Source: Akkermansia muciniphila (GTDB lineage: Bacteria > Verrucomicrobiota > Verrucomicrobiia > Opitutales > UBA953). From it: a DNA stretch of 64,000 nt. The notes beneath the pieces are model-generated. The model was not told the origin of the DNA and searched no databases. It saw only the letters and a program-made list of their open reading frames with translations. Positions within the stretch are counted from its first letter, which is position 1, and every line of letters begins with the position of its first letter. The position numbers and the translations under genes are program-made. The stretch spans positions 1-64,000 of the forward strand of contig CALQLO010000005.1 in NCBI GenBank assembly GCA_943331445.1, written 5' to 3'. Shown here one piece after another: positions 1 to 64,000 of the stretch.

Positions 1-840
1 AACGGTAGCTATGCCGGCAAGGTCGGCGTGATGGGCAGCTTCGATCTCTCGGTCCTGATTCGCGCGATTGAGCAGACCGCTGGGAGCGACTTGATGTCTT
101 CCCCGAGCCTTACCGTCCTCGACGGCAAGACGGCCGTCATCAAGGTCGCCCAGCTCCTCCGTTATCCGCAGGCCTATGGTGATACCCAATCCAACGTCGG
201 TGCCGCAACGACCGGTGCTGGTGCCGGTGGCGGTGGTGCTGGTGTGACGATCACGGCGGGTACGCCCCAGGACTTCACCGTCCAGGAAGTCGGTGTTACG
301 CTGGAAGTCACCCCGACCGTGGCTGCCGATGACTCCATTGCCCTCAACTTGAAGCCCAAGGTGACCGAATTCGAAGGCTTCGTTGAATACGGCGGCACCT
401 CGATCGCTATCTCCTCAGGCACGACCGTCACGGTGCCTTCGGGCTTTTTCCAGCCCATCTTCAGCACCCGTGAAGTCACCACCGACGTCACCGTCTTCGA
501 CGGCGCCACGGTGGTCATTGGCGGACTGACGCGCGAAGAAGTGAAGACGGTCGAGGACAAGGTCCCCGTCTTGGGCTCGATTCCTTTCATCGGTGCAGCC
601 TTCCGCTCCAGCGGCAAGACGATCCAGAAGCGCAGCTTGATGGTGTTTGTGACCGCTAACCTGGTTTCTCCAGGTGGCGCCACCCTCCGCAGCACGCATC
701 CGGGCATGCGCGCCGGTTCGACCTTCTCGAACCCCACCCTCGTTTCTCCGGGTGGCGCAGTCTACCGCGAGCCAATCGAAGCGGCCGCACCTGGTGCTGG
801 CATCTCGGCTCCGGCCCCCAAGCCTGAGGCTGCCAAGTAA
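1..840 (+). CDS. Type IV pilus/type II-type secretin, C-terminal part (Amuc_1098 family), partial
   Basis: The frame is open from base 1, so the 5' part lies outside the window; 279 residues are visible. The C-terminus has the secretin core: a stretch beginning QEVGVTLEVTPTV, a conserved strand pair VVIGGLTREE, and the late motif VPVLGSIPFIGAAFRS followed by SLMVFVTANLV. Such proteins form the outer-membrane ring through which type IV pili or secreted substrates pass. The overall look, with Gly-rich insertion GAGAGGGGAG and a Pro/Ala-rich tail, matches the Amuc_1098-type secretins of Verrucomicrobiota. The pilus assembly genes expected beside it would lie upstream of the window. A strong terminator follows, so this is the last gene of its operon. 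Confidence 0.88.
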   Translation, partial: NGSYAGKVGVMGSFDLSVLIRAIEQTAGSDLMSSPSLTVLDGKTAVIKVAQLLRYPQAYGDTQSNVGAATTGAGAGGGGAGVTITAGTPQDFTVQEVGVTLEVTPTVAADDSIALNLKPKVTEFEGFVEYGGTSIAISSGTTVTVPSGFFQPIFSTREVTTDVTVFDGATVVIGGLTREEVKTVEDKVPVLGSIPFIGAAFRSSGKTIQKRSLMVFVTANLVSPGGATLRSTHPGMRAGSTFSNPTLVSPGGAVYREPIEAAAPGAGISAPAPKPEAAK

Positions 841-862
841 GCCGATAGTCCATCGACTGAGA

Positions 863-893
863 CGGGCCCGCCACTTGGCGGGCCCGCTTTTTT
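863..893 (+). terminator. Rho-independent terminator after the secretin gene
   Basis: A perfect 10-bp GC-rich stem (863-872 with 877-886, loop ACTT) is followed by C and a run of six T. It ends the transcript of the secretin operon. Confidence 0.9.
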
Positions 894-929
894 CTCGAAG
901 GGGCGGAGGGGTCGGCCGACAATTCCGGC

Positions 930-1889
930 ATGCGCTGGCTGCTCGTGGATGGATTCAACCTAATCTTCCGGAGTCACTTCGCGATGGAGCGGTCGAATCT
1001 CCGACGTCAGTCGGACCAGTTCCCCACCGGGGCCCTGCATGGATGGATGAAGTCATTGCTCGATTTGCGCGAATCCGAGAAGCCTGATCGCTTGGCGGTC
1101 TTTTTCGATTTGGGCGGCTCCGATCGCCACCTTGCCGTCCTCCCGGAATACAAGGCTCAACGCGATGAAACCCCGGAGGACATCGTCTTGCAGCTGCCGG
1201 AGATCAAGCGCCTGACGGGACTCCTCGGGTTTCAGATTGTCGAAAAGCGTGGCGTCGAGGCGGATGACTTAATCGCCACGGCTGTGCATAAGCTCGCCGC
1301 TGCCGGCGACGAATGCATCATCGTCAGTGCCGATAAAGACTTCGGGCAATGCGTTGGGGGGAAGGTGCTACAGTTGGCGCCACCACCCACCGCTAACCCC
1401 GCCTTGGGCTGGCGGCGGATGGATGTGGCCGGGGTCACGGAAAAATTCGGCGTACCGCCAGAACGGATTGCCGACTATCTGGCGCTCGTGGGCGACGCCT
1501 CGGATAATATCCCTGGACTCCGCGGCGTGGGGCCGAAGACCGCGGTCAAATGGATTGCCGAGCATGGCGGGCTGGAAGGCGTGCTGGCAGCGGTCGACAT
1601 TATTCAACCCGAGCGTTTCCGGGAACAGCTTCGCCTCGAGGCCGAGCGGATCCGCGGAAACTTGAAATTGGTTACCTTCCAGACCGACTTTCCTTTTGAG
1701 CCCGGCACGCAACCGGCGGAGGATATCGATGGGGTCATCGCTTTCTTGGCGGAGATGGAGATGCACTCCACCTTGCGTCGCTATCAGACGAAGCACGGCC
1801 GCGCGGAAAGCCCGTTACCCTCGGTCGTGCCCAAGGCGGTGAGCAAGCCGTCCCCGCCGACGGAACCTCGCCAGGGCGAGTTATTCTGA
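930..1889 (+). CDS. 5'-3' exonuclease (FEN family, PolI N-terminal domain-like), stand-alone
   Basis: A 319-residue protein of the flap endonuclease/PolI 5'-nuclease family, which removes RNA primers and 5' flaps. Visible acidic metal-binding motifs are LLVDGFN (residues 4-10), GVEADDLI (108-115), SADKDF (133-138) and GDASDNIPG (188-196). These are followed by the helix-hairpin-helix GVGPKTA (199-205) that grips DNA. There is no polymerase domain, so it is a separate nuclease rather than PolI; the C-terminal 30 residues are Pro-rich and probably disordered. It has its own intergenic upstream region after the secretin terminator. Whether it replaces or supplements the PolI exonuclease cannot be told here. 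Confidence 0.9.
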   Translation: MRWLLVDGFNLIFRSHFAMERSNLRRQSDQFPTGALHGWMKSLLDLRESEKPDRLAVFFDLGGSDRHLAVLPEYKAQRDETPEDIVLQLPEIKRLTGLLGFQIVEKRGVEADDLIATAVHKLAAAGDECIIVSADKDFGQCVGGKVLQLAPPPTANPALGWRRMDVAGVTEKFGVPPERIADYLALVGDASDNIPGLRGVGPKTAVKWIAEHGGLEGVLAAVDIIQPERFREQLRLEAERIRGNLKLVTFQTDFPFEPGTQPAEDIDGVIAFLAEMEMHSTLRRYQTKHGRAESPLPSVVPKAVSKPSPPTEPRQGELF

Positions 1890-1890
1890 G

Positions 1891-1923
1891 CCAACAAAAA
1901 GGCCCGCCGGTAAGGGCGGGCCT
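1891..1923 (-). terminator. Terminator of the 1948-3636 minus-strand genes (possibly bidirectional)
   Basis: A perfect 9-bp stem (1900-1908 with 1915-1923, six-base loop) sits between convergent genes. Read on the minus strand it is followed by five T, so it mainly serves the minus-strand gene ending at 1948. On the plus strand there is no T run. Confidence 0.8.
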
Positions 1924-1947
1924 GATGAGCAAAGCCTCGGGTGGGGC

Positions 1948-2760
1948 TTAGTTCTTTTTATCGGCCTTCTTTTCAACCTTCGGCGCTTCGATGGTCGCCT
2001 GAGCGGCCGGAGCACCGTGGTTCTTTTCAACGTAGGCCTTCACTTCGTCCTGCGTGAGGGCGACCCAGAACTTGGCTTCGAGGACGTCGAAGACGATGTT
2101 GTTGGTGAAGAGGCCGTAGGTCTTACCCATGTGTTCGGCGTTCTTGGTGAGGATTTCGGTGACCTTGGCGATGTCGTCCTGGATGCGCTTCTTGGCGGCT
2201 TCATCGGCGGCGGACTGCTCGGCAGCGCGGAGCTGGAGGAGGCTGTTCTGCTGGGCCTGGATGATGTTGATATTGCGCTCGAAGAGAGGGATGTGTTCGC
2301 CAGTCATCTTGCAGAGCTGGATCATCTTCTGGTTACCACGGGCGACAACGTCGTTTTCCTTGAACTCGGGGTTCTTGCGGAGTTCGGCGATTTGTTCATC
2401 GGTCACCGGGGACATCAGCTGGATGGCGTCGTTCTGGATGAAGTGCGGGCGAATCGCGACCGTATCCATCTTGAAGCCGTAGACCTTCTCGAAGATGCCG
2501 TCCTTCTGGTTGAAGTCTTGGAGCTCGGTTTCGCGCTGCTTGGTCACGGCGTCCTTCTCGGCGTCGGTGAGGGCGTTCTGGATGCGCTGGTTGAGTTCAA
2601 CGATCTTCTGGGCCTGGGCGACCATGACGTTCACATCATTGCTGAAGCGCGTGAGGGTCTCCGGGTGGCTGATCGTGACGAACTTGAAGAAGACCTTATT
2701 GTCGTGCTGCAGGAGGTTGTCGTCGACCTTGGGGGCAGCGGGGGTGTCGGTGGCTGGCAT
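1948..2760 (-). CDS. Hypothetical helical protein, paralogue of the next gene upstream, without signal peptide
   Basis: I do not recognise a named family. The 270-residue product is rich in charged residues and Gln/Lys, and is probably mostly alpha-helical. It shares an ordered set of features with the 280-residue product at 2794-3636: an N-terminal coiled stretch ending NALTDAE (NALTTPE in the other), then YGF, a beta-like stretch HFIQNDAIQLMSPVTDEQIAEL, and an INIIQAQQNSLLQL helix. An in-frame stop shortly upstream of the ATG rules out a missed signal peptide, so this copy appears cytoplasmic while its paralogue looks exported. The C-terminus is Ala/Lys-rich (KVEKKADKKN). The two genes are 33 bases apart and probably co-transcribed. 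Confidence 0.8.
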   Translation of the reverse strand: MPATDTPAAPKVDDNLLQHDNKVFFKFVTISHPETLTRFSNDVNVMVAQAQKIVELNQRIQNALTDAEKDAVTKQRETELQDFNQKDGIFEKVYGFKMDTVAIRPHFIQNDAIQLMSPVTDEQIAELRKNPEFKENDVVARGNQKMIQLCKMTGEHIPLFERNINIIQAQQNSLLQLRAAEQSAADEAAKKRIQDDIAKVTEILTKNAEHMGKTYGLFTNNIVFDVLEAKFWVALTQDEVKAYVEKNHGAPAAQATIEAPKVEKKADKKN

Positions 2761-2793
2761 GGGAGTACTGGGGTTTGGGGTGGGGTGGGGAAA

Positions 2794-3636
2794 TTACTTC
2801 TTTTCGGGGGTGTTGCGGGCGTCGATGGCCTTCTTTTCGTCCTCGGTGATCTGGACGTTCAGCTTACCTTCAGAAGGGAGGGTGAGGGCATCCGCGGTGA
2901 AATCGAAGCCATGGGCCTTCTTGAATTCTTCGAGGCTCTTGTTGAGCTCGTCCTGGACTTCCTTGATAGCCTTCTCGACCTTCTTCTTGTCGTCGTCCTT
3001 GGTCAGCTTGGGCTGGAGGTCGATGAGCTGCTGGAGTTGCTTCTTTCCTTCGGTGATACGGCTGAGGGACTGGCCGAAGGTTTCGACTTCGACCTGGCCG
3101 GCGATGGTGTTGCGGATGTGGTACTTCTTTTCGCCCATGGCGATGATCGTGTCGGGCTTGAAGTCTTTAGCGGCGGAGAGCTTGGTGAAGTCCTCGTTGG
3201 AGACCGGGGTGGCGATGATGGCCTTGGTGGTCACGAACTGGTAGGGGCGCTCGATGCTGAAGCCATTATAGAGCTTGGTCATCGACTCGTTGTCTCCCTT
3301 GAGCTTGGCGGTCTTGGCGGCGATATCATGGCCACGAGCTTCGCGCTCAGGGGTGGTCAGGGCGTTTTCCAGGAAGACCTGCAGGCGCTTGAGCTCTTCG
3401 ACCTGCTGGGACAAGACGCGCACGTTCTGCTGGAACTGAAGGCAGTCATTGATGCTCTTGCCGCTCCAGACTTCGACGAGGTAGGTCTTCTGGTCGGCCT
3501 TGGCGGCCGGCTTGGCTTCGGCCGCAGGAGCTGCGGCTGGCGCCTTGATTTCGGCGGGCTTGGATTCGGGTGCTTTGTTTTCCTGAGCATTCAGGGAGAT
3601 GCAAAGTGCAGCCAAGAGGAACGAGAACTTGTTCAT
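2794..3636 (-). CDS. Hypothetical exported helical protein, paralogue of the following gene
   Basis: A 280-residue protein starting with a signal peptide (MNKFSFLLAALCISLNAQE), then an Ala/Pro/Lys-rich low-complexity linker to about residue 50. After that comes a largely helical domain with heptad-like stretches such as VLSQQVEELKRLQVFLENAL. It aligns by eye over most of its length with the 1948-2760 product, so the pair is a tandem duplication that has diverged strongly. The predicted site of action is periplasmic or cell-surface. No enzymatic motif is visible. It is the first gene of the two-gene unit. Confidence 0.8.
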   Translation of the reverse strand: MNKFSFLLAALCISLNAQENKAPESKPAEIKAPAAAPAAEAKPAAKADQKTYLVEVWSGKSINDCLQFQQNVRVLSQQVEELKRLQVFLENALTTPEREARGHDIAAKTAKLKGDNESMTKLYNGFSIERPYQFVTTKAIIATPVSNEDFTKLSAAKDFKPDTIIAMGEKKYHIRNTIAGQVEVETFGQSLSRITEGKKQLQQLIDLQPKLTKDDDKKKVEKAIKEVQDELNKSLEEFKKAHGFDFTADALTLPSEGKLNVQITEDEKKAIDARNTPEKK

Positions 3637-3704
3637 GGGATGGGGGAGGGAGGTTTGAACATACGGTTTTACCCCCCTTGGACTACAAAAAAATGCTGGA
3701 CCCC

Positions 3705-4523
3705 TTACTTTAGTGGCTTTTTGAAGGAACGCTCAATAATCGCTGGTAAATCGATGCTTTCGGCCTGTTTTTGCAATTCCTCGTCGGCTAAGACGGCCCG
3801 GACCTTTGGGTGGTCGATAAATCCTGTTAAGTCATTGTTGTTCAACAACTCACGAACTTTTTTATCTTCCCAGGCTTGGAAAAAAGAGGGGTGGGCGGCC
3901 AGGGCCCGGATTTCCGTCTGCGCCATGAGGCGCTTGCGGGCTTCGGGGTCCGACATCAGCCGCCGGGCCTGCTTGATGAGGACTTTTTGGCGCTCCGGGA
4001 TGGGCGACCAACTTTTGAGATGCTGGGTCAGGCTGGTGCCTGCGAGGTCATTGCGCAACTCGACCGTCCAGTGGTGCCGCTTGGAGGCTGGCGCTTCGAA
4101 GAGGTCGTAGACGGAAGCGATGGTCGCAAGGGCCCCGACTAATATTAAAAAATAAAGGAGCCCGGTCCAGCAGCCGATGAAGGCCCCGAGCACGGGACTT
4201 TCGGCTTCCGTCTGGCCTTCGGGGAGGCGGCCGAGGCGCCAGAAGAGGGCGTAGCAAAGCAAGCCGGCCGCGCAGGATAGGATGACGATGCCCGCGGTAC
4301 CGCGGAGGATCCAAGGGAAGGCGGTCCCTTGCAGGCAGGCGTGCCCTAAGTCCGACCCGAACACCCAGCCGACGGTCTGCCCGACGGCGATGGCCGCTGG
4401 GCCAGCCAGTTGGCGCAGGGGGCCGCGACGGTAGCCACGCCAAGCCCCGCGCACCATCAGCAAGGCGAGCAGGCCGAGGGCGACCCAGATGGTCACGGAA
4501 AGATGGTCGGCAACGGAAGTCAT
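3705..4523 (-). CDS. CvpA-like integral membrane protein
   Basis: A 272-residue protein with about four N-terminal membrane segments (around residues 8-25, 40-60, 72-95 and 108-138) and a soluble C-terminal half. The arrangement and the phrase GAWRGYRRGPLRQLAGPAAI resemble the CvpA (colicin V production) family. In CvpA a Gly-rich first loop follows TM1. The C-terminal part contains short helices of the type DPEARKRLMAQTEIRALAAHPSF and NDLTGFIDHPKVRAVLADEEL, which look like two imperfect helical repeats. Its start codon overlaps the stop of the kinase gene at 4523 by one base (TGATG), which suggests translational coupling. CvpA function is poorly defined, so no precise role is claimed. Confidence 0.65.
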   Translation of the reverse strand: MTSVADHLSVTIWVALGLLALLMVRGAWRGYRRGPLRQLAGPAAIAVGQTVGWVFGSDLGHACLQGTAFPWILRGTAGIVILSCAAGLLCYALFWRLGRLPEGQTEAESPVLGAFIGCWTGLLYFLILVGALATIASVYDLFEAPASKRHHWTVELRNDLAGTSLTQHLKSWSPIPERQKVLIKQARRLMSDPEARKRLMAQTEIRALAAHPSFFQAWEDKKVRELLNNNDLTGFIDHPKVRAVLADEELQKQAESIDLPAIIERSFKKPLK

Positions 4524-5629
4524 CAGCGCGTGCCGAGTACTTTCCGGATCGAGGTTTCCCGGGCCTCGATGCTTTCCGCGAGCTTGAACTGCACGAGGGC
4601 GCGACGGAGATTATGACCCGGGTAGCGCACCTTGAAATAAACATCCCCAGCCAAATGGTCCGCTAAGAAGCGAATGCCGAGTTCGAGGGGAATCAGGTGG
4701 ATGCAGTCGAAGAGATAACGATGGTCCGCGGGGCTAAGGAAATCCTGGGCATGGGCCAGATAACCCCTGTAAATCATGCTAAATAGGTCGAGGTCGAAGA
4801 CGACCGAGCCGAGCTCGGCGGCATCTTCTCCGGCGGGGTTGCACACCGAGCGCGTGGCATCACCGATGTCGTAGTGGACGAGCCCAGGTTGGACGGTGTC
4901 GAGGTCGACAATGCAGGTGCCGCGGTCAGTCGCGGTATCAATCATGATGTTCCCGACCTTGGGGTCGCCGTGCGTGGTGCGTAGGCGCAAGTCGCCCTGG
5001 CGGAGGGCGTTTTCGAGCACGGAGCAACGGGCGCGGTGAGTTTCGACGAAGCGGACCGCGCGCTTGGTTTCGAGCGAGGCGTTGAGTCGTTCCTGGCCGC
5101 CGGGGGTCGCGAGGGCCGCATCCATCTTGGCAAGGTAGCCAGGCGTGACGTGGAAGCCGGGCAGGGCGTAGCCGAGCTTCTCGGGCGGGAGATCGCTGAC
5201 CATCCGATGGAAGTGCCCGAGGACGATGCCAGCTTCGTGCGCATGTTCTGGGCTCCGGACTTTTTCAAAGGCATGCGCGCTGGCGATCTGCGAGATGGCT
5301 CGCCAGAGGTCTCCATCGCTATCCGTCACCCAATCCTCCCCTGCCTTGGTTTGGATGATTTTGGGGAGCTGCCAGATACGGTCAGCACCTTCGGCCTCGG
5401 CCTCGAGCTTGGCGTGGCAGTGATCCGTGAGCACCCGCATGTTCTGCATAATCGCCTCGGGGTCCGGAAAGACGGACTTCCGGATACGTTGCACAATGAA
5501 GCGCTGCTCGGAGAAAGTGGTCCGGAAAATCGCCAGGTAGGTATCGTTCACGTTGCCCGAGCCATAGGGCTCGACGGTGACGAGCCTCCCTTGGACATCG
5601 AACTGGCGGGCGATTAGGGCGGCTCGCAT
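4523..5629 (-). CDS. APH/choline-kinase-fold small-molecule phosphotransferase (NahK-like)
   Basis: The 368-residue product belongs to the aminoglycoside phosphotransferase/choline kinase superfamily. The catalytic loop is TTHGDPKVGNIMI (Brenner-type HGDxxxxN) and the metal-binding Asp follows in CIVDLDTVQPG. The N-terminal lobe starts with a Gly-loop-like segment VEPYGSGNVNDTYLA. Length, the long C-terminal helical part and the N-terminal motif GSGNVNDTY recall N-acetylhexosamine 1-kinases (NahK), which phosphorylate sugars at C1. Aminoglycoside resistance is unlikely. The substrate assignment is inference. The gene precedes the CvpA-like gene with a one-base overlap. Confidence 0.75.
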   Translation of the reverse strand: MRAALIARQFDVQGRLVTVEPYGSGNVNDTYLAIFRTTFSEQRFIVQRIRKSVFPDPEAIMQNMRVLTDHCHAKLEAEAEGADRIWQLPKIIQTKAGEDWVTDSDGDLWRAISQIASAHAFEKVRSPEHAHEAGIVLGHFHRMVSDLPPEKLGYALPGFHVTPGYLAKMDAALATPGGQERLNASLETKRAVRFVETHRARCSVLENALRQGDLRLRTTHGDPKVGNIMIDTATDRGTCIVDLDTVQPGLVHYDIGDATRSVCNPAGEDAAELGSVVFDLDLFSMIYRGYLAHAQDFLSPADHRYLFDCIHLIPLELGIRFLADHLAGDVYFKVRYPGHNLRRALVQFKLAESIEARETSIRKVLGTR

Positions 5630-5739
5630 GAGGCTTTAGGGGTAATTTGCGGTTCTAGTCGGGGGTGGCGAGGGCATTCCCGCTCCGCCAAGGCTTGATT
5701 TTCGGAGGCGACTCCCCATGTTCACCCTTCCTCTGCGCC

Positions 5740-5815
5740 GCCACCTTAGCTCAGCTGGTAGAGCATCTCATTCGTAATGAGAATGTCGCCGGTTCAAATC
5801 CGGCAGGTGGCTCCA
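5740..5815 (+). tRNA. tRNA-Thr (anticodon CGT)
   Basis: The cloverleaf folds fully. The 7-bp acceptor is 5740-5746 with 5805-5811. The anticodon stem TCTCA/TGAGA encloses loop TTCGTAA, with anticodon CGT at 5773-5775. The T-arm is GCCGG-TTCAAAT-CCGGC. The discriminator is T5812 and CCA is encoded at 5813-5815. It reads ACG codons. Confidence 0.97.
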
Positions 5816-5879
5816 GCGCAGGGGACAATTTTCGACCCGCCCGTTTGCCCCGCCAGGCTTTTACCTTAACCTTCCCGCT

Positions 5880-6839
5880 ATGAGTCGCGCCGACCATCCG
5901 CCCCGCAGCCGGGATCTCTCCCGCCGCTATGATCGGGCCTTCCGGGCAGATGACGCCTATCGCGCGACCTTGCCGGATATGCAGAACAAGGACGCCTCCC
6001 AGATTCAAGGAGCGAACGTCCCGATTCAGCACGTGGGCATCTCCGGCTTTCGTCTGCCGATGCTTGTCGCGACGCGCGACGGCAAGCCGATCACGCTCGA
6101 ATGCACGGTGACGGGGTCGGTGTCCCTCGCGGCCGATCGCAAGGGTATCAACATGTCCCGCATTATGAGGACCTTTTACGAATTTAAGGACCGCGTGGTT
6201 TCGCATGAGTTACTGGAGGAAATTCTGATCCGCTATAAGAAGGACCTCGAGTGCAGTCGCGCGCGTATCATGGTCGAGTTTCGTTACCCTATCCTGCAGA
6301 AGTCACTCCGTTCGGGTCTCGAGGGTTGGCAGTATTACCGCGCGGTGCTCGAAGGTACGATTGATGACCTCGACCGCCTCCGCCGTTACGTCCATTTCGA
6401 TTTCGTTTATTCTTCCGCCTGCCCTTGTTCCGCCGAACTCACCGAGCACGCCCGCGAAGAGCGCAATGCCTACGGCATTCCCCACTCCCAGCGCTCTAAG
6501 GCCCGGGTGGTCGCCGAGGTTTCTCCTGGCCGCGCGCTGTTCGTCGAGGACATGAAGGATCTCTGCCTCAAGGGCCTTCAGACTGAGACCCAGGTCATGG
6601 TGAAGCGCGAGGATGAGCAGGCCTTCGCCGAGCTCAATGGAGCTTATTCTAAGTTTGTCGAAGACGCCGCCCGGGTCGTTTACGAACAGTTCGACGGCGA
6701 TGCACGCGTGCGCGACTTCGTTATCGCCTGTTCCCACCTCGAGTCCCTGCACTCCCATGATGCCGTCTCGGTCATCAACAAGGGGATGCCCAGCGGGCTT
6801 TCGGCCGATTTCAGTAATTTCAGAGACCTAATCTGCTAG
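5880..6839 (+). CDS. folE2: GTP cyclohydrolase I type 2 (GTP cyclohydrolase FolE2)
   Basis: The 319-residue enzyme opens the GTP ring to give 7,8-dihydroneopterin triphosphate, the first step of folate (and queuosine-type) synthesis. FolE2 signatures are present: LPDMQN near residue 32, [12 protein letters not shown], the metal-ligand segment [10 protein letters not shown] with Cys, and [10 protein letters not shown]. Family members are known to use metals other than zinc and can replace or accompany FolE. The ATG at 5880 is the first possible start after the tRNA. The gene is 65 bases downstream of tRNA-Thr and may share its transcript. folK and folB of the same pathway lie at 35-36 kb. Confidence 0.95.
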
Positions 6840-6889
6840 TCTGCTGACGGCTTGCCCATCCCGGGTGACCGTCCTACGGTCACTTTCAT

Positions 6890-6968
6890 GAGGGGGTAGC
6901 TCAGCTGGATTCAGAGCAGCAGCCTTCTAAGCCGCCGGTCGCGGGTTCGAGTCCCGCCCTCCTCACCA
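6890..6968 (+). tRNA. tRNA-Arg (anticodon TCT)
   Basis: The acceptor 6890-6896 pairs with 6958-6964 (one G-T pair). The D-stem is GCTC/GAGC, the anticodon loop CTTCTAA carries TCT at 6926-6928, and the T-arm is GCGGG-TTCGAGT-CCCGC. The discriminator is A6965 and CCA is encoded at 6966-6968. It reads AGA codons. The anticodon stem GCAGC/GCCGC has one A-C mismatch (A6921 opposite C6933). Confidence 0.95.
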
Positions 6969-6972
6969 CTTT

Positions 6973-7017
6973 CAAGCCCTCCGACTTATTCTAGGTCGGA
7001 GGGCTTGTCGTTTCTTG
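6973..7017 (+). terminator. Hairpin terminator after tRNA-Arg
   Basis: A perfect 13-bp inverted repeat (6973-6985 with 6995-7007, 9-base loop) directly follows the tRNA and is trailed by TCGTTTCTTG. The T tract is weak, but stem length and position fit a terminator or a 3'-processing stop. Confidence 0.7.
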
Positions 7018-7063
7018 GGCGTCCTGGGCTTGCGACAGGCCAGCCCTCCGACTACTCCAAGTC

Positions 7064-7200
7064 ATGCAAATCCACGTCGCCCGTAATTCCGCCCAGCTCG
7101 GAATCTTCGCCCCCGAGGAAATCACCGCTGGCCTGCAGTCGGGTCGCTTCCTCGCCTCCGACCTCGCCTGGCGCGAGGGCATGCCCTCATGGACGCCACT
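7064..7200 (+). repeat. 137-bp perfect direct repeat, copy 1 (start of GYF_2 gene 1)
   Basis: Bases 7064-7200 are identical to 7938-8074 when the two are read side by side. The repeat starts exactly at each ATG and encodes the GYF_2 domain; identity breaks off at the codon for Leu in TPLGDW. Sequences upstream of the two ATGs are not alike. Confidence 0.95.
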
Positions 7201-7930
7201 CGGTGACTGGGATGAATTTCGCGGCGCCGGCGTGCCGCCCCTGTCCCCGTCTTTCCCGCCCGCCTTCGGCGCACAAGACGCAGCCGCCCTCCCGATGCCC
7301 TCTTGGGAACGCGGATCCTCATTCGCCAACCATTGGGCGACCATTCGTGAGGTCGCTTTGGATCCGGTGCGCACCTTTGCGAATATGCGCGATGGTGGCT
7401 ATGCCCGCCCAATCGCCTTTACCTACTGGTCGCTCTTGCCAGCGTGGGTTTGCGGTAGCCTGCTATACGGCGGGCTGATTATCTTCATGCTAACGGTAGG
7501 CAAACAGGCTGGTGGTGCCCTCCCGCGCGATCAGGCGATGGAATGGCTGGGCAGCCTCGGCGCTGGCACCGCGGCGCTTATCGTTTCCGCCGTGCTGGCA
7601 CTTTTCTTCCTGTTCGTGCCATTGTTCAATTTTGTGGTTGCCGCAATCACCCACGTGCTGCTTCTCCCGTGGGGTCCGTCGGGTAGTTATGCTCAGACTT
7701 ATCGAGCCAACGCCTATGCCTATGGCGCCTTCATGCCCTTCGGCTTTATTCCGTGTGTCAATTATGTCGTGATGCCTTGGCAGCTAGTGGCGGCCATTAT
7801 TGCGCATTCGCAGGTCCATCGGATCGCGTGGTGGAAGGTGGCGCTTTCACTCGTGGTTATTCCCTGCTGCTGCGTCTGTGGCGTTTATGCGATGCTGTTT
7901 GCCTCGCTCGCCGACAAGTTCGGCCGCTAA
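7064..7930 (+). CDS. GYF_2-domain membrane protein with Yip1-like membrane part (copy 1)
   Basis: The 288-residue product has an N-terminal GYF_2-type (DUF4339) domain of about 55 residues: IHVARNSAQLGIFAPEEI, then DLAWREGMPSWTPLGDW. A Pro-rich linker follows, then a membrane part with hydrophobic segments around residues 112-145, 167-205, 217-250 and 256-280 that resembles Yip1 proteins. GYF_2 domains are thought to be peptide-binding modules; the function of such fusions in bacteria is unknown. Its first 137 bases are identical to the start of the next gene. A Cys-rich run CCCVC lies in the last membrane segment, as in copy 2. Confidence 0.8.
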   Translation: MQIHVARNSAQLGIFAPEEITAGLQSGRFLASDLAWREGMPSWTPLGDWDEFRGAGVPPLSPSFPPAFGAQDAAALPMPSWERGSSFANHWATIREVALDPVRTFANMRDGGYARPIAFTYWSLLPAWVCGSLLYGGLIIFMLTVGKQAGGALPRDQAMEWLGSLGAGTAALIVSAVLALFFLFVPLFNFVVAAITHVLLLPWGPSGSYAQTYRANAYAYGAFMPFGFIPCVNYVVMPWQLVAAIIAHSQVHRIAWWKVALSLVVIPCCCVCGVYAMLFASLADKFGR

Positions 7931-7937
7931 GTTTCTT

Positions 7938-8074
7938 ATGCAAATCCACGTCGCCCGTAATTCCGCCCAGCTCGGAATCTTCGCCCCCGAGGAAATCACC
8001 GCTGGCCTGCAGTCGGGTCGCTTCCTCGCCTCCGACCTCGCCTGGCGCGAGGGCATGCCCTCATGGACGCCACT
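7938..8074 (+). repeat. 137-bp perfect direct repeat, copy 2 (start of GYF_2 gene 2)
   Basis: Identical to 7064-7200, with repeat period 874 bases. The downstream membrane domains differ strongly, which suggests recent gene conversion or domain copying limited to the 5' end. Confidence 0.95.
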
Positions 8075-8834
8075 TGGCGACTGGTCTGAGTTCCGTGGAG
8101 TCGGCGTGCCGCCTCCGTCGCCCGGCGCAACGATGGCAGACGCTCCGGCGGCCTCGACGGTTCCTTGGGAACAAGGTAAGTCACTCGGCTCTTTCTTTGC
8201 GACGATCCAGGTCGCGATTATGAATCCTTCGAGCTTAGCCACTGGCCGGTATGCTTTCGGCGATTGGGTGGCCTTCTGTTATTTCTCCGTACTGATTAGT
8301 CTGCCTTTTCAACTTATCAGTATCTTGTTTTATGGGAATAAGAACGCCCAGCTCGGCGAGTTGTTAAGTCGCAGTGGCATCCCGACTCTCGCTCAGGCAG
8401 GCCAACAGCTTTTGAATAGCCCACAACCCCCGCTGGTAGCCACACTTGTGGGAGCTATCCTCGGGCTAGCGATCGCCCCGTTCGTGTACGCTTTATTTGC
8501 CGTGATTCACTGGGTTGGGCAGCGCCTTTTTAAGTTTCAAGTCTCGGTAGAGAGAACGACTGCGGCCGCCCTCCTCGCAACGAGTGTCATTGCTGTATTA
8601 ATGGCACCGATTCAGTTGCTTGGATTCAGTTTTGTCGCGCAGATGACTTTCTCGGCGCTACTATTTATTCCTGTCCTTGCTATTTACTTCCGTATCTTCG
8701 GCGCCGCGACGCGCGTGAGTCCCTTGGTCCAGTTCGGTATCTCATGCTTCGTCTGGTTCGTCCTTTGCTGCTGCTGTTGCGTCGCACCGGCTTCTCTGAT
8801 CGGGATGTCCGCCGCGAAGGCCTTCGCGCACTGA
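7938..8834 (+). CDS. GYF_2-domain membrane protein (copy 2)
   Basis: The ATG at 7938 is chosen because it begins the MQIHVARNSAQLG sequence shared with copy 1; an in-frame upstream ATG at 7800 lies inside the previous gene. The 298-residue product has the same GYF_2 domain, a linker, then about four membrane segments (around residues 100-125, 160-190, 205-250 and 265-290). The membrane part is diverged from copy 1, although both end with a Cys cluster (CCCCCVAP here, CCCVC in copy 1). The gene starts 7 bases after copy 1 stops and precedes a DUF2752 gene, so the set reads as one membrane-protein operon. The function is unknown. Confidence 0.8.
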   Translation: MQIHVARNSAQLGIFAPEEITAGLQSGRFLASDLAWREGMPSWTPLGDWSEFRGVGVPPPSPGATMADAPAASTVPWEQGKSLGSFFATIQVAIMNPSSLATGRYAFGDWVAFCYFSVLISLPFQLISILFYGNKNAQLGELLSRSGIPTLAQAGQQLLNSPQPPLVATLVGAILGLAIAPFVYALFAVIHWVGQRLFKFQVSVERTTAAALLATSVIAVLMAPIQLLGFSFVAQMTFSALLFIPVLAIYFRIFGAATRVSPLVQFGISCFVWFVLCCCCCVAPASLIGMSAAKAFAH

Positions 8835-8837
8835 CCG

Positions 8838-9260
8838 GTGTTCCGGCTGATTCGCAGACCTGCTTATCCGGGCGAGCTCAATCACGAGCTCGTCTGGCCG
8901 CTGGTCTTTATCGGTGGGGCCGTGTTCGCGTGGGGTTGGTTCCTGACGGGGCTAAAGTTGCCCGAATGCGTCTTTCATGAGCTCACGGGGCTGCCCTGTC
9001 TCGGCTGCGGTGGCACCCGCTGTGCGCGTCATCTCGTCCATCTCGATTTTAGTCAGGCCTTTCTCTTTCACCCAGGGTTTTTCTTGGTCGTCGTGGCGGC
9101 CGCGCTTTGGACCATCTATTCTGCGGTGTTCTGGGTACGTCGTGATACCCTTCGGCTTCGGCTCGCCATCGACGAGCCCCAAGCCCGTCGCCTTCGGGTG
9201 GTCTTCATCGCCTTACTTGTCGTTCACTGGGCGTGGCAGTGTTACTACCTCACCCGCTGA
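8838..9260 (+). CDS. DUF2752 membrane protein
   Basis: The 140-residue product (GTG start at 8838, three bases after the previous stop) carries the DUF2752 hallmark: a Cys-containing segment CVFHELTGLPCLGCGGTRCARHL followed by FLFHPGF. Membrane segments lie around residues 20-40, 75-98 and 118-136. Family function is unknown; members often sit with other small membrane proteins. The stop overlaps the next start by one base (TGATG at 9258-9262). Confidence 0.85.
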   Translation: MFRLIRRPAYPGELNHELVWPLVFIGGAVFAWGWFLTGLKLPECVFHELTGLPCLGCGGTRCARHLVHLDFSQAFLFHPGFFLVVVAAALWTIYSAVFWVRRDTLRLRLAIDEPQARRLRVVFIALLVVHWAWQCYYLTR

Positions 9261-10207
9261 TGCTGAAGAACCTGCTGAAGTTTCTCGCCTGGGTTGCCGT
9301 GCTCGTCCTGCTGGCGACGGGGGTGCTGGGGCTGGTTTACTACTGTTCGGAACGACCGCAGAAAATGGCCATCGAGCACCGCGTGCTCGACGTCGTCGAT
9401 ACAGTGCGCGAGGACGGCACTTCGCCGAAGAAAGTGGTGGGCGCGCTTGATCGCCTCGCCGACCAGACGGAGGTCATCAAGGGCGACATTGTCCCCGCCC
9501 CTGCGCCTGACCGTAATGCCACCGCGCCTTACGGAGAACCAGAGGATCATCTTGGCCTGAAGCATCTGGCGAATCGCGGCTACTCCGTGGGCTACGACGA
9601 ATCACTGCCCTCGCCGCGTTGGTCCTCCTACCGCGTGTTCCCCTTCAAAGATGTCCACCGGGAACGTCCGTCTAGTTTCAAGCCCGATCCGCGCACGGAT
9701 GCCCGCGTAGTGACTTCCGAATACGTCCGCTCGGGTTATGATCGCGGGCACCTGTCGCCCAACTACGCGATTTCCGTCTGCTATGGCGAAGAGGCCCAGA
9801 AGGAGACGTTCCTTTTGAGTAACATCGTCCCCCAGCTCCACGCGCTCAACGCCGGTCTCTGGAAGGACATGGAGCAGCGCGTGGTGAAGCGTTACGTCGA
9901 GCGCTACGGCACCGTCTGGGTACAAGTCGGCCCCGTCTTTACGGCGCCCCCGGAGAAAAAGGTCGGCCGTCTGCCCGTGCCCTCATCGTTCTGGATGGTC
10001 ATCTCCGAATACGAGGAAGTTGCCCATGGCATCCGCGCTATCGCTTATTTGGTGCCCCACGAGGAGAAATGGCGCGATGCGGAGCTCACGCGCTATGTCG
10101 TGAGTATTCGCCGAATCGAGCAACTGACGGGCCTAGATTTCTTCCCCAAGCTTCCGAAGGCGACGCAGGATCGGCTGGAATCAACGGCTGCTCCGCGCGC
10201 CTGGTGA
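9260..10207 (+). CDS. DNA/RNA non-specific endonuclease (NucA/beta-beta-alpha-metal family), membrane-anchored
   Basis: The 315-residue product starts with a hydrophobic anchor or uncleaved signal (LLKFLAWVAVLVLLATGVLGLVYY), so the catalytic part is outside the cytoplasm. The catalytic motif is SGYDRGHLSPNYA, with the general-base His at residue 164 (codon 9749-9751). The downstream metal-ligand region NIVPQLHALNAGLW matches the family pattern with Asn. Such enzymes degrade extracellular or periplasmic nucleic acid. The ATG at 9260 is preferred over the upstream GTG at 9233, which lies inside the previous gene. The 3' end overlaps the convergent prmB gene by 27 bases. Confidence 0.9.
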   Translation: MLKNLLKFLAWVAVLVLLATGVLGLVYYCSERPQKMAIEHRVLDVVDTVREDGTSPKKVVGALDRLADQTEVIKGDIVPAPAPDRNATAPYGEPEDHLGLKHLANRGYSVGYDESLPSPRWSSYRVFPFKDVHRERPSSFKPDPRTDARVVTSEYVRSGYDRGHLSPNYAISVCYGEEAQKETFLLSNIVPQLHALNAGLWKDMEQRVVKRYVERYGTVWVQVGPVFTAPPEKKVGRLPVPSSFWMVISEYEEVAHGIRAIAYLVPHEEKWRDAELTRYVVSIRRIEQLTGLDFFPKLPKATQDRLESTAAPRAW

Positions 10208-11131
10208 CGGCAGTTCGCGGCGTAAATCCGCGGCGTGGAGCAAGCAGACGCAGTCGGCACCATCCTCCGTTGGCAACCACATCATCGGCAGCTTCGGCCA
10301 CGCTTGATGCATCGCTTTCTGGAGGCCGCCGACCTCGATCACGAGGATGCCGTGCGGCTTGAGGAGTTCGCGCGCCTGAGTCAGCAGTTTACGGATGACA
10401 TCAAGCCCGTCCTTGCCGGAGACCAGTGAGCCTTTGGGCTCTTTTTTAAATTCAGCAGGGAGTCCGCGGTAGATGCCTTCTGGCTCGTACGGCGGATTGC
10501 TCAGGATGAGGTCAAACTTCGGGCCCTTGAACAGCGCCGCCAGCGTATCCGTTTCGTGTAAGGTAATCCGCTGGCCGAGCTTGTGCTCGGCGACATTAAG
10601 CTTCGCCACTTCTAAGGCGGGCGCTGAAAGATCCGTGGCGTGGACGTGGGCCTTCGGGAAGTGCTTGGCCAAGAGAATCGCCAGGCAACCTGAGCCCGTG
10701 CAGGCATCGGCGACATCGGTCACCTGCGCTAGCGGCGGGAGCCACTGCGGAATCGCTTCAGGGATGAGCTCTACGAAATAGGAGCGCGGGATGATCACGC
10801 GCTCGTCGACACGGAAGCGGAGGCCGCCCAGCCAAGCTTCACCGACGAGGTAGCCGGTGGGCACGCGGTCGAAGACGCGGCGCTCCACGAGGCGCAGAAA
10901 GGCGGCCTTCTCTTTTACCGTCAGGGCTCGCTTAAAGCAGGAAGGAAGTTTTTCCCAGGCGAGGCCCGTGGCGTGCCCCATGAGCGTCAGAGACTCCTCT
11001 TCCGCGTTCACGAAGCCTTGCCCGTGCGCGATGCCGGCCGACTTGAACAACTTATTAGCGAAGCCTAAACAATCACCGCCCGTTTTGAGGCGGGCGGTGA
11101 TAGCAGGAGTCGGGCGCGTGGGGGCGCTCAT
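10181..11131 (-). CDS. prmB: Protein-(glutamine-N5) methyltransferase, PrmB-like (ribosomal protein L3)
   Basis: The 316-residue product is a class I SAM-dependent methyltransferase of the HemK/PrmB family that methylates Gln in NPPY-recognised fashion. The order of motifs is: GYLVGEAWLGGLRFRVDERVIIPRSYFVELI (PrmB-type RSxxxELI, where PrmC has RPETE), SAM motif DACTGSGCLAILLA, and catalytic SNPPYEPE. The RSYFVELI variant and an N-terminal helical domain favour PrmB over PrmC, and a separate prmC lies at 52745. PrmB methylates ribosomal protein L3. The extra C-terminus beyond the domain is Arg/Ser-rich. Confidence 0.88.
   Translation of the reverse strand: MSAPTRPTPAITARLKTGGDCLGFANKLFKSAGIAHGQGFVNAEEESLTLMGHATGLAWEKLPSCFKRALTVKEKAAFLRLVERRVFDRVPTGYLVGEAWLGGLRFRVDERVIIPRSYFVELIPEAIPQWLPPLAQVTDVADACTGSGCLAILLAKHFPKAHVHATDLSAPALEVAKLNVAEHKLGQRITLHETDTLAALFKGPKFDLILSNPPYEPEGIYRGLPAEFKKEPKGSLVSGKDGLDVIRKLLTQARELLKPHGILVIEVGGLQKAMHQAWPKLPMMWLPTEDGADCVCLLHAADLRRELPSPGARSSR
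11072..11101. repeat. 11-bp inverted repeat inside the first codons of prmB
   Basis: ATCACCGCCCG at 11072-11082 and its exact complement at 11091-11101 are separated by 8 bases. It lies in codons 11-20 of prmB, where a strong hairpin could affect translation initiation. It is not followed by a T run in either direction. Confidence 0.7.
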
Positions 11132-11149
11132 CGTCGGCGGCCAAGCCGC

Positions 11150-12526
11150 TTAGGTGAGCGGGGCGGCGGACCAGAGTTCCTTCGGGGTGCGTTCGAAGAA
11201 GTCCTCAAGGTACTTCGTCGTCGCGCCACCTTGGCGGAAAGCCGGATCCTTCATGATCGCACGGCAAACCGGGATCGTGGTGTGGATGCCGCGGATGATG
11301 TACTCGCCGAGGGCGCGGTGCATGCGGTCCAGGGCCTTCTGGCGGGTGGCGCCGACCGAGATCAGCTTCGCCACCATGGAATCGTAAAGGGGTGGGATGA
11401 CGTACCCCGAGTAGCAGTGCGAGTCGACGCGGATACCGTGGCCGCCGGGCGTGTAGTAAAGGCCGATGGTGCCGGGGCTCGGGGCGAAGTTGCGGGCTGG
11501 GTCTTCGGCATTGATGCGGCACTCGATCGCGTGGCCGGTCATCTTGATATCCTTCTGAGAGAGTTCGAGCTTCTCGCCGCACGCGATGAGAATCTGGCGG
11601 CGGACGAGGTCGATGTCGGTGACTTCTTCGGTGACGCCGTGCTCCACCTGGATGCGCGTGTTCATCTCCATGAAGTAATACTTACCGTTCTTATCGACGA
11701 GGAACTCAATCGTGCCGGCGTTTTGGTAGCCGATGGTCTCGGCGAGTTTGACCGCGACTTTGCCCATCTCCTCGCGGAGTTTCGGGGTCAGGAACGGGGA
11801 AGGGGATTCTTCGATCAGTTTCTGGTGGCGGCGCTGCACGGAGCAGTCGCGTTCACCGAGGTGGATGACCTTGCCGTGCTCGTCGCCCAGTAGCTGGAAC
11901 TCGATGTGACGGGGCTGCTCGATATACTTTTCGATGTAGACGCGGCCATCACCGAAGGCCTTTTCGGCTTCGGCTCGGGCGCTTTCAAATTCTTTAGCGA
12001 AGGCCGCCGCATTATGGACGATGCGCATGCCTTTGCCGCCGCCACCGGCGACAGCCTTGACGATGACCGGGAAACCAATGCGCTGGGCCTCTTTGATGGC
12101 TTCGCGCTGATTATCGACGGGACCGTCGGTACCAGGCACGCAAGGAACCTTGGCCTTGGCGGCAGTCTGGCGGGCCATTGCCTTGTCGCCCATCAGGCCG
12201 ATGGTGTCAGGGCGGGGGCCGATAAACTTGATATTGGCGGCGGCACACTTCTCAGCGAAGCCTTTACGCTCGGAGAGGAAGCCGTAGCCAGGGTGGATGG
12301 CGTCGACGTTGGTAATCTCTGCCGCCGAGATGATGCGGTCTTCGCGGAGGTAGGAGTCTTTGCTCGGTCCAGGTCCGATGCAGACGGCCTCATCGGCCAA
12401 CTGCACGTGGAGGGACTGTTCGTCGGCCTGAGAATATACGGCGACGGTCTTAATGCCCAGCTCGCGGCAGGCACGGATGACGCGAAGGGCGATTTCGCCG
12501 CGATTGGCGATGAGGATCTTATTCAT
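11150..12526 (-). CDS. accC: Biotin carboxylase subunit of acetyl-CoA carboxylase
   Basis: The 458-residue enzyme carboxylates the biotin of AccB with ATP and bicarbonate, the first half-reaction of malonyl-CoA synthesis. It shows the N-terminal [20 protein letters not shown], the ATP-grasp Gly loop [12 protein letters not shown], the [15 protein letters not shown] segment, and [13 protein letters not shown] with the catalytic Arg region. Length matches AccC of about 450 residues. It is 16 bases downstream of accB, the usual accB-accC operon order. Carboxyltransferase genes are not in the window. Confidence 0.97.
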
Positions 12527-12542
12527 GCTCGGCAGTCGGCGT

Positions 12543-13013
12543 TCAGCCGACCTTCACGCGGAAGAGGGGCTGGCCGAATTCGACCGAGGTGCCGTTGGCC
12601 ACGAGGCATTCGACAACCGTTCCCGAAATCTCGGACTGAATTTCGTTCATCACCTTCATGGCCTCGATGATGCAGACCACGGAATCCGCCTTAATGGGCG
12701 AGCCGACGGTGACGAAGGGAGGATTTTCCGGGGAAGGGGTGGCGTAGTAGGTGCCGACCATCGGGGACGTGACCAGCTTGATGCTGGGGTCCGCCACGGC
12801 AGGGGCGGGGGCGGCAGCCGGGGCGGCAGCGGCCACAGGGGCGGCTGGGACCGCCGCGGGGGCCGCGGCGGGAGCCGGGGCTCCGGCAGGCGCAGCCCGT
12901 CCAGGCACGTCGCGCTTAATGCGCAGCTTGAATTCTTGGTCCTGGATCTCGAACTCGGAAAGGTCCGACTTCTTCATCAAATCCACGACTTGTTTAATCT
13001 TATTTAGGTCCAA
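12543..13013 (-). CDS. accB: Biotin carboxyl carrier protein of acetyl-CoA carboxylase
   Basis: The 156-residue carrier begins (M)[17 protein letters not shown], which aligns with the start of known AccB proteins. A long Ala/Pro-rich linker (about residues 37-75) leads to the biotinyl domain with [10 protein letters not shown], whose Lys is biotinylated. I choose the TTG at 13013-13011 as start. It gives the canonical N-terminus and has GGAGG (minus strand, 13026-13022) eight bases upstream, whereas upstream ATGs add unmatched residues. A promoter-like sequence overlies the rejected upstream codons. Confidence 0.93.
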
Positions 13014-13021
13014 GGTTTTGT

Positions 13022-13026
13022 CCTCC
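13022..13026 (-). promoter_or_regulatory. Ribosome binding site that fixes the TTG start of accB
   Basis: Minus-strand GGAGG lies 8 bases before TTG at 13013. It is one of the few clear Shine-Dalgarno sequences in the window and decides in favour of the TTG start. Confidence 0.8.
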
Positions 13027-13043
13027 GTAAGGGGGTGTCCCAT

Positions 13044-13073
13044 TAGATACAGGGCAACGCGGGGGTAAATCAA
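13044..13073 (-). promoter_or_regulatory. Candidate sigma-70-type promoter of accBC
   Basis: Minus-strand TTGATT (13073-13068), an 18-base spacer and TATCTA (13049-13044) lie just upstream of the accB ribosome binding site. Transcription would begin around 13037, giving a leader of roughly 25 bases. It is judged by eye only. Confidence 0.4.
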
Positions 13074-13077
13074 CCCC

Positions 13078-15810
13078 TCATTCCTTAATTTCGTCAGGAA
13101 TCTTACCTAAGTGGTTATCCTTCTTAGACTTAATGATATCTTTCAGGCTGGGTAGGGCGCTGGTTTCTGGCTTAGAAAGGGGCCCTTTTACCTTAATCTT
13201 AGTAAGGCTGACCAGGGTCCGGTTCAGGTTCAGGAGGTCCAATGGGTTGAACCCCCCTTTGCGAGGTAGGGAAAAGTCTCCTTCAAAGTCCATCGTGGAG
13301 GTCATCAGGTCGATCTCGCCGGCGAGGACGAGCCGAGCTTGTGGCCCGCTGATGACGGTCTCGGGAAGGTAGGCCCGCCCCCCCTGACAACCAAACTTTC
13401 CTTCAGCATGGGTCAGTTCATAGGTGGTCGATTCGACCCCTAGGGTCTCCAGAATCGTCGAGATACCGCCCAGTAGCCTTACCTTTCGGAGTTCGGGGTC
13501 TTGCAGGGAGAACTTGCCCAGGCCTTTTAACTGGCGGGGATTATCTACATCGAGGTGGCCGGAGAAATCGAAGTCGAGTTTAGCCGGTGCCCGGATGGCG
13601 GCAGGGGCGGCGGTGACTACGGGCTTGTCGGTGGGGCTGGTGAGTTCGCCGACCATCTTGGTGATTTGGACGGGGTCGGCGCCGCGCAACTGAAGCTGCA
13701 ACTTCGTCTGATGAAGCGGGTCGCCGTTCATCGTCAATTCGGCTTGGCCGCCCGCCAACCCAAGTTTGGCGCTGACGGACATGCCACTCGTCTGGCTTGA
13801 AGTGGTGAGTTGGAGGTCTCGTCCGCTGATGCCCCACGCACGGAAGTCGCCGACGCAGGAGACGCTCGCGCTTACCGTCGGCCCATTGACTCCGGGTTGG
13901 AGGAGAAGGTCCATCCGGTGATCCGTAGGCAGCACGACGCCCCGCAGTGCTTCGCTGAGCTCTTTGCTGGCGCAACGAGCAGCCACCCAGGGCTGGATAT
14001 TGCCGCTAAGTTTGACGACCGGCCCGGCTACCGCCAACGGCTTGGACCAATCCCAAGAGGCCAAACCGTCGACGAATCCGTCCGCCTCGGTGATGCCACC
14101 CGCGAGATGATGCAGGCCGATGAGAGTGCGATGCTCGTCGGCGTCGACGCCGACTTCGACGCGACGGAACGGTGCGCCCATGAACTGGAAGTTTTCCAGC
14201 AAGACCCGTCCGCGAACAATCCCCTTGGGAGACCCCCAGTGGCTTTCCACATCAATGAAGGCATAGGGATGCTGTTTGGGCTCGAGGATTTTCCAGAGCG
14301 AAATCCACCAGCCGCCTAAGACGTGGTCGAGGGACTGGGGTTGAAGCTCGCCATTGAGGTGGAGCATGAACGCCCCGCCGGGAGTCAGCGAGCAATCGGC
14401 CTCACCTGTGATCGAAGCGAGGCGTAGGTCCCGTAATCGGAGTGGTGCGATGGTGCGATGCGGGTCGAAGTCGAAGCGGGTCCGTAAGGGCAAACCGCGT
14501 CCGGGGGAAATCGTGGCGGCGGAAAGCCCGAGTCCACTGAAACCTGTGCAGCTGATTTCGCCACTCGCGTTCAGGAGTTCACCCGCTGGGGTGAGCCGGA
14601 TTTTGGCGTCGCGGAGTAGCAGGTCACCGCTCAGTTGAAGCGCGGCGGATTTTACGACCTCGGCGACGGCGGGAATGGCGGTGACTTCCGGCGCGAAGAT
14701 GCGCGCGTGGTCGACGGCGATCTCCGTGGCGCCATTGGCGGCTCGTGCATAACGCCCTTCGGCAATGGAGCTCGCGGTGAGGACACCGAACTCCATCTGC
14801 CAGGCGCCCTTCGCCGTCGGTTGGCCGACGAGGCGGAGTTGGGCGTGGCCCCAAGGTTCGAAGCTAAGGTCACCGATGGTCGCGGCGATGCGGAGTTGGT
14901 CCGCCCGGTCGCTGCCTTGGGCCGTCAGGCGGATGCGCCGCGCACCTTTGCCCTGCCAGGAGAACTCATCCGCGGCACCGCGTGCATGCCAGGCTGTTAG
15001 TTGGCCTAGTCGGGAAAGTCGGAGGTCTCCGCGCAGCTCTAAGGAGCGCACTTGGATGAGGCCCAATCCTTTATCCGCCCAGTCATTACCGAATAGGGCG
15101 TGCGCGCTAATGTCTGCCCCGCCTTCAGGATTACCCGCACAACGCACCGCGATCGTGGCTCCGCCCGAGCGTTCCGCCGCGCCGAGAATCTGCTCCGCCT
15201 GGGAGAATGCTTGGGCGACGAGCCGGGCGAGCGGGAGGGGCTTTTCCGCCTGGCGGGATTCTTCCCGGAGTCTCAGCAAGGATACGGGCAACTCACCTTC
15301 GGCGTTAAGCGTCAGTTTGCCGGCCCGAATCTGGAATGACCGGAGGATGAGCCAACGGCCCTCTTGGGTGATATCCGCGACGACGGCCTCGGTGAGGGCG
15401 TGACGCTGTCCATCGAGCGCGACGGACGCCGGGCACCAGAGGCGCGCACCGTTTAGGCGCAGTCGGGTCGGCTCAATTTGCCCGACCATGAGTTGGCCTG
15501 AGTTGAGCGCGAGCTCCAGCCGCGTGGCGGTAAAAATCTCCCCGGTGAGTCCGTCCAAGCCCACCGTCAGGTCGTCGGCCGCGATGGTCAGGTCTGGCAT
15601 GATCCAGAGATTGCGCGTCTGCAGGTGGATGCCCGCGCGGGCGAGGCGTTGGACAATCATGTCGGCCGCGAAGTCCGGCATCTGTACCGCATGATCAAGG
15701 GTGGCGACCCACCACAATGTTAGCTGGACGGGGAGCAGGAGCAGCAGGCAGGTGTTCGTCAACCCACGCAGGAATCTACGAATGGGAGACTTTGCTGACG
15801 GCACCTTCAT
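13078..15810 (-). CDS. AsmA/YhdP-like large membrane-anchored protein
   Basis: The 910-residue product has one N-terminal membrane anchor (about residues 16-36, [19 protein letters not shown]) and a long beta-rich periplasmic part. This holds repeated strand patterns such as [19 protein letters not shown] and [21 protein letters not shown]. The C-terminal domain, with [23 protein letters not shown] followed by [37 protein letters not shown], is the typical AsmA_2/YhdP end. Proteins of this class are proposed to bridge the envelope and carry phospholipids. It overlaps the upstream DUF4340 gene by four bases (ATGA), so it is the last gene of the Gld-type operon. Confidence 0.8.
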
Positions 15811-17642
15811 CGGCCGACTTCGGTCAGTAGGGGGGTCAGGATTTCCGCCAGTCCGGCCTCGAGGATGAATTCATCATCATCCCCTTCGTCACGCAGGAGC
15901 ACCGAGCGATTATTGAAGGGCGCGGAGCAGAGATAGGTGCGGAAAGTCTCGCTGGCAGCGGCACCGCCGGTCGCCGCTTGATCGGTGACCCGGAGGGCGA
16001 ACTTCCAGCCACCGGCCCCGACGTCGCGTCTAGGGAATTCGGCCGCCTTCACATCCGCGAGGCCTACGGCGGTGCGGCGGGCGCTGGCTGGATCCAGTCG
16101 TCCGGTCCCCGCCCAATTGCCATCCGGACCGAGGCGCGCTTCGCCGAGCACTTTGCCGTCAGGATGTGAGATGAGTCGGAGCCCGCTGACCTTGGCGCCC
16201 TGGGGGAGCTCGGCGACCGTGCGCTTACGCCAAGCTTGCGGGTCTACATTTTGATGCCCGCCATTGAGCAGTGAGATGTCGCAAATCGCGGCGAGCGGCG
16301 AGCCCTTGGCGTGCACCACGCGCGTGCCGACACCCTTATCTGGATCATCTGAGAAGGTGAGCAGGATGCGTTCGGCCCCGAATTCAAGCTCGAGTGACTG
16401 CAGCGAAGTGGTTCCGGGATTCGATTGATTGAGCACGGCTGGCACCGTCCCGCCGTCAGTAGTCTTGCGGCGGGTGGCGCGCAGCTGGGAGACGCCGTCG
16501 AGGAAGCGGGCGACGAGTCGGGTATCGGCCTCTCGGCGTTTGGTGGCCGTCGTGCCTGGGGCGACGGGGATCTCCCAGCGGGCTTCGCCGCTGGTGCCGT
16601 CAAGACGGTGCAAGGTGATGGAGCGACCGCCCGCGGCGATGGTGAAGCCAGTGACTAAGGCTGGGTCGAAATCGGCGGGTCGTGAGGCGGCGAGTGTCTC
16701 CCGGATGCGGAACCAGTCACGCAGGAGTTGGGCTTCAATCAGGAACACCGAGGCATTGTCCTCAAGCTTAGCGCAGTGGAGGGTGGGTTGCCCTGGGGCG
16801 GGCTTGCCGATGAGTAATACCTGTCGGCGGGAATTACCTTCGAGGGCGATGCGGAGCGTCGGGGTGGAAAGGCCGGAGGCCTCATCCGCGAGCGTGGCAA
16901 ACTTACTGGCGCGCAGGTTGGTGAGTTCGGCGATGATCTTGATGGCGGTGTCGGCATCGGCCAAGGCGTCGAAGGGCGCCTCAAAGCGCCACTCGGGGAG
17001 TTGCGTCTTCCGGCCTGGGCGTGGCCGGGTCTCATTCGTCAGTGAAGTGACGCTCTCCACCTCTTTAATTTTTTGCCGGACCGAGACGGTCCGCGCTTCG
17101 AAGTCAGCAATCTCGAAGATTTTATCCACGCGGTAACTTTCGGCTTTGGAGGCGAGGGCGGCTGCCATTGCCTCAGGCAGCGGGATGATGCGTTGGCCGC
17201 CGTCGGTGAGGAGGAAGTGATGACGGGTGGATGGCTGGATACCAATTTTCACCTCGACGGCCTGGCCGGTCTCGCCGGCGATGCGGAGTGTCCACTTGGG
17301 CGCGGCCAAGCCGTAAGCTTCTAAACTCGAGCCGTTCGCTTTGACTTCGCTGGCGGCGAAGCCGTTGTCGGCGCTAATGAAGCGGAGTTCATCGAGCAGC
17401 CGCTGGACGGACCAGATATTAGCCGGCCATTCGAATGGCTCGGTCACGCGCCAATATGAACTACGCTTCTCGAGGACGATGCGCTCCGCCCCTTCGATGA
17501 TGGTCACCTTGACGGGTTCGGCTGGAAAGAGCTGCGCCTGACTGGAGGCGATGGGTTGGTGGCTGTACGTGGCCTTCCAGACGAGCACGAACGCGATCAG
17601 GTTGGCGACCAGCAGGATGATAGTGGTGCGGGAGATCCGCAT
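15807..17642 (-). CDS. DUF4340 domain protein
   Basis: The 611-residue product has a single N-terminal membrane segment (TTIILLVANLIAFVLVW) and an extracytoplasmic part. DUF4340 features are visible in the N-terminal third: VTIIEGAERIVLEKRSSYWRVTEPFEWPAN, RLLDELRFISADNGF, and LEAYGLAAPKWTLRI. In the C-terminal part similar modules seem to recur. DUF4340 proteins regularly follow GldG genes, and here the gene starts 6 bases after gldG ends and overlaps the AsmA-like gene. The molecular function is unknown; the context suggests an envelope ABC system. Confidence 0.88.
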   Translation of the reverse strand: MRISRTTIILLVANLIAFVLVWKATYSHQPIASSQAQLFPAEPVKVTIIEGAERIVLEKRSSYWRVTEPFEWPANIWSVQRLLDELRFISADNGFAASEVKANGSSLEAYGLAAPKWTLRIAGETGQAVEVKIGIQPSTRHHFLLTDGGQRIIPLPEAMAAALASKAESYRVDKIFEIADFEARTVSVRQKIKEVESVTSLTNETRPRPGRKTQLPEWRFEAPFDALADADTAIKIIAELTNLRASKFATLADEASGLSTPTLRIALEGNSRRQVLLIGKPAPGQPTLHCAKLEDNASVFLIEAQLLRDWFRIRETLAASRPADFDPALVTGFTIAAGGRSITLHRLDGTSGEARWEIPVAPGTTATKRREADTRLVARFLDGVSQLRATRRKTTDGGTVPAVLNQSNPGTTSLQSLELEFGAERILLTFSDDPDKGVGTRVVHAKGSPLAAICDISLLNGGHQNVDPQAWRKRTVAELPQGAKVSGLRLISHPDGKVLGEARLGPDGNWAGTGRLDPASARRTAVGLADVKAAEFPRRDVGAGGWKFALRVTDQAATGGAAASETFRTYLCSAPFNNRSVLLRDEGDDDEFILEAGLAEILTPLLTEVGR

Positions 17643-17648
17643 GAGGGC

Positions 17649-19157
17649 TTAACTTCTGCGTCGCCACACGGAAACCGCAAGCCCGAGTGCGAGCACCCCG
17701 AGGGGGATGCAGGCGAAACGGATAGCGAGCGCCCAGAAGTCGGCCGCGGTCGCATTGAGCTGAAATTCACCTTCGGTCTTCGCCGGCAAGGAGATCGCGC
17801 GGTCGCGGTCCGATAGCCAGGCGGCACATTGGGTCATGAAAGCCCGGTTGCCCGCCCGGTTGAGTCGCAGGTTGGCGGCGATTTCGGAGGTTCCGATGAC
17901 GACTAAGCGCCCGCCCGCACCGCCGATACCTTTGCGGATACCCGTGGCCCGTTCGGCGGCAGCGGCGACACATACCGGGCCGGCCTGATCGCGGTTGGGG
18001 TCGAATTTTACTGGGCGGCGAGTCGGATCGGCCTGGCCCCACGCACCATCTGAAGAAAAGACCAGCTGCCAGACGCCCAGGGTGCTGTCCGGTGCACTGC
18101 CTTCGTCGAATTTCGCTGGCCGAATCCGTCCAGCAATCAGCGGAAGGTCCTGATCCTTGAGGACCTTGGTGAGCGGATGGGGCTTCTCTTCTAGCCGCTT
18201 GAGAACGATGTCACCGTCGGTTGCCCGCCGCGATGGGTCGGGCTCCTGGAGTTCGGAATCCGGCGTGAAGATCGCCCACTCCGTGAGTGTCGATTCTAGC
18301 CCGTGCTCCCGGCCTGGGTCGAGTAACGCCAGTACCCGCCCGTTCCGTTCGTAGAGGTAATTCCGTAGGCGAGCGTTTTCGGCCGCGGAGAACGGAGTCA
18401 TCGGGCCGGCGATGAGTACCATGGCAGCGTCGCGCGGAATCTCGGTTATCATCGCGATATCGAGCTGCTTTACTTCAAAATTCCGGCTGCGGAGTTGGCG
18501 GGAGAGGAGCGACATGCCGCGAGCCGGCGAGGCATCTTCGACGCCTAGCTCACCATGACCTCGCGTGACGTAGCAGATGGCTGGCTTGTCTTCCGTTACC
18601 TCGATCAACGCCGAAGTCACGGCCTCCTCGCCCCGGAAGCCACCTTTGCTCGTGACGAGTTCGCGGGTGGTGATGTATTTCGCCCGCGAGCCACAGGTCA
18701 GGATAAGCGCGATATTCGCATCGGGCGGGCCGTGCCGGGCGGCGATTTCGGAGAGGAGTGGGGCGTTGCGTCCGCCTCCAACCGTTTCGACGGAAAACCA
18801 AGCGGCGCCTGGGCGGCTCGACTCGACAACGTAAGCGTCGAGCAGTCGATAAAGACGGTTGCGCAAAACCAGGGCGGGGTCCGATCCGTCCGTCGTGAGC
18901 ACGACGGCTTTGACCCAGCCTTTGTTGCGACCGATACCGACGGGGCTGCGGTGACCGGCCGCTTTGACGGTATCGGCTGATTCAGGTGCGAGCGAATGCC
19001 GGCGATCGGCGGTGAGATCGTGGCGGACACGGAACTCGGGCAGTGCGGCGAGAAAGTTTACGAAGATGGCCAAGCCGATGGCGAGTAACGCCTGCGTCAG
19101 GCGATTCAGCCGGCGGATGGGGCGCACGGCGCCGAAGTCATCGCGAATGGGAGCCAT
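17649..19157 (-). CDS. gldG: GldG-like ABC-system auxiliary protein
   Basis: The 502-residue product has an N-terminal membrane segment (about residues 21-40) followed by the GldG signature FRVRHDLTADRRHSLAPESADTVKA. It contains a large extracytoplasmic domain (ABC-type uncharacterised transport, containing KAICYVTRGHGELG-like and IDPGREHG-like stretches) and a C-terminal membrane segment (FWALAIRFACIPLGVLALGLAVSVW) with an Arg tail. In Bacteroidota GldG works with GldA and GldF in gliding; outside that phylum its role is unclear. It starts one base after the permease gene. Confidence 0.88.
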   Translation of the reverse strand: MAPIRDDFGAVRPIRRLNRLTQALLAIGLAIFVNFLAALPEFRVRHDLTADRRHSLAPESADTVKAAGHRSPVGIGRNKGWVKAVVLTTDGSDPALVLRNRLYRLLDAYVVESSRPGAAWFSVETVGGGRNAPLLSEIAARHGPPDANIALILTCGSRAKYITTRELVTSKGGFRGEEAVTSALIEVTEDKPAICYVTRGHGELGVEDASPARGMSLLSRQLRSRNFEVKQLDIAMITEIPRDAAMVLIAGPMTPFSAAENARLRNYLYERNGRVLALLDPGREHGLESTLTEWAIFTPDSELQEPDPSRRATDGDIVLKRLEEKPHPLTKVLKDQDLPLIAGRIRPAKFDEGSAPDSTLGVWQLVFSSDGAWGQADPTRRPVKFDPNRDQAGPVCVAAAAERATGIRKGIGGAGGRLVVIGTSEIAANLRLNRAGNRAFMTQCAAWLSDRDRAISLPAKTEGEFQLNATAADFWALAIRFACIPLGVLALGLAVSVWRRRS

Positions 19158-19158
19158 C

Positions 19159-19920
19159 TTATTCTTGGCCCTCCACGGCCAGTACGGCCAAGCCTAAGCA
19201 GAGCAGGGTGCCGGTGCTGTAAAGAACGATGGGGCGTGAATCTAGAATACCCCCAGCAAAATCCTGAAGGTGCGCAAACGTGCGCAGGTGCGCCGCGGGT
19301 TCATGCAGCCAGCCCAGCCAGGCCCAGCTTTCAATCGGGAGCGACTCCATCGCGCCGCCCGCGGCGGTGAGCGCCAGCAAACTAATGAAGGCGAGGAGTG
19401 CCGCCAGCGCGGATGAGCGCGTGACGCAACTGCACAGGATGCCGATGGAGACGTGCAGCAGCCCGCTCACGGCGATGAAGCAGAGGCCGCCCCAGAGCAC
19501 TGAAGGGTCGCTCAGGCGCGTGTCACCTGGCGTGCCCAGCCGCTGCTGGACGAGCAATGGGAAAAGGGTGAAAAGTAGCCAGAAGGTGACCCAGACGGTC
19601 CAGGCGGCCAGGAACTTCGCCCAGACGACCGCGGCCGTGCTCGCGGGGGTCGTCAGCAGAGCAGACAGTGTGCCCGAGCGCCGCTCTTCGGCGAAACTGC
19701 GCATGGTCAGCAATGGGAGCACACAGAGTAAGGGGAGCCAGAAGAACCACAATGTTGCTTCGACCGGCGTGCGTTCGCTGGCAATGCGGCTACCTTCGAG
19801 CAAGGCAAAGAAATGGATGCCTCCCATGAGGGCCAAGAATAAACCGGCGGCAGCCCAGGTGTTCCAGGAAAGCAGCGCGGTGCGCAGCTCGTGGGCCAGT
19901 AAGGTGCGGAAGTGTCGCAT
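19159..19920 (-). CDS. gldF: ABC-2 type permease (GldF-like)
   Basis: The 253-residue product has six hydrophobic segments (about residues 18-38, 55-75, 103-130, 145-170, 175-195 and 225-245) and the ABC-2 permease phrase FAEERRSGTLSALLTTPASTAAVVWAKFLAAW, the usual cytoplasmic helix after TM2. It forms the membrane channel for the ATPase encoded just upstream; the ATPase stop and permease start share one base (TAATG). The substrate is unknown. Confidence 0.88.
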   Translation of the reverse strand: MRHFRTLLAHELRTALLSWNTWAAAGLFLALMGGIHFFALLEGSRIASERTPVEATLWFFWLPLLCVLPLLTMRSFAEERRSGTLSALLTTPASTAAVVWAKFLAAWTVWVTFWLLFTLFPLLVQQRLGTPGDTRLSDPSVLWGGLCFIAVSGLLHVSIGILCSCVTRSSALAALLAFISLLALTAAGGAMESLPIESWAWLGWLHEPAAHLRTFAHLQDFAGGILDSRPIVLYSTGTLLCLGLAVLAVEGQE

Positions 19921-20909
19921 TAGGATCGGCGCGGTTCGGTCGGCGCGCGGCGGGTGGCGGCGAGGAAGATATCCTCGAGTCCGTAGCGGACTTCAGCGAT
20001 TTCCCGCAGGGAGACGCCGGCGATGGCGAGTCCCGCGGCGAGTGTTTCGCGGGCTGGGGAGTCGGCGGGTAGGCTGACGCGGAAAGTATTCCAGCCTGCG
20101 GTGGTGGCGGGGAGCGGCGTGACGGTTGCCGCTGGTTCACTGCGGTGACAGGCGCTGAGCAGCGCGGCTTCATCGGACCGGGTGGTCACCGTGAAACTGC
20201 AGTCAGGCAAGAGTTCGCGGCGGAGGTCTTCGGTGCGCCCTTGGGCGACGAGTCGCCCGCGGTTGATGATGACGACTTTGTCGCAAACCTGTTCGACCTC
20301 ATGGAGAATGTGACTGGAGATGAGCACTGCCATTTTGCCGCGCAGCGAGCGGATGAGGTCGCGGATGCCGAGAATCTGGTGCGGGTCGAGCCCGATGGTG
20401 GGTTCGTCGAGGATGACGACTTTGGGTTCGGCGAGTAGGGCGTCGGCGATGCCCACGCGCTGGCGAAAACCTTTCGAGAGCTGGCCGATGAGTCGTCCGG
20501 CCGCCCGGCGGGCGAGGTCGCAATCTTCCATGACGCGGTCAACCCGCTCGGACACGCGTTCGCTGGCCACATCTTTAAGTTTGGCCCGGAGGGTGAGGTA
20601 CTCCTCCACCCGCATGTCTTCGGGTAGGGGGTTATTCTCCGGCATATAGGCCATATTGCGCTTTGCGCCCGCGGGATCGAGCGCGACCGAAACACCCCAG
20701 ATGGCGGCGCGGCCAGAGGTGCCAGACATCGTGCCAGAAAGAATCCGCATCGTGGTTGATTTACCGGCCCCGTTCGGACCGAGGAAGCCGACAATTTCAC
20801 CTGGAGCCACGGAAAAACTCAGGTCCTCAATCGCGGTGAGCGAGCCATACCTCTTGGTGAGCCTTTCGGCCACCACGGCGGCTTCCGGTGACGGCGTGGC
20901 TGCGTTCAT
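19920..20909 (-). CDS. gldA: ABC transporter ATP-binding protein (GldA-like)
   Basis: The 329-residue ATPase shows Walker A GPNGAGKSTT, a Q-loop in MAYMPENNPL, the ABC signature LSKGFRQRVGIADAL, Walker B VVILDEPTIGLDP and the switch His in LISSHILHEVEQ. The C-terminal approximately 90-residue extension with KEL-type beta strands is common in ABC-2 ATPases. It is the first gene of the five-gene minus-strand operon (ATPase, permease, GldG, DUF4340, AsmA-like), divergent from the gene at 21077. The shared 167-base upstream gap probably holds both promoters, but no clear box is seen. Confidence 0.93.
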   Translation of the reverse strand: MNAATPSPEAAVVAERLTKRYGSLTAIEDLSFSVAPGEIVGFLGPNGAGKSTTMRILSGTMSGTSGRAAIWGVSVALDPAGAKRNMAYMPENNPLPEDMRVEEYLTLRAKLKDVASERVSERVDRVMEDCDLARRAAGRLIGQLSKGFRQRVGIADALLAEPKVVILDEPTIGLDPHQILGIRDLIRSLRGKMAVLISSHILHEVEQVCDKVVIINRGRLVAQGRTEDLRRELLPDCSFTVTTRSDEAALLSACHRSEPAATVTPLPATTAGWNTFRVSLPADSPARETLAAGLAIAGVSLREIAEVRYGLEDIFLAATRRAPTEPRRS

Positions 20910-21076
20910 TTGAGTGGCACCAAGGGTGAGAGTTTCAGCCCGCTAGCACGGCGCCAACGGGTCTGCAAAAGACACGCCGAACGCTCTGTGTTGGCAAGGA
21001 CAATAGAGCCCTCGGCGGCTCGGAACCGCTTGCGAATTGTCAGCCTCGTGCCGTTATCGATCGGACCCACCCCGCT

Positions 21077-23599
21077 ATGAAAAACCTCCGCGTCTGCCAG
21101 GTGGCACTGTTGTCCGCCCTGTCGGCCTGTCTTTGGGCCGAGCCTAAGGTCGGCCTCGCCACCCGCCAGCCCGGCGAAGACGTCGACTCCGCCGCCGTTC
21201 GTTCGCGTCCGGGTCTCGCCCCGAGCGCCCAACTGCTTTTCAACGGCTGGGGGGTTTCTCCCGCTGGGTCGCATGTCAGTTGTGGCGACATGGGCCTCAA
21301 GATGATTGTCGCCCCTGACGAGAAAGCGGTCCTGACCGTCTGCGCTGGATATAATAAGCAGGGCGTCAATGTCATCAGACTGGACGGCAAGCACGAGGCG
21401 ACCTTCCTGCCGCTCAAGGAGTCCTTCAATGGCTTGGTGTTCAGCCCCGATGGCACGAAATTCTATGTCAGCGGTGGCGACACGGGATCCCTCCATGTTT
21501 TTGATTACAAGGACGGGCGGGCAACTTACGCCCGTGAGGTGAAGCCCTCGCCGACGGCCAAGTCGGTTTTTCTCGCCGGTCTGGCGGTCGATCCGCGTTC
21601 GGGTGCAGTCTATGTCTGCAATGAAGGTGGTAATGAGTTGTGGCAACTCGACCCGGTCACACTCCTGGTGGCCAAGGTGGTCGCCGTCGCCCAGCACCCC
21701 CACAGCGTCGTCCTCGGCGGCGATGGGCAGCATCTCTATATCTCGAACTGGGGCAGTCGCAGCCTGAGTATTGTCGAGATAGCCAAATTCTCCCGGGTGC
21801 GGGATGTCACGGTGGGGATTCGCCCCAATGATATGGTGCTCGCACCGGACGGACGGCTCTTCGTGGCCTGTTCCGGGGATAATACGGTGCACGTGATTCA
21901 GACCGCCAAGTTGGAGAAGCCTGGCGATGCCGCTGGCCCTACGCGTCGGCTCTGGGAGGGCGCGCGTGAAATCATCGCCACCGGACTTTATCCGCAATCG
22001 CCGGAAGGCAGCACGCCCTGCGGCCTTGCGATTGCGCCCGACGGCAAGACACTCTTTGTCGCCAACGCCGATAATAACGCGGTGATGGTGGTCGATATTT
22101 CCGGCAACTTGATGGAGGAGGCGCAGGAACGCGGCGAAAAAATCGCGCTCGTCAACGGCTTCATCCCGGTCGGCTGGTATCCCACTGCGGTGGCGGTCTC
22201 CCCCGACAATAAATTCCTGATGGTGGCTAACGGCAAGGGGCTGACTTCGCGGAATAACTTCCCGCCCCGTAGTGAAAAGCCCAGCAAGCTCCACACGGGT
22301 ATACTGTTCGACCATCCGGGTCGTACCTTTGAGGGTTCGGTCTCGTTCATTCCGAAGCCTGATGCCAAGCAGATGGCCGCCTACACCCAGCAAGTCCGGC
22401 TGAATTCACCTTACAACCCCTCGCAACTCCGGGCCTCCTCCCAGCCGAACGACAGCATCATTCCGTCCAAGGTCGGCGAACCCTGCCCGATCAAGTACGT
22501 GCTCTATATCATCAAGGAGAACCGCACCTACGACCAGGTGCTCGGTGACATGAAGGACGCCCAGGGTAAGCCCATTGGTAACGGTGAGCCGAAACTCACG
22601 ATGTACGGCGAGAAGGTCACTCCTAACCATCACCAACTCGCCCGCGAATACGCGTTACTCGATAACCTTTACTGCAACAGCGAGGTGAGCGTCGACGGTC
22701 ACAGTTGGACGGATGCGGCCATGGCGACGGATTTTAATCAGCGCAGTTGGATCATGTCCTATTCCGGCCATGGTAAGCTTTTCGGCAATGACGAGATGGA
22801 GACTCCTGCGAATGGCTACCTCTGGGACCTCTGCAGCCGCCATGGCTTGAGCTATCGGAATTACGGCGAAGGTGCGCAGCGCGTGCCCTCCGCGAATCGT
22901 GGCAATTGGAAGGCCCTCCTCAAGGGTGCCCGCGATATGGAACTTGCCCAGAACTGGATTGATGACCTGCATGCGGCCGAGAAAAACGGCGGGCTCCCCC
23001 GCTTCACGATTATGTCGCTGGGCGAGGATCACACGAACGGCACGACGCCCGGATCGTACACCCCGGAGGCCTGCGTCGGCAGTAACGATCTGGGGCTCGC
23101 TCGCATCATCGAAGCGGCCAGCCGTAGTAAGTTCTGGAAGGAGATGGCGATCTTCGTCATCGAGGACGATACGCAGAACGGCCCCGACCATCTTGATGCC
23201 CATCGCACGGTGGGCTTTGTCGTCAGCCCTTATTGTAAGCGCGGCATCGTGGATAGCACCCTGTACACGCAGGCGAGTATGATCCGCACGATCGAGCTCA
23301 TCCTTGGTTTGCCTCCGCTCACGCAGTATGACGCCGGCGCCACCCCGATGTTCAGCTTATTTCAGAAGGAAGCCGTGCTCACGCCTTACGTGCCATTGAT
23401 GCCGCAAGTTGATTTGATGGCCAAGAACACCAAGCAGAGTGCCTTTTGGGAGCGTTCGCAAAAGATGGATTTCTCCGCATACGATCGTGCCCCCGAAGAT
23501 GAACTGAACCGCATCCTGTGGGCCGCGGCCCGTCCGGGTGAGCCGTACCCGACCCCAATTCATCGGGCGATCTTCACTCAGCCGGCCTCGGCGAAGTGA
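21077..23599 (+). CDS. Bifunctional YncE-type beta-propeller/phosphoesterase-family exported protein
   Basis: The 840-residue exported protein has two parts. Residues about 60-400 form a YVTN/YncE-like beta-propeller with repeats such as GLVFSPDGTKFYVSGGD, GLAVDPRSGAVYVCN and GLAIAPDGKTLFVANADNNAVMVVD. Residues about 470-830 are a phosphoesterase (PF04185-like, alkaline-phosphatase superfamily) domain starting KYVLYIIKENRTYDQVLGDM, with SVDGHSWTD and VIEDDTQNGPDHLDAHRT as probable metal or nucleophile regions. The signal peptide contains LSAC at residues 15-18, so it could be a lipoprotein. The substrate is unknown; a secreted phosphatase or phospholipase role is inference. Confidence 0.85.
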   Translation: MKNLRVCQVALLSALSACLWAEPKVGLATRQPGEDVDSAAVRSRPGLAPSAQLLFNGWGVSPAGSHVSCGDMGLKMIVAPDEKAVLTVCAGYNKQGVNVIRLDGKHEATFLPLKESFNGLVFSPDGTKFYVSGGDTGSLHVFDYKDGRATYAREVKPSPTAKSVFLAGLAVDPRSGAVYVCNEGGNELWQLDPVTLLVAKVVAVAQHPHSVVLGGDGQHLYISNWGSRSLSIVEIAKFSRVRDVTVGIRPNDMVLAPDGRLFVACSGDNTVHVIQTAKLEKPGDAAGPTRRLWEGAREIIATGLYPQSPEGSTPCGLAIAPDGKTLFVANADNNAVMVVDISGNLMEEAQERGEKIALVNGFIPVGWYPTAVAVSPDNKFLMVANGKGLTSRNNFPPRSEKPSKLHTGILFDHPGRTFEGSVSFIPKPDAKQMAAYTQQVRLNSPYNPSQLRASSQPNDSIIPSKVGEPCPIKYVLYIIKENRTYDQVLGDMKDAQGKPIGNGEPKLTMYGEKVTPNHHQLAREYALLDNLYCNSEVSVDGHSWTDAAMATDFNQRSWIMSYSGHGKLFGNDEMETPANGYLWDLCSRHGLSYRNYGEGAQRVPSANRGNWKALLKGARDMELAQNWIDDLHAAEKNGGLPRFTIMSLGEDHTNGTTPGSYTPEACVGSNDLGLARIIEAASRSKFWKEMAIFVIEDDTQNGPDHLDAHRTVGFVVSPYCKRGIVDSTLYTQASMIRTIELILGLPPLTQYDAGATPMFSLFQKEAVLTPYVPLMPQVDLMAKNTKQSAFWERSQKMDFSAYDRAPEDELNRILWAAARPGEPYPTPIHRAIFTQPASAK

Positions 23600-23608
23600 G
23601 CGGCCAGC

Positions 23609-24331
23609 TTACTTCGCAGCTGGAGTAGCGGGAGTGATTAAGGAGGGCTCAGACCGCACGAGTGAATCTTTGTCCTGGGACCAGACGTGGTCGGCTCGCA
23701 GTTTCTTGTCCATCGCGTTGAGCCATTTGGTCGCCGTCGCCGGATCGTTCTTGGCGATGGCGATATTGGCGAGGGTCAGCATGGCAAAGCCGCGGAGCGT
23801 ATCAGGGACATTGGCGTCATCGGCGACGGCGGCGATGGCGGCATCCGCACCAGCGACGCCAGCTTCTTGGCGGGCGAGGGCAGCGTAAAGTCGGGTGCGC
23901 GCACCCAGGGCCAGTACGGCGGGGGACTTGTCGGCCAGCCCGGCGAGCCGAGCGGCTTCGTCGTAGGCCTTGGCGGCTTCATCGAGTTTGTTGGCCTTCT
24001 TGAGTTCGTCGCCGACTTCGGCCTGAGCCAGAGCCGCCAGAGGTTTGCCGGCATATTTCTTAGCGAAAGCGATGCGGGCATCATTGCTTTGGCAGGCGGT
24101 GTATTCATCGCCGACCTTCTCCTTGCGATCTTCGTTCCACACATAGTAGGCCAAGAGGCCGAGAATCCCGACGATGATGGCGACGGAGCCACGGACGATG
24201 CCGGCCTTATTCCGTTCCCAGAATAGCCAAAGGCGGTCTTCGGTGTCCGCATTGACGAAATCTTCATCGACGATGACCAGATTGCGGTCGTCGCCGGCCG
24301 GGGGCTGTTTGTTGGAACTGTCGTCGGGCAT
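23609..24331 (-). CDS. YfgM-like tetratricopeptide membrane protein
   Basis: The 240-residue product has an N-terminal cytoplasmic stretch, one membrane segment (IVRGSVAIIVGILGLLAYYVW, about residues 44-64) and a helical TPR-like periplasmic part. Repeats such as AEVGDELKKANKLDEAAKAYDEAARLAGLAD and FAMLTLANIAIAKNDPATATKWLNAM are visible. The layout matches the TPR_21/YfgM family, whose E. coli member is an ancillary SecYEG subunit linked to periplasmic chaperones. No bam gene is adjacent here. It converges with the YncE/phosphoesterase gene 9 bases away. Confidence 0.75.
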   Translation of the reverse strand: MPDDSSNKQPPAGDDRNLVIVDEDFVNADTEDRLWLFWERNKAGIVRGSVAIIVGILGLLAYYVWNEDRKEKVGDEYTACQSNDARIAFAKKYAGKPLAALAQAEVGDELKKANKLDEAAKAYDEAARLAGLADKSPAVLALGARTRLYAALARQEAGVAGADAAIAAVADDANVPDTLRGFAMLTLANIAIAKNDPATATKWLNAMDKKLRADHVWSQDKDSLVRSEPSLITPATPAAK

Positions 24332-24430
24332 GGGGGGTAAACCCTTGCTATGAGTTGGATGGTGTCAACCCCCTCCTCCCCCTCCTACGGGCTTGTCCCG
24401 GCTCGCTGGCAGGCAAGTATGAGGGGACTC

Positions 24431-26359
24431 ATGAGCGCTTCCGCCGCGATTCTTTCCTCCCTTAAGGCCGCCCAGGCAAAGGGCCGAATTTCCCCTTCCA
24501 GCCTGACCAATGCAGGGGATTGGCTGGGCTCCGGAGCCCTTCCGGAGGCCGCCTTGGCCGCCTTGCAGGACCTGTGTGTGCAGGAGTCGTGGGCCGAGAT
24601 TGAAGATCGTTTCTATAAGGGGATTACTTTTGGCACGGGGGGGATGCGTGGTCGCACGGTGGGTCGCGTTTCCGCTGCCAATGAGTTGGACGAGCAGGGG
24701 CTTCCGCTTCGCGCGGCCATCGGTTCGGCTTACCTGAATGACATCAATGTGCTGCGTGCCGTGATGGGCCTTTGGCAGCACGTCTCGGCCACCCAGCCAG
24801 GTGCCCGTCTGGTCGTCGCCCATGACGTCCGCCATTTCTCCCGCCACTTCGCCGAACTCATCGCCGGCGCCTGGACCGAGTTGGGCGGTGAGGCTTTCCT
24901 CTTCGCTGGCCCACGCTCGACGCCGCAGCTGAGTTTCACCGTGCGTCACCTCGGCGCCCACGCGGGCGTCGTCATCACGGCCAGCCACAACCCGTCGCAC
25001 GATAACGGTTTTAAATGCTGCCTCGCCGATGGCGGCCAGGTCTTGCCGCCTCATGATGCGGCCATCGTGGCGGAAGTTGGCAAGTTGGGTCCGCAGGATG
25101 TCGCCCCTTATCTCGCGAAGGATCTTTCCCGGGTGCAGACCGTAGGTGCTGCCGCCGAGGATGCTTATCTCGCCCGCGTGGCCGGCGTGGTCATCGACTC
25201 CGAAGTCATCTCACGTCACACGCCTAAGGTGGTTTATACAAACGTCCATGGCACGGGCGATGTCATGGTGGTGCCAGCGCTTCGGCGCGTCGGCATCGAC
25301 CCGCATGTGGTCGAGGAGCAGCGCGAGCACGATGGCCGGTTCCCGACGGTAGCCTCGCCGAATCCGGAGAACGCCAGCACCTTCGTGCTCGCGCTCAAGC
25401 TCGCCGCCGAAATCGGCGCCGACCTCATTTTGGCCACGGACCCGGACTCTGACCGCGTCGGCGTGGCCTGCCCGCTGCCGGGTGGCGGCTTCCGTCTGCT
25501 GACGGGCAACGAGGTCGCCGCCTTGCTGACGGAATTCCGCATCTCCTCGCTGAAGGATGCGGGTATCCTGCCTCCCGCTGGTTCGACGAATGCGGCGGTC
25601 GTGAAATCTCTCGTCACCACGCCACTCGTCGCCGCCATCTGTGCCCGCCACGGCGTCCGCTGCGTCGAGACGCTCGTGGGTTTTAAATGGATCGCTCGCA
25701 AGCTCGAGAAATGGTCGCGGCGCTTGGCCGAAGGTGCGGGTGCCGATGCGCCTGCCTTGCCCTTGCGCCGGCGCGCCCCGCTAGCCCTCCGCTACTCGAC
25801 GCTCTTCTTGCTCGGTGCGGAAGAAAGTTACGGCTACCTCGCCGACGATGCCGTCCGTGATAAGGACGCCAACGCGACCGTGGTGATGCTCTGCGAGTTC
25901 GCCGCCATCCTTCGGTCCCGCGGGCGCACGTTGTTAGATGCCCTGGATGTACTCCACTTGAGCCACGGTGCCCACCATGAGGATCTGCTGAATCTCGCCT
26001 TTGAAGGCGCCGAGGGAGCCGCCTGCATTCGTCGGATCGTCGACTCATGGCGCTCCGCACCTCCGGCCATCGTGGATGGCTCCAAGGTCGTACGGGTGAC
26101 CGATTACGAGCGTGATAAGGTCGAGGATGCGGAGGGCGATCGCGTTCCTCCAGAGGAGTTTATCCTCGCTGAACTTGCCGATGGTCGCCGCATCGCCGTC
26201 CGCGCTTCGGGCACTGAGCCCAAGGCCAAGTTCTACGCTTTCGCCCGGGCCGCTGTCGCTGATGCCGATGATCTGCCCGCCGCCCGCGAGCGGGCTCGCC
26301 AATCCGCGTTAGCTCTCCGCGCGTGGCTCGAGAACGATGCCAAGCGCCGTGCGAAATAA
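24431..26359 (+). CDS. Phosphoglucomutase/phosphomannomutase family (phospho-sugar mutase)
   Basis: The 642-residue enzyme interconverts hexose 1- and 6-phosphates. The catalytic phosphoserine is in VVITASHNPSHDNG (Ser185). The metal loop is ATDPDSDRVGVA, the sugar-binding loop region GAEESYGYLADD, and the phosphate-binding loop AVRASGTEPKAKFY. Length over 550 residues with EESYG fits the PgcA-like branch of the family. ATG 24431 is chosen because GAGGGG lies just upstream; earlier in-frame starts (24350, 24419) add residues with no match. The small lipoprotein gene follows 4 bases later. Confidence 0.92.
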   Translation: MSASAAILSSLKAAQAKGRISPSSLTNAGDWLGSGALPEAALAALQDLCVQESWAEIEDRFYKGITFGTGGMRGRTVGRVSAANELDEQGLPLRAAIGSAYLNDINVLRAVMGLWQHVSATQPGARLVVAHDVRHFSRHFAELIAGAWTELGGEAFLFAGPRSTPQLSFTVRHLGAHAGVVITASHNPSHDNGFKCCLADGGQVLPPHDAAIVAEVGKLGPQDVAPYLAKDLSRVQTVGAAAEDAYLARVAGVVIDSEVISRHTPKVVYTNVHGTGDVMVVPALRRVGIDPHVVEEQREHDGRFPTVASPNPENASTFVLALKLAAEIGADLILATDPDSDRVGVACPLPGGGFRLLTGNEVAALLTEFRISSLKDAGILPPAGSTNAAVVKSLVTTPLVAAICARHGVRCVETLVGFKWIARKLEKWSRRLAEGAGADAPALPLRRRAPLALRYSTLFLLGAEESYGYLADDAVRDKDANATVVMLCEFAAILRSRGRTLLDALDVLHLSHGAHHEDLLNLAFEGAEGAACIRRIVDSWRSAPPAIVDGSKVVRVTDYERDKVEDAEGDRVPPEEFILAELADGRRIAVRASGTEPKAKFYAFARAAVADADDLPAARERARQSALALRAWLENDAKRRAK

Positions 26360-26363
26360 CCTT

Positions 26364-26594
26364 ATGCGACTGTTTCTTCTGACTCCTTGTTTCTTCCTGA
26401 TCGGCTGCGCCATCCCGGCCAACGATCGTTCCTTTGTCGCCGAGAAGACGCCCCTAGCCGCCGCGTTATCTGGCGAGCCCGCTGGCGATGGCACGTTGGA
26501 AGACCGACTGCGGGACGCCAATCAGAAGAACGACCAACGCCTGCTGAAGGGTGATTGGCGTGCCGTGCGGCCAGCCGTGGGGCCTCGTCCCTGA
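26364..26594 (+). CDS. Small lipoprotein of unknown function
   Basis: The 76-residue product begins MRLFLLTPCFFLIGC, a short lipoprotein signal with lipobox LIGC (Cys15), and continues as a polar 60-residue chain with no recognised motif. It starts 4 bases after the mutase stop, so the two are probably co-transcribed. It ends immediately before the last codon of the convergent aroB. Confidence 0.7.
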   Translation: MRLFLLTPCFFLIGCAIPANDRSFVAEKTPLAAALSGEPAGDGTLEDRLRDANQKNDQRLLKGDWRAVRPAVGPRP

Positions 26595-27692
26595 TTAGCG
26601 GATTGCTCCGCCGGAAAGCAGTGCCGCCAAGGCGGCTTCTTCTGGCACCGAGTCCGAGGTGCTGGCGGCACCGATGCCATCTTGCAGCACAAAGCGCAGT
26701 TTGCCTCCGCGTACCTTCTTGTCGCGGCGCATGGCGGCGAGCATGGGCTCGACGGGTAGAGGCGCGCGCAACTGGGTCGGTAGGTGGTGGGAGGCGATCA
26801 CCGCGGTGATTTGCTCGGCTTGGGCGGCGGTGCAATGGCCGAGGCCACAGGAGAGGCGGGCCGCCATGACGAGGCCGATGGCGACGGCCTCGCCGTGCAG
26901 GTAAGTGCCATAGCCGGCGGTGGCTTCGACGGCGTGGCCGAAAGTGTGGCCGAGATTCAAGAGGGCGCGCCCGCCTTGGGCGCTGGTCTCGCGCTCATCG
27001 TCGGCGACGACAGTGGCTTTGATTTCCACGCAGCGGCGGATGATCCGCGCGAGCAGAGGATGATTCCATGCCATTGGGGCGTTTTGTTCGAGTAGGCCGA
27101 AGAGATCGGCATCGGCGAGCAGGCCGTGCTTAATCACCTCAGCCATGCCGGCAGCGAACTCCCGTGCCGGCAGGGTGGCCAGTAGTTCGGTATCCGCCCA
27201 GACGGCGGTCGGCTGGTGGAAGTTGCCGACGAGATTCTTGCCCGCGGCTAGATTGATACCAGTCTTGCCGCCTACCGAGCTGTCGACCATCGCCAGTAAG
27301 GTCGTCGGTATCTGGTAGAAATCCACGCCGCGCTGGTAAGAGGCGGCCGCGAAACCGGCGAGATCGCCGATGACGCCTCCACCTAATGCGAAGACGGCCC
27401 CGTCGCGGGCGACGCCGCTGGCCGCGAGAAAATCCCAGACACGGGCGAGTTCCGCGGCAGACTTAGCCGTCTCGCCGTCTTGCGCCGTGACCAGTACGGG
27501 CATGAGCTTGGCGAGTTCCTGGGTTAATTCCGGCAAAGCCCGAGCCACGCCGGGCGAGGTCAGGGTGGCGCACTTCTGGCCAGCGGCAACGCGGCGAGCG
27601 GCGGTGGCAATGACCTCTTGGCGCAGGCCGGGGCCGATGCGTACGGGGTAGGAGCGTGCTCCTAGTTCGACGGTGACTGTCTCGGCCGGCAT
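26595..27692 (-). CDS. aroB: 3-dehydroquinate synthase
   Basis: The 365-residue NAD-dependent enzyme converts DAHP to 3-dehydroquinate in the shikimate pathway. It carries the NAD-binding GGGVIGDLAGFAAASYQRG, the substrate region PTTLLAMVDSSVGGKTGINLAAGKNLVG, EVIKHGLLAD, and zinc ligands in LNLGHTFGHAVE and LHGEAVAIG. Length is normal. It is the last gene of the ribBX-ribH-nusEB-ftsY-aroB run on the minus strand, 42 bases after ftsY, and abuts the convergent lipoprotein gene with no spacer. Confidence 0.97.
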   Translation of the reverse strand: MPAETVTVELGARSYPVRIGPGLRQEVIATAARRVAAGQKCATLTSPGVARALPELTQELAKLMPVLVTAQDGETAKSAAELARVWDFLAASGVARDGAVFALGGGVIGDLAGFAAASYQRGVDFYQIPTTLLAMVDSSVGGKTGINLAAGKNLVGNFHQPTAVWADTELLATLPAREFAAGMAEVIKHGLLADADLFGLLEQNAPMAWNHPLLARIIRRCVEIKATVVADDERETSAQGGRALLNLGHTFGHAVEATAGYGTYLHGEAVAIGLVMAARLSCGLGHCTAAQAEQITAVIASHHLPTQLRAPLPVEPMLAAMRRDKKVRGGKLRFVLQDGIGAASTSDSVPEEAALAALLSGGAIR

Positions 27693-27734
27693 GCACGCAG
27701 GCTGGGGCGTGAGCGTCCCGCTGGCAAGACAACC

Positions 27735-28640
27735 TCACGCACCCAGACCAAGGACGGAGCGTGCGTAGGCTTGGGCGTCGAAGGGCTGCAGGTCGGCCGG
27801 CTGTTCGCCGACGCCGATGAAACGCACGGGCACATTGAGTTCGCGGACGACGGCCACCAGTGCTCCGCCGCGCGCCGTGCCATCGAGCTTGGTCACGATC
27901 AAGCCGGTCAGGCCGACGGCTTCATGAAAAACTTTTGCCTGTTCGATGGAGTTCGCACCGAGGGAGCCGTCCAGCACGAGCCACTTTTCATGGGGAGCCC
28001 CCACGCAGGCTTTCGCCGTCACCCGGACGACCTTACGCAACTCCTCGAGGAGATGCGCTTTGGTGTGGAGTCGACCAGCGGTATCCAGCACGACGATATC
28101 GACGCCCCGGGCGGTGCCGGCTTTAATGGCGTCAAAGGCGACAGCCGCGGGGTCGGCACCCGCGGCACCACCGACGACTTGTACGCCAAGGCGATCCGCC
28201 CAGGCGGAGAGTTGTTCCCCAGCGGCGGCCCGAAAAGTATCACAGGCACCCAGGAGACAGGTCCGATTTTCCTGCTGCCAGCGCCAGGCGAGCTTGGCGG
28301 CGGTGGTCGTTTTGCCGGCACCATTGACCCCCAGCAGCATAATCACCTGCGGCTTGGCGGAAATGTCGAGCGCGGCGGGGGCTTCGCCCAAGGCTTTAAC
28401 GATAGCGGCGACCGCGGCCTCCGCGGGAGTCGTCTTGCGAAGGGCGGCATCCGTCTTCCAAGCAGCCTGCGCGGCGACGACGACTTCTTCGGCCGTCGCG
28501 GGCCCAAAGTCGGCGGCGATGAGTCGTTCCCGCAGCTGCTCCGCTGACTGCGCGTCGATCGGACGGGCCAGCAAATTGGCGACGGCTTCGGCCGTGCGGC
28601 TCAAGCCGGACTTCAGTCGCTCGAAGAAGCCGCCCGCCAT
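27735..28640 (-). CDS. ftsY: Signal recognition particle receptor FtsY
   Basis: The 301-residue SRP receptor GTPase docks SRP-ribosome complexes at the membrane. The N domain (four-helix, residues 1-90) is followed by the G domain: GVNGAGKTTTAAKLA (G1), DTFRAAAGEQL, VLDTAGRLHTK (G3), TKLDGTARGG (G4) and FIGVGEQPADLQPFD. The acidic A domain found in E. coli is missing, so this is a short NG-only FtsY, common outside gamma-proteobacteria. The usual DATTGQNA is DGSLGANS here. It lies 3 bases after the S10-NusB fusion gene. Confidence 0.96.
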   Translation of the reverse strand: MAGGFFERLKSGLSRTAEAVANLLARPIDAQSAEQLRERLIAADFGPATAEEVVVAAQAAWKTDAALRKTTPAEAAVAAIVKALGEAPAALDISAKPQVIMLLGVNGAGKTTTAAKLAWRWQQENRTCLLGACDTFRAAAGEQLSAWADRLGVQVVGGAAGADPAAVAFDAIKAGTARGVDIVVLDTAGRLHTKAHLLEELRKVVRVTAKACVGAPHEKWLVLDGSLGANSIEQAKVFHEAVGLTGLIVTKLDGTARGGALVAVVRELNVPVRFIGVGEQPADLQPFDAQAYARSVLGLGA

Positions 28641-28643
28641 GGC

Positions 28644-29426
28644 TTAGCTGCCCTCGGCTTTGCGCGGGTCGCGCCCGAGCTCTTCCTTATAACTATCGAG
28701 GATGCCGTTTACGAAGCGCTTGGATTCCTCGGTGGAGAACTCCTTCGCGATATCGACGGCCTCATTGATGCTCACGACTGGCGGGATGTCCGTCCGGCGC
28801 ATGAGTTCGAAAATGGCCACGCGCAGGATGGCGAGGTCGACGCGGGCGATGCGGGCGAACGCCCAGTTCTTAGCATACTTCCCAATCACCTCGTCGATGA
28901 GCGCCACATCCCGGATGACTCCCTGGATCAGCTCTTCGGCGAAGGAGAAATACTCGCGGGGCTGTTCGCGCTCGGTGAAGAAGTCAAAGAGGGTGGTGAC
29001 CATGTCGCCGTGGCGTTGGACTTCCCATGAGCAGAGGAACTGCATCGCGGCGACGCGATTATCATGACGGCGATTACGCTTAGCCGGCGCAGCGTTGGGG
29101 TCCGGAACAATCGGATCATCCGGGGCGACAATGCTAATCTCGATGCCCGTGGGCAGATTGATGCGGCGCATCACTTCGACGGTCTGGGCGGTCGAGTTGA
29201 TGATTTCGATATTCCGGCGATGGCTGCGGATCTCGTCTTGGCCGGCGGCCCGGTAGACTTCCACCTGCGAAGGGAGCGGGAAGGGGCCAGAGATGCGGGC
29301 TCCCGTTGGGGCCACGCTGGCGACGATGTCCGCCGCAGACTGGTCGATCATGCGGTAATCCACCCCCTTGATACGAATGCGGATTTTAGCCCGGGCGGAG
29401 GGCGAAATAGGAGAGTCGGGGTCCAT
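28644..29426 (-). CDS. nusB: S10 (NusE)-NusB fusion protein, putative transcription antitermination factor
   Basis: The 260-residue product has two recognisable domains. Residues 14-99 follow ribosomal protein S10/NusE almost throughout: AKIRIRIKGVDYRMIDQSA, then TGARISGPFPLP, EIRSHRRNIEII and TAQTVEVMRRINLPTGIEISI. Between GPFPLP and EIRSH there are 12 residues, where E. coli S10 has 22, so the extended loop that anchors S10 in the ribosome is cut short. A Pro/Ala/Asp-rich linker (100-117) leads to a full NusB (about 119-255: RVAAMQFLCSWE, LIQGVIRDV, ARVDLAILRVAIFEL, INEAVDIAKEFSTEESKRFVNGILD). S10 and NusB are known partners that bind boxA RNA in rRNA antitermination. The start ATG shares one base with the ribH stop (TGATG). 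A normal rpsJ presumably exists elsewhere. The antitermination role is inference from the domains. Confidence 0.93.
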   Translation of the reverse strand: MDPDSPISPSARAKIRIRIKGVDYRMIDQSAADIVASVAPTGARISGPFPLPSQVEVYRAAGQDEIRSHRRNIEIINSTAQTVEVMRRINLPTGIEISIVAPDDPIVPDPNAAPAKRNRRHDNRVAAMQFLCSWEVQRHGDMVTTLFDFFTEREQPREYFSFAEELIQGVIRDVALIDEVIGKYAKNWAFARIARVDLAILRVAIFELMRRTDIPPVVSINEAVDIAKEFSTEESKRFVNGILDSYKEELGRDPRKAEGS

Positions 29427-29962
29427 CAGTTCTGGGCGAAAGGGTCTTGGCCGGCGCGCTTACGTTCCTCGTCTTCGACTTGGTCGAGGCGTTCGCCGAG
29501 GGTGACGCGATGGCGGGCCATGGTGAGCGCGGCATGGCCGAATTCGGCCCCGCGGTCTAGGGCGCCGAGGCATCGCTCGACGGCCTGCTCGCGGGTATTC
29601 GTGACGACGATGCCGTTGATGACAGGCACTTCAGCGCGGAGAGCCACGTCTTGGAGCGCCTTGGCGGTCGAGTGCGCAATAATCTCGTGGTGTGGGGTGT
29701 CCCCCGCGACGACGACGCCAAGTCCGATGACGCAATCAAAGTCTCCGGACATCGCGGTCATGTAGGCGGCGTAAGGAATCTCGCCGGAGCCAGGGACTTC
29801 GATGATGCGGATATTGTCTTCGGCCACTTGGGCGGACCGGAGGGCTTTGACGGCGTTCTTACGCAGGGCCTGGACGAGTTCTCCATTATATCCCGCCGTC
29901 ACAATCGCGAAGCGGAGATCAGCGCCGTCGAGGGCGTCAGGGATGGGCTTATCTAGGCTCAT
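29426..29962 (-). CDS. ribH: 6,7-dimethyl-8-ribityllumazine synthase
   Basis: The 178-residue enzyme condenses the ribB product with 5-amino-6-ribitylaminouracil in riboflavin synthesis. Visible motifs are FAIVTAGYNGELVQAL, the substrate loop IIEVPGSGEIPYAAYM, GLGVVVAGDTPHHEII (catalytic His), and PVINGIVVTNTREQAVER. I start at ATG 29962 (MSLDKPIPDALDG); an in-frame TTG at 30010 would add 16 residues with no match. Neither has a ribosome binding site. It lies 68 bases after ribBX and overlaps the S10-NusB gene by one base. Confidence 0.95.
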   Translation of the reverse strand: MSLDKPIPDALDGADLRFAIVTAGYNGELVQALRKNAVKALRSAQVAEDNIRIIEVPGSGEIPYAAYMTAMSGDFDCVIGLGVVVAGDTPHHEIIAHSTAKALQDVALRAEVPVINGIVVTNTREQAVERCLGALDRGAEFGHAALTMARHRVTLGERLDQVEDEERKRAGQDPFAQN

Positions 29963-30030
29963 GGCAGAAGAACGGATGGCCGATGGAGGGGTTTCCTCCT
30001 CCGCCTGCAAGCGGAAACGGCGGAAAGTCC

Positions 30031-31107
30031 TTAGAAGGGAACTTGTTCGACGATTTCCAGCCCGTAGCCGCCAAGTCCGACCACCTTGCGTGGGTTATTC
30101 GTGATGAGTCGAATGCGGCGCAGACCGATGTGGGACAGAATCTGTGCGCCGATGCCGTAGTCGCGTGCATCCATCGTGCCAAGGCGGATGCCTTCTTGAT
30201 CGGCATGCATGCCGCCGAAGGGTTGGGTAACGTGGACAATGACGCCCCGCCCAGCTTTGGCGACGGCCTCAAAGCTGGCGGCTAGCGAAGTGCCCGCACC
30301 AAAAGCATCACCGCGGAAAAGGTCACCGAGCAGGTTTTCGCGCTGCACGCGCACGAGCGTCGGGGACTCGTCCGGGGTGCCGAGGGTGAACGCGAGATGC
30401 TGGCGGCCATCTGGCAGCGAGCGGTAGACGCGCAGTTTGAACTCACCCCAAGCCGAATGAAAATCACTCTCGGCCACGAGCTCAACAAGTCGTTCGCTGC
30501 GGTGGCGGAACTCGATGAGTTGCGCGATGGAAATCATGTGCAGCCCAAACTTCTTTTTGAGTTCGACGAGTTCCGGCAAGCGAGCCATCGAGCCGTCTTC
30601 GTTGAGGATCTCGCAAATGACTCCGCTGGGGTGCAGGCCGGCGAGTGAGGCGAGATCGACCGCGGCCTCCGTGTGACCGGCACGCTGCAAGACGCCCCCG
30701 GGGCGGGCCAGCAGCGGAAAGATGTGTCCGGGTTGAACCAACTCTTCGGGCTTCGCCTGTGGATTCGCGAGGATGGCGATAGTCTTGGCGCGATCGTAGG
30801 CGGAGATGCCGGTTGAGATGCCGTCGGCGGCGTCGACGGAGACGGCGAATGCCGTGCGCTGCGACTCACGATTCTCTGGGACCATCTGGGAGATGCCAAG
30901 CCGGCGTAATTGGTGCTCCACCGTCGGTACGCAGATCAGTCCACGGGCGTGCCGGATCATCATGTTGATGGTTTCCGGCGTGGCCTTGGAGGCCGCCATG
31001 ACGAGGTCGCCTTCGTTCTCCCGGTTTTCGTCATCCGTCACAATGACGAGCTTCCCCGCGGCGATGTCCGCGAGGGCTTCCTCGATGGTGTCGAAGGGCT
31101 CGTGCAT
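30031..31107 (-). CDS. ribB: 3,4-dihydroxy-2-butanone-4-phosphate synthase with inactive GTP cyclohydrolase II-like domain (RibBX type)
   Basis: The 358-residue product has an intact RibB domain (residues 1-200) with TDDENRENEGDLVMAA, RHARGLICV, DRAKTI and GHTEAAVDLASLAG, which makes the four-carbon unit of riboflavin from ribulose 5-phosphate. The C-terminal RibA-like domain (about 215-358) keeps RIRLITNNPRKV but has lost the zinc site. Where RibA has SECLTGD and RCDCG, this protein has RENLLGD and AFGAG, so all three Cys are gone (aligned positions N258, F269, A271), and the GTP-binding middle is shortened. It is therefore probably no GTP cyclohydrolase. ATG 31107 gives the normal RibB start; the longer frame from 31293 runs into the previous gene. 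Confidence 0.9.
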   Translation of the reverse strand: MHEPFDTIEEALADIAAGKLVIVTDDENRENEGDLVMAASKATPETINMMIRHARGLICVPTVEHQLRRLGISQMVPENRESQRTAFAVSVDAADGISTGISAYDRAKTIAILANPQAKPEELVQPGHIFPLLARPGGVLQRAGHTEAAVDLASLAGLHPSGVICEILNEDGSMARLPELVELKKKFGLHMISIAQLIEFRHRSERLVELVAESDFHSAWGEFKLRVYRSLPDGRQHLAFTLGTPDESPTLVRVQRENLLGDLFRGDAFGAGTSLAASFEAVAKAGRGVIVHVTQPFGGMHADQEGIRLGTMDARDYGIGAQILSHIGLRRIRLITNNPRKVVGLGGYGLEIVEQVPF

Positions 31108-31217
31108 GAGATAGAAGGAGGTTTGAACTTGGGAGTTCTGCTCGGCGGTGCAAGCGGGGAGATGGCTTCGGGTCGGCGGCAGGGGCTCAAACCTCACATT
31201 CTCAGCGGTCGGACGCC

Positions 31218-33707
31218 TTATTCGTAAGTGAGTTGTGCGGTTGCCTTGGTTGTAGCCGAGGAGACCGCACGGACCCAATACGCATTGAGCCAATCCGGGA
31301 AGACGAAGGTCTGCTTCTCGCCGGGCGCTAACTTGAAACTTCGGTAGGCCGCGAAGCGGCCGTCGCCGGCGGCATCGAGCTCGACGGTGATGGTCGTCTC
31401 GACGTCACCATGGTTGGCGAGCAGGAGGGTCTTCTTGTCGTAGCCGGTCATGAGGTAGGGATCCGAGGGCTTGCCCGCTTCGACGGCGCTTTGCTTCCAC
31501 GGGCCACCGCAACCGCGCGGCTTACCGAGCTGCCAGAGATCATCGGCGGCACCCACCCACACGGCGGCCTTACCGTCGTCGGAACGAATGATGTGGGGGT
31601 TGCTCTGCCCAGCGAGGCGCGCGTTGGGGTCGATGCCGCTGAGCACAAGCAAGCCGCGGTAAGAACAATAATCATGCACTGTGGTATCGCTTGTGGCGAC
31701 GGGGCGCATGCGAATCGCGCCCATGGCGTTGAGCGCCGGTAGCTCGTAGAAGGTGCCGTGGGCTTGAAGCAGGTCGCGCTCGGTGCAGACTTCGCGAGCC
31801 TTGCGCAAGGCACTCCGGGTGAGCAGTCCATCCTGCGCCGGCGAAGCCGAGCGCGGCAGTCGCCACCGCACGCCGCTTTCTTCAAAAATAACCGAGGCCT
31901 CATCCGCTGTCAGGACGCCCCGGGGAATGGCGGTATTCTTTTCAATGTAGGCCGCGACCTTCGGGTCGGTCTGCTTGGTGAGCTTCAGGTCGGCGGAGAG
32001 TTCGTAGGCGTCGCCCAGCGTGGTCTTGTCGTTGTCGACGGTTGCGGTGAGCACCGAGAGTGTGCGCAGATTGGCCCCGCGCGTCAGTAAGAACGCGCCT
32101 TGCGACGTCGCGTCGGTGGCCCGGCTCAGGCCTTTGAAGATCTCGCCGCGCCTGGTCGCCCGCGTGTCATTCGCTGCGTATTGGAAGGTGGCGGTGGCCT
32201 TGGCGACATCGCGGTCGGCGGTGATCCGGATCCAAGAACCTTTGATGACATGGTTCAGTTCAAGCCACTGCGAGCTGTGCTCTCCCGGATAGAGCGCCGC
32301 CTGGCCGTAGTGCATCCATGTCGGCACGACGTCCGCCCGGGGCGACCCGTAGATCTCGATCGTGAACATCGTCGGCTCGGTACCGTCGTACTTCAGAAAG
32401 AGAGCGCGCTTGTCGAAGCCCTCGCAGAGGAACGGATCCGAGGGCACGCCGGCTTTGACGGGCTCGTCGACCCACACGCTGCCGCGCCCGAGCGCCGGGC
32501 CGAGTTTATCTGGCGTGTCCAGCGAGGTGAACCAGAGGTTGGATTGCGACTGGCCGGGGCCGGCGAGCGTGCCCTTGGCGGGACGCTTGTTGAGGAATTC
32601 CGACTTGGCGGTGTCGTCACAGCCGAAGACGAGCCGGTCCTGCCAGCGCGTGAAGTCGCCGATGACTTTAAGGTAAGCGGAGCGCGGCGTGATGCCGGTC
32701 AGGTGCTTCGACGAGAAACCCGCGGGGAATTTCCAGAAGAGGCCGTGCATGGTCATCAGTCGCGAGCCTTCTTCGCCGATGTCGCGGATGCGCGGCCACT
32801 CGGTGTTCCAGCCGTGCGCGCCGTCGTAGGAGTGGCTGCCCTTGGGCAGGCGGTAGCTCGTCCACTTGCCGTCTTCCATCACCATGAGGATCAGCGAGCG
32901 GAAGTCCCAGCCAATCGTCCAGAGCGGGTCCTTCGCGGAATCGGCGTTGCCGTTCAGGCCGCCGGGGCCAGTGACTTCGGTGAACTGGTTTCGCCGGATG
33001 AGCGACCAGTTGCCCGCGCCGTTGAAGGAGCCAAGGCCGCCGCTGACGATCGTCGGGTCGATGAGTGCCTTCGCGCCCTGTTCGCCGTTGTTCGCGAGGA
33101 TGACCAATCCCTGGCCGGAGTAGAGTCCCTTGCCGTGATAACCAGGCAGCGTCGAGGTGATGGTCGCGGGGCTGGCCTCCGCGGTCTGGCCTGGCTTCGG
33201 GACGTTCTTGATCTCCTTGATGAGTCCCTTCACGGCGAGCGTACGGACGTCCACCTCATACAGGCCGTCTTCCATGGTGGCGAAGTAGACCTTGTTCTCA
33301 GGCTCTGTCAGGTGGCGGGCGTTGCCGGTGAGGCGACCGGGCATCAGCTTCGGCGGGATGACCCGCACCTCGCGTTCCGCACCGATGAAGTAAGGCCCGA
33401 TGATCAGTTGGTTCGACTCCTTATGAATCATACGGTTGGCCGGCGTACCGCCGACGCTCTCCGGTCGGATGATCTGCTGCAGGTCAGGCGTGATCTCGTA
33501 GAGCTTGTCACTCGAGCCATACGGTAGGTGTGGTCCATAGGTGATCACCCAGAGGCGGCCCGCCCATGGTACGACGGCCCCAGTGCCGCACTCGCCCTCG
33601 TTATTAAAATAGGCGAGCGATGGGTAGATGCCGGACCACTCTTGCGGGGCGGCCCCGGCTACTCCGGTGAGTAGGCAGAGGAGAAGGCCGAGGGGACGCA
33701 GGGGCAT
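31218..33707 (-). CDS. Large exported protein of unknown function
   Basis: I do not recognise a named family. The product (about 829 residues from the ATG at 33707) begins with a signal peptide, MPLRPLGLLLCLLTGVAGAAPQ, and reads as a beta-rich protein. It has WD-like phrases in the first half (GRLWVITYGPHLPYGSSDKLYEITPD, NKVYFATMEDGLYEVD). Two similar modules each include a phrase KAGVPSDPFLCEGFDKRALFLKYDG and EAGKPSDPYLMTGYDKKTLLLANHG, so an internal duplication of a PSDPxLxxGxDKxxLxL unit is evident. It is predicted periplasmic, secreted or surface-bound. It is separated from comEC by 45 bases and from ribBX by 110 bases. Confidence 0.75.
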   Translation of the reverse strand: MPLRPLGLLLCLLTGVAGAAPQEWSGIYPSLAYFNNEGECGTGAVVPWAGRLWVITYGPHLPYGSSDKLYEITPDLQQIIRPESVGGTPANRMIHKESNQLIIGPYFIGAEREVRVIPPKLMPGRLTGNARHLTEPENKVYFATMEDGLYEVDVRTLAVKGLIKEIKNVPKPGQTAEASPATITSTLPGYHGKGLYSGQGLVILANNGEQGAKALIDPTIVSGGLGSFNGAGNWSLIRRNQFTEVTGPGGLNGNADSAKDPLWTIGWDFRSLILMVMEDGKWTSYRLPKGSHSYDGAHGWNTEWPRIRDIGEEGSRLMTMHGLFWKFPAGFSSKHLTGITPRSAYLKVIGDFTRWQDRLVFGCDDTAKSEFLNKRPAKGTLAGPGQSQSNLWFTSLDTPDKLGPALGRGSVWVDEPVKAGVPSDPFLCEGFDKRALFLKYDGTEPTMFTIEIYGSPRADVVPTWMHYGQAALYPGEHSSQWLELNHVIKGSWIRITADRDVAKATATFQYAANDTRATRRGEIFKGLSRATDATSQGAFLLTRGANLRTLSVLTATVDNDKTTLGDAYELSADLKLTKQTDPKVAAYIEKNTAIPRGVLTADEASVIFEESGVRWRLPRSASPAQDGLLTRSALRKAREVCTERDLLQAHGTFYELPALNAMGAIRMRPVATSDTTVHDYCSYRGLLVLSGIDPNARLAGQSNPHIIRSDDGKAAVWVGAADDLWQLGKPRGCGGPWKQSAVEAGKPSDPYLMTGYDKKTLLLANHGDVETTITVELDAAGDGRFAAYRSFKLAPGEKQTFVFPDWLNAYWVRAVSSATTKATAQLTYE

Positions 33708-33752
33708 AGGCGAACTTTTTACCACGGCGGGCCCGAAGCAATAGTAAGAAAA

Positions 33753-35381
33753 TTATTGAAGCAGCCACACGAGGCCTAGCCACAGGAGCAAGGCCAACGC
33801 CGGCCCGCCGAGCAGCCGGCGCACCGACTGGGCCTCCGCCTGCATCAGGAATACACCCGACATCAGTATTCCGCCCGCCGGCCCCAACCACGGCCGGGTC
33901 AAGGTGAGGTGTATGTTCATCGACGGCACGAGTGCGCAGATTTCCGCGCACCAAGCCATCGCATGGAGGCAGGCGGCGGCCGTCCCGTTGAGCCACATGC
34001 CTAGCCAGAGGAGCCAATCGCTTACACTGCAGGCGGTCGACGCCATCCCGAGTATCAGGGGAATTTCCGAGAGTGGTACGAGCACGAGGTTCACGACGAC
34101 GCCACCCCAGCTCGCCGAACCAAAGAGGCCAAGCGTTAGCGGCGTCCCGGCGAGCGTGGCGGCGAGCGAAATGCAAAGGCCGCTCAACAAAAATTTCCGT
34201 AGCCACCAGCGGGTGCGCTGGGCGGCGGTGCGGCTGGCTTTCGGGGTGAGCCGTTCTTCTTCGGTGGGTTGGGTGCAAAGTTGGGCCGCGGGCCCGCCCG
34301 CCGTGATTAATCCCAGCACCGCAATATAGCTTAATTGGAACCCGGCGTCGGTGCAGGCGGCGGGACTGATGATCAGGGTCGCGGCGCAGGCCAGTGCCAG
34401 GGATTGTAGCGCCGGTGTCGAACGTTCGCCGACTTGCCCGCCCCAGATGAAGGCGGCCATGATCCAGGCTCGGACAGAGGAGGGTGATGCACCGGTAATT
34501 TCTACATAAATCCAGAGTGCGGCCAAGATGGCGATGCCGGCGGGTATGGCCGGGAGTCGTAAGCGTTTCGCGATCCACAAGAGTGCCGCGGTCATGCCCG
34601 CGATATGCAACCCGCTGATGGCAAAGAGATGCAAGGTGCCCGTAATCATGAACGCAGACTTGGCTTCCGCCGGGAGTAGTGAGGTCCGGCCGAGCATGGT
34701 CGCGGCGAGCAGCGCGCCGCCTTCATCGTCTTTCCATGGAAGCCTACGTAGCCAATATTCGAGTCGGGTCTCTTGCTCCTGACACCATGTGCTGAAGCGC
34801 GTGGGCGGGCCAAGCACGCCGAGGTTACGTCCGCCCCCAAGTCGGAGTGTCGCGCCCTGGCTGGCGACCCAGGCGTCAAACCCCTGTGGGTTGAGCGGCA
34901 GCGCTTCGATGTGCCCGGCGATCATGAGTTCTGCGCCGTCTGCCGGAGCGACTCCGTGGACCGAGAGGGCCACCCGTCGGCGAAAAAGTCCGCCATCTCG
35001 ATCGGTGATTACGCCGAGGCCAGTCCAGCCTTCGCCTGTTTTGCGTGGCGAGGCATGTTCGATCAGAATGGGAAATTCCCCGAAAGACCGGCGAGGGATG
35101 ATTCTTTCTTGAGGCGGGGTTCGTAGGTGGTGCCAGGCTGCACCGAAGAGGATGCCGGTGATTACCAGCGAGCAGGCGGCGATTTGAGGATGCCGGTTGC
35201 TCAACCAGGCAAACAGGACGCCGACCATCCCCAGGGCGAGGCACGGCCCGGCACTTAAATTCCATCCCGCATCAGCCGCGCAGCCGATGAGTAAGGGGAT
35301 CGCCAGCCAGAGGGCAGGGCAGTGCCCGAACCGAGTATAGTTTAGGGATGTTGCTGAATCCAGGGGGTCGGGCCTTGCCAT
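33753..35381 (-). CDS. comEC: ComEC/Rec2-family DNA uptake channel, without beta-lactamase-like domain
   Basis: The 542-residue membrane protein has two N-terminal hydrophobic segments (about 23-62), a short soluble DUF4131-like domain, and a C-terminal competence core of roughly nine segments. The core motif is LHLFAISGLHIAGMTAAL, followed by ITGASPSSVRAWIMA and DAGFQLSYIAVLGL. ComEC carries single-stranded DNA across the inner membrane during natural transformation. The metallo-beta-lactamase domain found at the C-terminus of many ComEC proteins is absent, as in a good part of the family. The frame overlaps the folK 3' end by 40 bases, so the true start could be a little downstream. Confidence 0.9.
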   Translation of the reverse strand: MARPDPLDSATSLNYTRFGHCPALWLAIPLLIGCAADAGWNLSAGPCLALGMVGVLFAWLSNRHPQIAACSLVITGILFGAAWHHLRTPPQERIIPRRSFGEFPILIEHASPRKTGEGWTGLGVITDRDGGLFRRRVALSVHGVAPADGAELMIAGHIEALPLNPQGFDAWVASQGATLRLGGGRNLGVLGPPTRFSTWCQEQETRLEYWLRRLPWKDDEGGALLAATMLGRTSLLPAEAKSAFMITGTLHLFAISGLHIAGMTAALLWIAKRLRLPAIPAGIAILAALWIYVEITGASPSSVRAWIMAAFIWGGQVGERSTPALQSLALACAATLIISPAACTDAGFQLSYIAVLGLITAGGPAAQLCTQPTEEERLTPKASRTAAQRTRWWLRKFLLSGLCISLAATLAGTPLTLGLFGSASWGGVVVNLVLVPLSEIPLILGMASTACSVSDWLLWLGMWLNGTAAACLHAMAWCAEICALVPSMNIHLTLTRPWLGPAGGILMSGVFLMQAEAQSVRRLLGGPALALLLWLGLVWLLQ

Positions 35382-35881
35382 ACGCGGAGGCCTTCACTGC
35401 CGATGGTCAGCGCGGCGACCTCCACCTTGAGCCAACCCCAGGGGCTACCGTTGGCGAGGGTCGCCACCTGAAGGAGATTACCCAAGGGAATCACCACGAA
35501 CCCCCGGGAAGACCACCTAGGGTGCGGGAGGGTCACCTCGGAGCTGGCCCAGGTACCCCCTTCATAGAAGAGCAGGTCGATATCCAAGGTCCTCGGTCCA
35601 TTGCGCTCAGCTAATCGCACCCGCCCTAAACGGGTTTCGATAGCCGCAGTTTGGGCCATAAGCTCATCAGGTTTTAAATTGGAACTAATTAACAGGCAGA
35701 GGTTTAAGAAGTTAGGCTGCTGCTCAAATCCTACCGGATCGGAATCCACGGCGGGGGAGATCGCGACCACTTCCGTGCCCGGTATTTTGCCCAATAAAGC
35801 GATGGCCTGGCCGATAATATCGGCCCGATTGCCAAGGTTACTGCCTAGGCCGAGGATGTATTGGCGGGGCTGCCCTTTCAC
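35342..35881 (-). CDS. folK: 2-amino-4-hydroxy-6-hydroxymethyldihydropteridine pyrophosphokinase
   Basis: The 179-residue enzyme transfers pyrophosphate from ATP to 6-hydroxymethyl-7,8-dihydropterin in folate synthesis. Motifs are YILGLGSNLGNR, AISPAVDSDPVGFEQQPNFLNLC and the ATP/Mg segment RNGPRTLDIDLLFY, followed by LPHPRWSSRGFVVIPL. The start is GTG at 35881, overlapping the folB stop by four bases (GTGA). The C-terminal 30 residues overlap the comEC start. Confidence 0.95.
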   Translation of the reverse strand: MKGQPRQYILGLGSNLGNRADIIGQAIALLGKIPGTEVVAISPAVDSDPVGFEQQPNFLNLCLLISSNLKPDELMAQTAAIETRLGRVRLAERNGPRTLDIDLLFYEGGTWASSEVTLPHPRWSSRGFVVIPLGNLLQVATLANGSPWGWLKVEVAALTIGSEGLRVWQGPTPWIQQHP

Positions 35882-36240
35882 GCCCGCTCACGCCGGATTT
35901 TCACCGAGATGGCGTCAAACTCCGCTGCCACGGGTGCAAACGGCTTATTTACTTCCACGGTGACCGCCTTGACTACCGGAAAAGTCCCCAAAAGCCGCGC
36001 GGCAATCTGCTGGGCGAGGGTTTCAATCAAGTAAACAGGCTTACCGGTGAGCTGGCCTTCGACCGTCCGGATGACTTCCGCGTAATCCACCGTTAATTTC
36101 AGGTCATCCGCCGCTGCCGCCGGGCGGGTGTCCACTTCCAGGTCCACCGAGACGGTGAACCGCTGGCCGAGACGTTTTTCCTCGGGCAGGGCGCCGTGGT
36201 GTCCGAACGACTTGATGCCAGCTATCCTGATGGTGTCCAC
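35878..36240 (-). CDS. folB: Dihydroneopterin aldolase
   Basis: The 120-residue enzyme cleaves 7,8-dihydroneopterin to 6-hydroxymethyldihydropterin. Family motifs are [39 protein letters not shown] (catalytic Glu region) and VTVEVNKP with catalytic Lys. I start at GTG 36240 ([13 protein letters not shown]), which gives the usual length of about 120. An in-frame TTG at 36300 would add 20 residues. It forms a unit with folK and is divergent from carB. Confidence 0.92.
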
Positions 36241-36359
36241 GCCCCGATGAATGCCCGCCCGGGACGCCCCTGCAAGCGCCTTCCCGTGGCGCGCCCGCAA
36301 TTGTTAGAAGTCCCCACTTGACCACCCTTCCAACGGTCGCTGACAGTCCGCGGAACACT

Positions 36360-39300
36360 ATGCCTAAGAGGACCGATATACGTTCAATCCTCATCATCGG
36401 CTCGGGGCCGATCATCATCGGCCAAGCCTGTGAGTTCGATTATTCCGGCACGCAGGCCTGTAAGGCTCTGCGCGAAGAGGGCTACCGAGTTATTTTGGTG
36501 AACTCGAATCCGGCCACAATCATGACCGACCCGGAGACGGCGGATGTTACCTACGTGGAACCCCTCACGGTCGAATCCGTGGAACGCATCATTGCTAAAG
36601 AGAAGCCGGATGCGCTCCTCCCGACGCTCGGCGGCCAGACGGCACTGAATCTCTCGCTCAAACTCGCGCGCACGGGTGTGCTGAAAAAATACGGCGTCGA
36701 GCTCATCGGCGCGAAGGAAGAGGCCATCGAGCGCGGCGAAGACCGCGAGATTTTCAAGAAGCTGATGCTCGAGATCGGCCTCGACGTGCCGCGCTCCCGC
36801 GTCGTGAAGTCGCTAGACGGCGCCCGCGAAACCATCGCCCTCATCGGCGGCGAGTTCCCGGTCATCATTCGCCCGTCCTACACGCTCGGCGGTACGGGCG
36901 GCGGTATTGCCTACAACAAGGAAGAATTCGAACGCATGGCCCAGGCCGGCCTCGATGCGTCCCCCGTCCACGAAGTCCTCATCGAGGAATGCCTCCTCGG
37001 CTGGAAGGAATATGAGATGGAAGTGATGCGCGACCATAAGGACCAGTGCGTCATCATTTGCTCCATCGAGAACTTTGACCCGATGGGCGTCCACACGGGC
37101 GATTCCATCACCGTGGCCCCGGCGCTCACATTGACCGACAAGGAATACCAGCTGATGCGCGACGCTTCGTTCGCCGTCATTCGGGCCGTGGGCGTTGAGA
37201 CGGGCGGTTCCAACATCCAGTTCTCCGTCAACCCGGCCAACGGCCGCATGATCGTCATCGAGATGAATCCGCGCGTGTCGCGCTCGTCGGCCCTCGCCTC
37301 GAAGGCCACGGGCTTCCCGATTGCCAAGATCGCCGCCAAACTCGCGGTGGGCTACTCACTCGACGAGCTGCAAAACGATATCACGAAGTCCACGCCGGCC
37401 TGCTTTGAGCCGACGATTGATTACGTCGTTACCAAGATCCCCCGTTTCACGTTCGAGAAGTTCGTGGGCGCCGATACGACCCTGACCTCCGCGATGAAAT
37501 CCGTCGGCGAGGCGATGGCCATTGGGCGCACGTTTAAGGAGTCCTTCCAGAAGGCCCTGCGCTCCCTCGAGATCGGTGCCTGGGGCTTCGGTTGTGGCGG
37601 TAAGTTTGGCGATGCGGCCTTCACTGATGTCACGGAAATCCGCGCACGGCTCGCCCGCCCAAATCCGGAGCGCCCGTTCTTCGTCCGTTACGCGATGCTC
37701 GCGGGCCTGACGGAGAAGGAGATCTTTGACCTTTCCAAGATCGACCCGTGGTTCCTCCGCCAGCTGCGCGGCATCGTCGACATCGAGCTGGCCCTCAAGG
37801 CGGCTGGTAAATCCGTCGGTACCGACCTCCTCCGCCAAGCCAAGGAAGCGGGCTTCGCTGATCGTCAGATCGCCCATGCGACGGGCCTAGCTCCCGCCTC
37901 AGTCTACTCCCAGCGCAACGCCGCGGGCATCAAGACGGTCTTCCGCCTGGTCGACACGTGCGCCGCGGAGTTCGAGTCTTTCACGCCTTACTTCTACTCG
38001 TCCTATGGCGACGAATCGGAAGTCCGTCCGTCCGATAAGAAAAAGGTGATGATCCTCGGCGGCGGTCCTAATCGCATCGGCCAAGGCATCGAGTTCGATT
38101 ACTGCTGCGTGCATGCCTCCTACGCTCTCCGCGCTGCCGGCTACGAAACGGTGATGGTAAACTCCAATCCTGAGACGGTTTCGACCGACTATGACACTTC
38201 CGATCGTCTCTACTTCGAGCCACTGACGCTTGAGGATATTCTGGAAATCTACCGCACGGAGAAGTGCGTCGGCGCCATTGTGCAGTTCGGGGGCCAGACG
38301 CCGCTCAATCTCGCGGCCGACCTCGAAGCCAACGGCGTCAATGTCGTCGGCACCTCCCCGGCCAGCATCGCGCTCGCCGAGGACCGCCAGCAATTCAAGG
38401 ACATCCTCATCGAGCTCGGCATTCGCCAGCCGGTCAACAAAACCGCACTCTCGGCCGAAGAAGCCTACCAGGCCGCCGAAGAAATTGGTTTCCCCGTCCT
38501 GCTTCGTCCGTCTTTCGTCCTCGGAGGGCGCGGCATGTTTATCGTCTATGGTATGGACGAATTGAAGTCCGTCGTTCGCGAGGCTTTCGATGTCGCCCCG
38601 GGTAAGCCAGTCTTGCTCGATAAGTTCCTTGAGGACGCCATCGAGCTCGATGTCGACGCTATCTCCGACGGAGAAACCACGGTCATTGGTGGTATGCTCG
38701 AGCACGTCGAACACGCGGGCGTGCACTCCGGCGACGCTGGCATGGTGCTACCCCCGCACACCCTTTCCCCGGCCCTCATCGATGAAGTCCGCCGCATCAC
38801 CCATTCCCTGGCGAAACGCCTCAAGGTTGTCGGGCTGATGAATATCCAGTTCGCCATCAAGGATGGCATTGTCTTCATGCTCGAGGTCAACCCGCGCGCC
38901 TCCCGCACGATTCCCTTCGTCTCCAAGGCGATCGGCGTGCCGCTCGCGAAGCTCGCTTCGCTCTGCATGCTCGGCGACAAGCTGAAGAACCTCGGCTTCA
39001 CGCAGGAAATCCGTCCGCCCTATTGGTCTGTTAAAGAATCCGTCTTCCCGTTCAGCCGCTTCCCAGGTGCGCCAGTCGCGCTCTCCCCGGAGATGCGTTC
39101 GACGGGCGAGGTCATGGGTGTCGACGACGATCTGGGTATGGCCTACGCGAAGGCGCAGATGGCGGCTCAGCCGGCCCTACCGACGGCCGGTAATGCATTC
39201 CTCTCCGTGAAGGATCGCGATAAGGATGGCGCCGTGCTCGTCGCCCGCGAACTCGCCTCCCTCGGGTTCAATATTTATTCCACGAGTGGCACCGCTGCCG

Positions 39301-39602
39301 CCCTTGAAGCCGCCGGCGTGAAAGTCCATAAGCTCGGTAAGATCTCCGAGGGGGCCCGCCCCAACGTGTTGGACCTCCTGAAGAACGGCCAGTTGCAGAT
39401 GATCGTGAACACCGCCGCCGGTATGCTGCCGCGCAAGGACGAGAATGCCATGCGCTCGGAAGCCGTTCTGCGGGGGGTCTATATGGCCTCGACGATGAAC
39501 GCCGCCCGGGCCGCCGTCCTGGGTATCCATTCCCTCCGGAATCACCCCCTGACGGTAAGTTCTTTGCAGGAGCACGCAAAGGTGCTTCCCCCAAAGGCCT
39601 GA
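36360..39602 (+). CDS. carB: Carbamoyl-phosphate synthase large subunit
   Basis: The 1080-residue enzyme makes carbamoyl phosphate for pyrimidines and arginine. It contains two homologous ATP-grasp halves. Each starts with a [17 protein letters not shown] or [17 protein letters not shown] motif and includes [18 protein letters not shown] or [18 protein letters not shown]. The C-terminal MGS-like allosteric domain (about 940-1080: [16 protein letters not shown]) is present. ATG 36360 ([16 protein letters not shown]) is chosen over the TTG at 36318. The small subunit carA is not in the window. Confidence 0.97.
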
Positions 39603-39624
39603 TTAGGGTACGAAACCCCTTCCC

Positions 39625-40386
39625 ATGAAATACCCCGTCCTCGCCGCGCTGGCCGTCGCCGTCGCGTCTCTCCATGCCGCCAAAGAAGCGCCGGCTGCTG
39701 GCGCCGCGCCCGCTGATGCCGTGCATGCCGCCCTTACCCCCGCAAAACCCGTGAAACCGCTCACCCCCGAACAGGTCAAACAGGCCTGGACCATGCTTGG
39801 CTTCTCTGTCGCCAGCCAATCCCAAATGCCGCAAATCAACTCGCAGCTCGAGTTGTCCGACGAGGAGATTGATCTCTTCCTCTCCGGTGTGCGCCTCGCC
39901 CTGCGTGGCGAGAAGCCGAAGTTCAATCCGGCCGAACTCGGCGAAGGTGCTGACGCCCTCTTTGAAGGCCGCGTCAAGGCCAAGGCCGGTAAGTGGGGCA
40001 AGACGAACGACGAGTTTCTCGCTAAGATCGACGCCGATAAGTCGGTGACGAAGACCGCTTCGGGCCTCCGTTACAAGATCCTCGCCAAGGGTTCGGACGT
40101 GAAGCCGACCGCTGCCTCCACCGTTAAATGCCGCTACACGGGCAAGCTTGTGGACGGTAAGGTTTTCGACTCCACCACCACTCGCAACAATGAGCCGACC
40201 GAGTTCCCGCTCAGCGGCGTCATCCCGGCTTGGACCGAAGGCGTTCAGCTCATCGGCATCGGTGGTAAGATCGTCCTCTATTGCCCAGCCGCCCTCGGCT
40301 ACGGCAAGCAGGGCCAAGGCCCGATCCCTGGCGAATCCGTCCTCGAGTTCGAAGTCGAGCTCGTCGAGATCTCCAAGGCCAAGTAA
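39625..40386 (+). CDS. FKBP-type peptidyl-prolyl cis-trans isomerase, exported
   Basis: The 253-residue product has a signal peptide (MKYPVLAALAVAVASLHAA), an Ala/Pro-rich linker, a helical FKBP_N-like dimerisation domain (about residues 45-135) and a C-terminal FKBP domain (about 150-250: VKCRYTGKLVDGKVFDST, FPLSGVIPAWTEGVQLIGIGGK, PAALGYGKQGQGPIPGESVLEFEVELV). This is the FkpA/Mip layout, a periplasmic folding catalyst. It is followed by a terminator. Confidence 0.93.
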   Translation: MKYPVLAALAVAVASLHAAKEAPAAGAAPADAVHAALTPAKPVKPLTPEQVKQAWTMLGFSVASQSQMPQINSQLELSDEEIDLFLSGVRLALRGEKPKFNPAELGEGADALFEGRVKAKAGKWGKTNDEFLAKIDADKSVTKTASGLRYKILAKGSDVKPTAASTVKCRYTGKLVDGKVFDSTTTRNNEPTEFPLSGVIPAWTEGVQLIGIGGKIVLYCPAALGYGKQGQGPIPGESVLEFEVELVEISKAK

Positions 40387-40410
40387 GTCCTGTTCTCAGG
40401 CTTATTCCAC

Positions 40411-40442
40411 GCGGCGCACCTTCGGGTGCGCCGCTTTGCTTT
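40411..40442 (+). terminator. Rho-independent terminator after the FKBP gene
   Basis: A perfect 10-bp stem (40411-40420 with 40425-40434) closes a TTCG tetraloop and is followed by TTTGCTTT. Confidence 0.88.
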
Positions 40443-40465
40443 ACCCCGGTAATAAAGTGTGTCTA

Positions 40466-42022
40466 ATGAGTTACCTCCCCCCATTCATGCGTTGCGCCCT
40501 TCCCCTGGCTTTCCTGACTGCGGCTTCCCTTGGGGTGGCTGCACCCGCACTCGTGACCGATCTCTCGCTGGGGGCGGCTATCGATCAGGCACTGCTGAAT
40601 AACCTCGGCCTCGCGGTGACGAGGCTTTCCGCCACCAACGCTTTCGATTCCGTTGATATCGCGCAGTCGGTTTTTGACCCGACGCTCAATTGGACCAATA
40701 CGCTCTCGGGTACGCGGACTCCGCTGGAGATTTCCTCGGGTGCGCCTGCGGCCCGCGGTTATGCTTCTGGGGTTGGCGTTAGCCAGCGCTTCACATGGGG
40801 AGGAACTTTGGCGGTCGGTGCTAATATGACCCGGGCCTGGGCCGAGTCGGGCGGCTTCGGTTCACCGTCCCTTTTCGATTTCGGCACCACGGTTTCGTAC
40901 ACGCAGCCTTTGCTGGCCGGAGGCTGGGAGGCCGCAAATCTCACCTCCCTCATCTCCGCACGTCAAGGCGCCGTCCGCGGTCGTCTCGAGCTTCGTGCCG
41001 CCGCGCTCGATTTAATCCGCGACACGGAGATTGCTTATTGGTCTCTCGCCGGTGCCCGCACCTTGGTCGCCGCCCGGGAGACGAGTTTGCGGTCTTCGGA
41101 GTCTTTACTGGCGCAAGTGAAGGCGAAGCGGGCTTTGGGCGATGCGACGTTGCTTGAGGAGCTGCAGGCCTCGGCTGATGTATCGACCCAGCGCGTTGCC
41201 TTGCTCGGCGCTCGCCAGTCCGTCGACGGGGCCGAGATGTCGCTGCGCCGTACGCTCGGGCGGGGCACGGTAACCGACATCGAAAAAGCCATTACGGTTC
41301 AGCCACTATCGACAGAGGCGGTGCCGCCTCCCGCCGATTTCCAGCCGTGGATGCGCGTCGCCGCGGACTTTGATTTCGCCACGGCTATCCAACTTTCAAG
41401 CTTAGCTCAGGCCGATGCCGCCGTGGCGCAGGCGGTGCAGAACGATCAGCCTAGTCTTAACCTGACGCTCGCCAGTTCCTCCTTCGCCGATGCCGGGACC
41501 GGTTTTTCCGCGGGCCTCGACCATCTGCGCCGACAGGCCGGCTGGGGGAATTCGGTGGGCCTAACCTTGAGCTTCCCTTTGGGGTTCCGGGAATCGGCGG
41601 CGACGCTCCGCACGGCCAACCGCTCGCGCCGACAGGCCGAACTTTCGCTCGCCAATATCCGTCAAGAGCTGGTGTTTAACGCCCGCGCGGCCTGGCGGGA
41701 TCTGGAATCGGCCCGCTCGCGCGTCACGGCTTCTGGCGCCAGCCTTGAACTTCAGCGCAAGTCCTATGAAGGCGAACGCGCTCGTTACGGTGCGGGCCAA
41801 TCCGATATCTTGCGCGTCCTCCAAGCCCAGGCCGCGTTTGATGCCTCCCAAGTCAGCTGGCTGCAATCCCTGCTCGATGCCCGCGTCGCCGCGGCTCGCG
41901 TTGGCCGACTCGATGGCACCATTCTCACCCGCCACGGCTTCAAGATGGAAGCCGTCGAGCAACAAGTCGGCCTCGGCCTCGGCTCCACCGACCCGCTCCC
42001 CGTTTTGCCTGAATTAAAATGA
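40466..42022 (+). CDS. TolC-family outer-membrane efflux protein
   Basis: The 518-residue product starts with a signal peptide (MRCALPLAFLTAASLGVAAPA after a short lead) and shows the TolC pattern: DLSLGAAIDQALLNNLGLAVTRL, FDPTLNWTNTLSG, and long helical stretches with RQELVFNARAAWRDLESA and RKSYEGERARYGAGQSDILRVLQAQ. Such proteins form the trimeric outer-membrane duct of efflux or type I export machines. I choose ATG 40466; an ATG at 40487 is also possible. It is the first gene of a four-gene TolC-MacA-MacB(ATPase)-MacB(permease) operon, and its stop overlaps the adaptor start (ATGA). Confidence 0.92.
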   Translation: MSYLPPFMRCALPLAFLTAASLGVAAPALVTDLSLGAAIDQALLNNLGLAVTRLSATNAFDSVDIAQSVFDPTLNWTNTLSGTRTPLEISSGAPAARGYASGVGVSQRFTWGGTLAVGANMTRAWAESGGFGSPSLFDFGTTVSYTQPLLAGGWEAANLTSLISARQGAVRGRLELRAAALDLIRDTEIAYWSLAGARTLVAARETSLRSSESLLAQVKAKRALGDATLLEELQASADVSTQRVALLGARQSVDGAEMSLRRTLGRGTVTDIEKAITVQPLSTEAVPPPADFQPWMRVAADFDFATAIQLSSLAQADAAVAQAVQNDQPSLNLTLASSSFADAGTGFSAGLDHLRRQAGWGNSVGLTLSFPLGFRESAATLRTANRSRRQAELSLANIRQELVFNARAAWRDLESARSRVTASGASLELQRKSYEGERARYGAGQSDILRVLQAQAAFDASQVSWLQSLLDARVAAARVGRLDGTILTRHGFKMEAVEQQVGLGLGSTDPLPVLPELK

Positions 42023-43125
42023 AGTCCAAGAACCTGCTCATTACTTTACTGGCCGGGGCAATCCTGGCTGGCGGTTGGTACACCTGGATCGCTAAGTCTG
42101 GCCCGGCCAGCCGACGCGGGGTTGCCGGACTGGTCGCGAATCCGCTCGAGGCGACGGTCACCGTCCGAGATATCGAGGAGACGGTCGACGCGGCCGGCTT
42201 CGTTCGTCCCGTGCTCTACAGCGACGTCAAGGCCGAGGTCAGTGGTAAGATCGACAAGATTCATATTAAAGACGGCCAGACGGTGAAGAAGGGGGCACCG
42301 CTTCTCGAACTCGACCCGACCTTCGTCCGGGCGGATGAAGCTGAGGCTCGCCAGAATGTCCAATTGCAGCAGTTCAATCTCGAGAAGGCTACGCGGGACC
42401 TGAAGCGGGCCGATGCTTTGCGCAACCAAGGCTTCGTCTCCGACCGGGAGCAGCAGGATTCCCAGACCGCCTTCGAGGTGGCGAAACTCCAGCGTGATGT
42501 CGCGCAGGCTCGGCTCGACAAGGCCGCGGAGAATACCCGCAAGACCATTATTACCGCCCCGCACGACGGCATGGTTTCCGATTCCAACTCCCTCGTCGAA
42601 GGCCAGGTCGTTATTGGCGCCCAGTCTATTAATAGCGGCACGCCGCTGATGCGCATTTCCAATGTCAGCATCCTGCGCGTCGATTTGAATCTCAATGAGT
42701 TCGCCGCAGCGCGCGTGCACCTGGGCACGGATGCGGCCATTACGTTCGACTCACTTCCGGGGATGACGAAGAAGGGTCAGGTGTCGTTCCTGGCTCCTTT
42801 CGGCACGGCGGATGCAAAGACCCCGGATCTCCGCGTCTTTCCCTGTCAGGTCTCCTTTCCGGCCGGGGAGGGTGCGCGACCTGGGATTAGCGCGAATATC
42901 TCCGTACTCATCTCCCGGGAGAAGCAGTGTGTGGCCGTACCGGTCTCGGCCATCTTTGTGGAAGGCAATCAGCGTATCGCTTACGTGAAGGATGCTGCGG
43001 GTGAATGGGAGCGCCGAATCATCAAACTGGGCTTGAGCGATGCCGGTTGGTCGCAGGTGAAATCCGGACTTAAGCCCGGCGAGGCCGTCAGCCTGATTCG
43101 TCCCGCCGCTCCGACTGTGCGCTGA
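42019..43125 (+). CDS. macA: Efflux periplasmic adaptor (HlyD/MacA family)
   Basis: The 368-residue membrane fusion protein has an N-terminal anchor (NLLITLLAGAILAGGWYTWI), a split lipoyl domain (VKAEVSGKIDKIHIKDGQTVKKGAPLLEL and IITAPHDGMVSDSNSLVEGQVV), a helical hairpin (about residues 95-175) and a C-terminal beta-barrel (VPVSAIFVEGNQRIAYVKD). It links the MacB-type ABC permease to the TolC duct. It overlaps the TolC gene by four bases, and the ATPase gene starts directly after its stop. Confidence 0.92.
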   Translation: MKSKNLLITLLAGAILAGGWYTWIAKSGPASRRGVAGLVANPLEATVTVRDIEETVDAAGFVRPVLYSDVKAEVSGKIDKIHIKDGQTVKKGAPLLELDPTFVRADEAEARQNVQLQQFNLEKATRDLKRADALRNQGFVSDREQQDSQTAFEVAKLQRDVAQARLDKAAENTRKTIITAPHDGMVSDSNSLVEGQVVIGAQSINSGTPLMRISNVSILRVDLNLNEFAAARVHLGTDAAITFDSLPGMTKKGQVSFLAPFGTADAKTPDLRVFPCQVSFPAGEGARPGISANISVLISREKQCVAVPVSAIFVEGNQRIAYVKDAAGEWERRIIKLGLSDAGWSQVKSGLKPGEAVSLIRPAAPTVR

Positions 43126-43812
43126 ATGGGCTCGCTCGTCGCCATCCGCGGTCTGCATAAGGCCTACCACATGGGGGATGAAACCGTCCATGCGCTGGAT
43201 GGGGTCGACCTCGATTTCGATCGCGGAGAATATATCGCCATCCTGGGGCCATCAGGCTCCGGCAAATCCACGCTGATGCATATTCTGGGTTTCATGGATC
43301 AGCCGACCTCAGGGAGCATTATTTTCGAAGGAGAGGAAGTCTCTTCCCTCGGGGCGGATCGCCGGGCCTGGTATCGCTCGAACCGCGTTGGGTTTGTCTT
43401 CCAGTCATTTAACTTACTGCCCCGTCTGACTGTTCTCGAGAACGTGGCTTTGCCGTTACTTTATCGCGAAGACTCGGACCGCGAGGCGAACGAGGCCGCG
43501 GCGAAGCATGCGCTGGAGCGGGTGGGGATGTTGCATCGGCTGGAGCATCGCCCGTCGCAACTTTCCGGCGGCGAACGTCAGCGTGTCGCCATCGCCCGAG
43601 CCATCGTCGGCAAGCCTTCCATCGTCTTCGCCGATGAACCCACGGGTAACCTCGACGTCAAGAATGTCGACCGCATCCTCGACTTACTCGGCTCGTTGTT
43701 GGCGGAAGGCATTACGGTCATCGTGGTCACTCATGATCTCGGTGTGGCCGCCCGGGCGCGGCGCATTATCACAATGCGGGCGGGCAAGGTGCAGGAGGAT
43801 CGCCGCCAATGA
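43126..43812 (+). CDS. ABC transporter ATP-binding protein (MacB/LolD type)
   Basis: The 228-residue ATPase shows Walker A GPSGSGKSTL, the Q-loop FVFQSFNLLPRL, the signature LSGGERQRVAIARAI, Walker B IVFADEPTGNLD and the switch His VVTHDLGVAAR. The FNLLPR and PTGNLD forms are typical of the MacB/LolD/FtsE mechanotransmission group. The stop overlaps the permease start by four bases (ATGA). Its partners are the adaptor before it and the permease after it. Confidence 0.95.
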   Translation: MGSLVAIRGLHKAYHMGDETVHALDGVDLDFDRGEYIAILGPSGSGKSTLMHILGFMDQPTSGSIIFEGEEVSSLGADRRAWYRSNRVGFVFQSFNLLPRLTVLENVALPLLYREDSDREANEAAAKHALERVGMLHRLEHRPSQLSGGERQRVAIARAIVGKPSIVFADEPTGNLDVKNVDRILDLLGSLLAEGITVIVVTHDLGVAARARRIITMRAGKVQEDRRQ

Positions 43813-45095
43813 AGATCTTCGACCGTCTTCGTCCCGCCGTCATTAATGGGCTCCGTGAGTTACAGGCGAATAAGGTTCGTTCGCTGCTTTCCATGTCCGG
43901 AATCATTCTCGGCGTGGCCTCACTGGTCGCGATGGTCACGGTGGTGCAGGGCATGGTGGGCAACTTCCGGCAGTTCGTTGATGCCATGGGCGGTATCGAA
44001 AAGATCGCCGTCGACCGGCAGACCCTACCCAAGGAGCAGGAACATCTGGCCGAGCTCTCCGAGGGGATCACGCTACGCGATGTCGATCAGATTCGCGCGA
44101 CCATTCCGTTGATCCGCAATATCTCGCCAGAAGTTCGCGTCGGCTGGGAGAAGGTAGTTTATGAGGGGCGCGAGGCGATCACCCTGATCCTTGGTTGCAC
44201 GCCAGACTACCTCCCGGTGGCGAAGCGGTGGATTGACCCAGGGCAGGGGCGCTTTATCAGCGACCTCGATATCTTGCATCGCACCGATGTCGTCATCCTG
44301 GGCTCCTCCATCGCTGCGGATCTTTTCCCTCCCAATGTGGATCCGCTCGGCAAGGTCATCCGCGTTAAGGGCAAACGTTTCACGGTCGTTGGGTTGCTTA
44401 ATAATATCGAGGGCGCGGGGATGCAGATCCGCTCGGGGAACTCTAAGGGCGGCGGCGGCATGTGGCGCTGGCGTAATAGCGGGGTCTTCATCCCCGTCAC
44501 GACGGCGACCTCGAAGTTTACGGGCAATGACCATTTGACCGGACTCGGCTTGCGGATCGCAGATGCCAACGACCTCCAGCATACCGTTGATCAGGTGGAG
44601 CGCTCTTTGCTCCAGATGCACCATGGGCTGAAGGATTTCAATATCTCGACCAACGAAGAGACGCTGGAGTCTTTCAAGAAGACCGAATCAGCGTTCAAAC
44701 TTTCGCTCGGTGGCGTGGCCGCCATTTCGTTATTCATCGGGGGGATCGGCATCATGAATGTGATGTTGGCCTCAATCAATGAACGCATTCGTGAAATCGG
44801 CGTGCGTAAGGCGGTCGGCGCCCGCGGCTCGGACCTCTTCCTGCAGTTCTTGGCGGAGGCGGCGGTGATTTCGGTGATGGGCGGAGTCATCGGGCTATCG
44901 GTCTCCATGGGGATTGTCTGGCTGATGAACTATATCCTGACCCAAGCCATCCCCACGCAGGCCGTGGCCACTTTGGATTGGAAGATCATGGCCCAAGGGT
45001 TGGGCTTCTCGGTGATTGTCGGCCTCGTCGCCGGCGTCTATCCTGCCCTCCGCGCCGCCAAGCTCGACCCCATCGAGGCCCTGCGCCACGAATAA
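43809..45095 (+). CDS. ABC transporter permease (MacB/FtsX-type)
   Basis: The 428-residue product has the MacB layout: TM1 near residues 25-45 (SLLSMSGIILGVASLVAMVTVV), a MacB_PCD periplasmic domain (about 50-290) and the FtsX domain with three C-terminal membrane segments (about 300-425). The FtsX domain contains IGGIGIMNVMLASINERIREIGVRKAVGA and ends ALRAAKLDPIEALRHE. It drives TolC-coupled export, probably of a peptide, lipid or antibiotic; the substrate is unknown. Confidence 0.93.
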   Translation: MKIFDRLRPAVINGLRELQANKVRSLLSMSGIILGVASLVAMVTVVQGMVGNFRQFVDAMGGIEKIAVDRQTLPKEQEHLAELSEGITLRDVDQIRATIPLIRNISPEVRVGWEKVVYEGREAITLILGCTPDYLPVAKRWIDPGQGRFISDLDILHRTDVVILGSSIAADLFPPNVDPLGKVIRVKGKRFTVVGLLNNIEGAGMQIRSGNSKGGGGMWRWRNSGVFIPVTTATSKFTGNDHLTGLGLRIADANDLQHTVDQVERSLLQMHHGLKDFNISTNEETLESFKKTESAFKLSLGGVAAISLFIGGIGIMNVMLASINERIREIGVRKAVGARGSDLFLQFLAEAAVISVMGGVIGLSVSMGIVWLMNYILTQAIPTQAVATLDWKIMAQGLGFSVIVGLVAGVYPALRAAKLDPIEALRHE

Positions 45096-45103
45096 TCACT
45101 CCC

Positions 45104-45958
45104 ATGAAAACCGTTCTGTTCGCTTGCTTGGCCACCCTCGCGCTGTCCGCTGATCCGCTGGCCCCGCAGCCCGTCTGGCCCGGCACCCCTCCGGCGGAGA
45201 CTTTGACCCTCAAGCCGGGTCAGGATCCCAAGGGTATTATTAATAAGAACGGCCATCGCGCGGACGTGATGATTCCTGAGTACGTGGTGTGGCCCGCCGC
45301 CCACCCGGGTGCGCCGATTGTCATCATCTGTCCCGGCGGTGGTTACTTCATTCTGGCGGAGGACCATGAAGGCGCCGAAGTCGCCCGCCGACTCAATGCC
45401 TTCGGCTGTGCTGCCGTTGTTCTGCGCTATCGCGTGCCCCGCCGCGATCCGCTGAAGCCTTGGGATGCGCCGACGCTGGATGCCCGTCGCACCATCGAAC
45501 TCGTCCGCGCGCACGCCACGGAATGGAATGCGGATCCGAAAAAGGTCGGCATCCTCGGTTTCTCCGCCGGCGGTAATCTCGCGGCCCGCGTCGCCTACAC
45601 TCCGGCCGCGGCTGAGGCCGCCCGCCCGGATTTCGCAGTGATGGTCTACCCGGCCTATCTCTTTGAGAAGGATCAGCCTAATAGTGTTCTGCGCGAAGGC
45701 CCCGAAGGTGTGGTGCCGCCCAAGGGCCCGAAGCCCGTGCCCGCTTTCTTTGCCCACAGTGCGGATGACCGGGTCCCCGCCGAAGGATCGATGGCGTTGG
45801 CGGCTAAGCTGAAGTCATTAGGCGGCTCTTCCGAAGTCCACGTCTGGGCGACGGGCGGTCACGGCTGGGGCGCCAGCGATGGTTGCCCGGCCGCGAAGGC
45901 TTGGACGAATCACCTCCGTGATTGGCTCATCGATCAACATTTCCTCGCCCCCCTCTGA
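45104..45958 (+). CDS. Exported alpha/beta-hydrolase (esterase/lipase family), copy 1
   Basis: The 284-residue product has a signal peptide (MKTVLFACLATLALSADP) and an alpha/beta-hydrolase fold. The nucleophile elbow is GILGFSAGGNLAAR (catalytic Ser), the oxyanion-type segment is PGAPIVIICPGGGYFILAEDHEG, and the catalytic Asp and His are probably in FFAHSADDRVP and ATGGHGWGASDG. It resembles BD-FAE/acetyl-xylan-esterase-like enzymes that remove acyl groups from polysaccharides. The next gene is a close paralogue. It starts 9 bases after the MacB permease and may be read through from that operon. Confidence 0.9.
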   Translation: MKTVLFACLATLALSADPLAPQPVWPGTPPAETLTLKPGQDPKGIINKNGHRADVMIPEYVVWPAAHPGAPIVIICPGGGYFILAEDHEGAEVARRLNAFGCAAVVLRYRVPRRDPLKPWDAPTLDARRTIELVRAHATEWNADPKKVGILGFSAGGNLAARVAYTPAAAEAARPDFAVMVYPAYLFEKDQPNSVLREGPEGVVPPKGPKPVPAFFAHSADDRVPAEGSMALAAKLKSLGGSSEVHVWATGGHGWGASDGCPAAKAWTNHLRDWLIDQHFLAPL

Positions 45959-45966
45959 TTATTTTT

Positions 45967-46857
45967 ATGAAGACATCCCCATTACTCCGTCTGCTTTCCC
46001 TCGCCCTGGGCACCGCCTTGCTTGGCGGGTGCACCCACCTAGGTAATACTGGCTCCGCGCCACTCCCGCCTGCTCCGGTTTGGGCGGGCACGCCTCCGGC
46101 CGAAACCCTCAAGCCCAAGCCTGGCCAGGATCCCAAGGGCACGGTCAGTAAAAGCGGCGGTCGCGGGGATGTTTATATTCCCGAGTACGTCGTCTGGCCG
46201 GCCGCTAAGCCGGGTGCGCCGATTGTCATCGTCTGTCCGGGCGGTGGCTACGGAGGCCTCGCTGAGCAGCACGAAGGGGTGGAGGTCGCCCGTCGACTTA
46301 ACGCCTTGGGCAGCGCCGCCGTGGTGCTGCGTTACCGCGTCCCGCGTCGAGATCCGCTGAAGCCATGGATCGTCCCCGTGATGGACGCTCGCCGCACCCT
46401 TCAGCTCGTCCGCGAGCATGCCGCCGAATGGAATGCCGACCCAAAGAAAGTGGGCATCCTTGGTTTCTCCGCGGGCGGTAATCTCGCCGCGCGCGTTGCT
46501 TACTCGCCCGCCGAAGCCGACGCGGCCCGCCCAGATTTCGCGGTGATGATTTACCCCGCGTATCTCTTTGAGAAGGATAAGCCGGATAGCATCCTGCGCG
46601 AAGGACCTGATGGCGTGGTGCCGCCTGCTGGCACCAAGCCTATTCCGGCTTTCTTCGCCCATAGCGCGGACGATGGTTATCCCGCCGAGGGATCGATGGC
46701 GCTGGCGGCTAAGCTTAAATCGATGGGCGGTTCGGCTGAAGTGCACGTGTGGGCCAAGGGCGGCCACGGTTGGGGCGCCAGTGAGCGCTGCCTCGCCGCC
46801 AAGCGTTGGACGGACGTGCTCGGCGAATGGATGGTCGACCGCGGCCTGCTTAAGTAG
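45967..46857 (+). CDS. Lipoprotein alpha/beta-hydrolase (esterase family), copy 2
   Basis: The 296-residue product is closely similar to copy 1 over nearly its full length: VWAGTPPAETLKPKPGQDPKG, ICPGGG-type loop, GILGFSAGGNLAARVAY, HSADDGYPAEGSMALAAKL and KGGHGWGAS. Instead of a simple signal it has a lipoprotein signal (SLALGTALLGGC, Cys at residue 22), so this copy is predicted to be tethered while copy 1 is soluble. The tandem arrangement and similarity indicate a recent duplication. A convergent terminator follows. Confidence 0.9.
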   Translation: MKTSPLLRLLSLALGTALLGGCTHLGNTGSAPLPPAPVWAGTPPAETLKPKPGQDPKGTVSKSGGRGDVYIPEYVVWPAAKPGAPIVIVCPGGGYGGLAEQHEGVEVARRLNALGSAAVVLRYRVPRRDPLKPWIVPVMDARRTLQLVREHAAEWNADPKKVGILGFSAGGNLAARVAYSPAEADAARPDFAVMIYPAYLFEKDKPDSILREGPDGVVPPAGTKPIPAFFAHSADDGYPAEGSMALAAKLKSMGGSAEVHVWAKGGHGWGASERCLAAKRWTDVLGEWMVDRGLLK

Positions 46858-46887
46858 CCCGGAGTGGCCCGCTCATTCGGCCAATAA

Positions 46888-46917
46888 AAAAGCCGCCCGA
46901 ATGGGCGGCTTTTGTTT
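46888..46917. terminator. Bidirectional terminator between the hydrolase and the outer-membrane protein genes
   Basis: An 11-bp stem (46888-46898 with 46903-46913, loop GAAT) with A run on the left and TTTTGTTT on the right can stop transcripts from both convergent sides. Confidence 0.85.
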
Positions 46918-46932
46918 GGGTCGTTGGCTCGC

Positions 46933-47442
46933 TTAGAACTTGAAGCGGACAGCCAGCTGAGAATCCCAGCTGTTGATCGACTTGCCAGCGTCACCGAGGA
47001 TCTCGTGGACGTTGTAGGTCTCGCTGTTGCGTTCGGTGAAGACGATATCGACGGTGTCAGAAACACGGAAGCTGATCCCGACGAAGAGGTTCGTGATCAG
47101 GGCGTTCTTGGAGGCCATGCTGGCACCAGAGAACCAGACATTGCCGACGCCGGCACCAATGAAGGGGCGGATGCCGCCGTTGCCATTGAGTTCGTAGGTC
47201 AGGTCAATGGTGGCGGCGCGCGCGGAGGCGTCCACACCGTTGAGGCTGTTGACAATCTTCTTGGAGTTCAGGTTCAGGCCCAGGTGGAAGTCGTTGTTGA
47301 GCTGGGTGCCGAAGCCGAGGCCGACGATGCTGTTAGAATCGTAGCCGGAGGGGCTGGAGGCGCCGACGGCGACGTCGAGGGTGTAAGCGGAGGCGGCAGC
47401 AGCCATCAGCGGGAGGAGTGCGAGGGAGGTCAGGGTTTTCAT
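46933..47442 (-). CDS. Small outer-membrane beta-barrel protein
   Basis: The 169-residue product has a signal peptide (MKTLTSLALLPLMAAAASA), alternating amphipathic strands (YDSNSIVGLGFGTQL, DFHLGLNLNSKK, IDLTYELNGNGGIRPFIGAGVGNVWF) and a C-terminal Phe (QLAVRFKF), the usual beta-barrel assembly signal. It would form an eight-stranded OmpA/OmpW-like barrel in the outer membrane. I cannot assign a function. Confidence 0.8.
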   Translation of the reverse strand: MKTLTSLALLPLMAAAASAYTLDVAVGASSPSGYDSNSIVGLGFGTQLNNDFHLGLNLNSKKIVNSLNGVDASARAATIDLTYELNGNGGIRPFIGAGVGNVWFSGASMASKNALITNLFVGISFRVSDTVDIVFTERNSETYNVHEILGDAGKSINSWDSQLAVRFKF

Positions 47443-47495
47443 GGGGAAGGGTTAGGATGTCTTGGACGGAGGGAGTGTAAAGTCTGAAGCCTGCC

Positions 47496-48110
47496 TTACT
47501 TGGCGGCCTTAGAGACTTCTCCAACTATCTCGACGCTAGTGATTTCCACACGTTCGGTGGGGGTCGAGCCTTCCATGCCGACGCAAGGGACGTTGGCGAT
47601 TTTGTTCAGGACGTCGTCGCCGCCGACGAGCATGCCGAAGGCGGTATATTTATTATTAAGGAAGGCCGCGTTGCCGTGGCAGACGAAGAACTGGCTGCCA
47701 GCACTGTCGACGTCTTGGGAGCGGGCCATCGAAAGCACGCCGCGGACGTGCGGGCGGTTATTAAACTCAGCTTTGACCATATAGCCTGGGCCGCCGGTGC
47801 CAGGCTGGCCGCGTGAACCGACCTTGGAGTTGGGGCAGCCGCCCTGGATCATAAAGCCTTTGAGGATGCGGTGGAACGCCGTGCCGTTATAGAAGTTCTC
47901 GCGGGAGAGCTTCAGGAAATTGTCCACGGTGCGGGGGGCCACATCGGGCCAGAACTCCACGGTCATATCGCCGTAGTTGGTGTGGATGATCGCGCGAGGG
48001 GCGACGGTGGCTTTAGGTTCTTTCATTTGTTCTTGGTTATTGCAGGAGGAAAGGGTGAGGCCGACGACTACGGCCAGGAGGGAAAACAGGCTGAGGCGGG
48101 TGGTCTTCAT
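47496..48110 (-). CDS. Cyclophilin-type peptidyl-prolyl isomerase, lipoprotein
   Basis: The 204-residue product has a lipoprotein signal (VVGLTLSSC, Cys at residue 23) and a cyclophilin domain (about 45-195): VEFWPDVAPRTVDNFLKLSRENFYNG, FHRILKGFMIQGG, GPGYMVKAEFNNRPHVRGVLSMARSQDVDSAGSQFFVCH. The catalytic Arg of FHRI and the SQFF motif are intact. It is a periplasmic folding catalyst, possibly tethered to a membrane. Confidence 0.93.
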   Translation of the reverse strand: MKTTRLSLFSLLAVVVGLTLSSCNNQEQMKEPKATVAPRAIIHTNYGDMTVEFWPDVAPRTVDNFLKLSRENFYNGTAFHRILKGFMIQGGCPNSKVGSRGQPGTGGPGYMVKAEFNNRPHVRGVLSMARSQDVDSAGSQFFVCHGNAAFLNNKYTAFGMLVGGDDVLNKIANVPCVGMEGSTPTERVEITSVEIVGEVSKAAK

Positions 48111-48198
48111 GGGCTTGAGCCAACCTTGCCCGCCCTCTGCCGCAACCCCAAACCTCCGCTTGCCAGCCCGCCCCTCGGGGGGCAGGGTCAGTTTTCAC

Positions 48199-48399
48199 AT
48201 GCGCGTCACCGTCAACGATGAGCCCCGGGATACCGCTTCCCGGACGCTGGCCGATCTCCTCCAGGAGCTCGGCGTTGCCCAGGAGCCTGCGGTCGCTGCC
48301 GCGCTCGACGATCAAGTCGTCCCGCGTTCCCGCTGGTCCGCCCAGCCGCTCAACGAAAACGCCCGCGTCCTTGTGATCCGCGCTGCCCAAGGCGGCTGA
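48199..48399 (+). CDS. thiS: Sulfur carrier protein ThiS
   Basis: The 66-residue ubiquitin-like carrier starts MRVTVNDEPRDTASRTLADLL and ends in the required Gly-Gly (AAQGG), which is thiocarboxylated to give sulfur for the thiazole ring of thiamine. It heads a thiS-thiE-like-thiE-thiG operon. The upstream 90 bases show no TPP riboswitch that I can recognise. Confidence 0.9.
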   Translation: MRVTVNDEPRDTASRTLADLLQELGVAQEPAVAAALDDQVVPRSRWSAQPLNENARVLVIRAAQGG

Positions 48400-48404
48400 C
48401 CCTT

Positions 48405-49082
48405 ATGTTCAAGTTCATCAAAGGCCTTTTTGTCTCCGAACCAGAAACCCCTGCACCGCAGAGTCTGGTGCTCCTTACGCCCAATGACGGCAGCTGGGAC
48501 ACGAAGACGGTCCGCCGTCTCTTCGATGCCGGGCTCTCCCGTTTGCATATTCAGGTCCGCAAGGATTGGGAGCCTCGCCATTACGAACAGTTCCTCCGCA
48601 CGATGCCGGAAGTCTTCTGGCCGCGTCTCGTCTTAGGCGAGGAGCCGGCGTTGGTGGAATCACATAAGCTCGGCGGCTTCCAGATGCACCCGGGTGAGCG
48701 TATCCCGCGCCGCTGGCCCAAGCACGCCACGGTCAGCGCGAAGTGCCATGATTACGATGAGCTCCGCACCACCGATAAGGGCTGCGGCTATGTTTTCCTG
48801 ACGCCTATTTTTGAATCGGTTTCGAAGAAAGATCACCGCCCCCGCCGCACGCTCCGCGAATACGAAGTGATTCTGCAACGCTGGAAGGCCGAGGGCGGTT
48901 GCCCAGTCCATGCGCTCGGCGGCATCACGCCCAAGAACGCCGCCACGGCCCGGGAGATGGGCTTCGATGGCATCGCCTTCATCGGTTCGGTCTGGAAACA
49001 GCCGGACCCCGTCCGCGCTTTTCTTGAACTCGAGCGCGCCTGGTCAGGTAAGGAGATGCGCAAGTTGAAGCGGAAGTACTAA
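48405..49082 (+). CDS. ThiE/TenI-like protein, diverged (thiamine phosphate synthase family)
   Basis: The 225-residue product has the TIM-barrel pattern of the ThiE/TenI family: LHIQVRKDWEPRHYEQFL, GFQMHPGERIPR, VFLTPIFESVSKKDHRP, HALGGITPKNAATAREMGFDGIAFIGSVW. It lacks the N-D-x and Q-rich substrate motifs that the neighbouring ThiE keeps, so it may be a TenI-like thiazole tautomerase or a diverged synthase. TenI acts on the product of ThiG. The gene lies 5 bases after thiS and 3 bases before thiE. Confidence 0.75.
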   Translation: MFKFIKGLFVSEPETPAPQSLVLLTPNDGSWDTKTVRRLFDAGLSRLHIQVRKDWEPRHYEQFLRTMPEVFWPRLVLGEEPALVESHKLGGFQMHPGERIPRRWPKHATVSAKCHDYDELRTTDKGCGYVFLTPIFESVSKKDHRPRRTLREYEVILQRWKAEGGCPVHALGGITPKNAATAREMGFDGIAFIGSVWKQPDPVRAFLELERAWSGKEMRKLKRKY

Positions 49083-49085
49083 GTC

Positions 49086-49700
49086 GTGCTTGCTCGCCTG
49101 CAGTTCCTGACGCTTGACGCTTCGCCGCTCTCGCATCGGGCGCAGGCCCTCGCTGCCCTCGAGGGTGGCGTGCGCTGGATTCAACTGCGGGCGAAACATC
49201 TTCCGGAAGAAGTCTGGGTCGCGGAGGCCACGGCGATTGCCGAACTCTGCCGTGATTACGGTGCGATGTTCATCGTGAACGATTCCCTGCGTGTCGCCTT
49301 GCGCGCCGAGGCCGATGGCGTGCACCTTGGTGCCGACGATGCCTCTCCGGCGGAAGCTCGAGCGATGCTCGGAGATTTCGCTCTCGTGGGGGTAACCTTA
49401 AATGAGCCCGCCCACCTTTCCCGGATTCAAGGAGTGCGGGTGGATTACGCCGGCGTCGGGCCGTTGCGCCCTACGGCGAGTAAGGAGAAGCTGGCGCCCA
49501 TCCATTCTGCAGAATCTTTAGCGGCACTGATCGCTGCGGCAGCACCGCTGCCTTGCTATGCGATCGGCGGTGTTACGGCGGCTGACTTTCCAGCGGTGCG
49601 TGCGCTCGGTGCCCACGGCCTCGCCGTCAGTGCCGCCATCGCCCTCGCCGCCGACCCGGTTTCCGCTGCGAAAACGTTGGTCGAGGCGACGGCGGGCTAG
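49086..49700 (+). CDS. thiE: Thiamine phosphate synthase
   Basis: The 204-residue enzyme joins the HMP-pyrophosphate and thiazole phosphate moieties. Motifs are [11 protein letters not shown] (substrate binding), [56 protein letters not shown] (phosphate-binding loop) and [11 protein letters not shown]. The GTG start at 49086 follows the previous stop by three bases. It appears to be the catalytically normal member of the two ThiE-like proteins. Confidence 0.9.
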
Positions 49701-49755
49701 GTTTTGGCGAGGAGGGCTGGACAAGCCCGCCCAGTCTCGGATTGTGAAAACCCCG

Positions 49756-50523
49756 ATGGCCCTGCTTCGTATCGCCGACCGCACCTTCACCTCGCGCCTC
49801 TTCACGGGCACGGGTAAGTATGCCTCGGCCGAACAGCTTCGGGCCGTGCTCGATGCGTGCGGTGCCGAGGTCGTTACGATGGCCATCAAGCGCGTCCGTT
49901 TCGGCGCCAAGGATGATGGCATCCTTTCCGCGCTCGATCCGCAGAAGCATCTCATTCTCCCCAATACCTCGGGCGTCCGGACGGCCAAGGAGGCCATCTT
50001 TGCCGCCGAGCTCGCCCGCGAGGCACTCGGCACTTCTTGGCTGAAGCTGGAAATCCACCCCGACCCGAAGTATCTGATGCCGGATCCGGTAGAGACTCTC
50101 GAGGCCTGCCGCGAACTCGTGAAGAAGGGCTTTACGGTTCTGCCCTATATCCATGCCGACCCGGTCCTCGCGAAGCGCCTCGAAGAAGTCGGTGCCGCCG
50201 CGGTCATGCCGCTCGGTGCACCCATTGGTTCTAATCGCGGCCTGCTCTCGCGCGATTTCCTCCGCATCATCATCGAACAGGCCCGCGTGCCGGTGATTAT
50301 TGATGCCGGCTTGGGCGCCCCTTCGCACGCGGCTGAAGCGCTCGAACTGGGTGCCGATGCCGTCCTTGTGAATACGGCGATCGCTTCTTCGGGCGACCCT
50401 GTCGCGATGGGTCGTGCCTTTCGCCTGGCGGTCGAAGCGGGTCGTCTCGCCCGTGAAGCCGGGCTGGGTGCCGGCTCCGACAAAGCCGAGCCGACCTCAC
50501 CCCTTACGGGTTTTCTAGACTGA
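49756..50523 (+). CDS. thiG: Thiazole synthase
   Basis: The 255-residue TIM-barrel enzyme forms the thiazole phosphate ring from deoxyxylulose 5-phosphate, dehydroglycine and ThiS thiocarboxylate. It shows [42 protein letters not shown] (Schiff-base Lys), [17 protein letters not shown] and [28 protein letters not shown]. An in-frame GTG at 49744 is an alternative start. No thiH or thiO lies in the window, so the source of dehydroglycine is elsewhere. Confidence 0.95.
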
Positions 50524-50527
50524 TCTA

Positions 50528-51283
50528 ATGGCCGCCAAGCCCGGCAGAATCCGCGCCGACGAACTGCTGCTGAAGCTGTCACTGGCCCCGACGCGTTCGG
50601 TCGCGCAGGCGCTCATCCTGGCCGGCAAGGTGCGCTCCGGCCCAGATGCGGTCGTCAATAAGCCTTCGCAATCGTTCCCCGAAGATGCAGTGCTGATCGT
50701 CGACCAGCCTCCACGCTTCGTCTCGCGCGGCGGCGAGAAGCTTGAAGGCGCTCTCGATCATTTTAAGATTTCCGTCGAAGCTCTTCACGGCCTCGACATC
50801 GGCGCCTCGACTGGTGGTTTCACCGACTGCTTGCTCCAGCGTGGCGTCGTCAGCATGACGTGCGTCGACGTCGGGACGGCTCAGCTCCATTCGAAACTCC
50901 GCACGGATCCGCGCATCAAGAACCTCGAGAAGTTCAACGCCCGGGAAATCAACACCGTCGAGCTACCGCACCGGACCTACGGGATCGTGGTCATGGATCT
51001 CTCGTTCATCTCCTTGCGCCTAGTTCTGCCGGCCGCCTGGGAGCGGACAGGGAAGGGCGGGCATCTGATTGCGCTCATCAAGCCGCAGTTCGAGGCGACG
51101 CGGGCCGAGGCCGACAAGGCGCAGGGGATCATCAAGGACCCGGTCATCCATGCCCGCGTGGTCGATGGCCTGACCGCCTCCATTCAGTCACTTCCCGGCG
51201 CCCAGGTCCTCGGGGTGATTCCCTCGCCGATCGAAGGCCGGGATGGTAACAAAGAGTTCCTGATCGCGGTCAAAAGGGCCTAA
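50528..51283 (+). CDS. tlyA: TlyA-family rRNA 2'-O-methyltransferase
   Basis: The 251-residue protein has an N-terminal S4 RNA-binding domain (about residues 8-65, [28 protein letters not shown]) and an FtsJ-type methyltransferase domain with SAM motif [39 protein letters not shown] and LIKPQFEA (K-D-K-E type tetrad). Members methylate 16S/23S rRNA; some have been called haemolysins, probably wrongly. The gene begins 4 bases after thiG. Confidence 0.92.
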
Positions 51284-51435
51284 AAGGGCTAGAGGTGGTA
51301 GGGCTAGGGGTTTTTAGAAAAGAGCCAAATTACTGTTATTTCCTTCATTTCTCCCCCTGCCCCTACCCCTGCGCCTGTGGCGTACCCCCATTTCTCCTTG
51401 CCCTCGGCCCACCTCCGCTTACTTCCAAACCTCCC

Positions 51436-51630
51436 ATGACTACCGAAGGTAAGCTCAAGCGTTCCCGCAACCCCCTTGATTTCGATTTCACCGAACCCGA
51501 GGCTCTGTCGCGCTACGTCACCGAGACGGGCAAGATTCTGCCCCGCAAGCTGTCCGGCCTCACCGCCCGTCAGCAACGTTATATTGCCCGTGCCGTTAAG
51601 CGCGCCCGCAATATGATCACGATGAAGTAA
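51436..51630 (+). CDS. rpsR: 30S ribosomal protein S18
   Basis: The 64-residue product matches the S18 core: LSRYVTETGKILPRKLSGLTARQQRYIARAVKRARNMITM. The N-terminal Cys/Arg-rich lead common in longer S18 proteins is absent, and it stands alone rather than with rpsF, ssb and rplI. A terminator follows. The 150 bases before it hold a C- and T-rich leader with no clear feature. Confidence 0.93.
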   Translation: MTTEGKLKRSRNPLDFDFTEPEALSRYVTETGKILPRKLSGLTARQQRYIARAVKRARNMITMK

Positions 51631-51653
51631 TCGTCCTCGCGACGACCTCCCCG

Positions 51654-51680
51654 GGCCGCCTCTTCAGGCGGCCTTTTTGT
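51654..51680 (+). terminator. Rho-independent terminator after rpsR
   Basis: A perfect 8-bp stem GGCCGCCT/AGGCGGCC (51654-51661 with 51666-51673, loop CTTC) is followed by five T. Confidence 0.92.
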
Positions 51681-51767
51681 TGGTAGCGTAGGAGGTTGCC
51701 CCTGGGGAGCCTTCGTCGTAAATCAAACGAGACTTTCCGACCGATTCCGCTTACCTTTATTTCCCCT

Positions 51768-52745
51768 TTGTCCGCGCCCCTTCCCAGTCTGCTGACCGCC
51801 ACCGAACTTCCTCGGGCGGCCGAGTTATTGCGTCAGGGCGAGTGTGTGGCTTTGCCCACCGAGACAGTCTACGGCCTCGCGGCTGATGCCCTCAATGAGC
51901 GCGCCCTTGCCCAGGTCTTCACCATCAAGGGCCGACCGTTACTTGATCCGCTTATCGTGCACGTGCTCGATCTCGCGGGGCTCGCTGAAGTCGCGGAGTC
52001 GGATCCGCGACTGGCGAAGATCGCCCACCTTTGGCCCGGCCCGCTCACGGTGGTACTGCGCCGCAAAGCCGTCGTACCCGATCTCGTCACCGCCGGCAAG
52101 GATACGGTGGCCGTCCGCATTCCTGCCCACCCGCTATTCCGCGAGGTACTTCGCCTCGCCGCTCGCCCGCTCGCCGCACCGAGCGCTAATCCTTTTGGCT
52201 ACGTGAGTCCCACGAAAGCCGAACACGTGCGCGCCTCGCTGGGCGAACGCTGTCCGTGGATTGTCGATGGAGGGCCCTGCCAGCACGGACTGGAATCGAC
52301 CATTCTCGATCTCTCTGCGCCCGACCGCGCCCGCCTGCTCCGCCCCGGTCCAATTTCCATCGAGACACTTCGCGCCCTGCTCGGTGAGATCGAAGAGGTG
52401 ACGCGTACCGCGGGTCCCCAGGTAGCTCAAGATGCTCCCGGGATGCTCGCTCGTCATTATAGCCCCGCTACCCAGGTCGCCCTTTTCCCTTACGGAACTT
52501 TACCAGTCATCGCCAATCTCCGCTCCGCGATTCTCTTTCTGGGTCGCCGGGTTTCGCCGCCGACCAATGCCGACGTCTTTATACTTTCGGAGTCGGGCTC
52601 CATGGAGGAGGCCGCCCATCATCTCTTCGACCTGCTGCGCCAGCTCGATGGCCGTGGCTACGCCACGATTCACGCCGAACTGGCTCCGCCCGTCGGCCTC
52701 GGCGTAGCCTTCAACGACCGCCTGACCCGCGCCGCTGCCCGCTGA
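51768..52745 (+). CDS. tsaC: L-threonylcarbamoyladenylate synthase (TsaC/Sua5 type)
   Basis: The product makes threonylcarbamoyl-AMP for t6A37 modification of ANN-decoding tRNAs. The YrdC/Sua5 domain covers the first 200 residues: CVALPTETVYGLAADA, IKGRPLLDPLIVHV, HLWPGPLTVVL, VAVRIPAHPLFRE, LAAPSANPFGYVSPT, and ESTILDLS. After a linker, APGMLARHYSPATQVALFPYG introduces the Sua5 C-terminal domain. I choose TTG 51768 (about 325 residues); an in-frame TTG at 51696 would give 349. The two starts cannot be decided by a good ribosome binding site. The stop overlaps prmC by one base. Confidence 0.88.
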   Translation: MSAPLPSLLTATELPRAAELLRQGECVALPTETVYGLAADALNERALAQVFTIKGRPLLDPLIVHVLDLAGLAEVAESDPRLAKIAHLWPGPLTVVLRRKAVVPDLVTAGKDTVAVRIPAHPLFREVLRLAARPLAAPSANPFGYVSPTKAEHVRASLGERCPWIVDGGPCQHGLESTILDLSAPDRARLLRPGPISIETLRALLGEIEEVTRTAGPQVAQDAPGMLARHYSPATQVALFPYGTLPVIANLRSAILFLGRRVSPPTNADVFILSESGSMEEAAHHLFDLLRQLDGRGYATIHAELAPPVGLGVAFNDRLTRAAAR

Positions 52746-53590
52746 TGCAAAACCTGCTTGAGACGCTGAAGAAGGCGACGGAGTTTTTGACGCGCAAGGG
52801 TCTGGAGAAGCCGCGGATGGAAGCGGAGCATCTCTTCGCCGGCGGGCTTGGCCTCAAACGACTCGATCTTTACCTGCAATTTGAACGCTTACTGAGCGAC
52901 GCCGAAGTGGTGCGTCTCCGCGATATGACCGTCCGCCGCGGCAATCATGAACCGCTCCAACATATCACGGGCAAAGCGGAGTTTCGCGACCTCGTCTTGA
53001 AATCCGATAAGCGCGCCCTCATCCCGCGCCCCGAGACCGAGGAACTGATCGACCACGCCCTCGCCCTTTTTCCCGAAGATCAGGTCGTGCGCGTGCTTGA
53101 TCTCGGCACGGGTTCCGGCGCCATCGCGCTGGCGTTGGCCTCGGAGCGGCCGGCTTGGAAGGTCGACGCGGTGGATCGCTCGCCGGATGCGTTAGCCCTC
53201 GCCCGTGAAAACGCCGCCCAGCTCGGCCTGGCCGAGCGCGTGAACTTCGCGGAGTCCGATTGGTTCTCCGCCGTCACGGATGCTTACGACCTCATTGTGG
53301 CGAACCCTCCTTACCTAACGGAAGCCGAAGTCGCCGTCGCTGACCCCGAGGTGCGCGAGTTTGACCCGAAGTCTGCCTTGGTCGCCGCGGAAGACGGGCT
53401 CGCTGATTTAAGAAAAATCTTGGAAGGTGCCGCGAAGCATTTGCGCCCGAGCGGTTGGGTGCTCTGCGAAACGGGCATCGATCAGCACCCAGCTTTGGCC
53501 GAACACTCGGCGAAACTCGGTTACGTGGAAGCCTCCGGCCTGCCCGATATGAGCGGCCGAGCGCGCTTCTGGAAAGCTAGGAAAGAATAA
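52745..53590 (+). CDS. prmC: Peptide chain release factor N5-glutamine methyltransferase
   Basis: The 281-residue enzyme methylates the GGQ glutamine of release factors RF1 and RF2. It has an N-terminal helical domain (about residues 1-80), PrmC-type RALIPRPETEELIDHAL, SAM motif VLDLGTGSGAIALALASERPAW, and catalytic VANPPYLTEAE. The start shares one base with the tsaC stop (TGATG). Close linkage of tsaC and prmC is known in many bacteria. The RPETE motif separates it from the PrmB-like protein at 10181. Confidence 0.95.
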   Translation: MQNLLETLKKATEFLTRKGLEKPRMEAEHLFAGGLGLKRLDLYLQFERLLSDAEVVRLRDMTVRRGNHEPLQHITGKAEFRDLVLKSDKRALIPRPETEELIDHALALFPEDQVVRVLDLGTGSGAIALALASERPAWKVDAVDRSPDALALARENAAQLGLAERVNFAESDWFSAVTDAYDLIVANPPYLTEAEVAVADPEVREFDPKSALVAAEDGLADLRKILEGAAKHLRPSGWVLCETGIDQHPALAEHSAKLGYVEASGLPDMSGRARFWKARKE

Positions 53591-53667
53591 CCATCGAGGG
53601 CCCTCGTGTCCTCGGGTATCGTCCTCCCGTCTTGCCCTTCGGCGTTCCTTCGCTCTTTAGTACCTTT

Positions 53668-55197
53668 ATGTCCCAGCAGCCCGCCGCCAAACCCAAGACC
53701 GCCATCACCCCGACCCGCCAGGAAGACTATCCTGAGTGGTACCTCCAGGTGATCAAGCATGCCGACCTGGCCGAAAACAGCCCAGTCCGCGGTTGCATGG
53801 TGATTAAGCCTTGGGGCTACGCCCTCTGGGAGAATATTCACCGCGACCTCGATGAGATGTTCAAGGAGACCGGTCACGTAAACGCCTACTTCCCGCTCTT
53901 CATTCCGGTCAGCTACATTCAGAAGGAAGCCGCCCACGTTGATGGCTTCGCCAAAGAGTGTGCAGTGGTCACCCACTCGCGCCTCGAGATGGGCCCCGAC
54001 GGTAAGCTCGTCCCCGCCGGCGAGCTCGAAGAGCCGCTCATCGTGCGCCCGACTTCCGAGACGATCATCGGCGAGACCTATTCGAAGTGGGTCCAGTCCT
54101 ACCGCGATCTGCCGATTCTGATCAACCAGTGGGCCAACGTCGTCCGCTGGGAGATGCGCACGCGCCTCTTTCTTCGCACCGCCGAGTTCCTCTGGCAGGA
54201 AGGCCACACGGTCCACGCGACCGAGGCCGAAGCGGTCGAGGAGACCAACAAGATGCTCCAGGTCTACGCGGACTTCGCCGAGAACTACATGGCGATGCCG
54301 GTGATCATGGGCCGCAAGACCGAAGGCGAACGCTTCCCAGGTGCGGTCGACACGCTCTGCATCGAGTCGATGATGCAGGACCGCAAGGCCCTCCAGGCTG
54401 GCACCTCCCACTACCTTGGCCAGAATTTCTCCAAGTCCTGCAATATCCAGTTCCAGGACGAGAAGGGCACGCAGCAGTTTGCGCACACGACCTCGTGGGG
54501 CGTCTCGACCCGCCTCATCGGCGGTATGATCATGACGCACTCCGACGACGATGGTTTCGTCGCGCCGCCCCGCCTCGCCCCGCAACACGTGGTCATTATT
54601 CCGATTTACAAGGACGACGCCACGAAGGCCGATATCCTTGCCTACTGTCAGTCACTCCAAAAGGAACTCGCGGCCCAGCGCTTCCACGACCGCAAGATTG
54701 TCGTGACGATCGATAATCGCGACATCCGCGGCGGCGATAAGGTCTGGGGTTGGATTAAGAAGGGCGTCCCAGTCCGCGTCGAGGTCGGCCCGCGCGACAT
54801 GGCCGCCCATGCGGTCTTCGCTGCCCGCCGCGATACCGGCGAGAAGGCTGGCGTCCCTCGCGCTGAATTCGTCTCCGGCATCGTCGCCCGTCTGCAATCC
54901 ATTCAGGACAATCTCCTCGCCCGGGCAAAGGCCCACCGCGCCGAGCACACCCGCGAAATTAATAGCTGGGATGAGCTTAAGGCGTTCTTCACGCCGAAGA
55001 ACGCCGAGAAGGCTGAAATCCACGGCGGCTTCGCACTGTGCCACTGGAACGGCTCAAAGGAAGTCGAGAAACGCCTAAAGGATGAACTCAAGGTCACCAT
55101 CCGTTGCATCCCGCTCGATGCTAAGGATGAGCCCGGCAAGTGCGTCGTCACCGGCGAGCCCAGCGCTCGCCGTGTCGTGATGGCAAAGGCCTACTAA
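53668..55197 (+). CDS. proS: Prolyl-tRNA synthetase, archaeal/eukaryotic-type
   Basis: The 509-residue class II synthetase charges tRNA-Pro. It carries motif 1 (ENIHRDLDEMFKETGHVNAYFPLFIPVSY), motif 2 (VVRWEMRTRLFLRTAEFLWQEGHTVHA), motif 3 (TTSWGVSTRLIGGMIMTHSDDDG), an anticodon-binding domain (about 290-390) and a C-terminal zinc-like domain ending in the family-typical aromatic Tyr (VVMAKAY). It lacks the bacterial INS editing domain between motifs 2 and 3. Such ProRS are found patchily in bacteria. The ATG at 53668 follows a 77-base gap after prmC. Confidence 0.96.
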   Translation: MSQQPAAKPKTAITPTRQEDYPEWYLQVIKHADLAENSPVRGCMVIKPWGYALWENIHRDLDEMFKETGHVNAYFPLFIPVSYIQKEAAHVDGFAKECAVVTHSRLEMGPDGKLVPAGELEEPLIVRPTSETIIGETYSKWVQSYRDLPILINQWANVVRWEMRTRLFLRTAEFLWQEGHTVHATEAEAVEETNKMLQVYADFAENYMAMPVIMGRKTEGERFPGAVDTLCIESMMQDRKALQAGTSHYLGQNFSKSCNIQFQDEKGTQQFAHTTSWGVSTRLIGGMIMTHSDDDGFVAPPRLAPQHVVIIPIYKDDATKADILAYCQSLQKELAAQRFHDRKIVVTIDNRDIRGGDKVWGWIKKGVPVRVEVGPRDMAAHAVFAARRDTGEKAGVPRAEFVSGIVARLQSIQDNLLARAKAHRAEHTREINSWDELKAFFTPKNAEKAEIHGGFALCHWNGSKEVEKRLKDELKVTIRCIPLDAKDEPGKCVVTGEPSARRVVMAKAY

Positions 55198-55212
55198 TCC
55201 TCTGCGTCAGGT

Positions 55213-55236
55213 AGGGGCAGCACCGCGTGCTGCCCT
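55213..55236. repeat. Dispersed palindrome, copy 1 (after proS)
   Basis: The 22-nt core at 55215-55236 has arms GGGCAGCA and TGCTGCCC around loop CCGCG. The same core occurs at 57503-57524 and 60067-60088. In this place it may also act as a 3' hairpin for proS or for convergent xseA. Confidence 0.85.
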
Positions 55237-55244
55237 CGTTGTCG

Positions 55245-56429
55245 TTACCCGCCCGTCGCGCCGGCTTCGCCGTCGTTGAACTTCAGGCGGAGCTTCCGGC
55301 CCTTGGTCACGCCCTTACTGGTCGAGATGACGGTGCCGTCTTCGTCGCGGACAATGGAGTAGCCGCGTGAAAGGATGGATTCGAAGCCAGCCGACTGCAG
55401 GCGCTTACCGAGTTGATTGAGCTTCTCGCGCGTGATGCCGAGGCGAGCCTTCGGCGAGAGGCGGTGAAGTTCGCTGCCGAGCTCGGAGAGCGTGTGCCGA
55501 TGGGTGGCGATGGTTTCCTGAGCAGCGCCATCGAGCCGTTCGTTGAGGAGGTCGAGGTCTTGGAAAAGCGACTGGAGCTTCGCCTTCGGGGAGTGGCGGG
55601 CGAGCTCTGCCGCGAGGAGCTTCAACTTCTCCCGAAGTTTGATCTGTCCGGAGACGATGAGTTCGGCGGCGGCTGTCGGGGTCTCGGCGCGCTTGTCCGC
55701 GGCGAAGTCGCACAACGTGAAGTCGGTCTGGTGGCCGACGGCGGAGATGACGGGCGTCTTGCTCGCCCGCACGGCGCGGACGAGGGCTTCGTCGTTGAAG
55801 CCCCAAAGATCTTCCATGGAGCCTCCGCCGCGGCCGACGACGATGAGGTCAATCCCCGGGATGGCGTTGGCCAGCTTGAGTCCGTGGATGATAGAGCCTG
55901 GGCAGGTCTCGCCCTGCACGCGCGCGGGCACCAGCCAGGCGGTGCCGCTCCAGCCACGCGTCTTCAGGACTTCCGTAAAATCGTGCCAGACCGCACCACT
56001 TTCTGAGGTGATGAATGCCACGACTTTCGGAAAGTCGGGTAGGGCACGCTTGTTCGCTTCGTCAAATAAGCCTTCGGCTTTGAGCTTCTCCTGGAGTTCC
56101 TTGAATTTCTGGAAGAGGTCGCCTTCGCCTGCCTGCTTCATCGAATCGACCATCAGCGAGAGTTTGCCGGAAGGGGCGTAGATATCGGCCTTGGCCTTGA
56201 GGATGACCTTCACGCCGTCGCCCATGGCGAATTTCACCCAGCGAGCCTGATAGCTCAGTAACACACAGGAGAGCGTCGCTCCGCTATCCTTAATCGAGAA
56301 GTAGTGGTGCCCGGAGGAGTAATGTTTGTAGCCCGAGATTTCCCCGACGACTTCAACGGTCCCGATGCGATTTACCGTGCCCTTGAGGACATCGGAAAGC
56401 TCGCTGACGGTGAGGGGCGCCGAAGACAT
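55245..56429 (-). CDS. xseA: Exodeoxyribonuclease VII large subunit
   Basis: The 394-residue subunit degrades single-stranded DNA. The N-terminal OB-fold (about 1-100: [34 protein letters not shown]) is followed by the catalytic domain with [78 protein letters not shown] and the RGYSIV motif near the end. xseB is not in the window. Confidence 0.95.
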   Translation of the reverse strand: [394 protein letters not shown]

Positions 56430-56482
56430 ACTGGCAGATTCAAGGATTCGACAGGGAAGGGCAAGCGGTCTCGGGATGCCTT

Positions 56483-56574
56483 GGGTAGGGCGGGGCTCTC
56501 CGAGCCCGCCGTTGACCCGACCGATTTTCGGATCTCCGTCCGCGAACGGACGGCTCGGAGAGCCGTCCCTACCC
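56483..56574. repeat. Composite palindromic repeat unit (BIME-like), unit 1
   Basis: The 92-bp element starts GGGTAGGG and ends CCCTACCC (exact terminal inverted repeat). Inside it are two hairpins: GGGCTC-like arms with GAGCCCGCC at about 56487-56510, and GGACGGCTC/GAGCCGTCC at about 56548-56568. It lies between xseA and the 56632 gene. It is related to the larger cluster at 57575. Confidence 0.75.
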
Positions 56575-56631
56575 GACTCAGTCCTTTACGCAGTCCTCGA
56601 CTCAGTCCTCCATTCTTCTTTCACTCCGCCT

Positions 56632-57495
56632 ATGAAAATTGCATTCGTGGGCACCGGCGTGATGGGGAAGAGCATGGTTGCGAACCTGCTGAAGGCCGGC
56701 CACGAGGTCACGGTCTACACCCGCACCAAGGCCAAGGCCGATGACCTCTTTGCGCTGGGAGCCAAGTGGGCTGCCTCGCCAGCGGAGGCGGCTAAAGGCG
56801 TCGATGTCGCCATCTCGATGGTCGGTTATCCGAACGACGTTGAAGAAGTTTGGCGCGGTCCGCAGGGTTTCATGTCCACCGCCAAGCCTGGCTGCGTACT
56901 CATCGATATGACCACGTCGAGCCCGGCGCTGGCGCGGTCGCTGGCCACCGAGGCTGCAGCCAAGGGCTTCGGCCCGCTCGACGCCCCGGTCTCCGGTGGC
57001 GATCGTGGTGCCCGTGAGGGTACACTGACGATCATGGTCGGCGGAACGGAGAAAGATTATGATTTCGCGCAACCGCTGTTCGCTGCCATGGGCAAGACAA
57101 TCGTCCTGCAGGGCGCACCGGGCACGGGCCAACTCTGTAAGCTCGCTAACCAGATCGGCATCGCCTCTGGCATGATTGCGATGTCCGAGGCCTTGGCCTT
57201 CGCCCGCGCGACGGGCCTCAATCTCGAGACCACGCTGCGCTCGATCTCCGGCGGTGGCGCCTCGAGCTGGGCGTTGCTCAATCTCGCCCCGCGCGTCTTG
57301 AAGGGCGACTTCGCTCCAGGCTTCTACGTGAAGCACTTCGTGAAGGATATCGGCCTGGCGCTCGACGTCTGCCGCGAACAGGGCATCAAGCTTCCCGGCC
57401 TTGAACTCGCCGCGAAACTCTACGGCGAAGTTGTCGCCGCCGGCGAAGGCGACTCCGGCACCCAGGCCCTCGCCCGCCGCTATTTCCAGATGTAA
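56632..57495 (+). CDS. NAD(P)-dependent beta-hydroxyacid dehydrogenase family protein (3-hydroxyisobutyrate dehydrogenase-like)
   Basis: The 287-residue enzyme has an N-terminal Rossmann fold (MKIAFVGTGVMGKSMVANLLKAGHEVTVYTRT). The family substrate motif is DAPVSGGDRGAREGTLTIMVGG and the catalytic Lys is in GTGQLCKLANQ. A C-terminal helical domain contains FYVKHFVKDIGLALD. It could act on 3-hydroxyisobutyrate, tartronate semialdehyde or succinic semialdehyde; the sequence does not decide. ATG 56632 is chosen as it starts the Rossmann strand directly; the frame is open upstream through a repeat element. Confidence 0.9.
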   Translation: MKIAFVGTGVMGKSMVANLLKAGHEVTVYTRTKAKADDLFALGAKWAASPAEAAKGVDVAISMVGYPNDVEEVWRGPQGFMSTAKPGCVLIDMTTSSPALARSLATEAAAKGFGPLDAPVSGGDRGAREGTLTIMVGGTEKDYDFAQPLFAAMGKTIVLQGAPGTGQLCKLANQIGIASGMIAMSEALAFARATGLNLETTLRSISGGGASSWALLNLAPRVLKGDFAPGFYVKHFVKDIGLALDVCREQGIKLPGLELAAKLYGEVVAAGEGDSGTQALARRYFQM

Positions 57496-57496
57496 T

Positions 57497-57529
57497 AGAT
57501 TAGGGCAGCACCGCGTGCTGCCCTAATCT
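57497..57529. repeat. Dispersed palindrome, copy 2 (after the dehydrogenase)
   Basis: The arms are extended to 14 bp (57497-57510 with 57516-57529) around loop CCGCG; the 22-nt core at 57503-57524 equals those at 55215 and 60067. It may double as a transcription stop for the gene ending at 57495, though no T run follows. Confidence 0.85.
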
Positions 57530-57574
57530 GTATCCGTCTTGGCCCCTTGTCCCCCTCGAAGGCTTCGCCTTCAC

Positions 57575-57840
57575 GGGTAGGGACGGCTGTCCCCAGCCGT
57601 CCGTTCACCGACGGACGTGCGTACCTCTCCCGACATTCTATTCTCTCCACGCTCAACGGCGGGTTGTCCCCAACCCGCCGTTAACCCGATTAACATCCGC
57701 ACCTCTCTCGACATCCTATTCTCTTACCGCTCAACGGACGGCTGAGGACAGCCGTCCGTTCGCCGACGGACGTGCGTACCTCTCCCGACATTCTATTCTC
57801 TCACCGCTCAACGGCGGGTTGAGGACAACCCGCCCTACCC
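57575..57840. repeat. Composite palindromic repeat cluster (BIME-like), unit 2
   Basis: The 266-bp gene-free element fills most of the 377-base gap 57496-57872. It starts GGGTAGGG (57575-57582) and ends CCCTACCC (57833-57840). It holds four hairpins: 57581-57602 (GGACGGCTG arms), 57655-57682 (AACGGCGGGTTG arms, 12 bp), 57733-57760 (AACGGACGGCTG arms, 12 bp) and 57813-57834 (GGCGGGTTG arms). Between them are spacers with a conserved CGACATTCTATTCTCT-like core. A 40-base segment (57608-57647) recurs exactly at 57763-57802, and a degenerate copy lies at about 57688-57730. Hairpin types alternate, so the cluster appears to have grown by duplication of a pair. Confidence 0.85.
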
Positions 57841-57872
57841 AAGACAAAATACGCCTGCTTCGCACCGCGCCC

Positions 57873-59312
57873 TTAGGCCCCTGGCGCTTCGATCGGCGGC
57901 ACGGCACGTAATTGCACGCTATCGATGACGGTCGGGCCGAGGATGACGTTCGTCACGATGACGAGTACCTGACCAGGCACGCAGAGGCCTTCATCCCGAA
58001 GACGAATAAGCGCGAGGGTGATATTGTCTTCGGCCTTGGGCTGAAACTTCACCTGAAAAGATTCGACGCCCCAAAGCAGGCTCATCTTCCGGTGCACAGC
58101 TTCTTCCTCCATGAACGCATAGATGGGGCAACCGACGGCCCGGAGTGATGAAAGGGTCCGCGGCACGTCGCCGTTACGGGTGAAGGCGATGATGCCGGTG
58201 TTGCCCAGATCCTGCGCCAAGCCCGCGGCCGCCCGGAGGAGTTTAATCTTCGGGGTTTCGTTATCCTGCTCAGCGGAGAGTTTCCGCGGCAGTTCGTGTT
58301 CGGTAGTGGAGGCGATGCGGGCCATCACTTCGACACAGCGGATGGGGTGCTTGCCAGTCGTCGTCTCGCCCGAGAGCATGACGGAGTCGGCCATTTCGTT
58401 GACGGCATTAGAGACGTCGGTGACCTCGGCGCGCGTGGGCACCGGGTTCTGGATCATGGACTCGAGCATGTGCGTCGCGACGATGACGGGCTTGCGGCAT
58501 GCAATGGCCATGGCCACCGCTTTGCGCTGAATGAGCGGCAGGGTTTCGTAGGGGATCTCGATGCCAAGATCGCCCCGCGCCACCATCAAAGCATCCGTCG
58601 CATTCAGGATCGAGCCGAGGTGCTCGATCGCGGATTGGTCCTCGATCTTGGAGATGATCTGCGCCTTGGAGTGATGCTCAAGTAGGAGGCGTCGGAGTGA
58701 ATCGACATCGGCGGCTTCGCGGACGAAAGAGAGGGCGTAGAAGTCCACGCCGACTTCGCAGCCCACCGCGACATCGGCGCGGTCTTTGTCGGTGAGTGCC
58801 GGGAGGTCGACCTTCACGCCAGGTAGGTTAATGTGGCGCCGGCTGCCCAACGGGCCTGGCTGCTCGACTTTACAGCGCAGGCGATCCGCTTTTTGTTCCA
58901 ATACCCGCAGCTGGATGAGGCCGTTGTCGACGAGGACGATGCCGCCCACGGGGACCGCAGTGATCATCTTGGGGTAATTAGTCGGAATGACTAAGACATC
59001 GCCATCGGCCTTGGCATCCTCGGAGCCGGTGACGTCTACGAGCTGTCCCGTGGTTAGCTGGGTGGATTCAGTGCGGGCGCCCGTGCGGATTTCCGGACCT
59101 TTGATGTCCATCATCACGCCGAGCTCTTTCTTCATGCGCTTGCTGACCATCCGCACGCGCTCGACGGTCTTACGCACCCAGGCATGGTCGGCGTGGGCCA
59201 TGTTCAGGCGGACGACGTTGGCCCCGGCGTTGATAATCGCTTCAAGCTGCGCCTCTGATTCCGTGGCGGGCCCGATAGTGAAAGTGATACGCGTATGACG
59301 AAAGGACTTCAC
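57873..59312 (-). CDS. pyk: Pyruvate kinase
   Basis: The product converts phosphoenolpyruvate and ADP to pyruvate and ATP. Visible motifs are TRITFTIGPATESEAQL, VVRLNMAHADHAW, MDIKGPEIRTG, ISKIEDQSAIEHLG, MVARGDLGIEIPYE and the MLESMIQNPVPTRAEVTDVSNAVNEMADSVMLSGETT signature. In the common family form the N-terminal motif is NFSHG rather than NMAHA. GTG 59312 is chosen for a typical N-terminus (479 residues); a TTG at 59348 would add 12. The C-terminal domain (about 365-479) is present. Confidence 0.95.
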   Translation of the reverse strand: MKSFRHTRITFTIGPATESEAQLEAIINAGANVVRLNMAHADHAWVRKTVERVRMVSKRMKKELGVMMDIKGPEIRTGARTESTQLTTGQLVDVTGSEDAKADGDVLVIPTNYPKMITAVPVGGIVLVDNGLIQLRVLEQKADRLRCKVEQPGPLGSRRHINLPGVKVDLPALTDKDRADVAVGCEVGVDFYALSFVREAADVDSLRRLLLEHHSKAQIISKIEDQSAIEHLGSILNATDALMVARGDLGIEIPYETLPLIQRKAVAMAIACRKPVIVATHMLESMIQNPVPTRAEVTDVSNAVNEMADSVMLSGETTTGKHPIRCVEVMARIASTTEHELPRKLSAEQDNETPKIKLLRAAAGLAQDLGNTGIIAFTRNGDVPRTLSSLRAVGCPIYAFMEEEAVHRKMSLLWGVESFQVKFQPKAEDNITLALIRLRDEGLCVPGQVLVIVTNVILGPTVIDSVQLRAVPPIEAPGA

Positions 59313-59401
59313 GGTCTTTATGACTAGGAATGAAAGCCTGCGGTGCAAGGGAAAGCATTAGAGAGGCTTAACCCCTCCCCATGAGTCACTTATCGTGGAG
59401 C

Positions 59402-60010
59402 TTAACCAACTAGGTCAGCGATAACGTCGCGCTTATCTTTCATTCGCTCCTCGAAGAAGGTCTTTTGTTCAAAGGGCCAGGTTTGTTCGGGTTGGATTTG
59501 CCAACGCGGGTGGGCCCCGAGGAACTCCGTCGTCCACGCGAAATAATCGGCATCATCCGTGCGGAAGTGTAGGCGTGTGCCGATGGCCGACCGGCGGGCG
59601 AGTAAGTCGAGGCTCTCTGGGCAGATGAAGCGGTTCTTGTGGTGCTTCTTTTTCGGCCACGGGTCGGGGTAGAGAATAAAGATTTTGCGCAGGATAATCG
59701 GAGCCGGCAGTGCTTCCAGAAATTCCATCGCTTCGGCTTTCAGGAAAATCAGGTTATCCAGTTTGCCCAAGGACTGTTTGCGCTGGGAGCGTGCGACGCG
59801 GTGCGTGATCAAGTCGATGCCGACGCAGAACTCTCCCGGATGTGCGGCGGCGTAAGCGGCTAGCCAGTGTCCGTGCCCGCAGCCCAACTCAAAGGTGATG
59901 TCGCCTCGCCCCGCTAACCCTTCGGCCAAGGTGGCCCCTAACCGGGCGACGTTGGCCGCCCGCCGGGCATCCGCCCATTCCTTGCCCATGACTTTCGTGT
60001 GCTCCGGCAT
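59402..60010 (-). CDS. trmB: tRNA (guanine-N7-)-methyltransferase
   Basis: The 202-residue enzyme methylates G46 in the variable loop of tRNA. Motifs are the SAM site FELGCGHGHWLAAYAAAHP, then VGIDLITHRVARSQRKQ, the catalytic ILYPDPWPKKKHHKNRF, and FRTDDADYFAW. ATG 60010 (MPEHTKVMGKEWADA) is chosen; the longer frame from 60115 starts in low-complexity sequence at a palindrome. Confidence 0.93.
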   Translation of the reverse strand: MPEHTKVMGKEWADARRAANVARLGATLAEGLAGRGDITFELGCGHGHWLAAYAAAHPGEFCVGIDLITHRVARSQRKQSLGKLDNLIFLKAEAMEFLEALPAPIILRKIFILYPDPWPKKKHHKNRFICPESLDLLARRSAIGTRLHFRTDDADYFAWTTEFLGAHPRWQIQPEQTWPFEQKTFFEERMKDKRDVIADLVG

Positions 60011-60065
60011 CGAGGGGGTTAAGAGGGAAAGGGTCAGGGGAGGCAAGTGAGGGCTAAGGGAGGGT

Positions 60066-60088
60066 GGGGCAGCACCGCGTGCTGCCCT
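60066..60088. repeat. Dispersed palindrome, copy 3 (upstream of trmB)
   Basis: The 22-nt core at 60067-60088 is identical to the cores at 55215 and 57503. Arms GGGCAGCA/TGCTGCCC, loop CCGCG. It lies in the gap between trmB and the divergent gene at 60202. Confidence 0.85.
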
Positions 60089-60201
60089 AGTTGACCCCCT
60101 CAATAAGCTCCCCATAACCCTAGCCCTCCCGGCACGCCATAGGGGTGCTGGGAATAACTCCGGCTTCCCTCGCTGGGGCGCTTGGAGTCTCTTGAGGGCC
60201 T

Positions 60202-60639
60202 ATGGCCAAGGTAGACATCGAGATTGTGCAGAAAGTCCTCAAGGAGAGCGGGGTCGACGTGCGCGTCGCCGCCGCCATCCTTAATCAGATTCGCGAAGCC
60301 GCGGCCGAAGAAGCGGTCGAGCGCGAGAAGCCGGCCAAGAAGCAGATGCTCGTTTTGGTCAGCGAACCAGAAGAGGGGCTGCCCAAGGATCTGACGGGTT
60401 GGATTGTCCAACTCCTTGAAGATGACGACCCCAAGGAGGTCGCCGACAAGATCGTCGATGTCGCCAAGGCCTTTAATGAATCGCCGAAGGGCCAGCGCCT
60501 GCCGGTCGAATCTTTCGGCGACGCCGTGCAGAGTATTTCTGGAAAACTTTTCAAGGAGAGCGATCTGTGGATTAAGACGCGCGAACCGGTGCGCATCATC
60601 CCGGTGAAGAACTCTATCGGCCGCCGTCGCCGCGATTAA
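60202..60639 (+). CDS. Conserved hypothetical protein, cytoplasmic
   Basis: I do not recognise this 145-residue product. It has an N-terminal helical segment (VDIEIVQKVLKESGVDVRVAAAILNQI) that looks like a short coiled or UBA-like helix pair. A charged, Glu-rich stretch follows, then a mixed alpha/beta part (QMLVLVSEPEEGLPKDLTGWIVQLLEDDDPKEVADKIVDVAKAFNESP), and a basic C-terminus (VKNSIGRRRRD). It has no signal or membrane segment. It stands alone between trmB and the desaturase. The pattern LTGWIVQLLEDDDPKEVADKI looks like a conserved regulatory domain, but that is only an impression. Confidence 0.75.
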   Translation: MAKVDIEIVQKVLKESGVDVRVAAAILNQIREAAAEEAVEREKPAKKQMLVLVSEPEEGLPKDLTGWIVQLLEDDDPKEVADKIVDVAKAFNESPKGQRLPVESFGDAVQSISGKLFKESDLWIKTREPVRIIPVKNSIGRRRRD

Positions 60640-60640
60640 G

Positions 60641-60694
60641 TAAATTCGCCCAATTGTCTTTTTTGGAACAGAACTTTCCGAAAAAGCGAATTTA
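60641..60694. promoter_or_regulatory. Inverted repeat with inner hairpin upstream of the desaturase gene
   Basis: TAAATTCGC (60641-60649) and its exact complement GCGAATTTA (60686-60694) flank an inner imperfect hairpin (CTTTTTTGGAA ... TTCCGAAAAAG). It directly follows the stop codon at 60639, so it may be a terminator acting both ways or a structured leader of the desaturase transcript. Confidence 0.5.
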
Positions 60695-60770
60695 GACGCG
60701 GTTTTTACCGCCTTCGGATGCTCGATTGCACTCGCATTTGCGGGCACCGTTCCGCAACCTTTGCTCCTAT

Positions 60771-61964
60771 ATGAAGTTCAAAAACTTCCCAATCTACCGC
60801 ATTGAGTGGGTGACCTCTGCCTTCCTCATCGGTACGGCCTTCCTTTCGCTGACGGTGGTGCCCTGGTTCCTTTGGACCCAGTTCAACCTGCCGGTCGACG
60901 CTGCCAACAAGGTCCATGGCTGGGGCTTTGTCTGGGCATTGTTCGTCTTTTATTACTACGCCACGGGCTTTGGTATCACCCTGGGCTACCACCGCCTGTT
61001 CTCCCATATCTCCTTCAAGGCCAAGTGGCCGGTGAAGCTCTTCGTGCTGCTCTTCGGTGCCGCTTCTTTCGAAAATTCGGCCCATGATTGGTGCGCCGAC
61101 CACCGTATCCACCATAAGCACGTGGATGAAGATGAAGACCCGTATGATATCTCCAAGGGCTTCTTTTACGCCCATATCGGCTGGCTTCTCTTCCGCCTCA
61201 AGCCGCCGGCCCCCATCACGAACGTCAAGGACCTCGAAGCCGACCCCCTCGTCATGTGGCAGCACCGCTACGTCCAATGGATCGGTGCTTTCGTGGGCTT
61301 CGTGGTGCCGGCGATTCTGGGCTACGCTTACGCCAAGATCTTTTACCCCGAGTATGACAATGCCGGCATGACGGCTCTCGCCGCCTTCCTTATCGCCGGC
61401 CTGCTCCGCACGGTCGTCGTCCAGCAAGGCACGTTTTGCATTAACTCGCTCTGCCATATGATCGGCCGCCAGCCTTACTCCACCGATCACAGCGCGCGCG
61501 ACAGCGGCGCGGTCGCGCTCCTCACCTTCGGCGAGGGTTACCATAACTATCACCACGAATTCCAGCACGACTACCGTAACGGCGTGAAGCCCTGGCAGTT
61601 CGATCCGACGAAGTGGATTATCTGGACGCTCTCCAAGGTCGGCCTCACCGAAGACCTCCGCCGCGTGCCGGATTCCCGTATCATGGCCGCCGAGCTCAAG
61701 GAAAAGAGCCGTACGCTCGGTCGTGATATCGATTCCCTGGCCGCCCGCCTAGATGAGCGCTCCCGCGAATTGAAAGCGAAGACGATTACCGCTGCCCACG
61801 AACTCGCCACCGAACTTGCCCGCCGCGCCGAAGCCTTGAAAGAAGCCGCCGCGACGAAGGCCGATGTGGCCCATGAAACGATGGTCGAGCTGCGCGGCTT
61901 GCTGAATCAGGCAGCCTCCTACCTCGAAGTGCTCCGTCGCGCCGACGCGGGTTCCGCCGCCTAA
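60771..61964 (+). CDS. Acyl-CoA/acyl-lipid desaturase (fatty acid desaturase) with C-terminal coiled coil
   Basis: The 397-residue di-iron membrane enzyme inserts a double bond in fatty acyl chains. The three His boxes are complete: LGYHRLFSH (HRxxxH-type), DHRIHHKH and GEGYHNYHHEFQHDYRNG. Membrane segments lie around residues 15-35, 50-70, 90-105, 165-190 and 200-225. After the catalytic part, residues about 300-390 form a Lys/Arg/Glu/Ala-rich helix (ELKEKSRTLGRDIDSLAARLDERSRELKAK and on) that looks like a long coiled coil not normally seen in this class. The gene stops 4 bases inside the convergent gene at 61961. Confidence 0.92.
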   Translation: MKFKNFPIYRIEWVTSAFLIGTAFLSLTVVPWFLWTQFNLPVDAANKVHGWGFVWALFVFYYYATGFGITLGYHRLFSHISFKAKWPVKLFVLLFGAASFENSAHDWCADHRIHHKHVDEDEDPYDISKGFFYAHIGWLLFRLKPPAPITNVKDLEADPLVMWQHRYVQWIGAFVGFVVPAILGYAYAKIFYPEYDNAGMTALAAFLIAGLLRTVVVQQGTFCINSLCHMIGRQPYSTDHSARDSGAVALLTFGEGYHNYHHEFQHDYRNGVKPWQFDPTKWIIWTLSKVGLTEDLRRVPDSRIMAAELKEKSRTLGRDIDSLAARLDERSRELKAKTITAAHELATELARRAEALKEAAATKADVAHETMVELRGLLNQAASYLEVLRRADAGSAA

Positions 61965-62434
61965 GCCCCGGCCTGACCTGTCAGCTCTTTCATCAGCTCG
62001 AGGATTCGTCCTTCGATCTGAGGAAGGGCTTCCGTGGGCTGGGCGAAGTCGATGTCGTGCACGGTCCAATAATCAATTCGGTCCGCCCATTCAGGGTGAG
62101 ACTGGAGCATCATGGCGTAATGTTCGTCCCGCTTGAGGGCGATGGTCCGGTGGGCGCGCTCCAGGTCTTCGCGCCTCAGCTGGGTGGGGGCCGCCCCGGT
62201 CAGCTCCAGCGGAATGCCCAGTTCGCCTAGGCGTTTTTCGGTGTCCCGGGAGATCAGGGTGGGCTCATCGGCGACCAAAGAGGTGAGGAGGCCGCGTGAA
62301 AAGGCCCGGGCGGGATGCCCCGTCCGGCGGGCATGCCAGTTGAATAAGGCCTCGGCGTGGCGGCTCCGGTAGAAGTTGCCCGTACAGACGAACAGGAAAA
62401 GGGGGCCAGAATCTGCGCTTGTGCGTTGGGACAT
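61961..62434 (-). CDS. Low-molecular-weight protein tyrosine phosphatase-like protein
   Basis: The 157-residue protein has the P-loop LFVCTGNFYRSRHAEALF, where Cys and Arg match the C(X)5R phosphatase motif and Ser follows Arg as in LMW-PTP. The usual C-terminal DPY general-acid motif is not seen; the corresponding region is WTVHDIDFAQP, so Asp143 or Asp145 may serve. Family members dephosphorylate tyrosine or reduce arsenate; arsenate reductase-specific Cys pairs are absent. It is divergent from the lipoprotein gene at 62470. Confidence 0.8.
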   Translation of the reverse strand: MSQRTSADSGPLFLFVCTGNFYRSRHAEALFNWHARRTGHPARAFSRGLLTSLVADEPTLISRDTEKRLGELGIPLELTGAAPTQLRREDLERAHRTIALKRDEHYAMMLQSHPEWADRIDYWTVHDIDFAQPTEALPQIEGRILELMKELTGQAGA

Positions 62435-62469
62435 GCTCGGTAGAGTCCCCGCAACCTAACCTCACTGCC

Positions 62470-62718
62470 ATGGTACGCAATCTGTTCGTTCTCTCCCTCC
62501 TTTCCTTCGCTGTTGTCGGTTGCATGGGCCCTAAGAAGGGTCCTAGCCCCGTCACCGACGGCGGCGTTGACACCACGGCGCTTCCGGCCGCAGGTCTCGT
62601 CCCGGTCAACACGACCTTGACGCCTGATCCGGCTCCGGCTGCTCCGGCTGCCCCAGCCAAGAAGGCTCCCGCTAAGTCGAAGGGCAAGCTGCCCCTCGGC
62701 AACTCTAGCAATAAGTAA
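62470..62718 (+). CDS. Small lipoprotein, Ala/Pro/Lys-rich
   Basis: The 82-residue product begins MVRNLFVLSLLSFAVVGC, a lipoprotein signal (lipobox VVGC, Cys18), and continues as a low-complexity Pro/Ala/Lys chain (PAPAAPAAPAKKAPAKSKGK) without motif. The function is unknown; the basic, Pro-rich tail might contact peptidoglycan. It stands alone between two minus-strand genes. Confidence 0.75.
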   Translation: MVRNLFVLSLLSFAVVGCMGPKKGPSPVTDGGVDTTALPAAGLVPVNTTLTPDPAPAAPAAPAKKAPAKSKGKLPLGNSSNK

Positions 62719-62728
62719 GCCGTACGGC

Positions 62729-63658
62729 TTACATCAACGACACTTCGGTGACGAAGGTGTCGACCTGACCGGGCTCCGCAAAACGGAGCCCGTTCTTATG
62801 TTCGGGGCTGTTGGGCGGGCCCATCCACGGTTCCACGCAATAGAACGGCGCCTCAGGGTCCGCGGTCCAGGTGACGACGGTCGCCCAGCTGCCCGGAATC
62901 GCTTCTTCGCCGACTTTCACGGTGATGTCTTCTTCCCCTGACTTGGGGCCGAAGCTGAGCGTGGCCGATTTCAGGTTGGTGAAGATGCAGTCGGAGAGAT
63001 GCGGGTTATCGAAACCAATCTCGCTCGCGCCTTTGAGCTCAGCGAACGGCACAAGCTTCCCGTCGGCGGCATGCCGCCATTGTTTCTTTGACGGGATCTT
63101 AATGACATAATCGCGCCGGCTCAGGCCCGCATGCCATGGCAGCGTGAAATAGAAGTGATGCCCAGCGCACCAGGGCAGGGGCTTGCTGTCGCGATTCTCA
63201 AACTCAAAAGTGATCCGCAGGAAGAGCTCAAGGAAGTCGAAGCGAATCCGGAAGTCATACGCGAAGGGGTAGCAGCTCCGCCCCCGCTCGTCTTGCACTA
63301 AGCGCACGACGGCATACTTGGGGCCGCTCTCGACGATTTCAAAGACGGCATCACGGGCGAAGCCGTGCTGGGGCATGGGCCGCTTGACGCCATCCGCAGC
63401 CTTCCAAGCGAACTTCTCCCCGTCTGCGTAATTGCGCCCCATGAAGGGGAAGAGAATGGGGTTTCCGCCTCGGACGTGCCCGATTTTATCGAGCTCCATG
63501 GGTGCCCCTTCCGGCCAGAAAAGGATTTCCCGATGCCCAGTCGGCACATCGAGCTTCCAGCGCATCAGCCGAGCGCCGCGCGTCAGGCAGGTCTCATAGG
63601 TCGAAGCGCCGACTTTCCACCGCTCCATGGGCACGCCGTTCTCTTCAAAGCTCTGCAT
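62729..63658 (-). CDS. Aldose 1-epimerase family protein
   Basis: The 309-residue product has the galactose-mutarotase-like fold pattern. GNPILFPFMGRNY is the substrate-loop Asn-Pro, then MPQHGFARDAVFEIVE (His in QHGF), WCAGHHFYFTLP (catalytic His) and YCVEPWMGPPNSPEHKNGL (catalytic Glu in CVEPW). It interconverts alpha and beta anomers of sugars or sugar phosphates. The CVEPWMGPP form resembles the YeaD/hexose-6-phosphate mutarotase-type branch, but I would not fix the substrate. Confidence 0.88.
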   Translation of the reverse strand: MQSFEENGVPMERWKVGASTYETCLTRGARLMRWKLDVPTGHREILFWPEGAPMELDKIGHVRGGNPILFPFMGRNYADGEKFAWKAADGVKRPMPQHGFARDAVFEIVESGPKYAVVRLVQDERGRSCYPFAYDFRIRFDFLELFLRITFEFENRDSKPLPWCAGHHFYFTLPWHAGLSRRDYVIKIPSKKQWRHAADGKLVPFAELKGASEIGFDNPHLSDCIFTNLKSATLSFGPKSGEEDITVKVGEEAIPGSWATVVTWTADPEAPFYCVEPWMGPPNSPEHKNGLRFAEPGQVDTFVTEVSLM

Positions 63659-63703
63659 GACGAGAGCAAACGCCCCCGCCGCTCGGTGGCAAACGCGGAC
63701 TTC

Positions 63704-64000
63704 CTAGCGGCGAGGCGGCCACGGCCAGAACGCCGAGACCCTCCGCTGGGTGTCCGCATACGCAGAGCCCTTCGAGCGCAGTAATTGCTGCTCGGTCAGA
63801 GGCACGCCCGTCACGTGATTGAGCAGGTAATACATGATGGCCACACACGCCAGTCCGGGGATGCCGCGGTAGGTGCTGTTGTAACTCATGAGCAGGAATC
63901 CGACCCAGACGAGCCACTCACCAAAGTAATTCGGATGACGGCTCCACGACCAGAGTCCCCGCTCACAGACTTTCCCTTGGTTGGCGGGATCTTTCTTGAA
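63704..64000 (-). CDS. DUF1295-type membrane protein (steroid 5-alpha reductase/ICMT-like), C-terminal part, partial
   Basis: The frame stays open to the right edge of the window (reading upstream of the ATG at 63889 gives GLWSWSRHPNYFGEWLVWVGFLL), so the start is beyond base 64000. Ninety-eight residues are visible. The conserved motif WSRHPNYFGEW and the tail TGVPLTEQQLLRSKGSAYADTQRRVSAFWPWPPR are typical of DUF1295. The visible membrane segments are LVWVGFLLM and GLACVAIMYYLL. The exact reaction of bacterial members is unknown. Confidence 0.88.
   Translation of the reverse strand, partial: FKKDPANQGKVCERGLWSWSRHPNYFGEWLVWVGFLLMSYNSTYRGIPGLACVAIMYYLLNHVTGVPLTEQQLLRSKGSAYADTQRRVSAFWPWPPRR

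Follow-up and report, generated by a model that had tools for sequence, protein, structure and literature searches.

The window analysed here, a stretch of 64,000 nucleotides, carries on its minus strand an open reading frame of 260 amino acids (positions 28644..29426; ATG at 29426-29424, stop at 28646-28644) whose translation joins an S10 (NusE) domain to NusB; the plus-strand frame of the same interval is interrupted by a stop. The gene belongs to a conserved cluster, transcribed from the minus strand, with the order ribBA-ribH-[S10]nusB-ftsY-aroB. Upstream lie ribBA (30031..31107) and ribH, encoding lumazine synthase (29426..29962), and downstream lie ftsY, 3 nt beyond the fusion (27735..28640), and aroB (26595..27692). 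The stop codon of ribH and the start codon of the fusion overlap by one base in the sequence TGATG (29424..29428, minus strand), suggesting that translation of the fusion may be coupled to that of ribH. On the other side of ribBA, positions 31218-33725 of the minus strand encode an 835-amino acid protein that has no NCBIfam match and is perhaps a secreted repeat protein.

The S10 domain occupies residues 14-99 (29130..29387, minus strand), where the predicted fold and structural searches agree with a match to the Pfam family Ribosomal_S10 (PF00338) at residues 16-99 (E 1e-12, 48.6 bits against a cut-off of 21.2). It is followed by a Pro/Ala/Asp-rich linker of 18 amino acids (residues 100-117; 29076..29129, minus strand), with low pLDDT at residues 103-108 and 112-116, and by the NusB domain (residues 118-250; 28677..29075, minus strand), in which residues 122-246 match nearly the whole of the Pfam NusB profile (PF01029; E 2.4e-31, 109.3 bits against 23.1). 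A preliminary description, made from the nucleotide sequence, had proposed exactly this arrangement, an S10-like domain at residues 14-99, a linker of 18 Pro/Ala/Asp-rich residues and a complete NusB, and the profile matches bear it out. The fusion scores 132.2 bits against the NusB equivalog TIGR01951, above its cut-off of 88.35, and falls below the cut-offs of both rpsJ equivalogs, TIGR01049 and PRK00596 (64.7 against 72.75 and 69 against 85). Between the GPFPLP and EIRSH motifs the S10 domain has 12 residues (residues 53-64; 29235..29270, minus strand), forming a shortened beta2-beta3 turn in place of the 22-residue ribosome loop present in both E. coli S10 and the genome's own rpsJ. The assignment of the short turn is based on alignments and on matches in the PDB to engineered loop-deleted S10.

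An AlphaFold2 model made from a 60-sequence alignment contains both folds, with a mean pLDDT of 79 and values above 80 over most of the NusB domain. In this model the S10 domain has the order beta1-alpha1-beta2-beta3-alpha2-beta4, the short turn joining beta2 and beta3, while the placement of the two domains relative to one another is of low confidence (pTM 0.57 with the 60-row alignment and 0.37 with a fusion-only alignment). Foldseek matched the S10 domain to 2kvq_E, the loop-deleted NusE of the NusE:NusG-CTD complex (TMt 0.92, rmsd 1.3), and the NusB domain to 3imq_A of the NusB101-S10(delta loop) complex (TMt 0.89). A sequence search of the PDB likewise returned the engineered loop-deleted S10 of 3d3b, 3d3c, 3imq, 3r2c/d and 2kvq. 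The comparison of a predicted single chain with known structures, which had been put forward at the outset, thus supports the two folds, the S10 part resembling engineered loop-deleted NusE (2kvq_E).

A profile search of the genome identified a separate canonical rpsJ (G000:C79, E 4.6e-36), which encodes the 22-residue loop ('...TDISRLTVNRSPHVDKKSMDQF...') with the SPHVxK tip present and precedes rplC and rplD in an S10 operon, whereas the fusion is flanked by ribH and ftsY. The preliminary description had made its reading depend on such a full-length rpsJ, which is present. The S10 domain of the fusion is 54% identical to this rpsJ, and the fusion is the sole NusB gene of the genome. As the genome encodes a separate rpsJ and no other NusB, the ribosomal S10 is another protein than the fusion, and whatever NusB function exists must be supplied by the fusion. 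A standard nusG is also encoded (G000:C16). A second protein of the NusG family (L217, G000:C1:174837-175316) is nearest to RfaH, with 108.8 bits, below the curated cut-off of 144.5.

The search of related genomes for NusB proteins with an S10 domain, likewise suggested at the outset, recovered the intact single-frame fusion from 37 of the 55 genomes of the genus, with one further copy (G324) split across contig ends. Plain NusB is found in nine of the 55, and in eight, mostly incomplete, no NusB was seen. Both rpsJ and the fusion are present in 31 of the 38 fused genomes, including all that are at least 90% complete. The carriers are uncultured Opitutia genomes, mostly MAGs, from freshwater and apparently mainly from lakes. 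All of the genomes are drafts and most are labelled as metagenome-assembled, which could favour a chimera or a frameshift that joined two genes, an artefact that the preliminary description had named as able to overturn its reading. Against this, the junction and its frame recur in 37 genomes that stem from many lakes and many assemblies, BS8 and BS10 among them, whose records lack the MAG label. The fusions come from independent assemblies at 52-99% identity, internal stops are absent, and codon-level purifying selection extends across the junction. An assembly error is refuted by this recurrence, and we attach practically no probability to it.

Outside the genus, no S10-NusB frame was found among 289 genomes sampled over the phylum, and within the same 289 genomes no second S10 match was found except in the genome of the window. 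In the other families of the order NusB is plain, and its gene lies within a ribH-nusB-ftsY context; in other Opitutales these proteins are about 45-60% identical to the NusB part of the fusion and have no S10 domain. Phage and plasmid collections returned separate NusB or S10 matches only, none covering 80% of the query. An apparent fusion from Lentisphaerae (L152) was rejected, being ribH read out of frame in GC-rich DNA, and long open frames around rpsJ in two genomes (G042 and G047) were taken to be stop-poor GC-rich frames with a single rpsJ match.

A tree was built from the neighbouring RibBA, RibH, FtsY and AroB. On it the divergent fusion L050 (genome G019) is basal in the genus, and members with plain NusB are nested inside the fused ones at two places. 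In AU tests, trees with all fused members in one clade were rejected (p-AU 3e-5), as were trees with all unfused members in one clade (p-AU 6e-5), the former result also rejecting the unfused state as primitive within the genus. The simplest account of these sequences is a single gain at the root of the genus, after which the S10 domain was lost twice, three parsimony changes in all. The GC content at the locus is 48-56% in unfused and 60-73% in fused members, and composition bias is accordingly a caveat: such differences could distort the tree, which makes the count of losses less certain than the nested position of the unfused members. Since the S10 domain was later dropped twice within the genus, the fusion is not irreplaceable. 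In a tree of S10 sequences, from which the long-branched L050 was left out, the S10 domains of the fusions form a 100% clade that is joined to the rpsJ of the genus at 79%. Judged by this grouping, the S10 domain is a duplicate of rpsJ of local origin. L050 could not be placed by its S10 domain owing to the long branch, and its position is that given by the neighbour genes.

Several members of the genus deserve separate mention. One of the losses concerns a clade whose genomes are small (1.2-1.5 Mb) and low in GC (L106, L108, L109, L112, L107, L110 and L212), in which genome streamlining coincided with loss of the S10 domain. L050, the most divergent fusion, has an even shorter turn (GPLPEPALDTAAGRRH), a degraded EIRxH motif and V at the NusB Y18 equivalent; its S10 domain is possibly heading for loss or for another use. 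In the unfused lineage L105/L208 (G137:C8) ribBA is absent beside ribH, RibH is divergent (55%) and NusB is 88% identical, and the cluster looks rearranged.

Residues of the S10 domain were compared between 26 aligned fusions and 35 rpsJ sequences. The contraction of the loop from 22 to 12 residues, first noticed in the fusion of the window, is confirmed throughout: the loop is deleted in every aligned fusion, with 12-13 residues in 25 of them and fewer in L050, against 22 in rpsJ. The SPHVxK loop tip, which in ribosomal S10 contacts helix 31 (h31) of 16S rRNA (PMC8249722), is missing from 26/26, and E. coli positions 50-58, covering most of this tip, are absent from all 26. In the 3D3B interface, H15, R16, D19 and V26 of NusE meet Y18, L22, E75 and E81 of NusB (PMC8341153). 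R16, D19, Q20, GPxPxP, R68, H70 and R72 are kept in every fusion, so that R16, D19 and the beta2 GPxPxP strand of the NusB-facing side are found in 26/26. The H15 position is Y/F/H in the fusions and Y in most rpsJ of the genus, and V26 is variable (I/A/V/T). The second half of alpha1 is relaxed in the fusions at A29, K30 and R31, which are invariant in rpsJ, as are the likewise relaxed T69 and P79. On the helix and strand facing RNA polymerase and NusG, T83, N91, P93 and G95 are nearly invariant in the fusions. Of further residues that bear on the binding of the NusG-CTD and RNA polymerase, the D97 equivalent is E/D in 26/26 and the M88 equivalent is R/Q.

Within clades, dN/dS is 0.018-0.163 for the S10 core and 0.026-0.061 for NusB, and several pairs of fusions have no amino acid change at dS 0.25-0.36. 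By these ratios the S10 part is under purifying selection. The points of the preliminary description that could be tested on sequences thus gain further support from the retained NusB-facing residues and from purifying selection on both domains. These same data bear on whether the S10 domain could be a chance-fused rpsJ duplicate that is tolerated and slowly decaying without any role. Such an origin would fit the loss of the domain in at least two lineages and the disappearance of the loop, as well as the pace of the S10 part, which in three of four clades changes at about two to three times the rate of NusB. It is difficult to reconcile with the low within-clade dN/dS and the pairs free of amino acid change, with a frame that is open in all 37 intact copies and with key residues that are invariant across 52-99% identity, and we consider it highly improbable.

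The NusB side of the interface gave an unexpected sign. The Y18 equivalent is C/V in 19 of 26 fusions and Y/F in all 36 unfused NusBs, those of other Opitutales among them, and the E75 equivalent is G/A in 19 of 26 fusions and acidic in 28 of the 36 unfused proteins; the E81 equivalent is acidic in all. C/V at Y18 is restricted to fused lineages, the site requiring four parsimony changes over the whole tree, one of which is Y/F in an outgroup. We read these substitutions as a sign that the tethered partner may have relaxed or retuned the NusB-S10 interface. The changes to C at Y18 and to G/A at E75 could equally mean a weakened interface, and for this reason we retain a second interpretation of the S10 domain, namely a tethered plug or intramolecular regulator that sits on the S10 site of NusB, with the effect that NusB does not titrate ribosomal S10 and is idle until free full-length S10 displaces the plug. 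The altered Y18 and E75 contacts, which may lower affinity for some S10, are compatible with such a plug, as is the described scarcity of free NusE. A plug, however, has no need of a helix and strand facing RNA polymerase and NusG, yet four positions there are nearly invariant; the residues of a competent NusE (R16, D19, GPxPxP, R68, H70 and R72) are kept in all fusions and no acquired inhibitory element is seen in them. We therefore regard inhibition by the attached domain as unlikely.

We propose a model in which the fusion is a dedicated, non-ribosomal NusE tethered to NusB, forming a one-chain antitermination module, and we consider this reading probable. A duplicate of the lineage's rpsJ would have been inserted between ribH and nusB and joined to nusB, and the joined copy would have lost the ribosome-insertion loop, becoming a NusE dedicated to transcription. 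The S10 domain would dock, with R16 and D19 of helix alpha1 and with the GPxPxP strand, onto the NusB to which it is joined, and the pair would bind boxA in nascent rRNA, leaving the opposite face of S10 free for the NusG-CTD and RNA polymerase. Work in E. coli lends this arrangement support. The preliminary description had stated that the loop is dispensable for antitermination, and this is borne out by a passage of PMC8249722, citing Luo 2008, in which loop-deleted S10 is fully functional in E. coli antitermination. Loop-deleted NusE together with NusB binds RNA polymerase and the NusG-CTD through a face opposite that which meets NusB (PMC4642336), and a passage of PMC10931766, again citing Luo 2008, states that S10 bound to NusB is blocked from the ribosome. 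The deleted loop and the attached NusB, taken with these facts, make a permanent NusE-NusB pair acting on boxA RNA the most likely function. Free NusE is described as scarce (PMC4642336), and owing to the tether, the pair should form independently of the small ribosome-free pool of S10. Against the model weigh the low confidence with which the two domains are placed, the variable V26 and second half of alpha1, the faster evolution of the S10 part, the NusB contact changes if they weaken the interface, and the two or more lineages that live with plain NusB.

As to the target of the module, neither a 16S gene nor an rRNA leader with its boxA was recovered from the 55 genomes of the genus by Rfam or by a 515F pattern, nearly complete few-contig genomes included. 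Upstream of 5S, the contigs that carry it run for about 2.5-2.9 kb and stop inside or close to the presumed 23S; the assemblies may lack the 16S gene, or the collection may have it masked. The module could alternatively be specialised for targets other than rRNA, such as boxA sites in mRNA or a particular NusG paralog, rRNA synthesis then being NusB-free. The RfaH-like second NusG paralog of this genome and the action of E. coli NusB-NusE on suhB mRNA (PMC10931766) lend this some weight. Against it, the fusion is the only NusB, so that any NusB-based rRNA antitermination must use it, and no linkage of the fusion to the NusG paralog was seen. We think such a specialisation very unlikely. Returning to a tethered NusE that acts on rRNA, a broader scenario, which we advance tentatively and hold to be possible rather than probable, is that the transcriptional job of S10 has passed to a ribosome-excluded, NusB-tethered paralog, that NusB has changed to the point where free ribosomal S10 is of no more use to it, and that rRNA antitermination has thereby become independent of ribosomal protein supply, with some lineages reverting to the two-protein state.

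The fusion draws on the same two families as the E. coli NusB-NusE (S10) heterodimer of rrn and lambda N antitermination (PDB 3d3b, 5lm7 and 6tqo), with which it shares R16, D19 and GPxPxP of S10, the NusB fold and the acidic E81 equivalent. Unlike the heterodimer it is a single polypeptide with an 18-amino acid linker, its S10 part is a paralog of the ribosomal protein, and the NusB Y18 and E75 equivalents are changed in most fusions. In the engineered loop-deleted NusE of 3d3b, 3d3c, 3imq, 2kvq and 3r2c/d the beta2-beta3 loop is likewise gone and the core fold kept; the fusion, however, is natural, retains a turn of 12-13 amino acids and is covalently joined to NusB. From ribosomal uS10 (rpsJ), of homologous fold, it differs by the missing SPHVxK tip and by scores under both NCBIfam rpsJ cut-offs. 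RfaH and LoaP, as NusG paralogs, are also specialised duplicates of a general antitermination factor, but belong to a different family. We know of no NusG paralog, RfaH and LoaP included, that is fused to its partner.

Among moonlighting ribosomal proteins S10/NusE is a classic case, and the NusB-NusE pair is an antibacterial target. Evolution appears to have built the construct of the crystallographers, S10 without its loop and kept at NusB, as a single chain and with rpsJ left intact, and the fusion would offer a natural way to separate the ribosomal from the transcriptional roles of S10. Free S10 is thought to be scarce and yet required for rRNA antitermination (PMC4642336). The fusion allows a direct test of whether this dependence couples rRNA synthesis to ribosome assembly in a regulatory way or is a historical accident, with the lineages that have lost the S10 domain as controls. 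Structural studies of NusB-NusE may also find in it a single-chain reagent that is ready for use. No description of a natural S10-NusB fusion or of a dedicated NusE paralog was found in the open-access literature, in keeping with the preliminary description, whose author knew of none. Both domains and their partnership were already known; the architecture is new, as is the division of labour if the proposed function holds. Finally, a record titled Polynucleobacter meluiroseus, a betaproteobacterium (L091, CALPIW020000083.1), has an Opitutia S10-NusB locus, and this MAG appears to be misnamed or contaminated.
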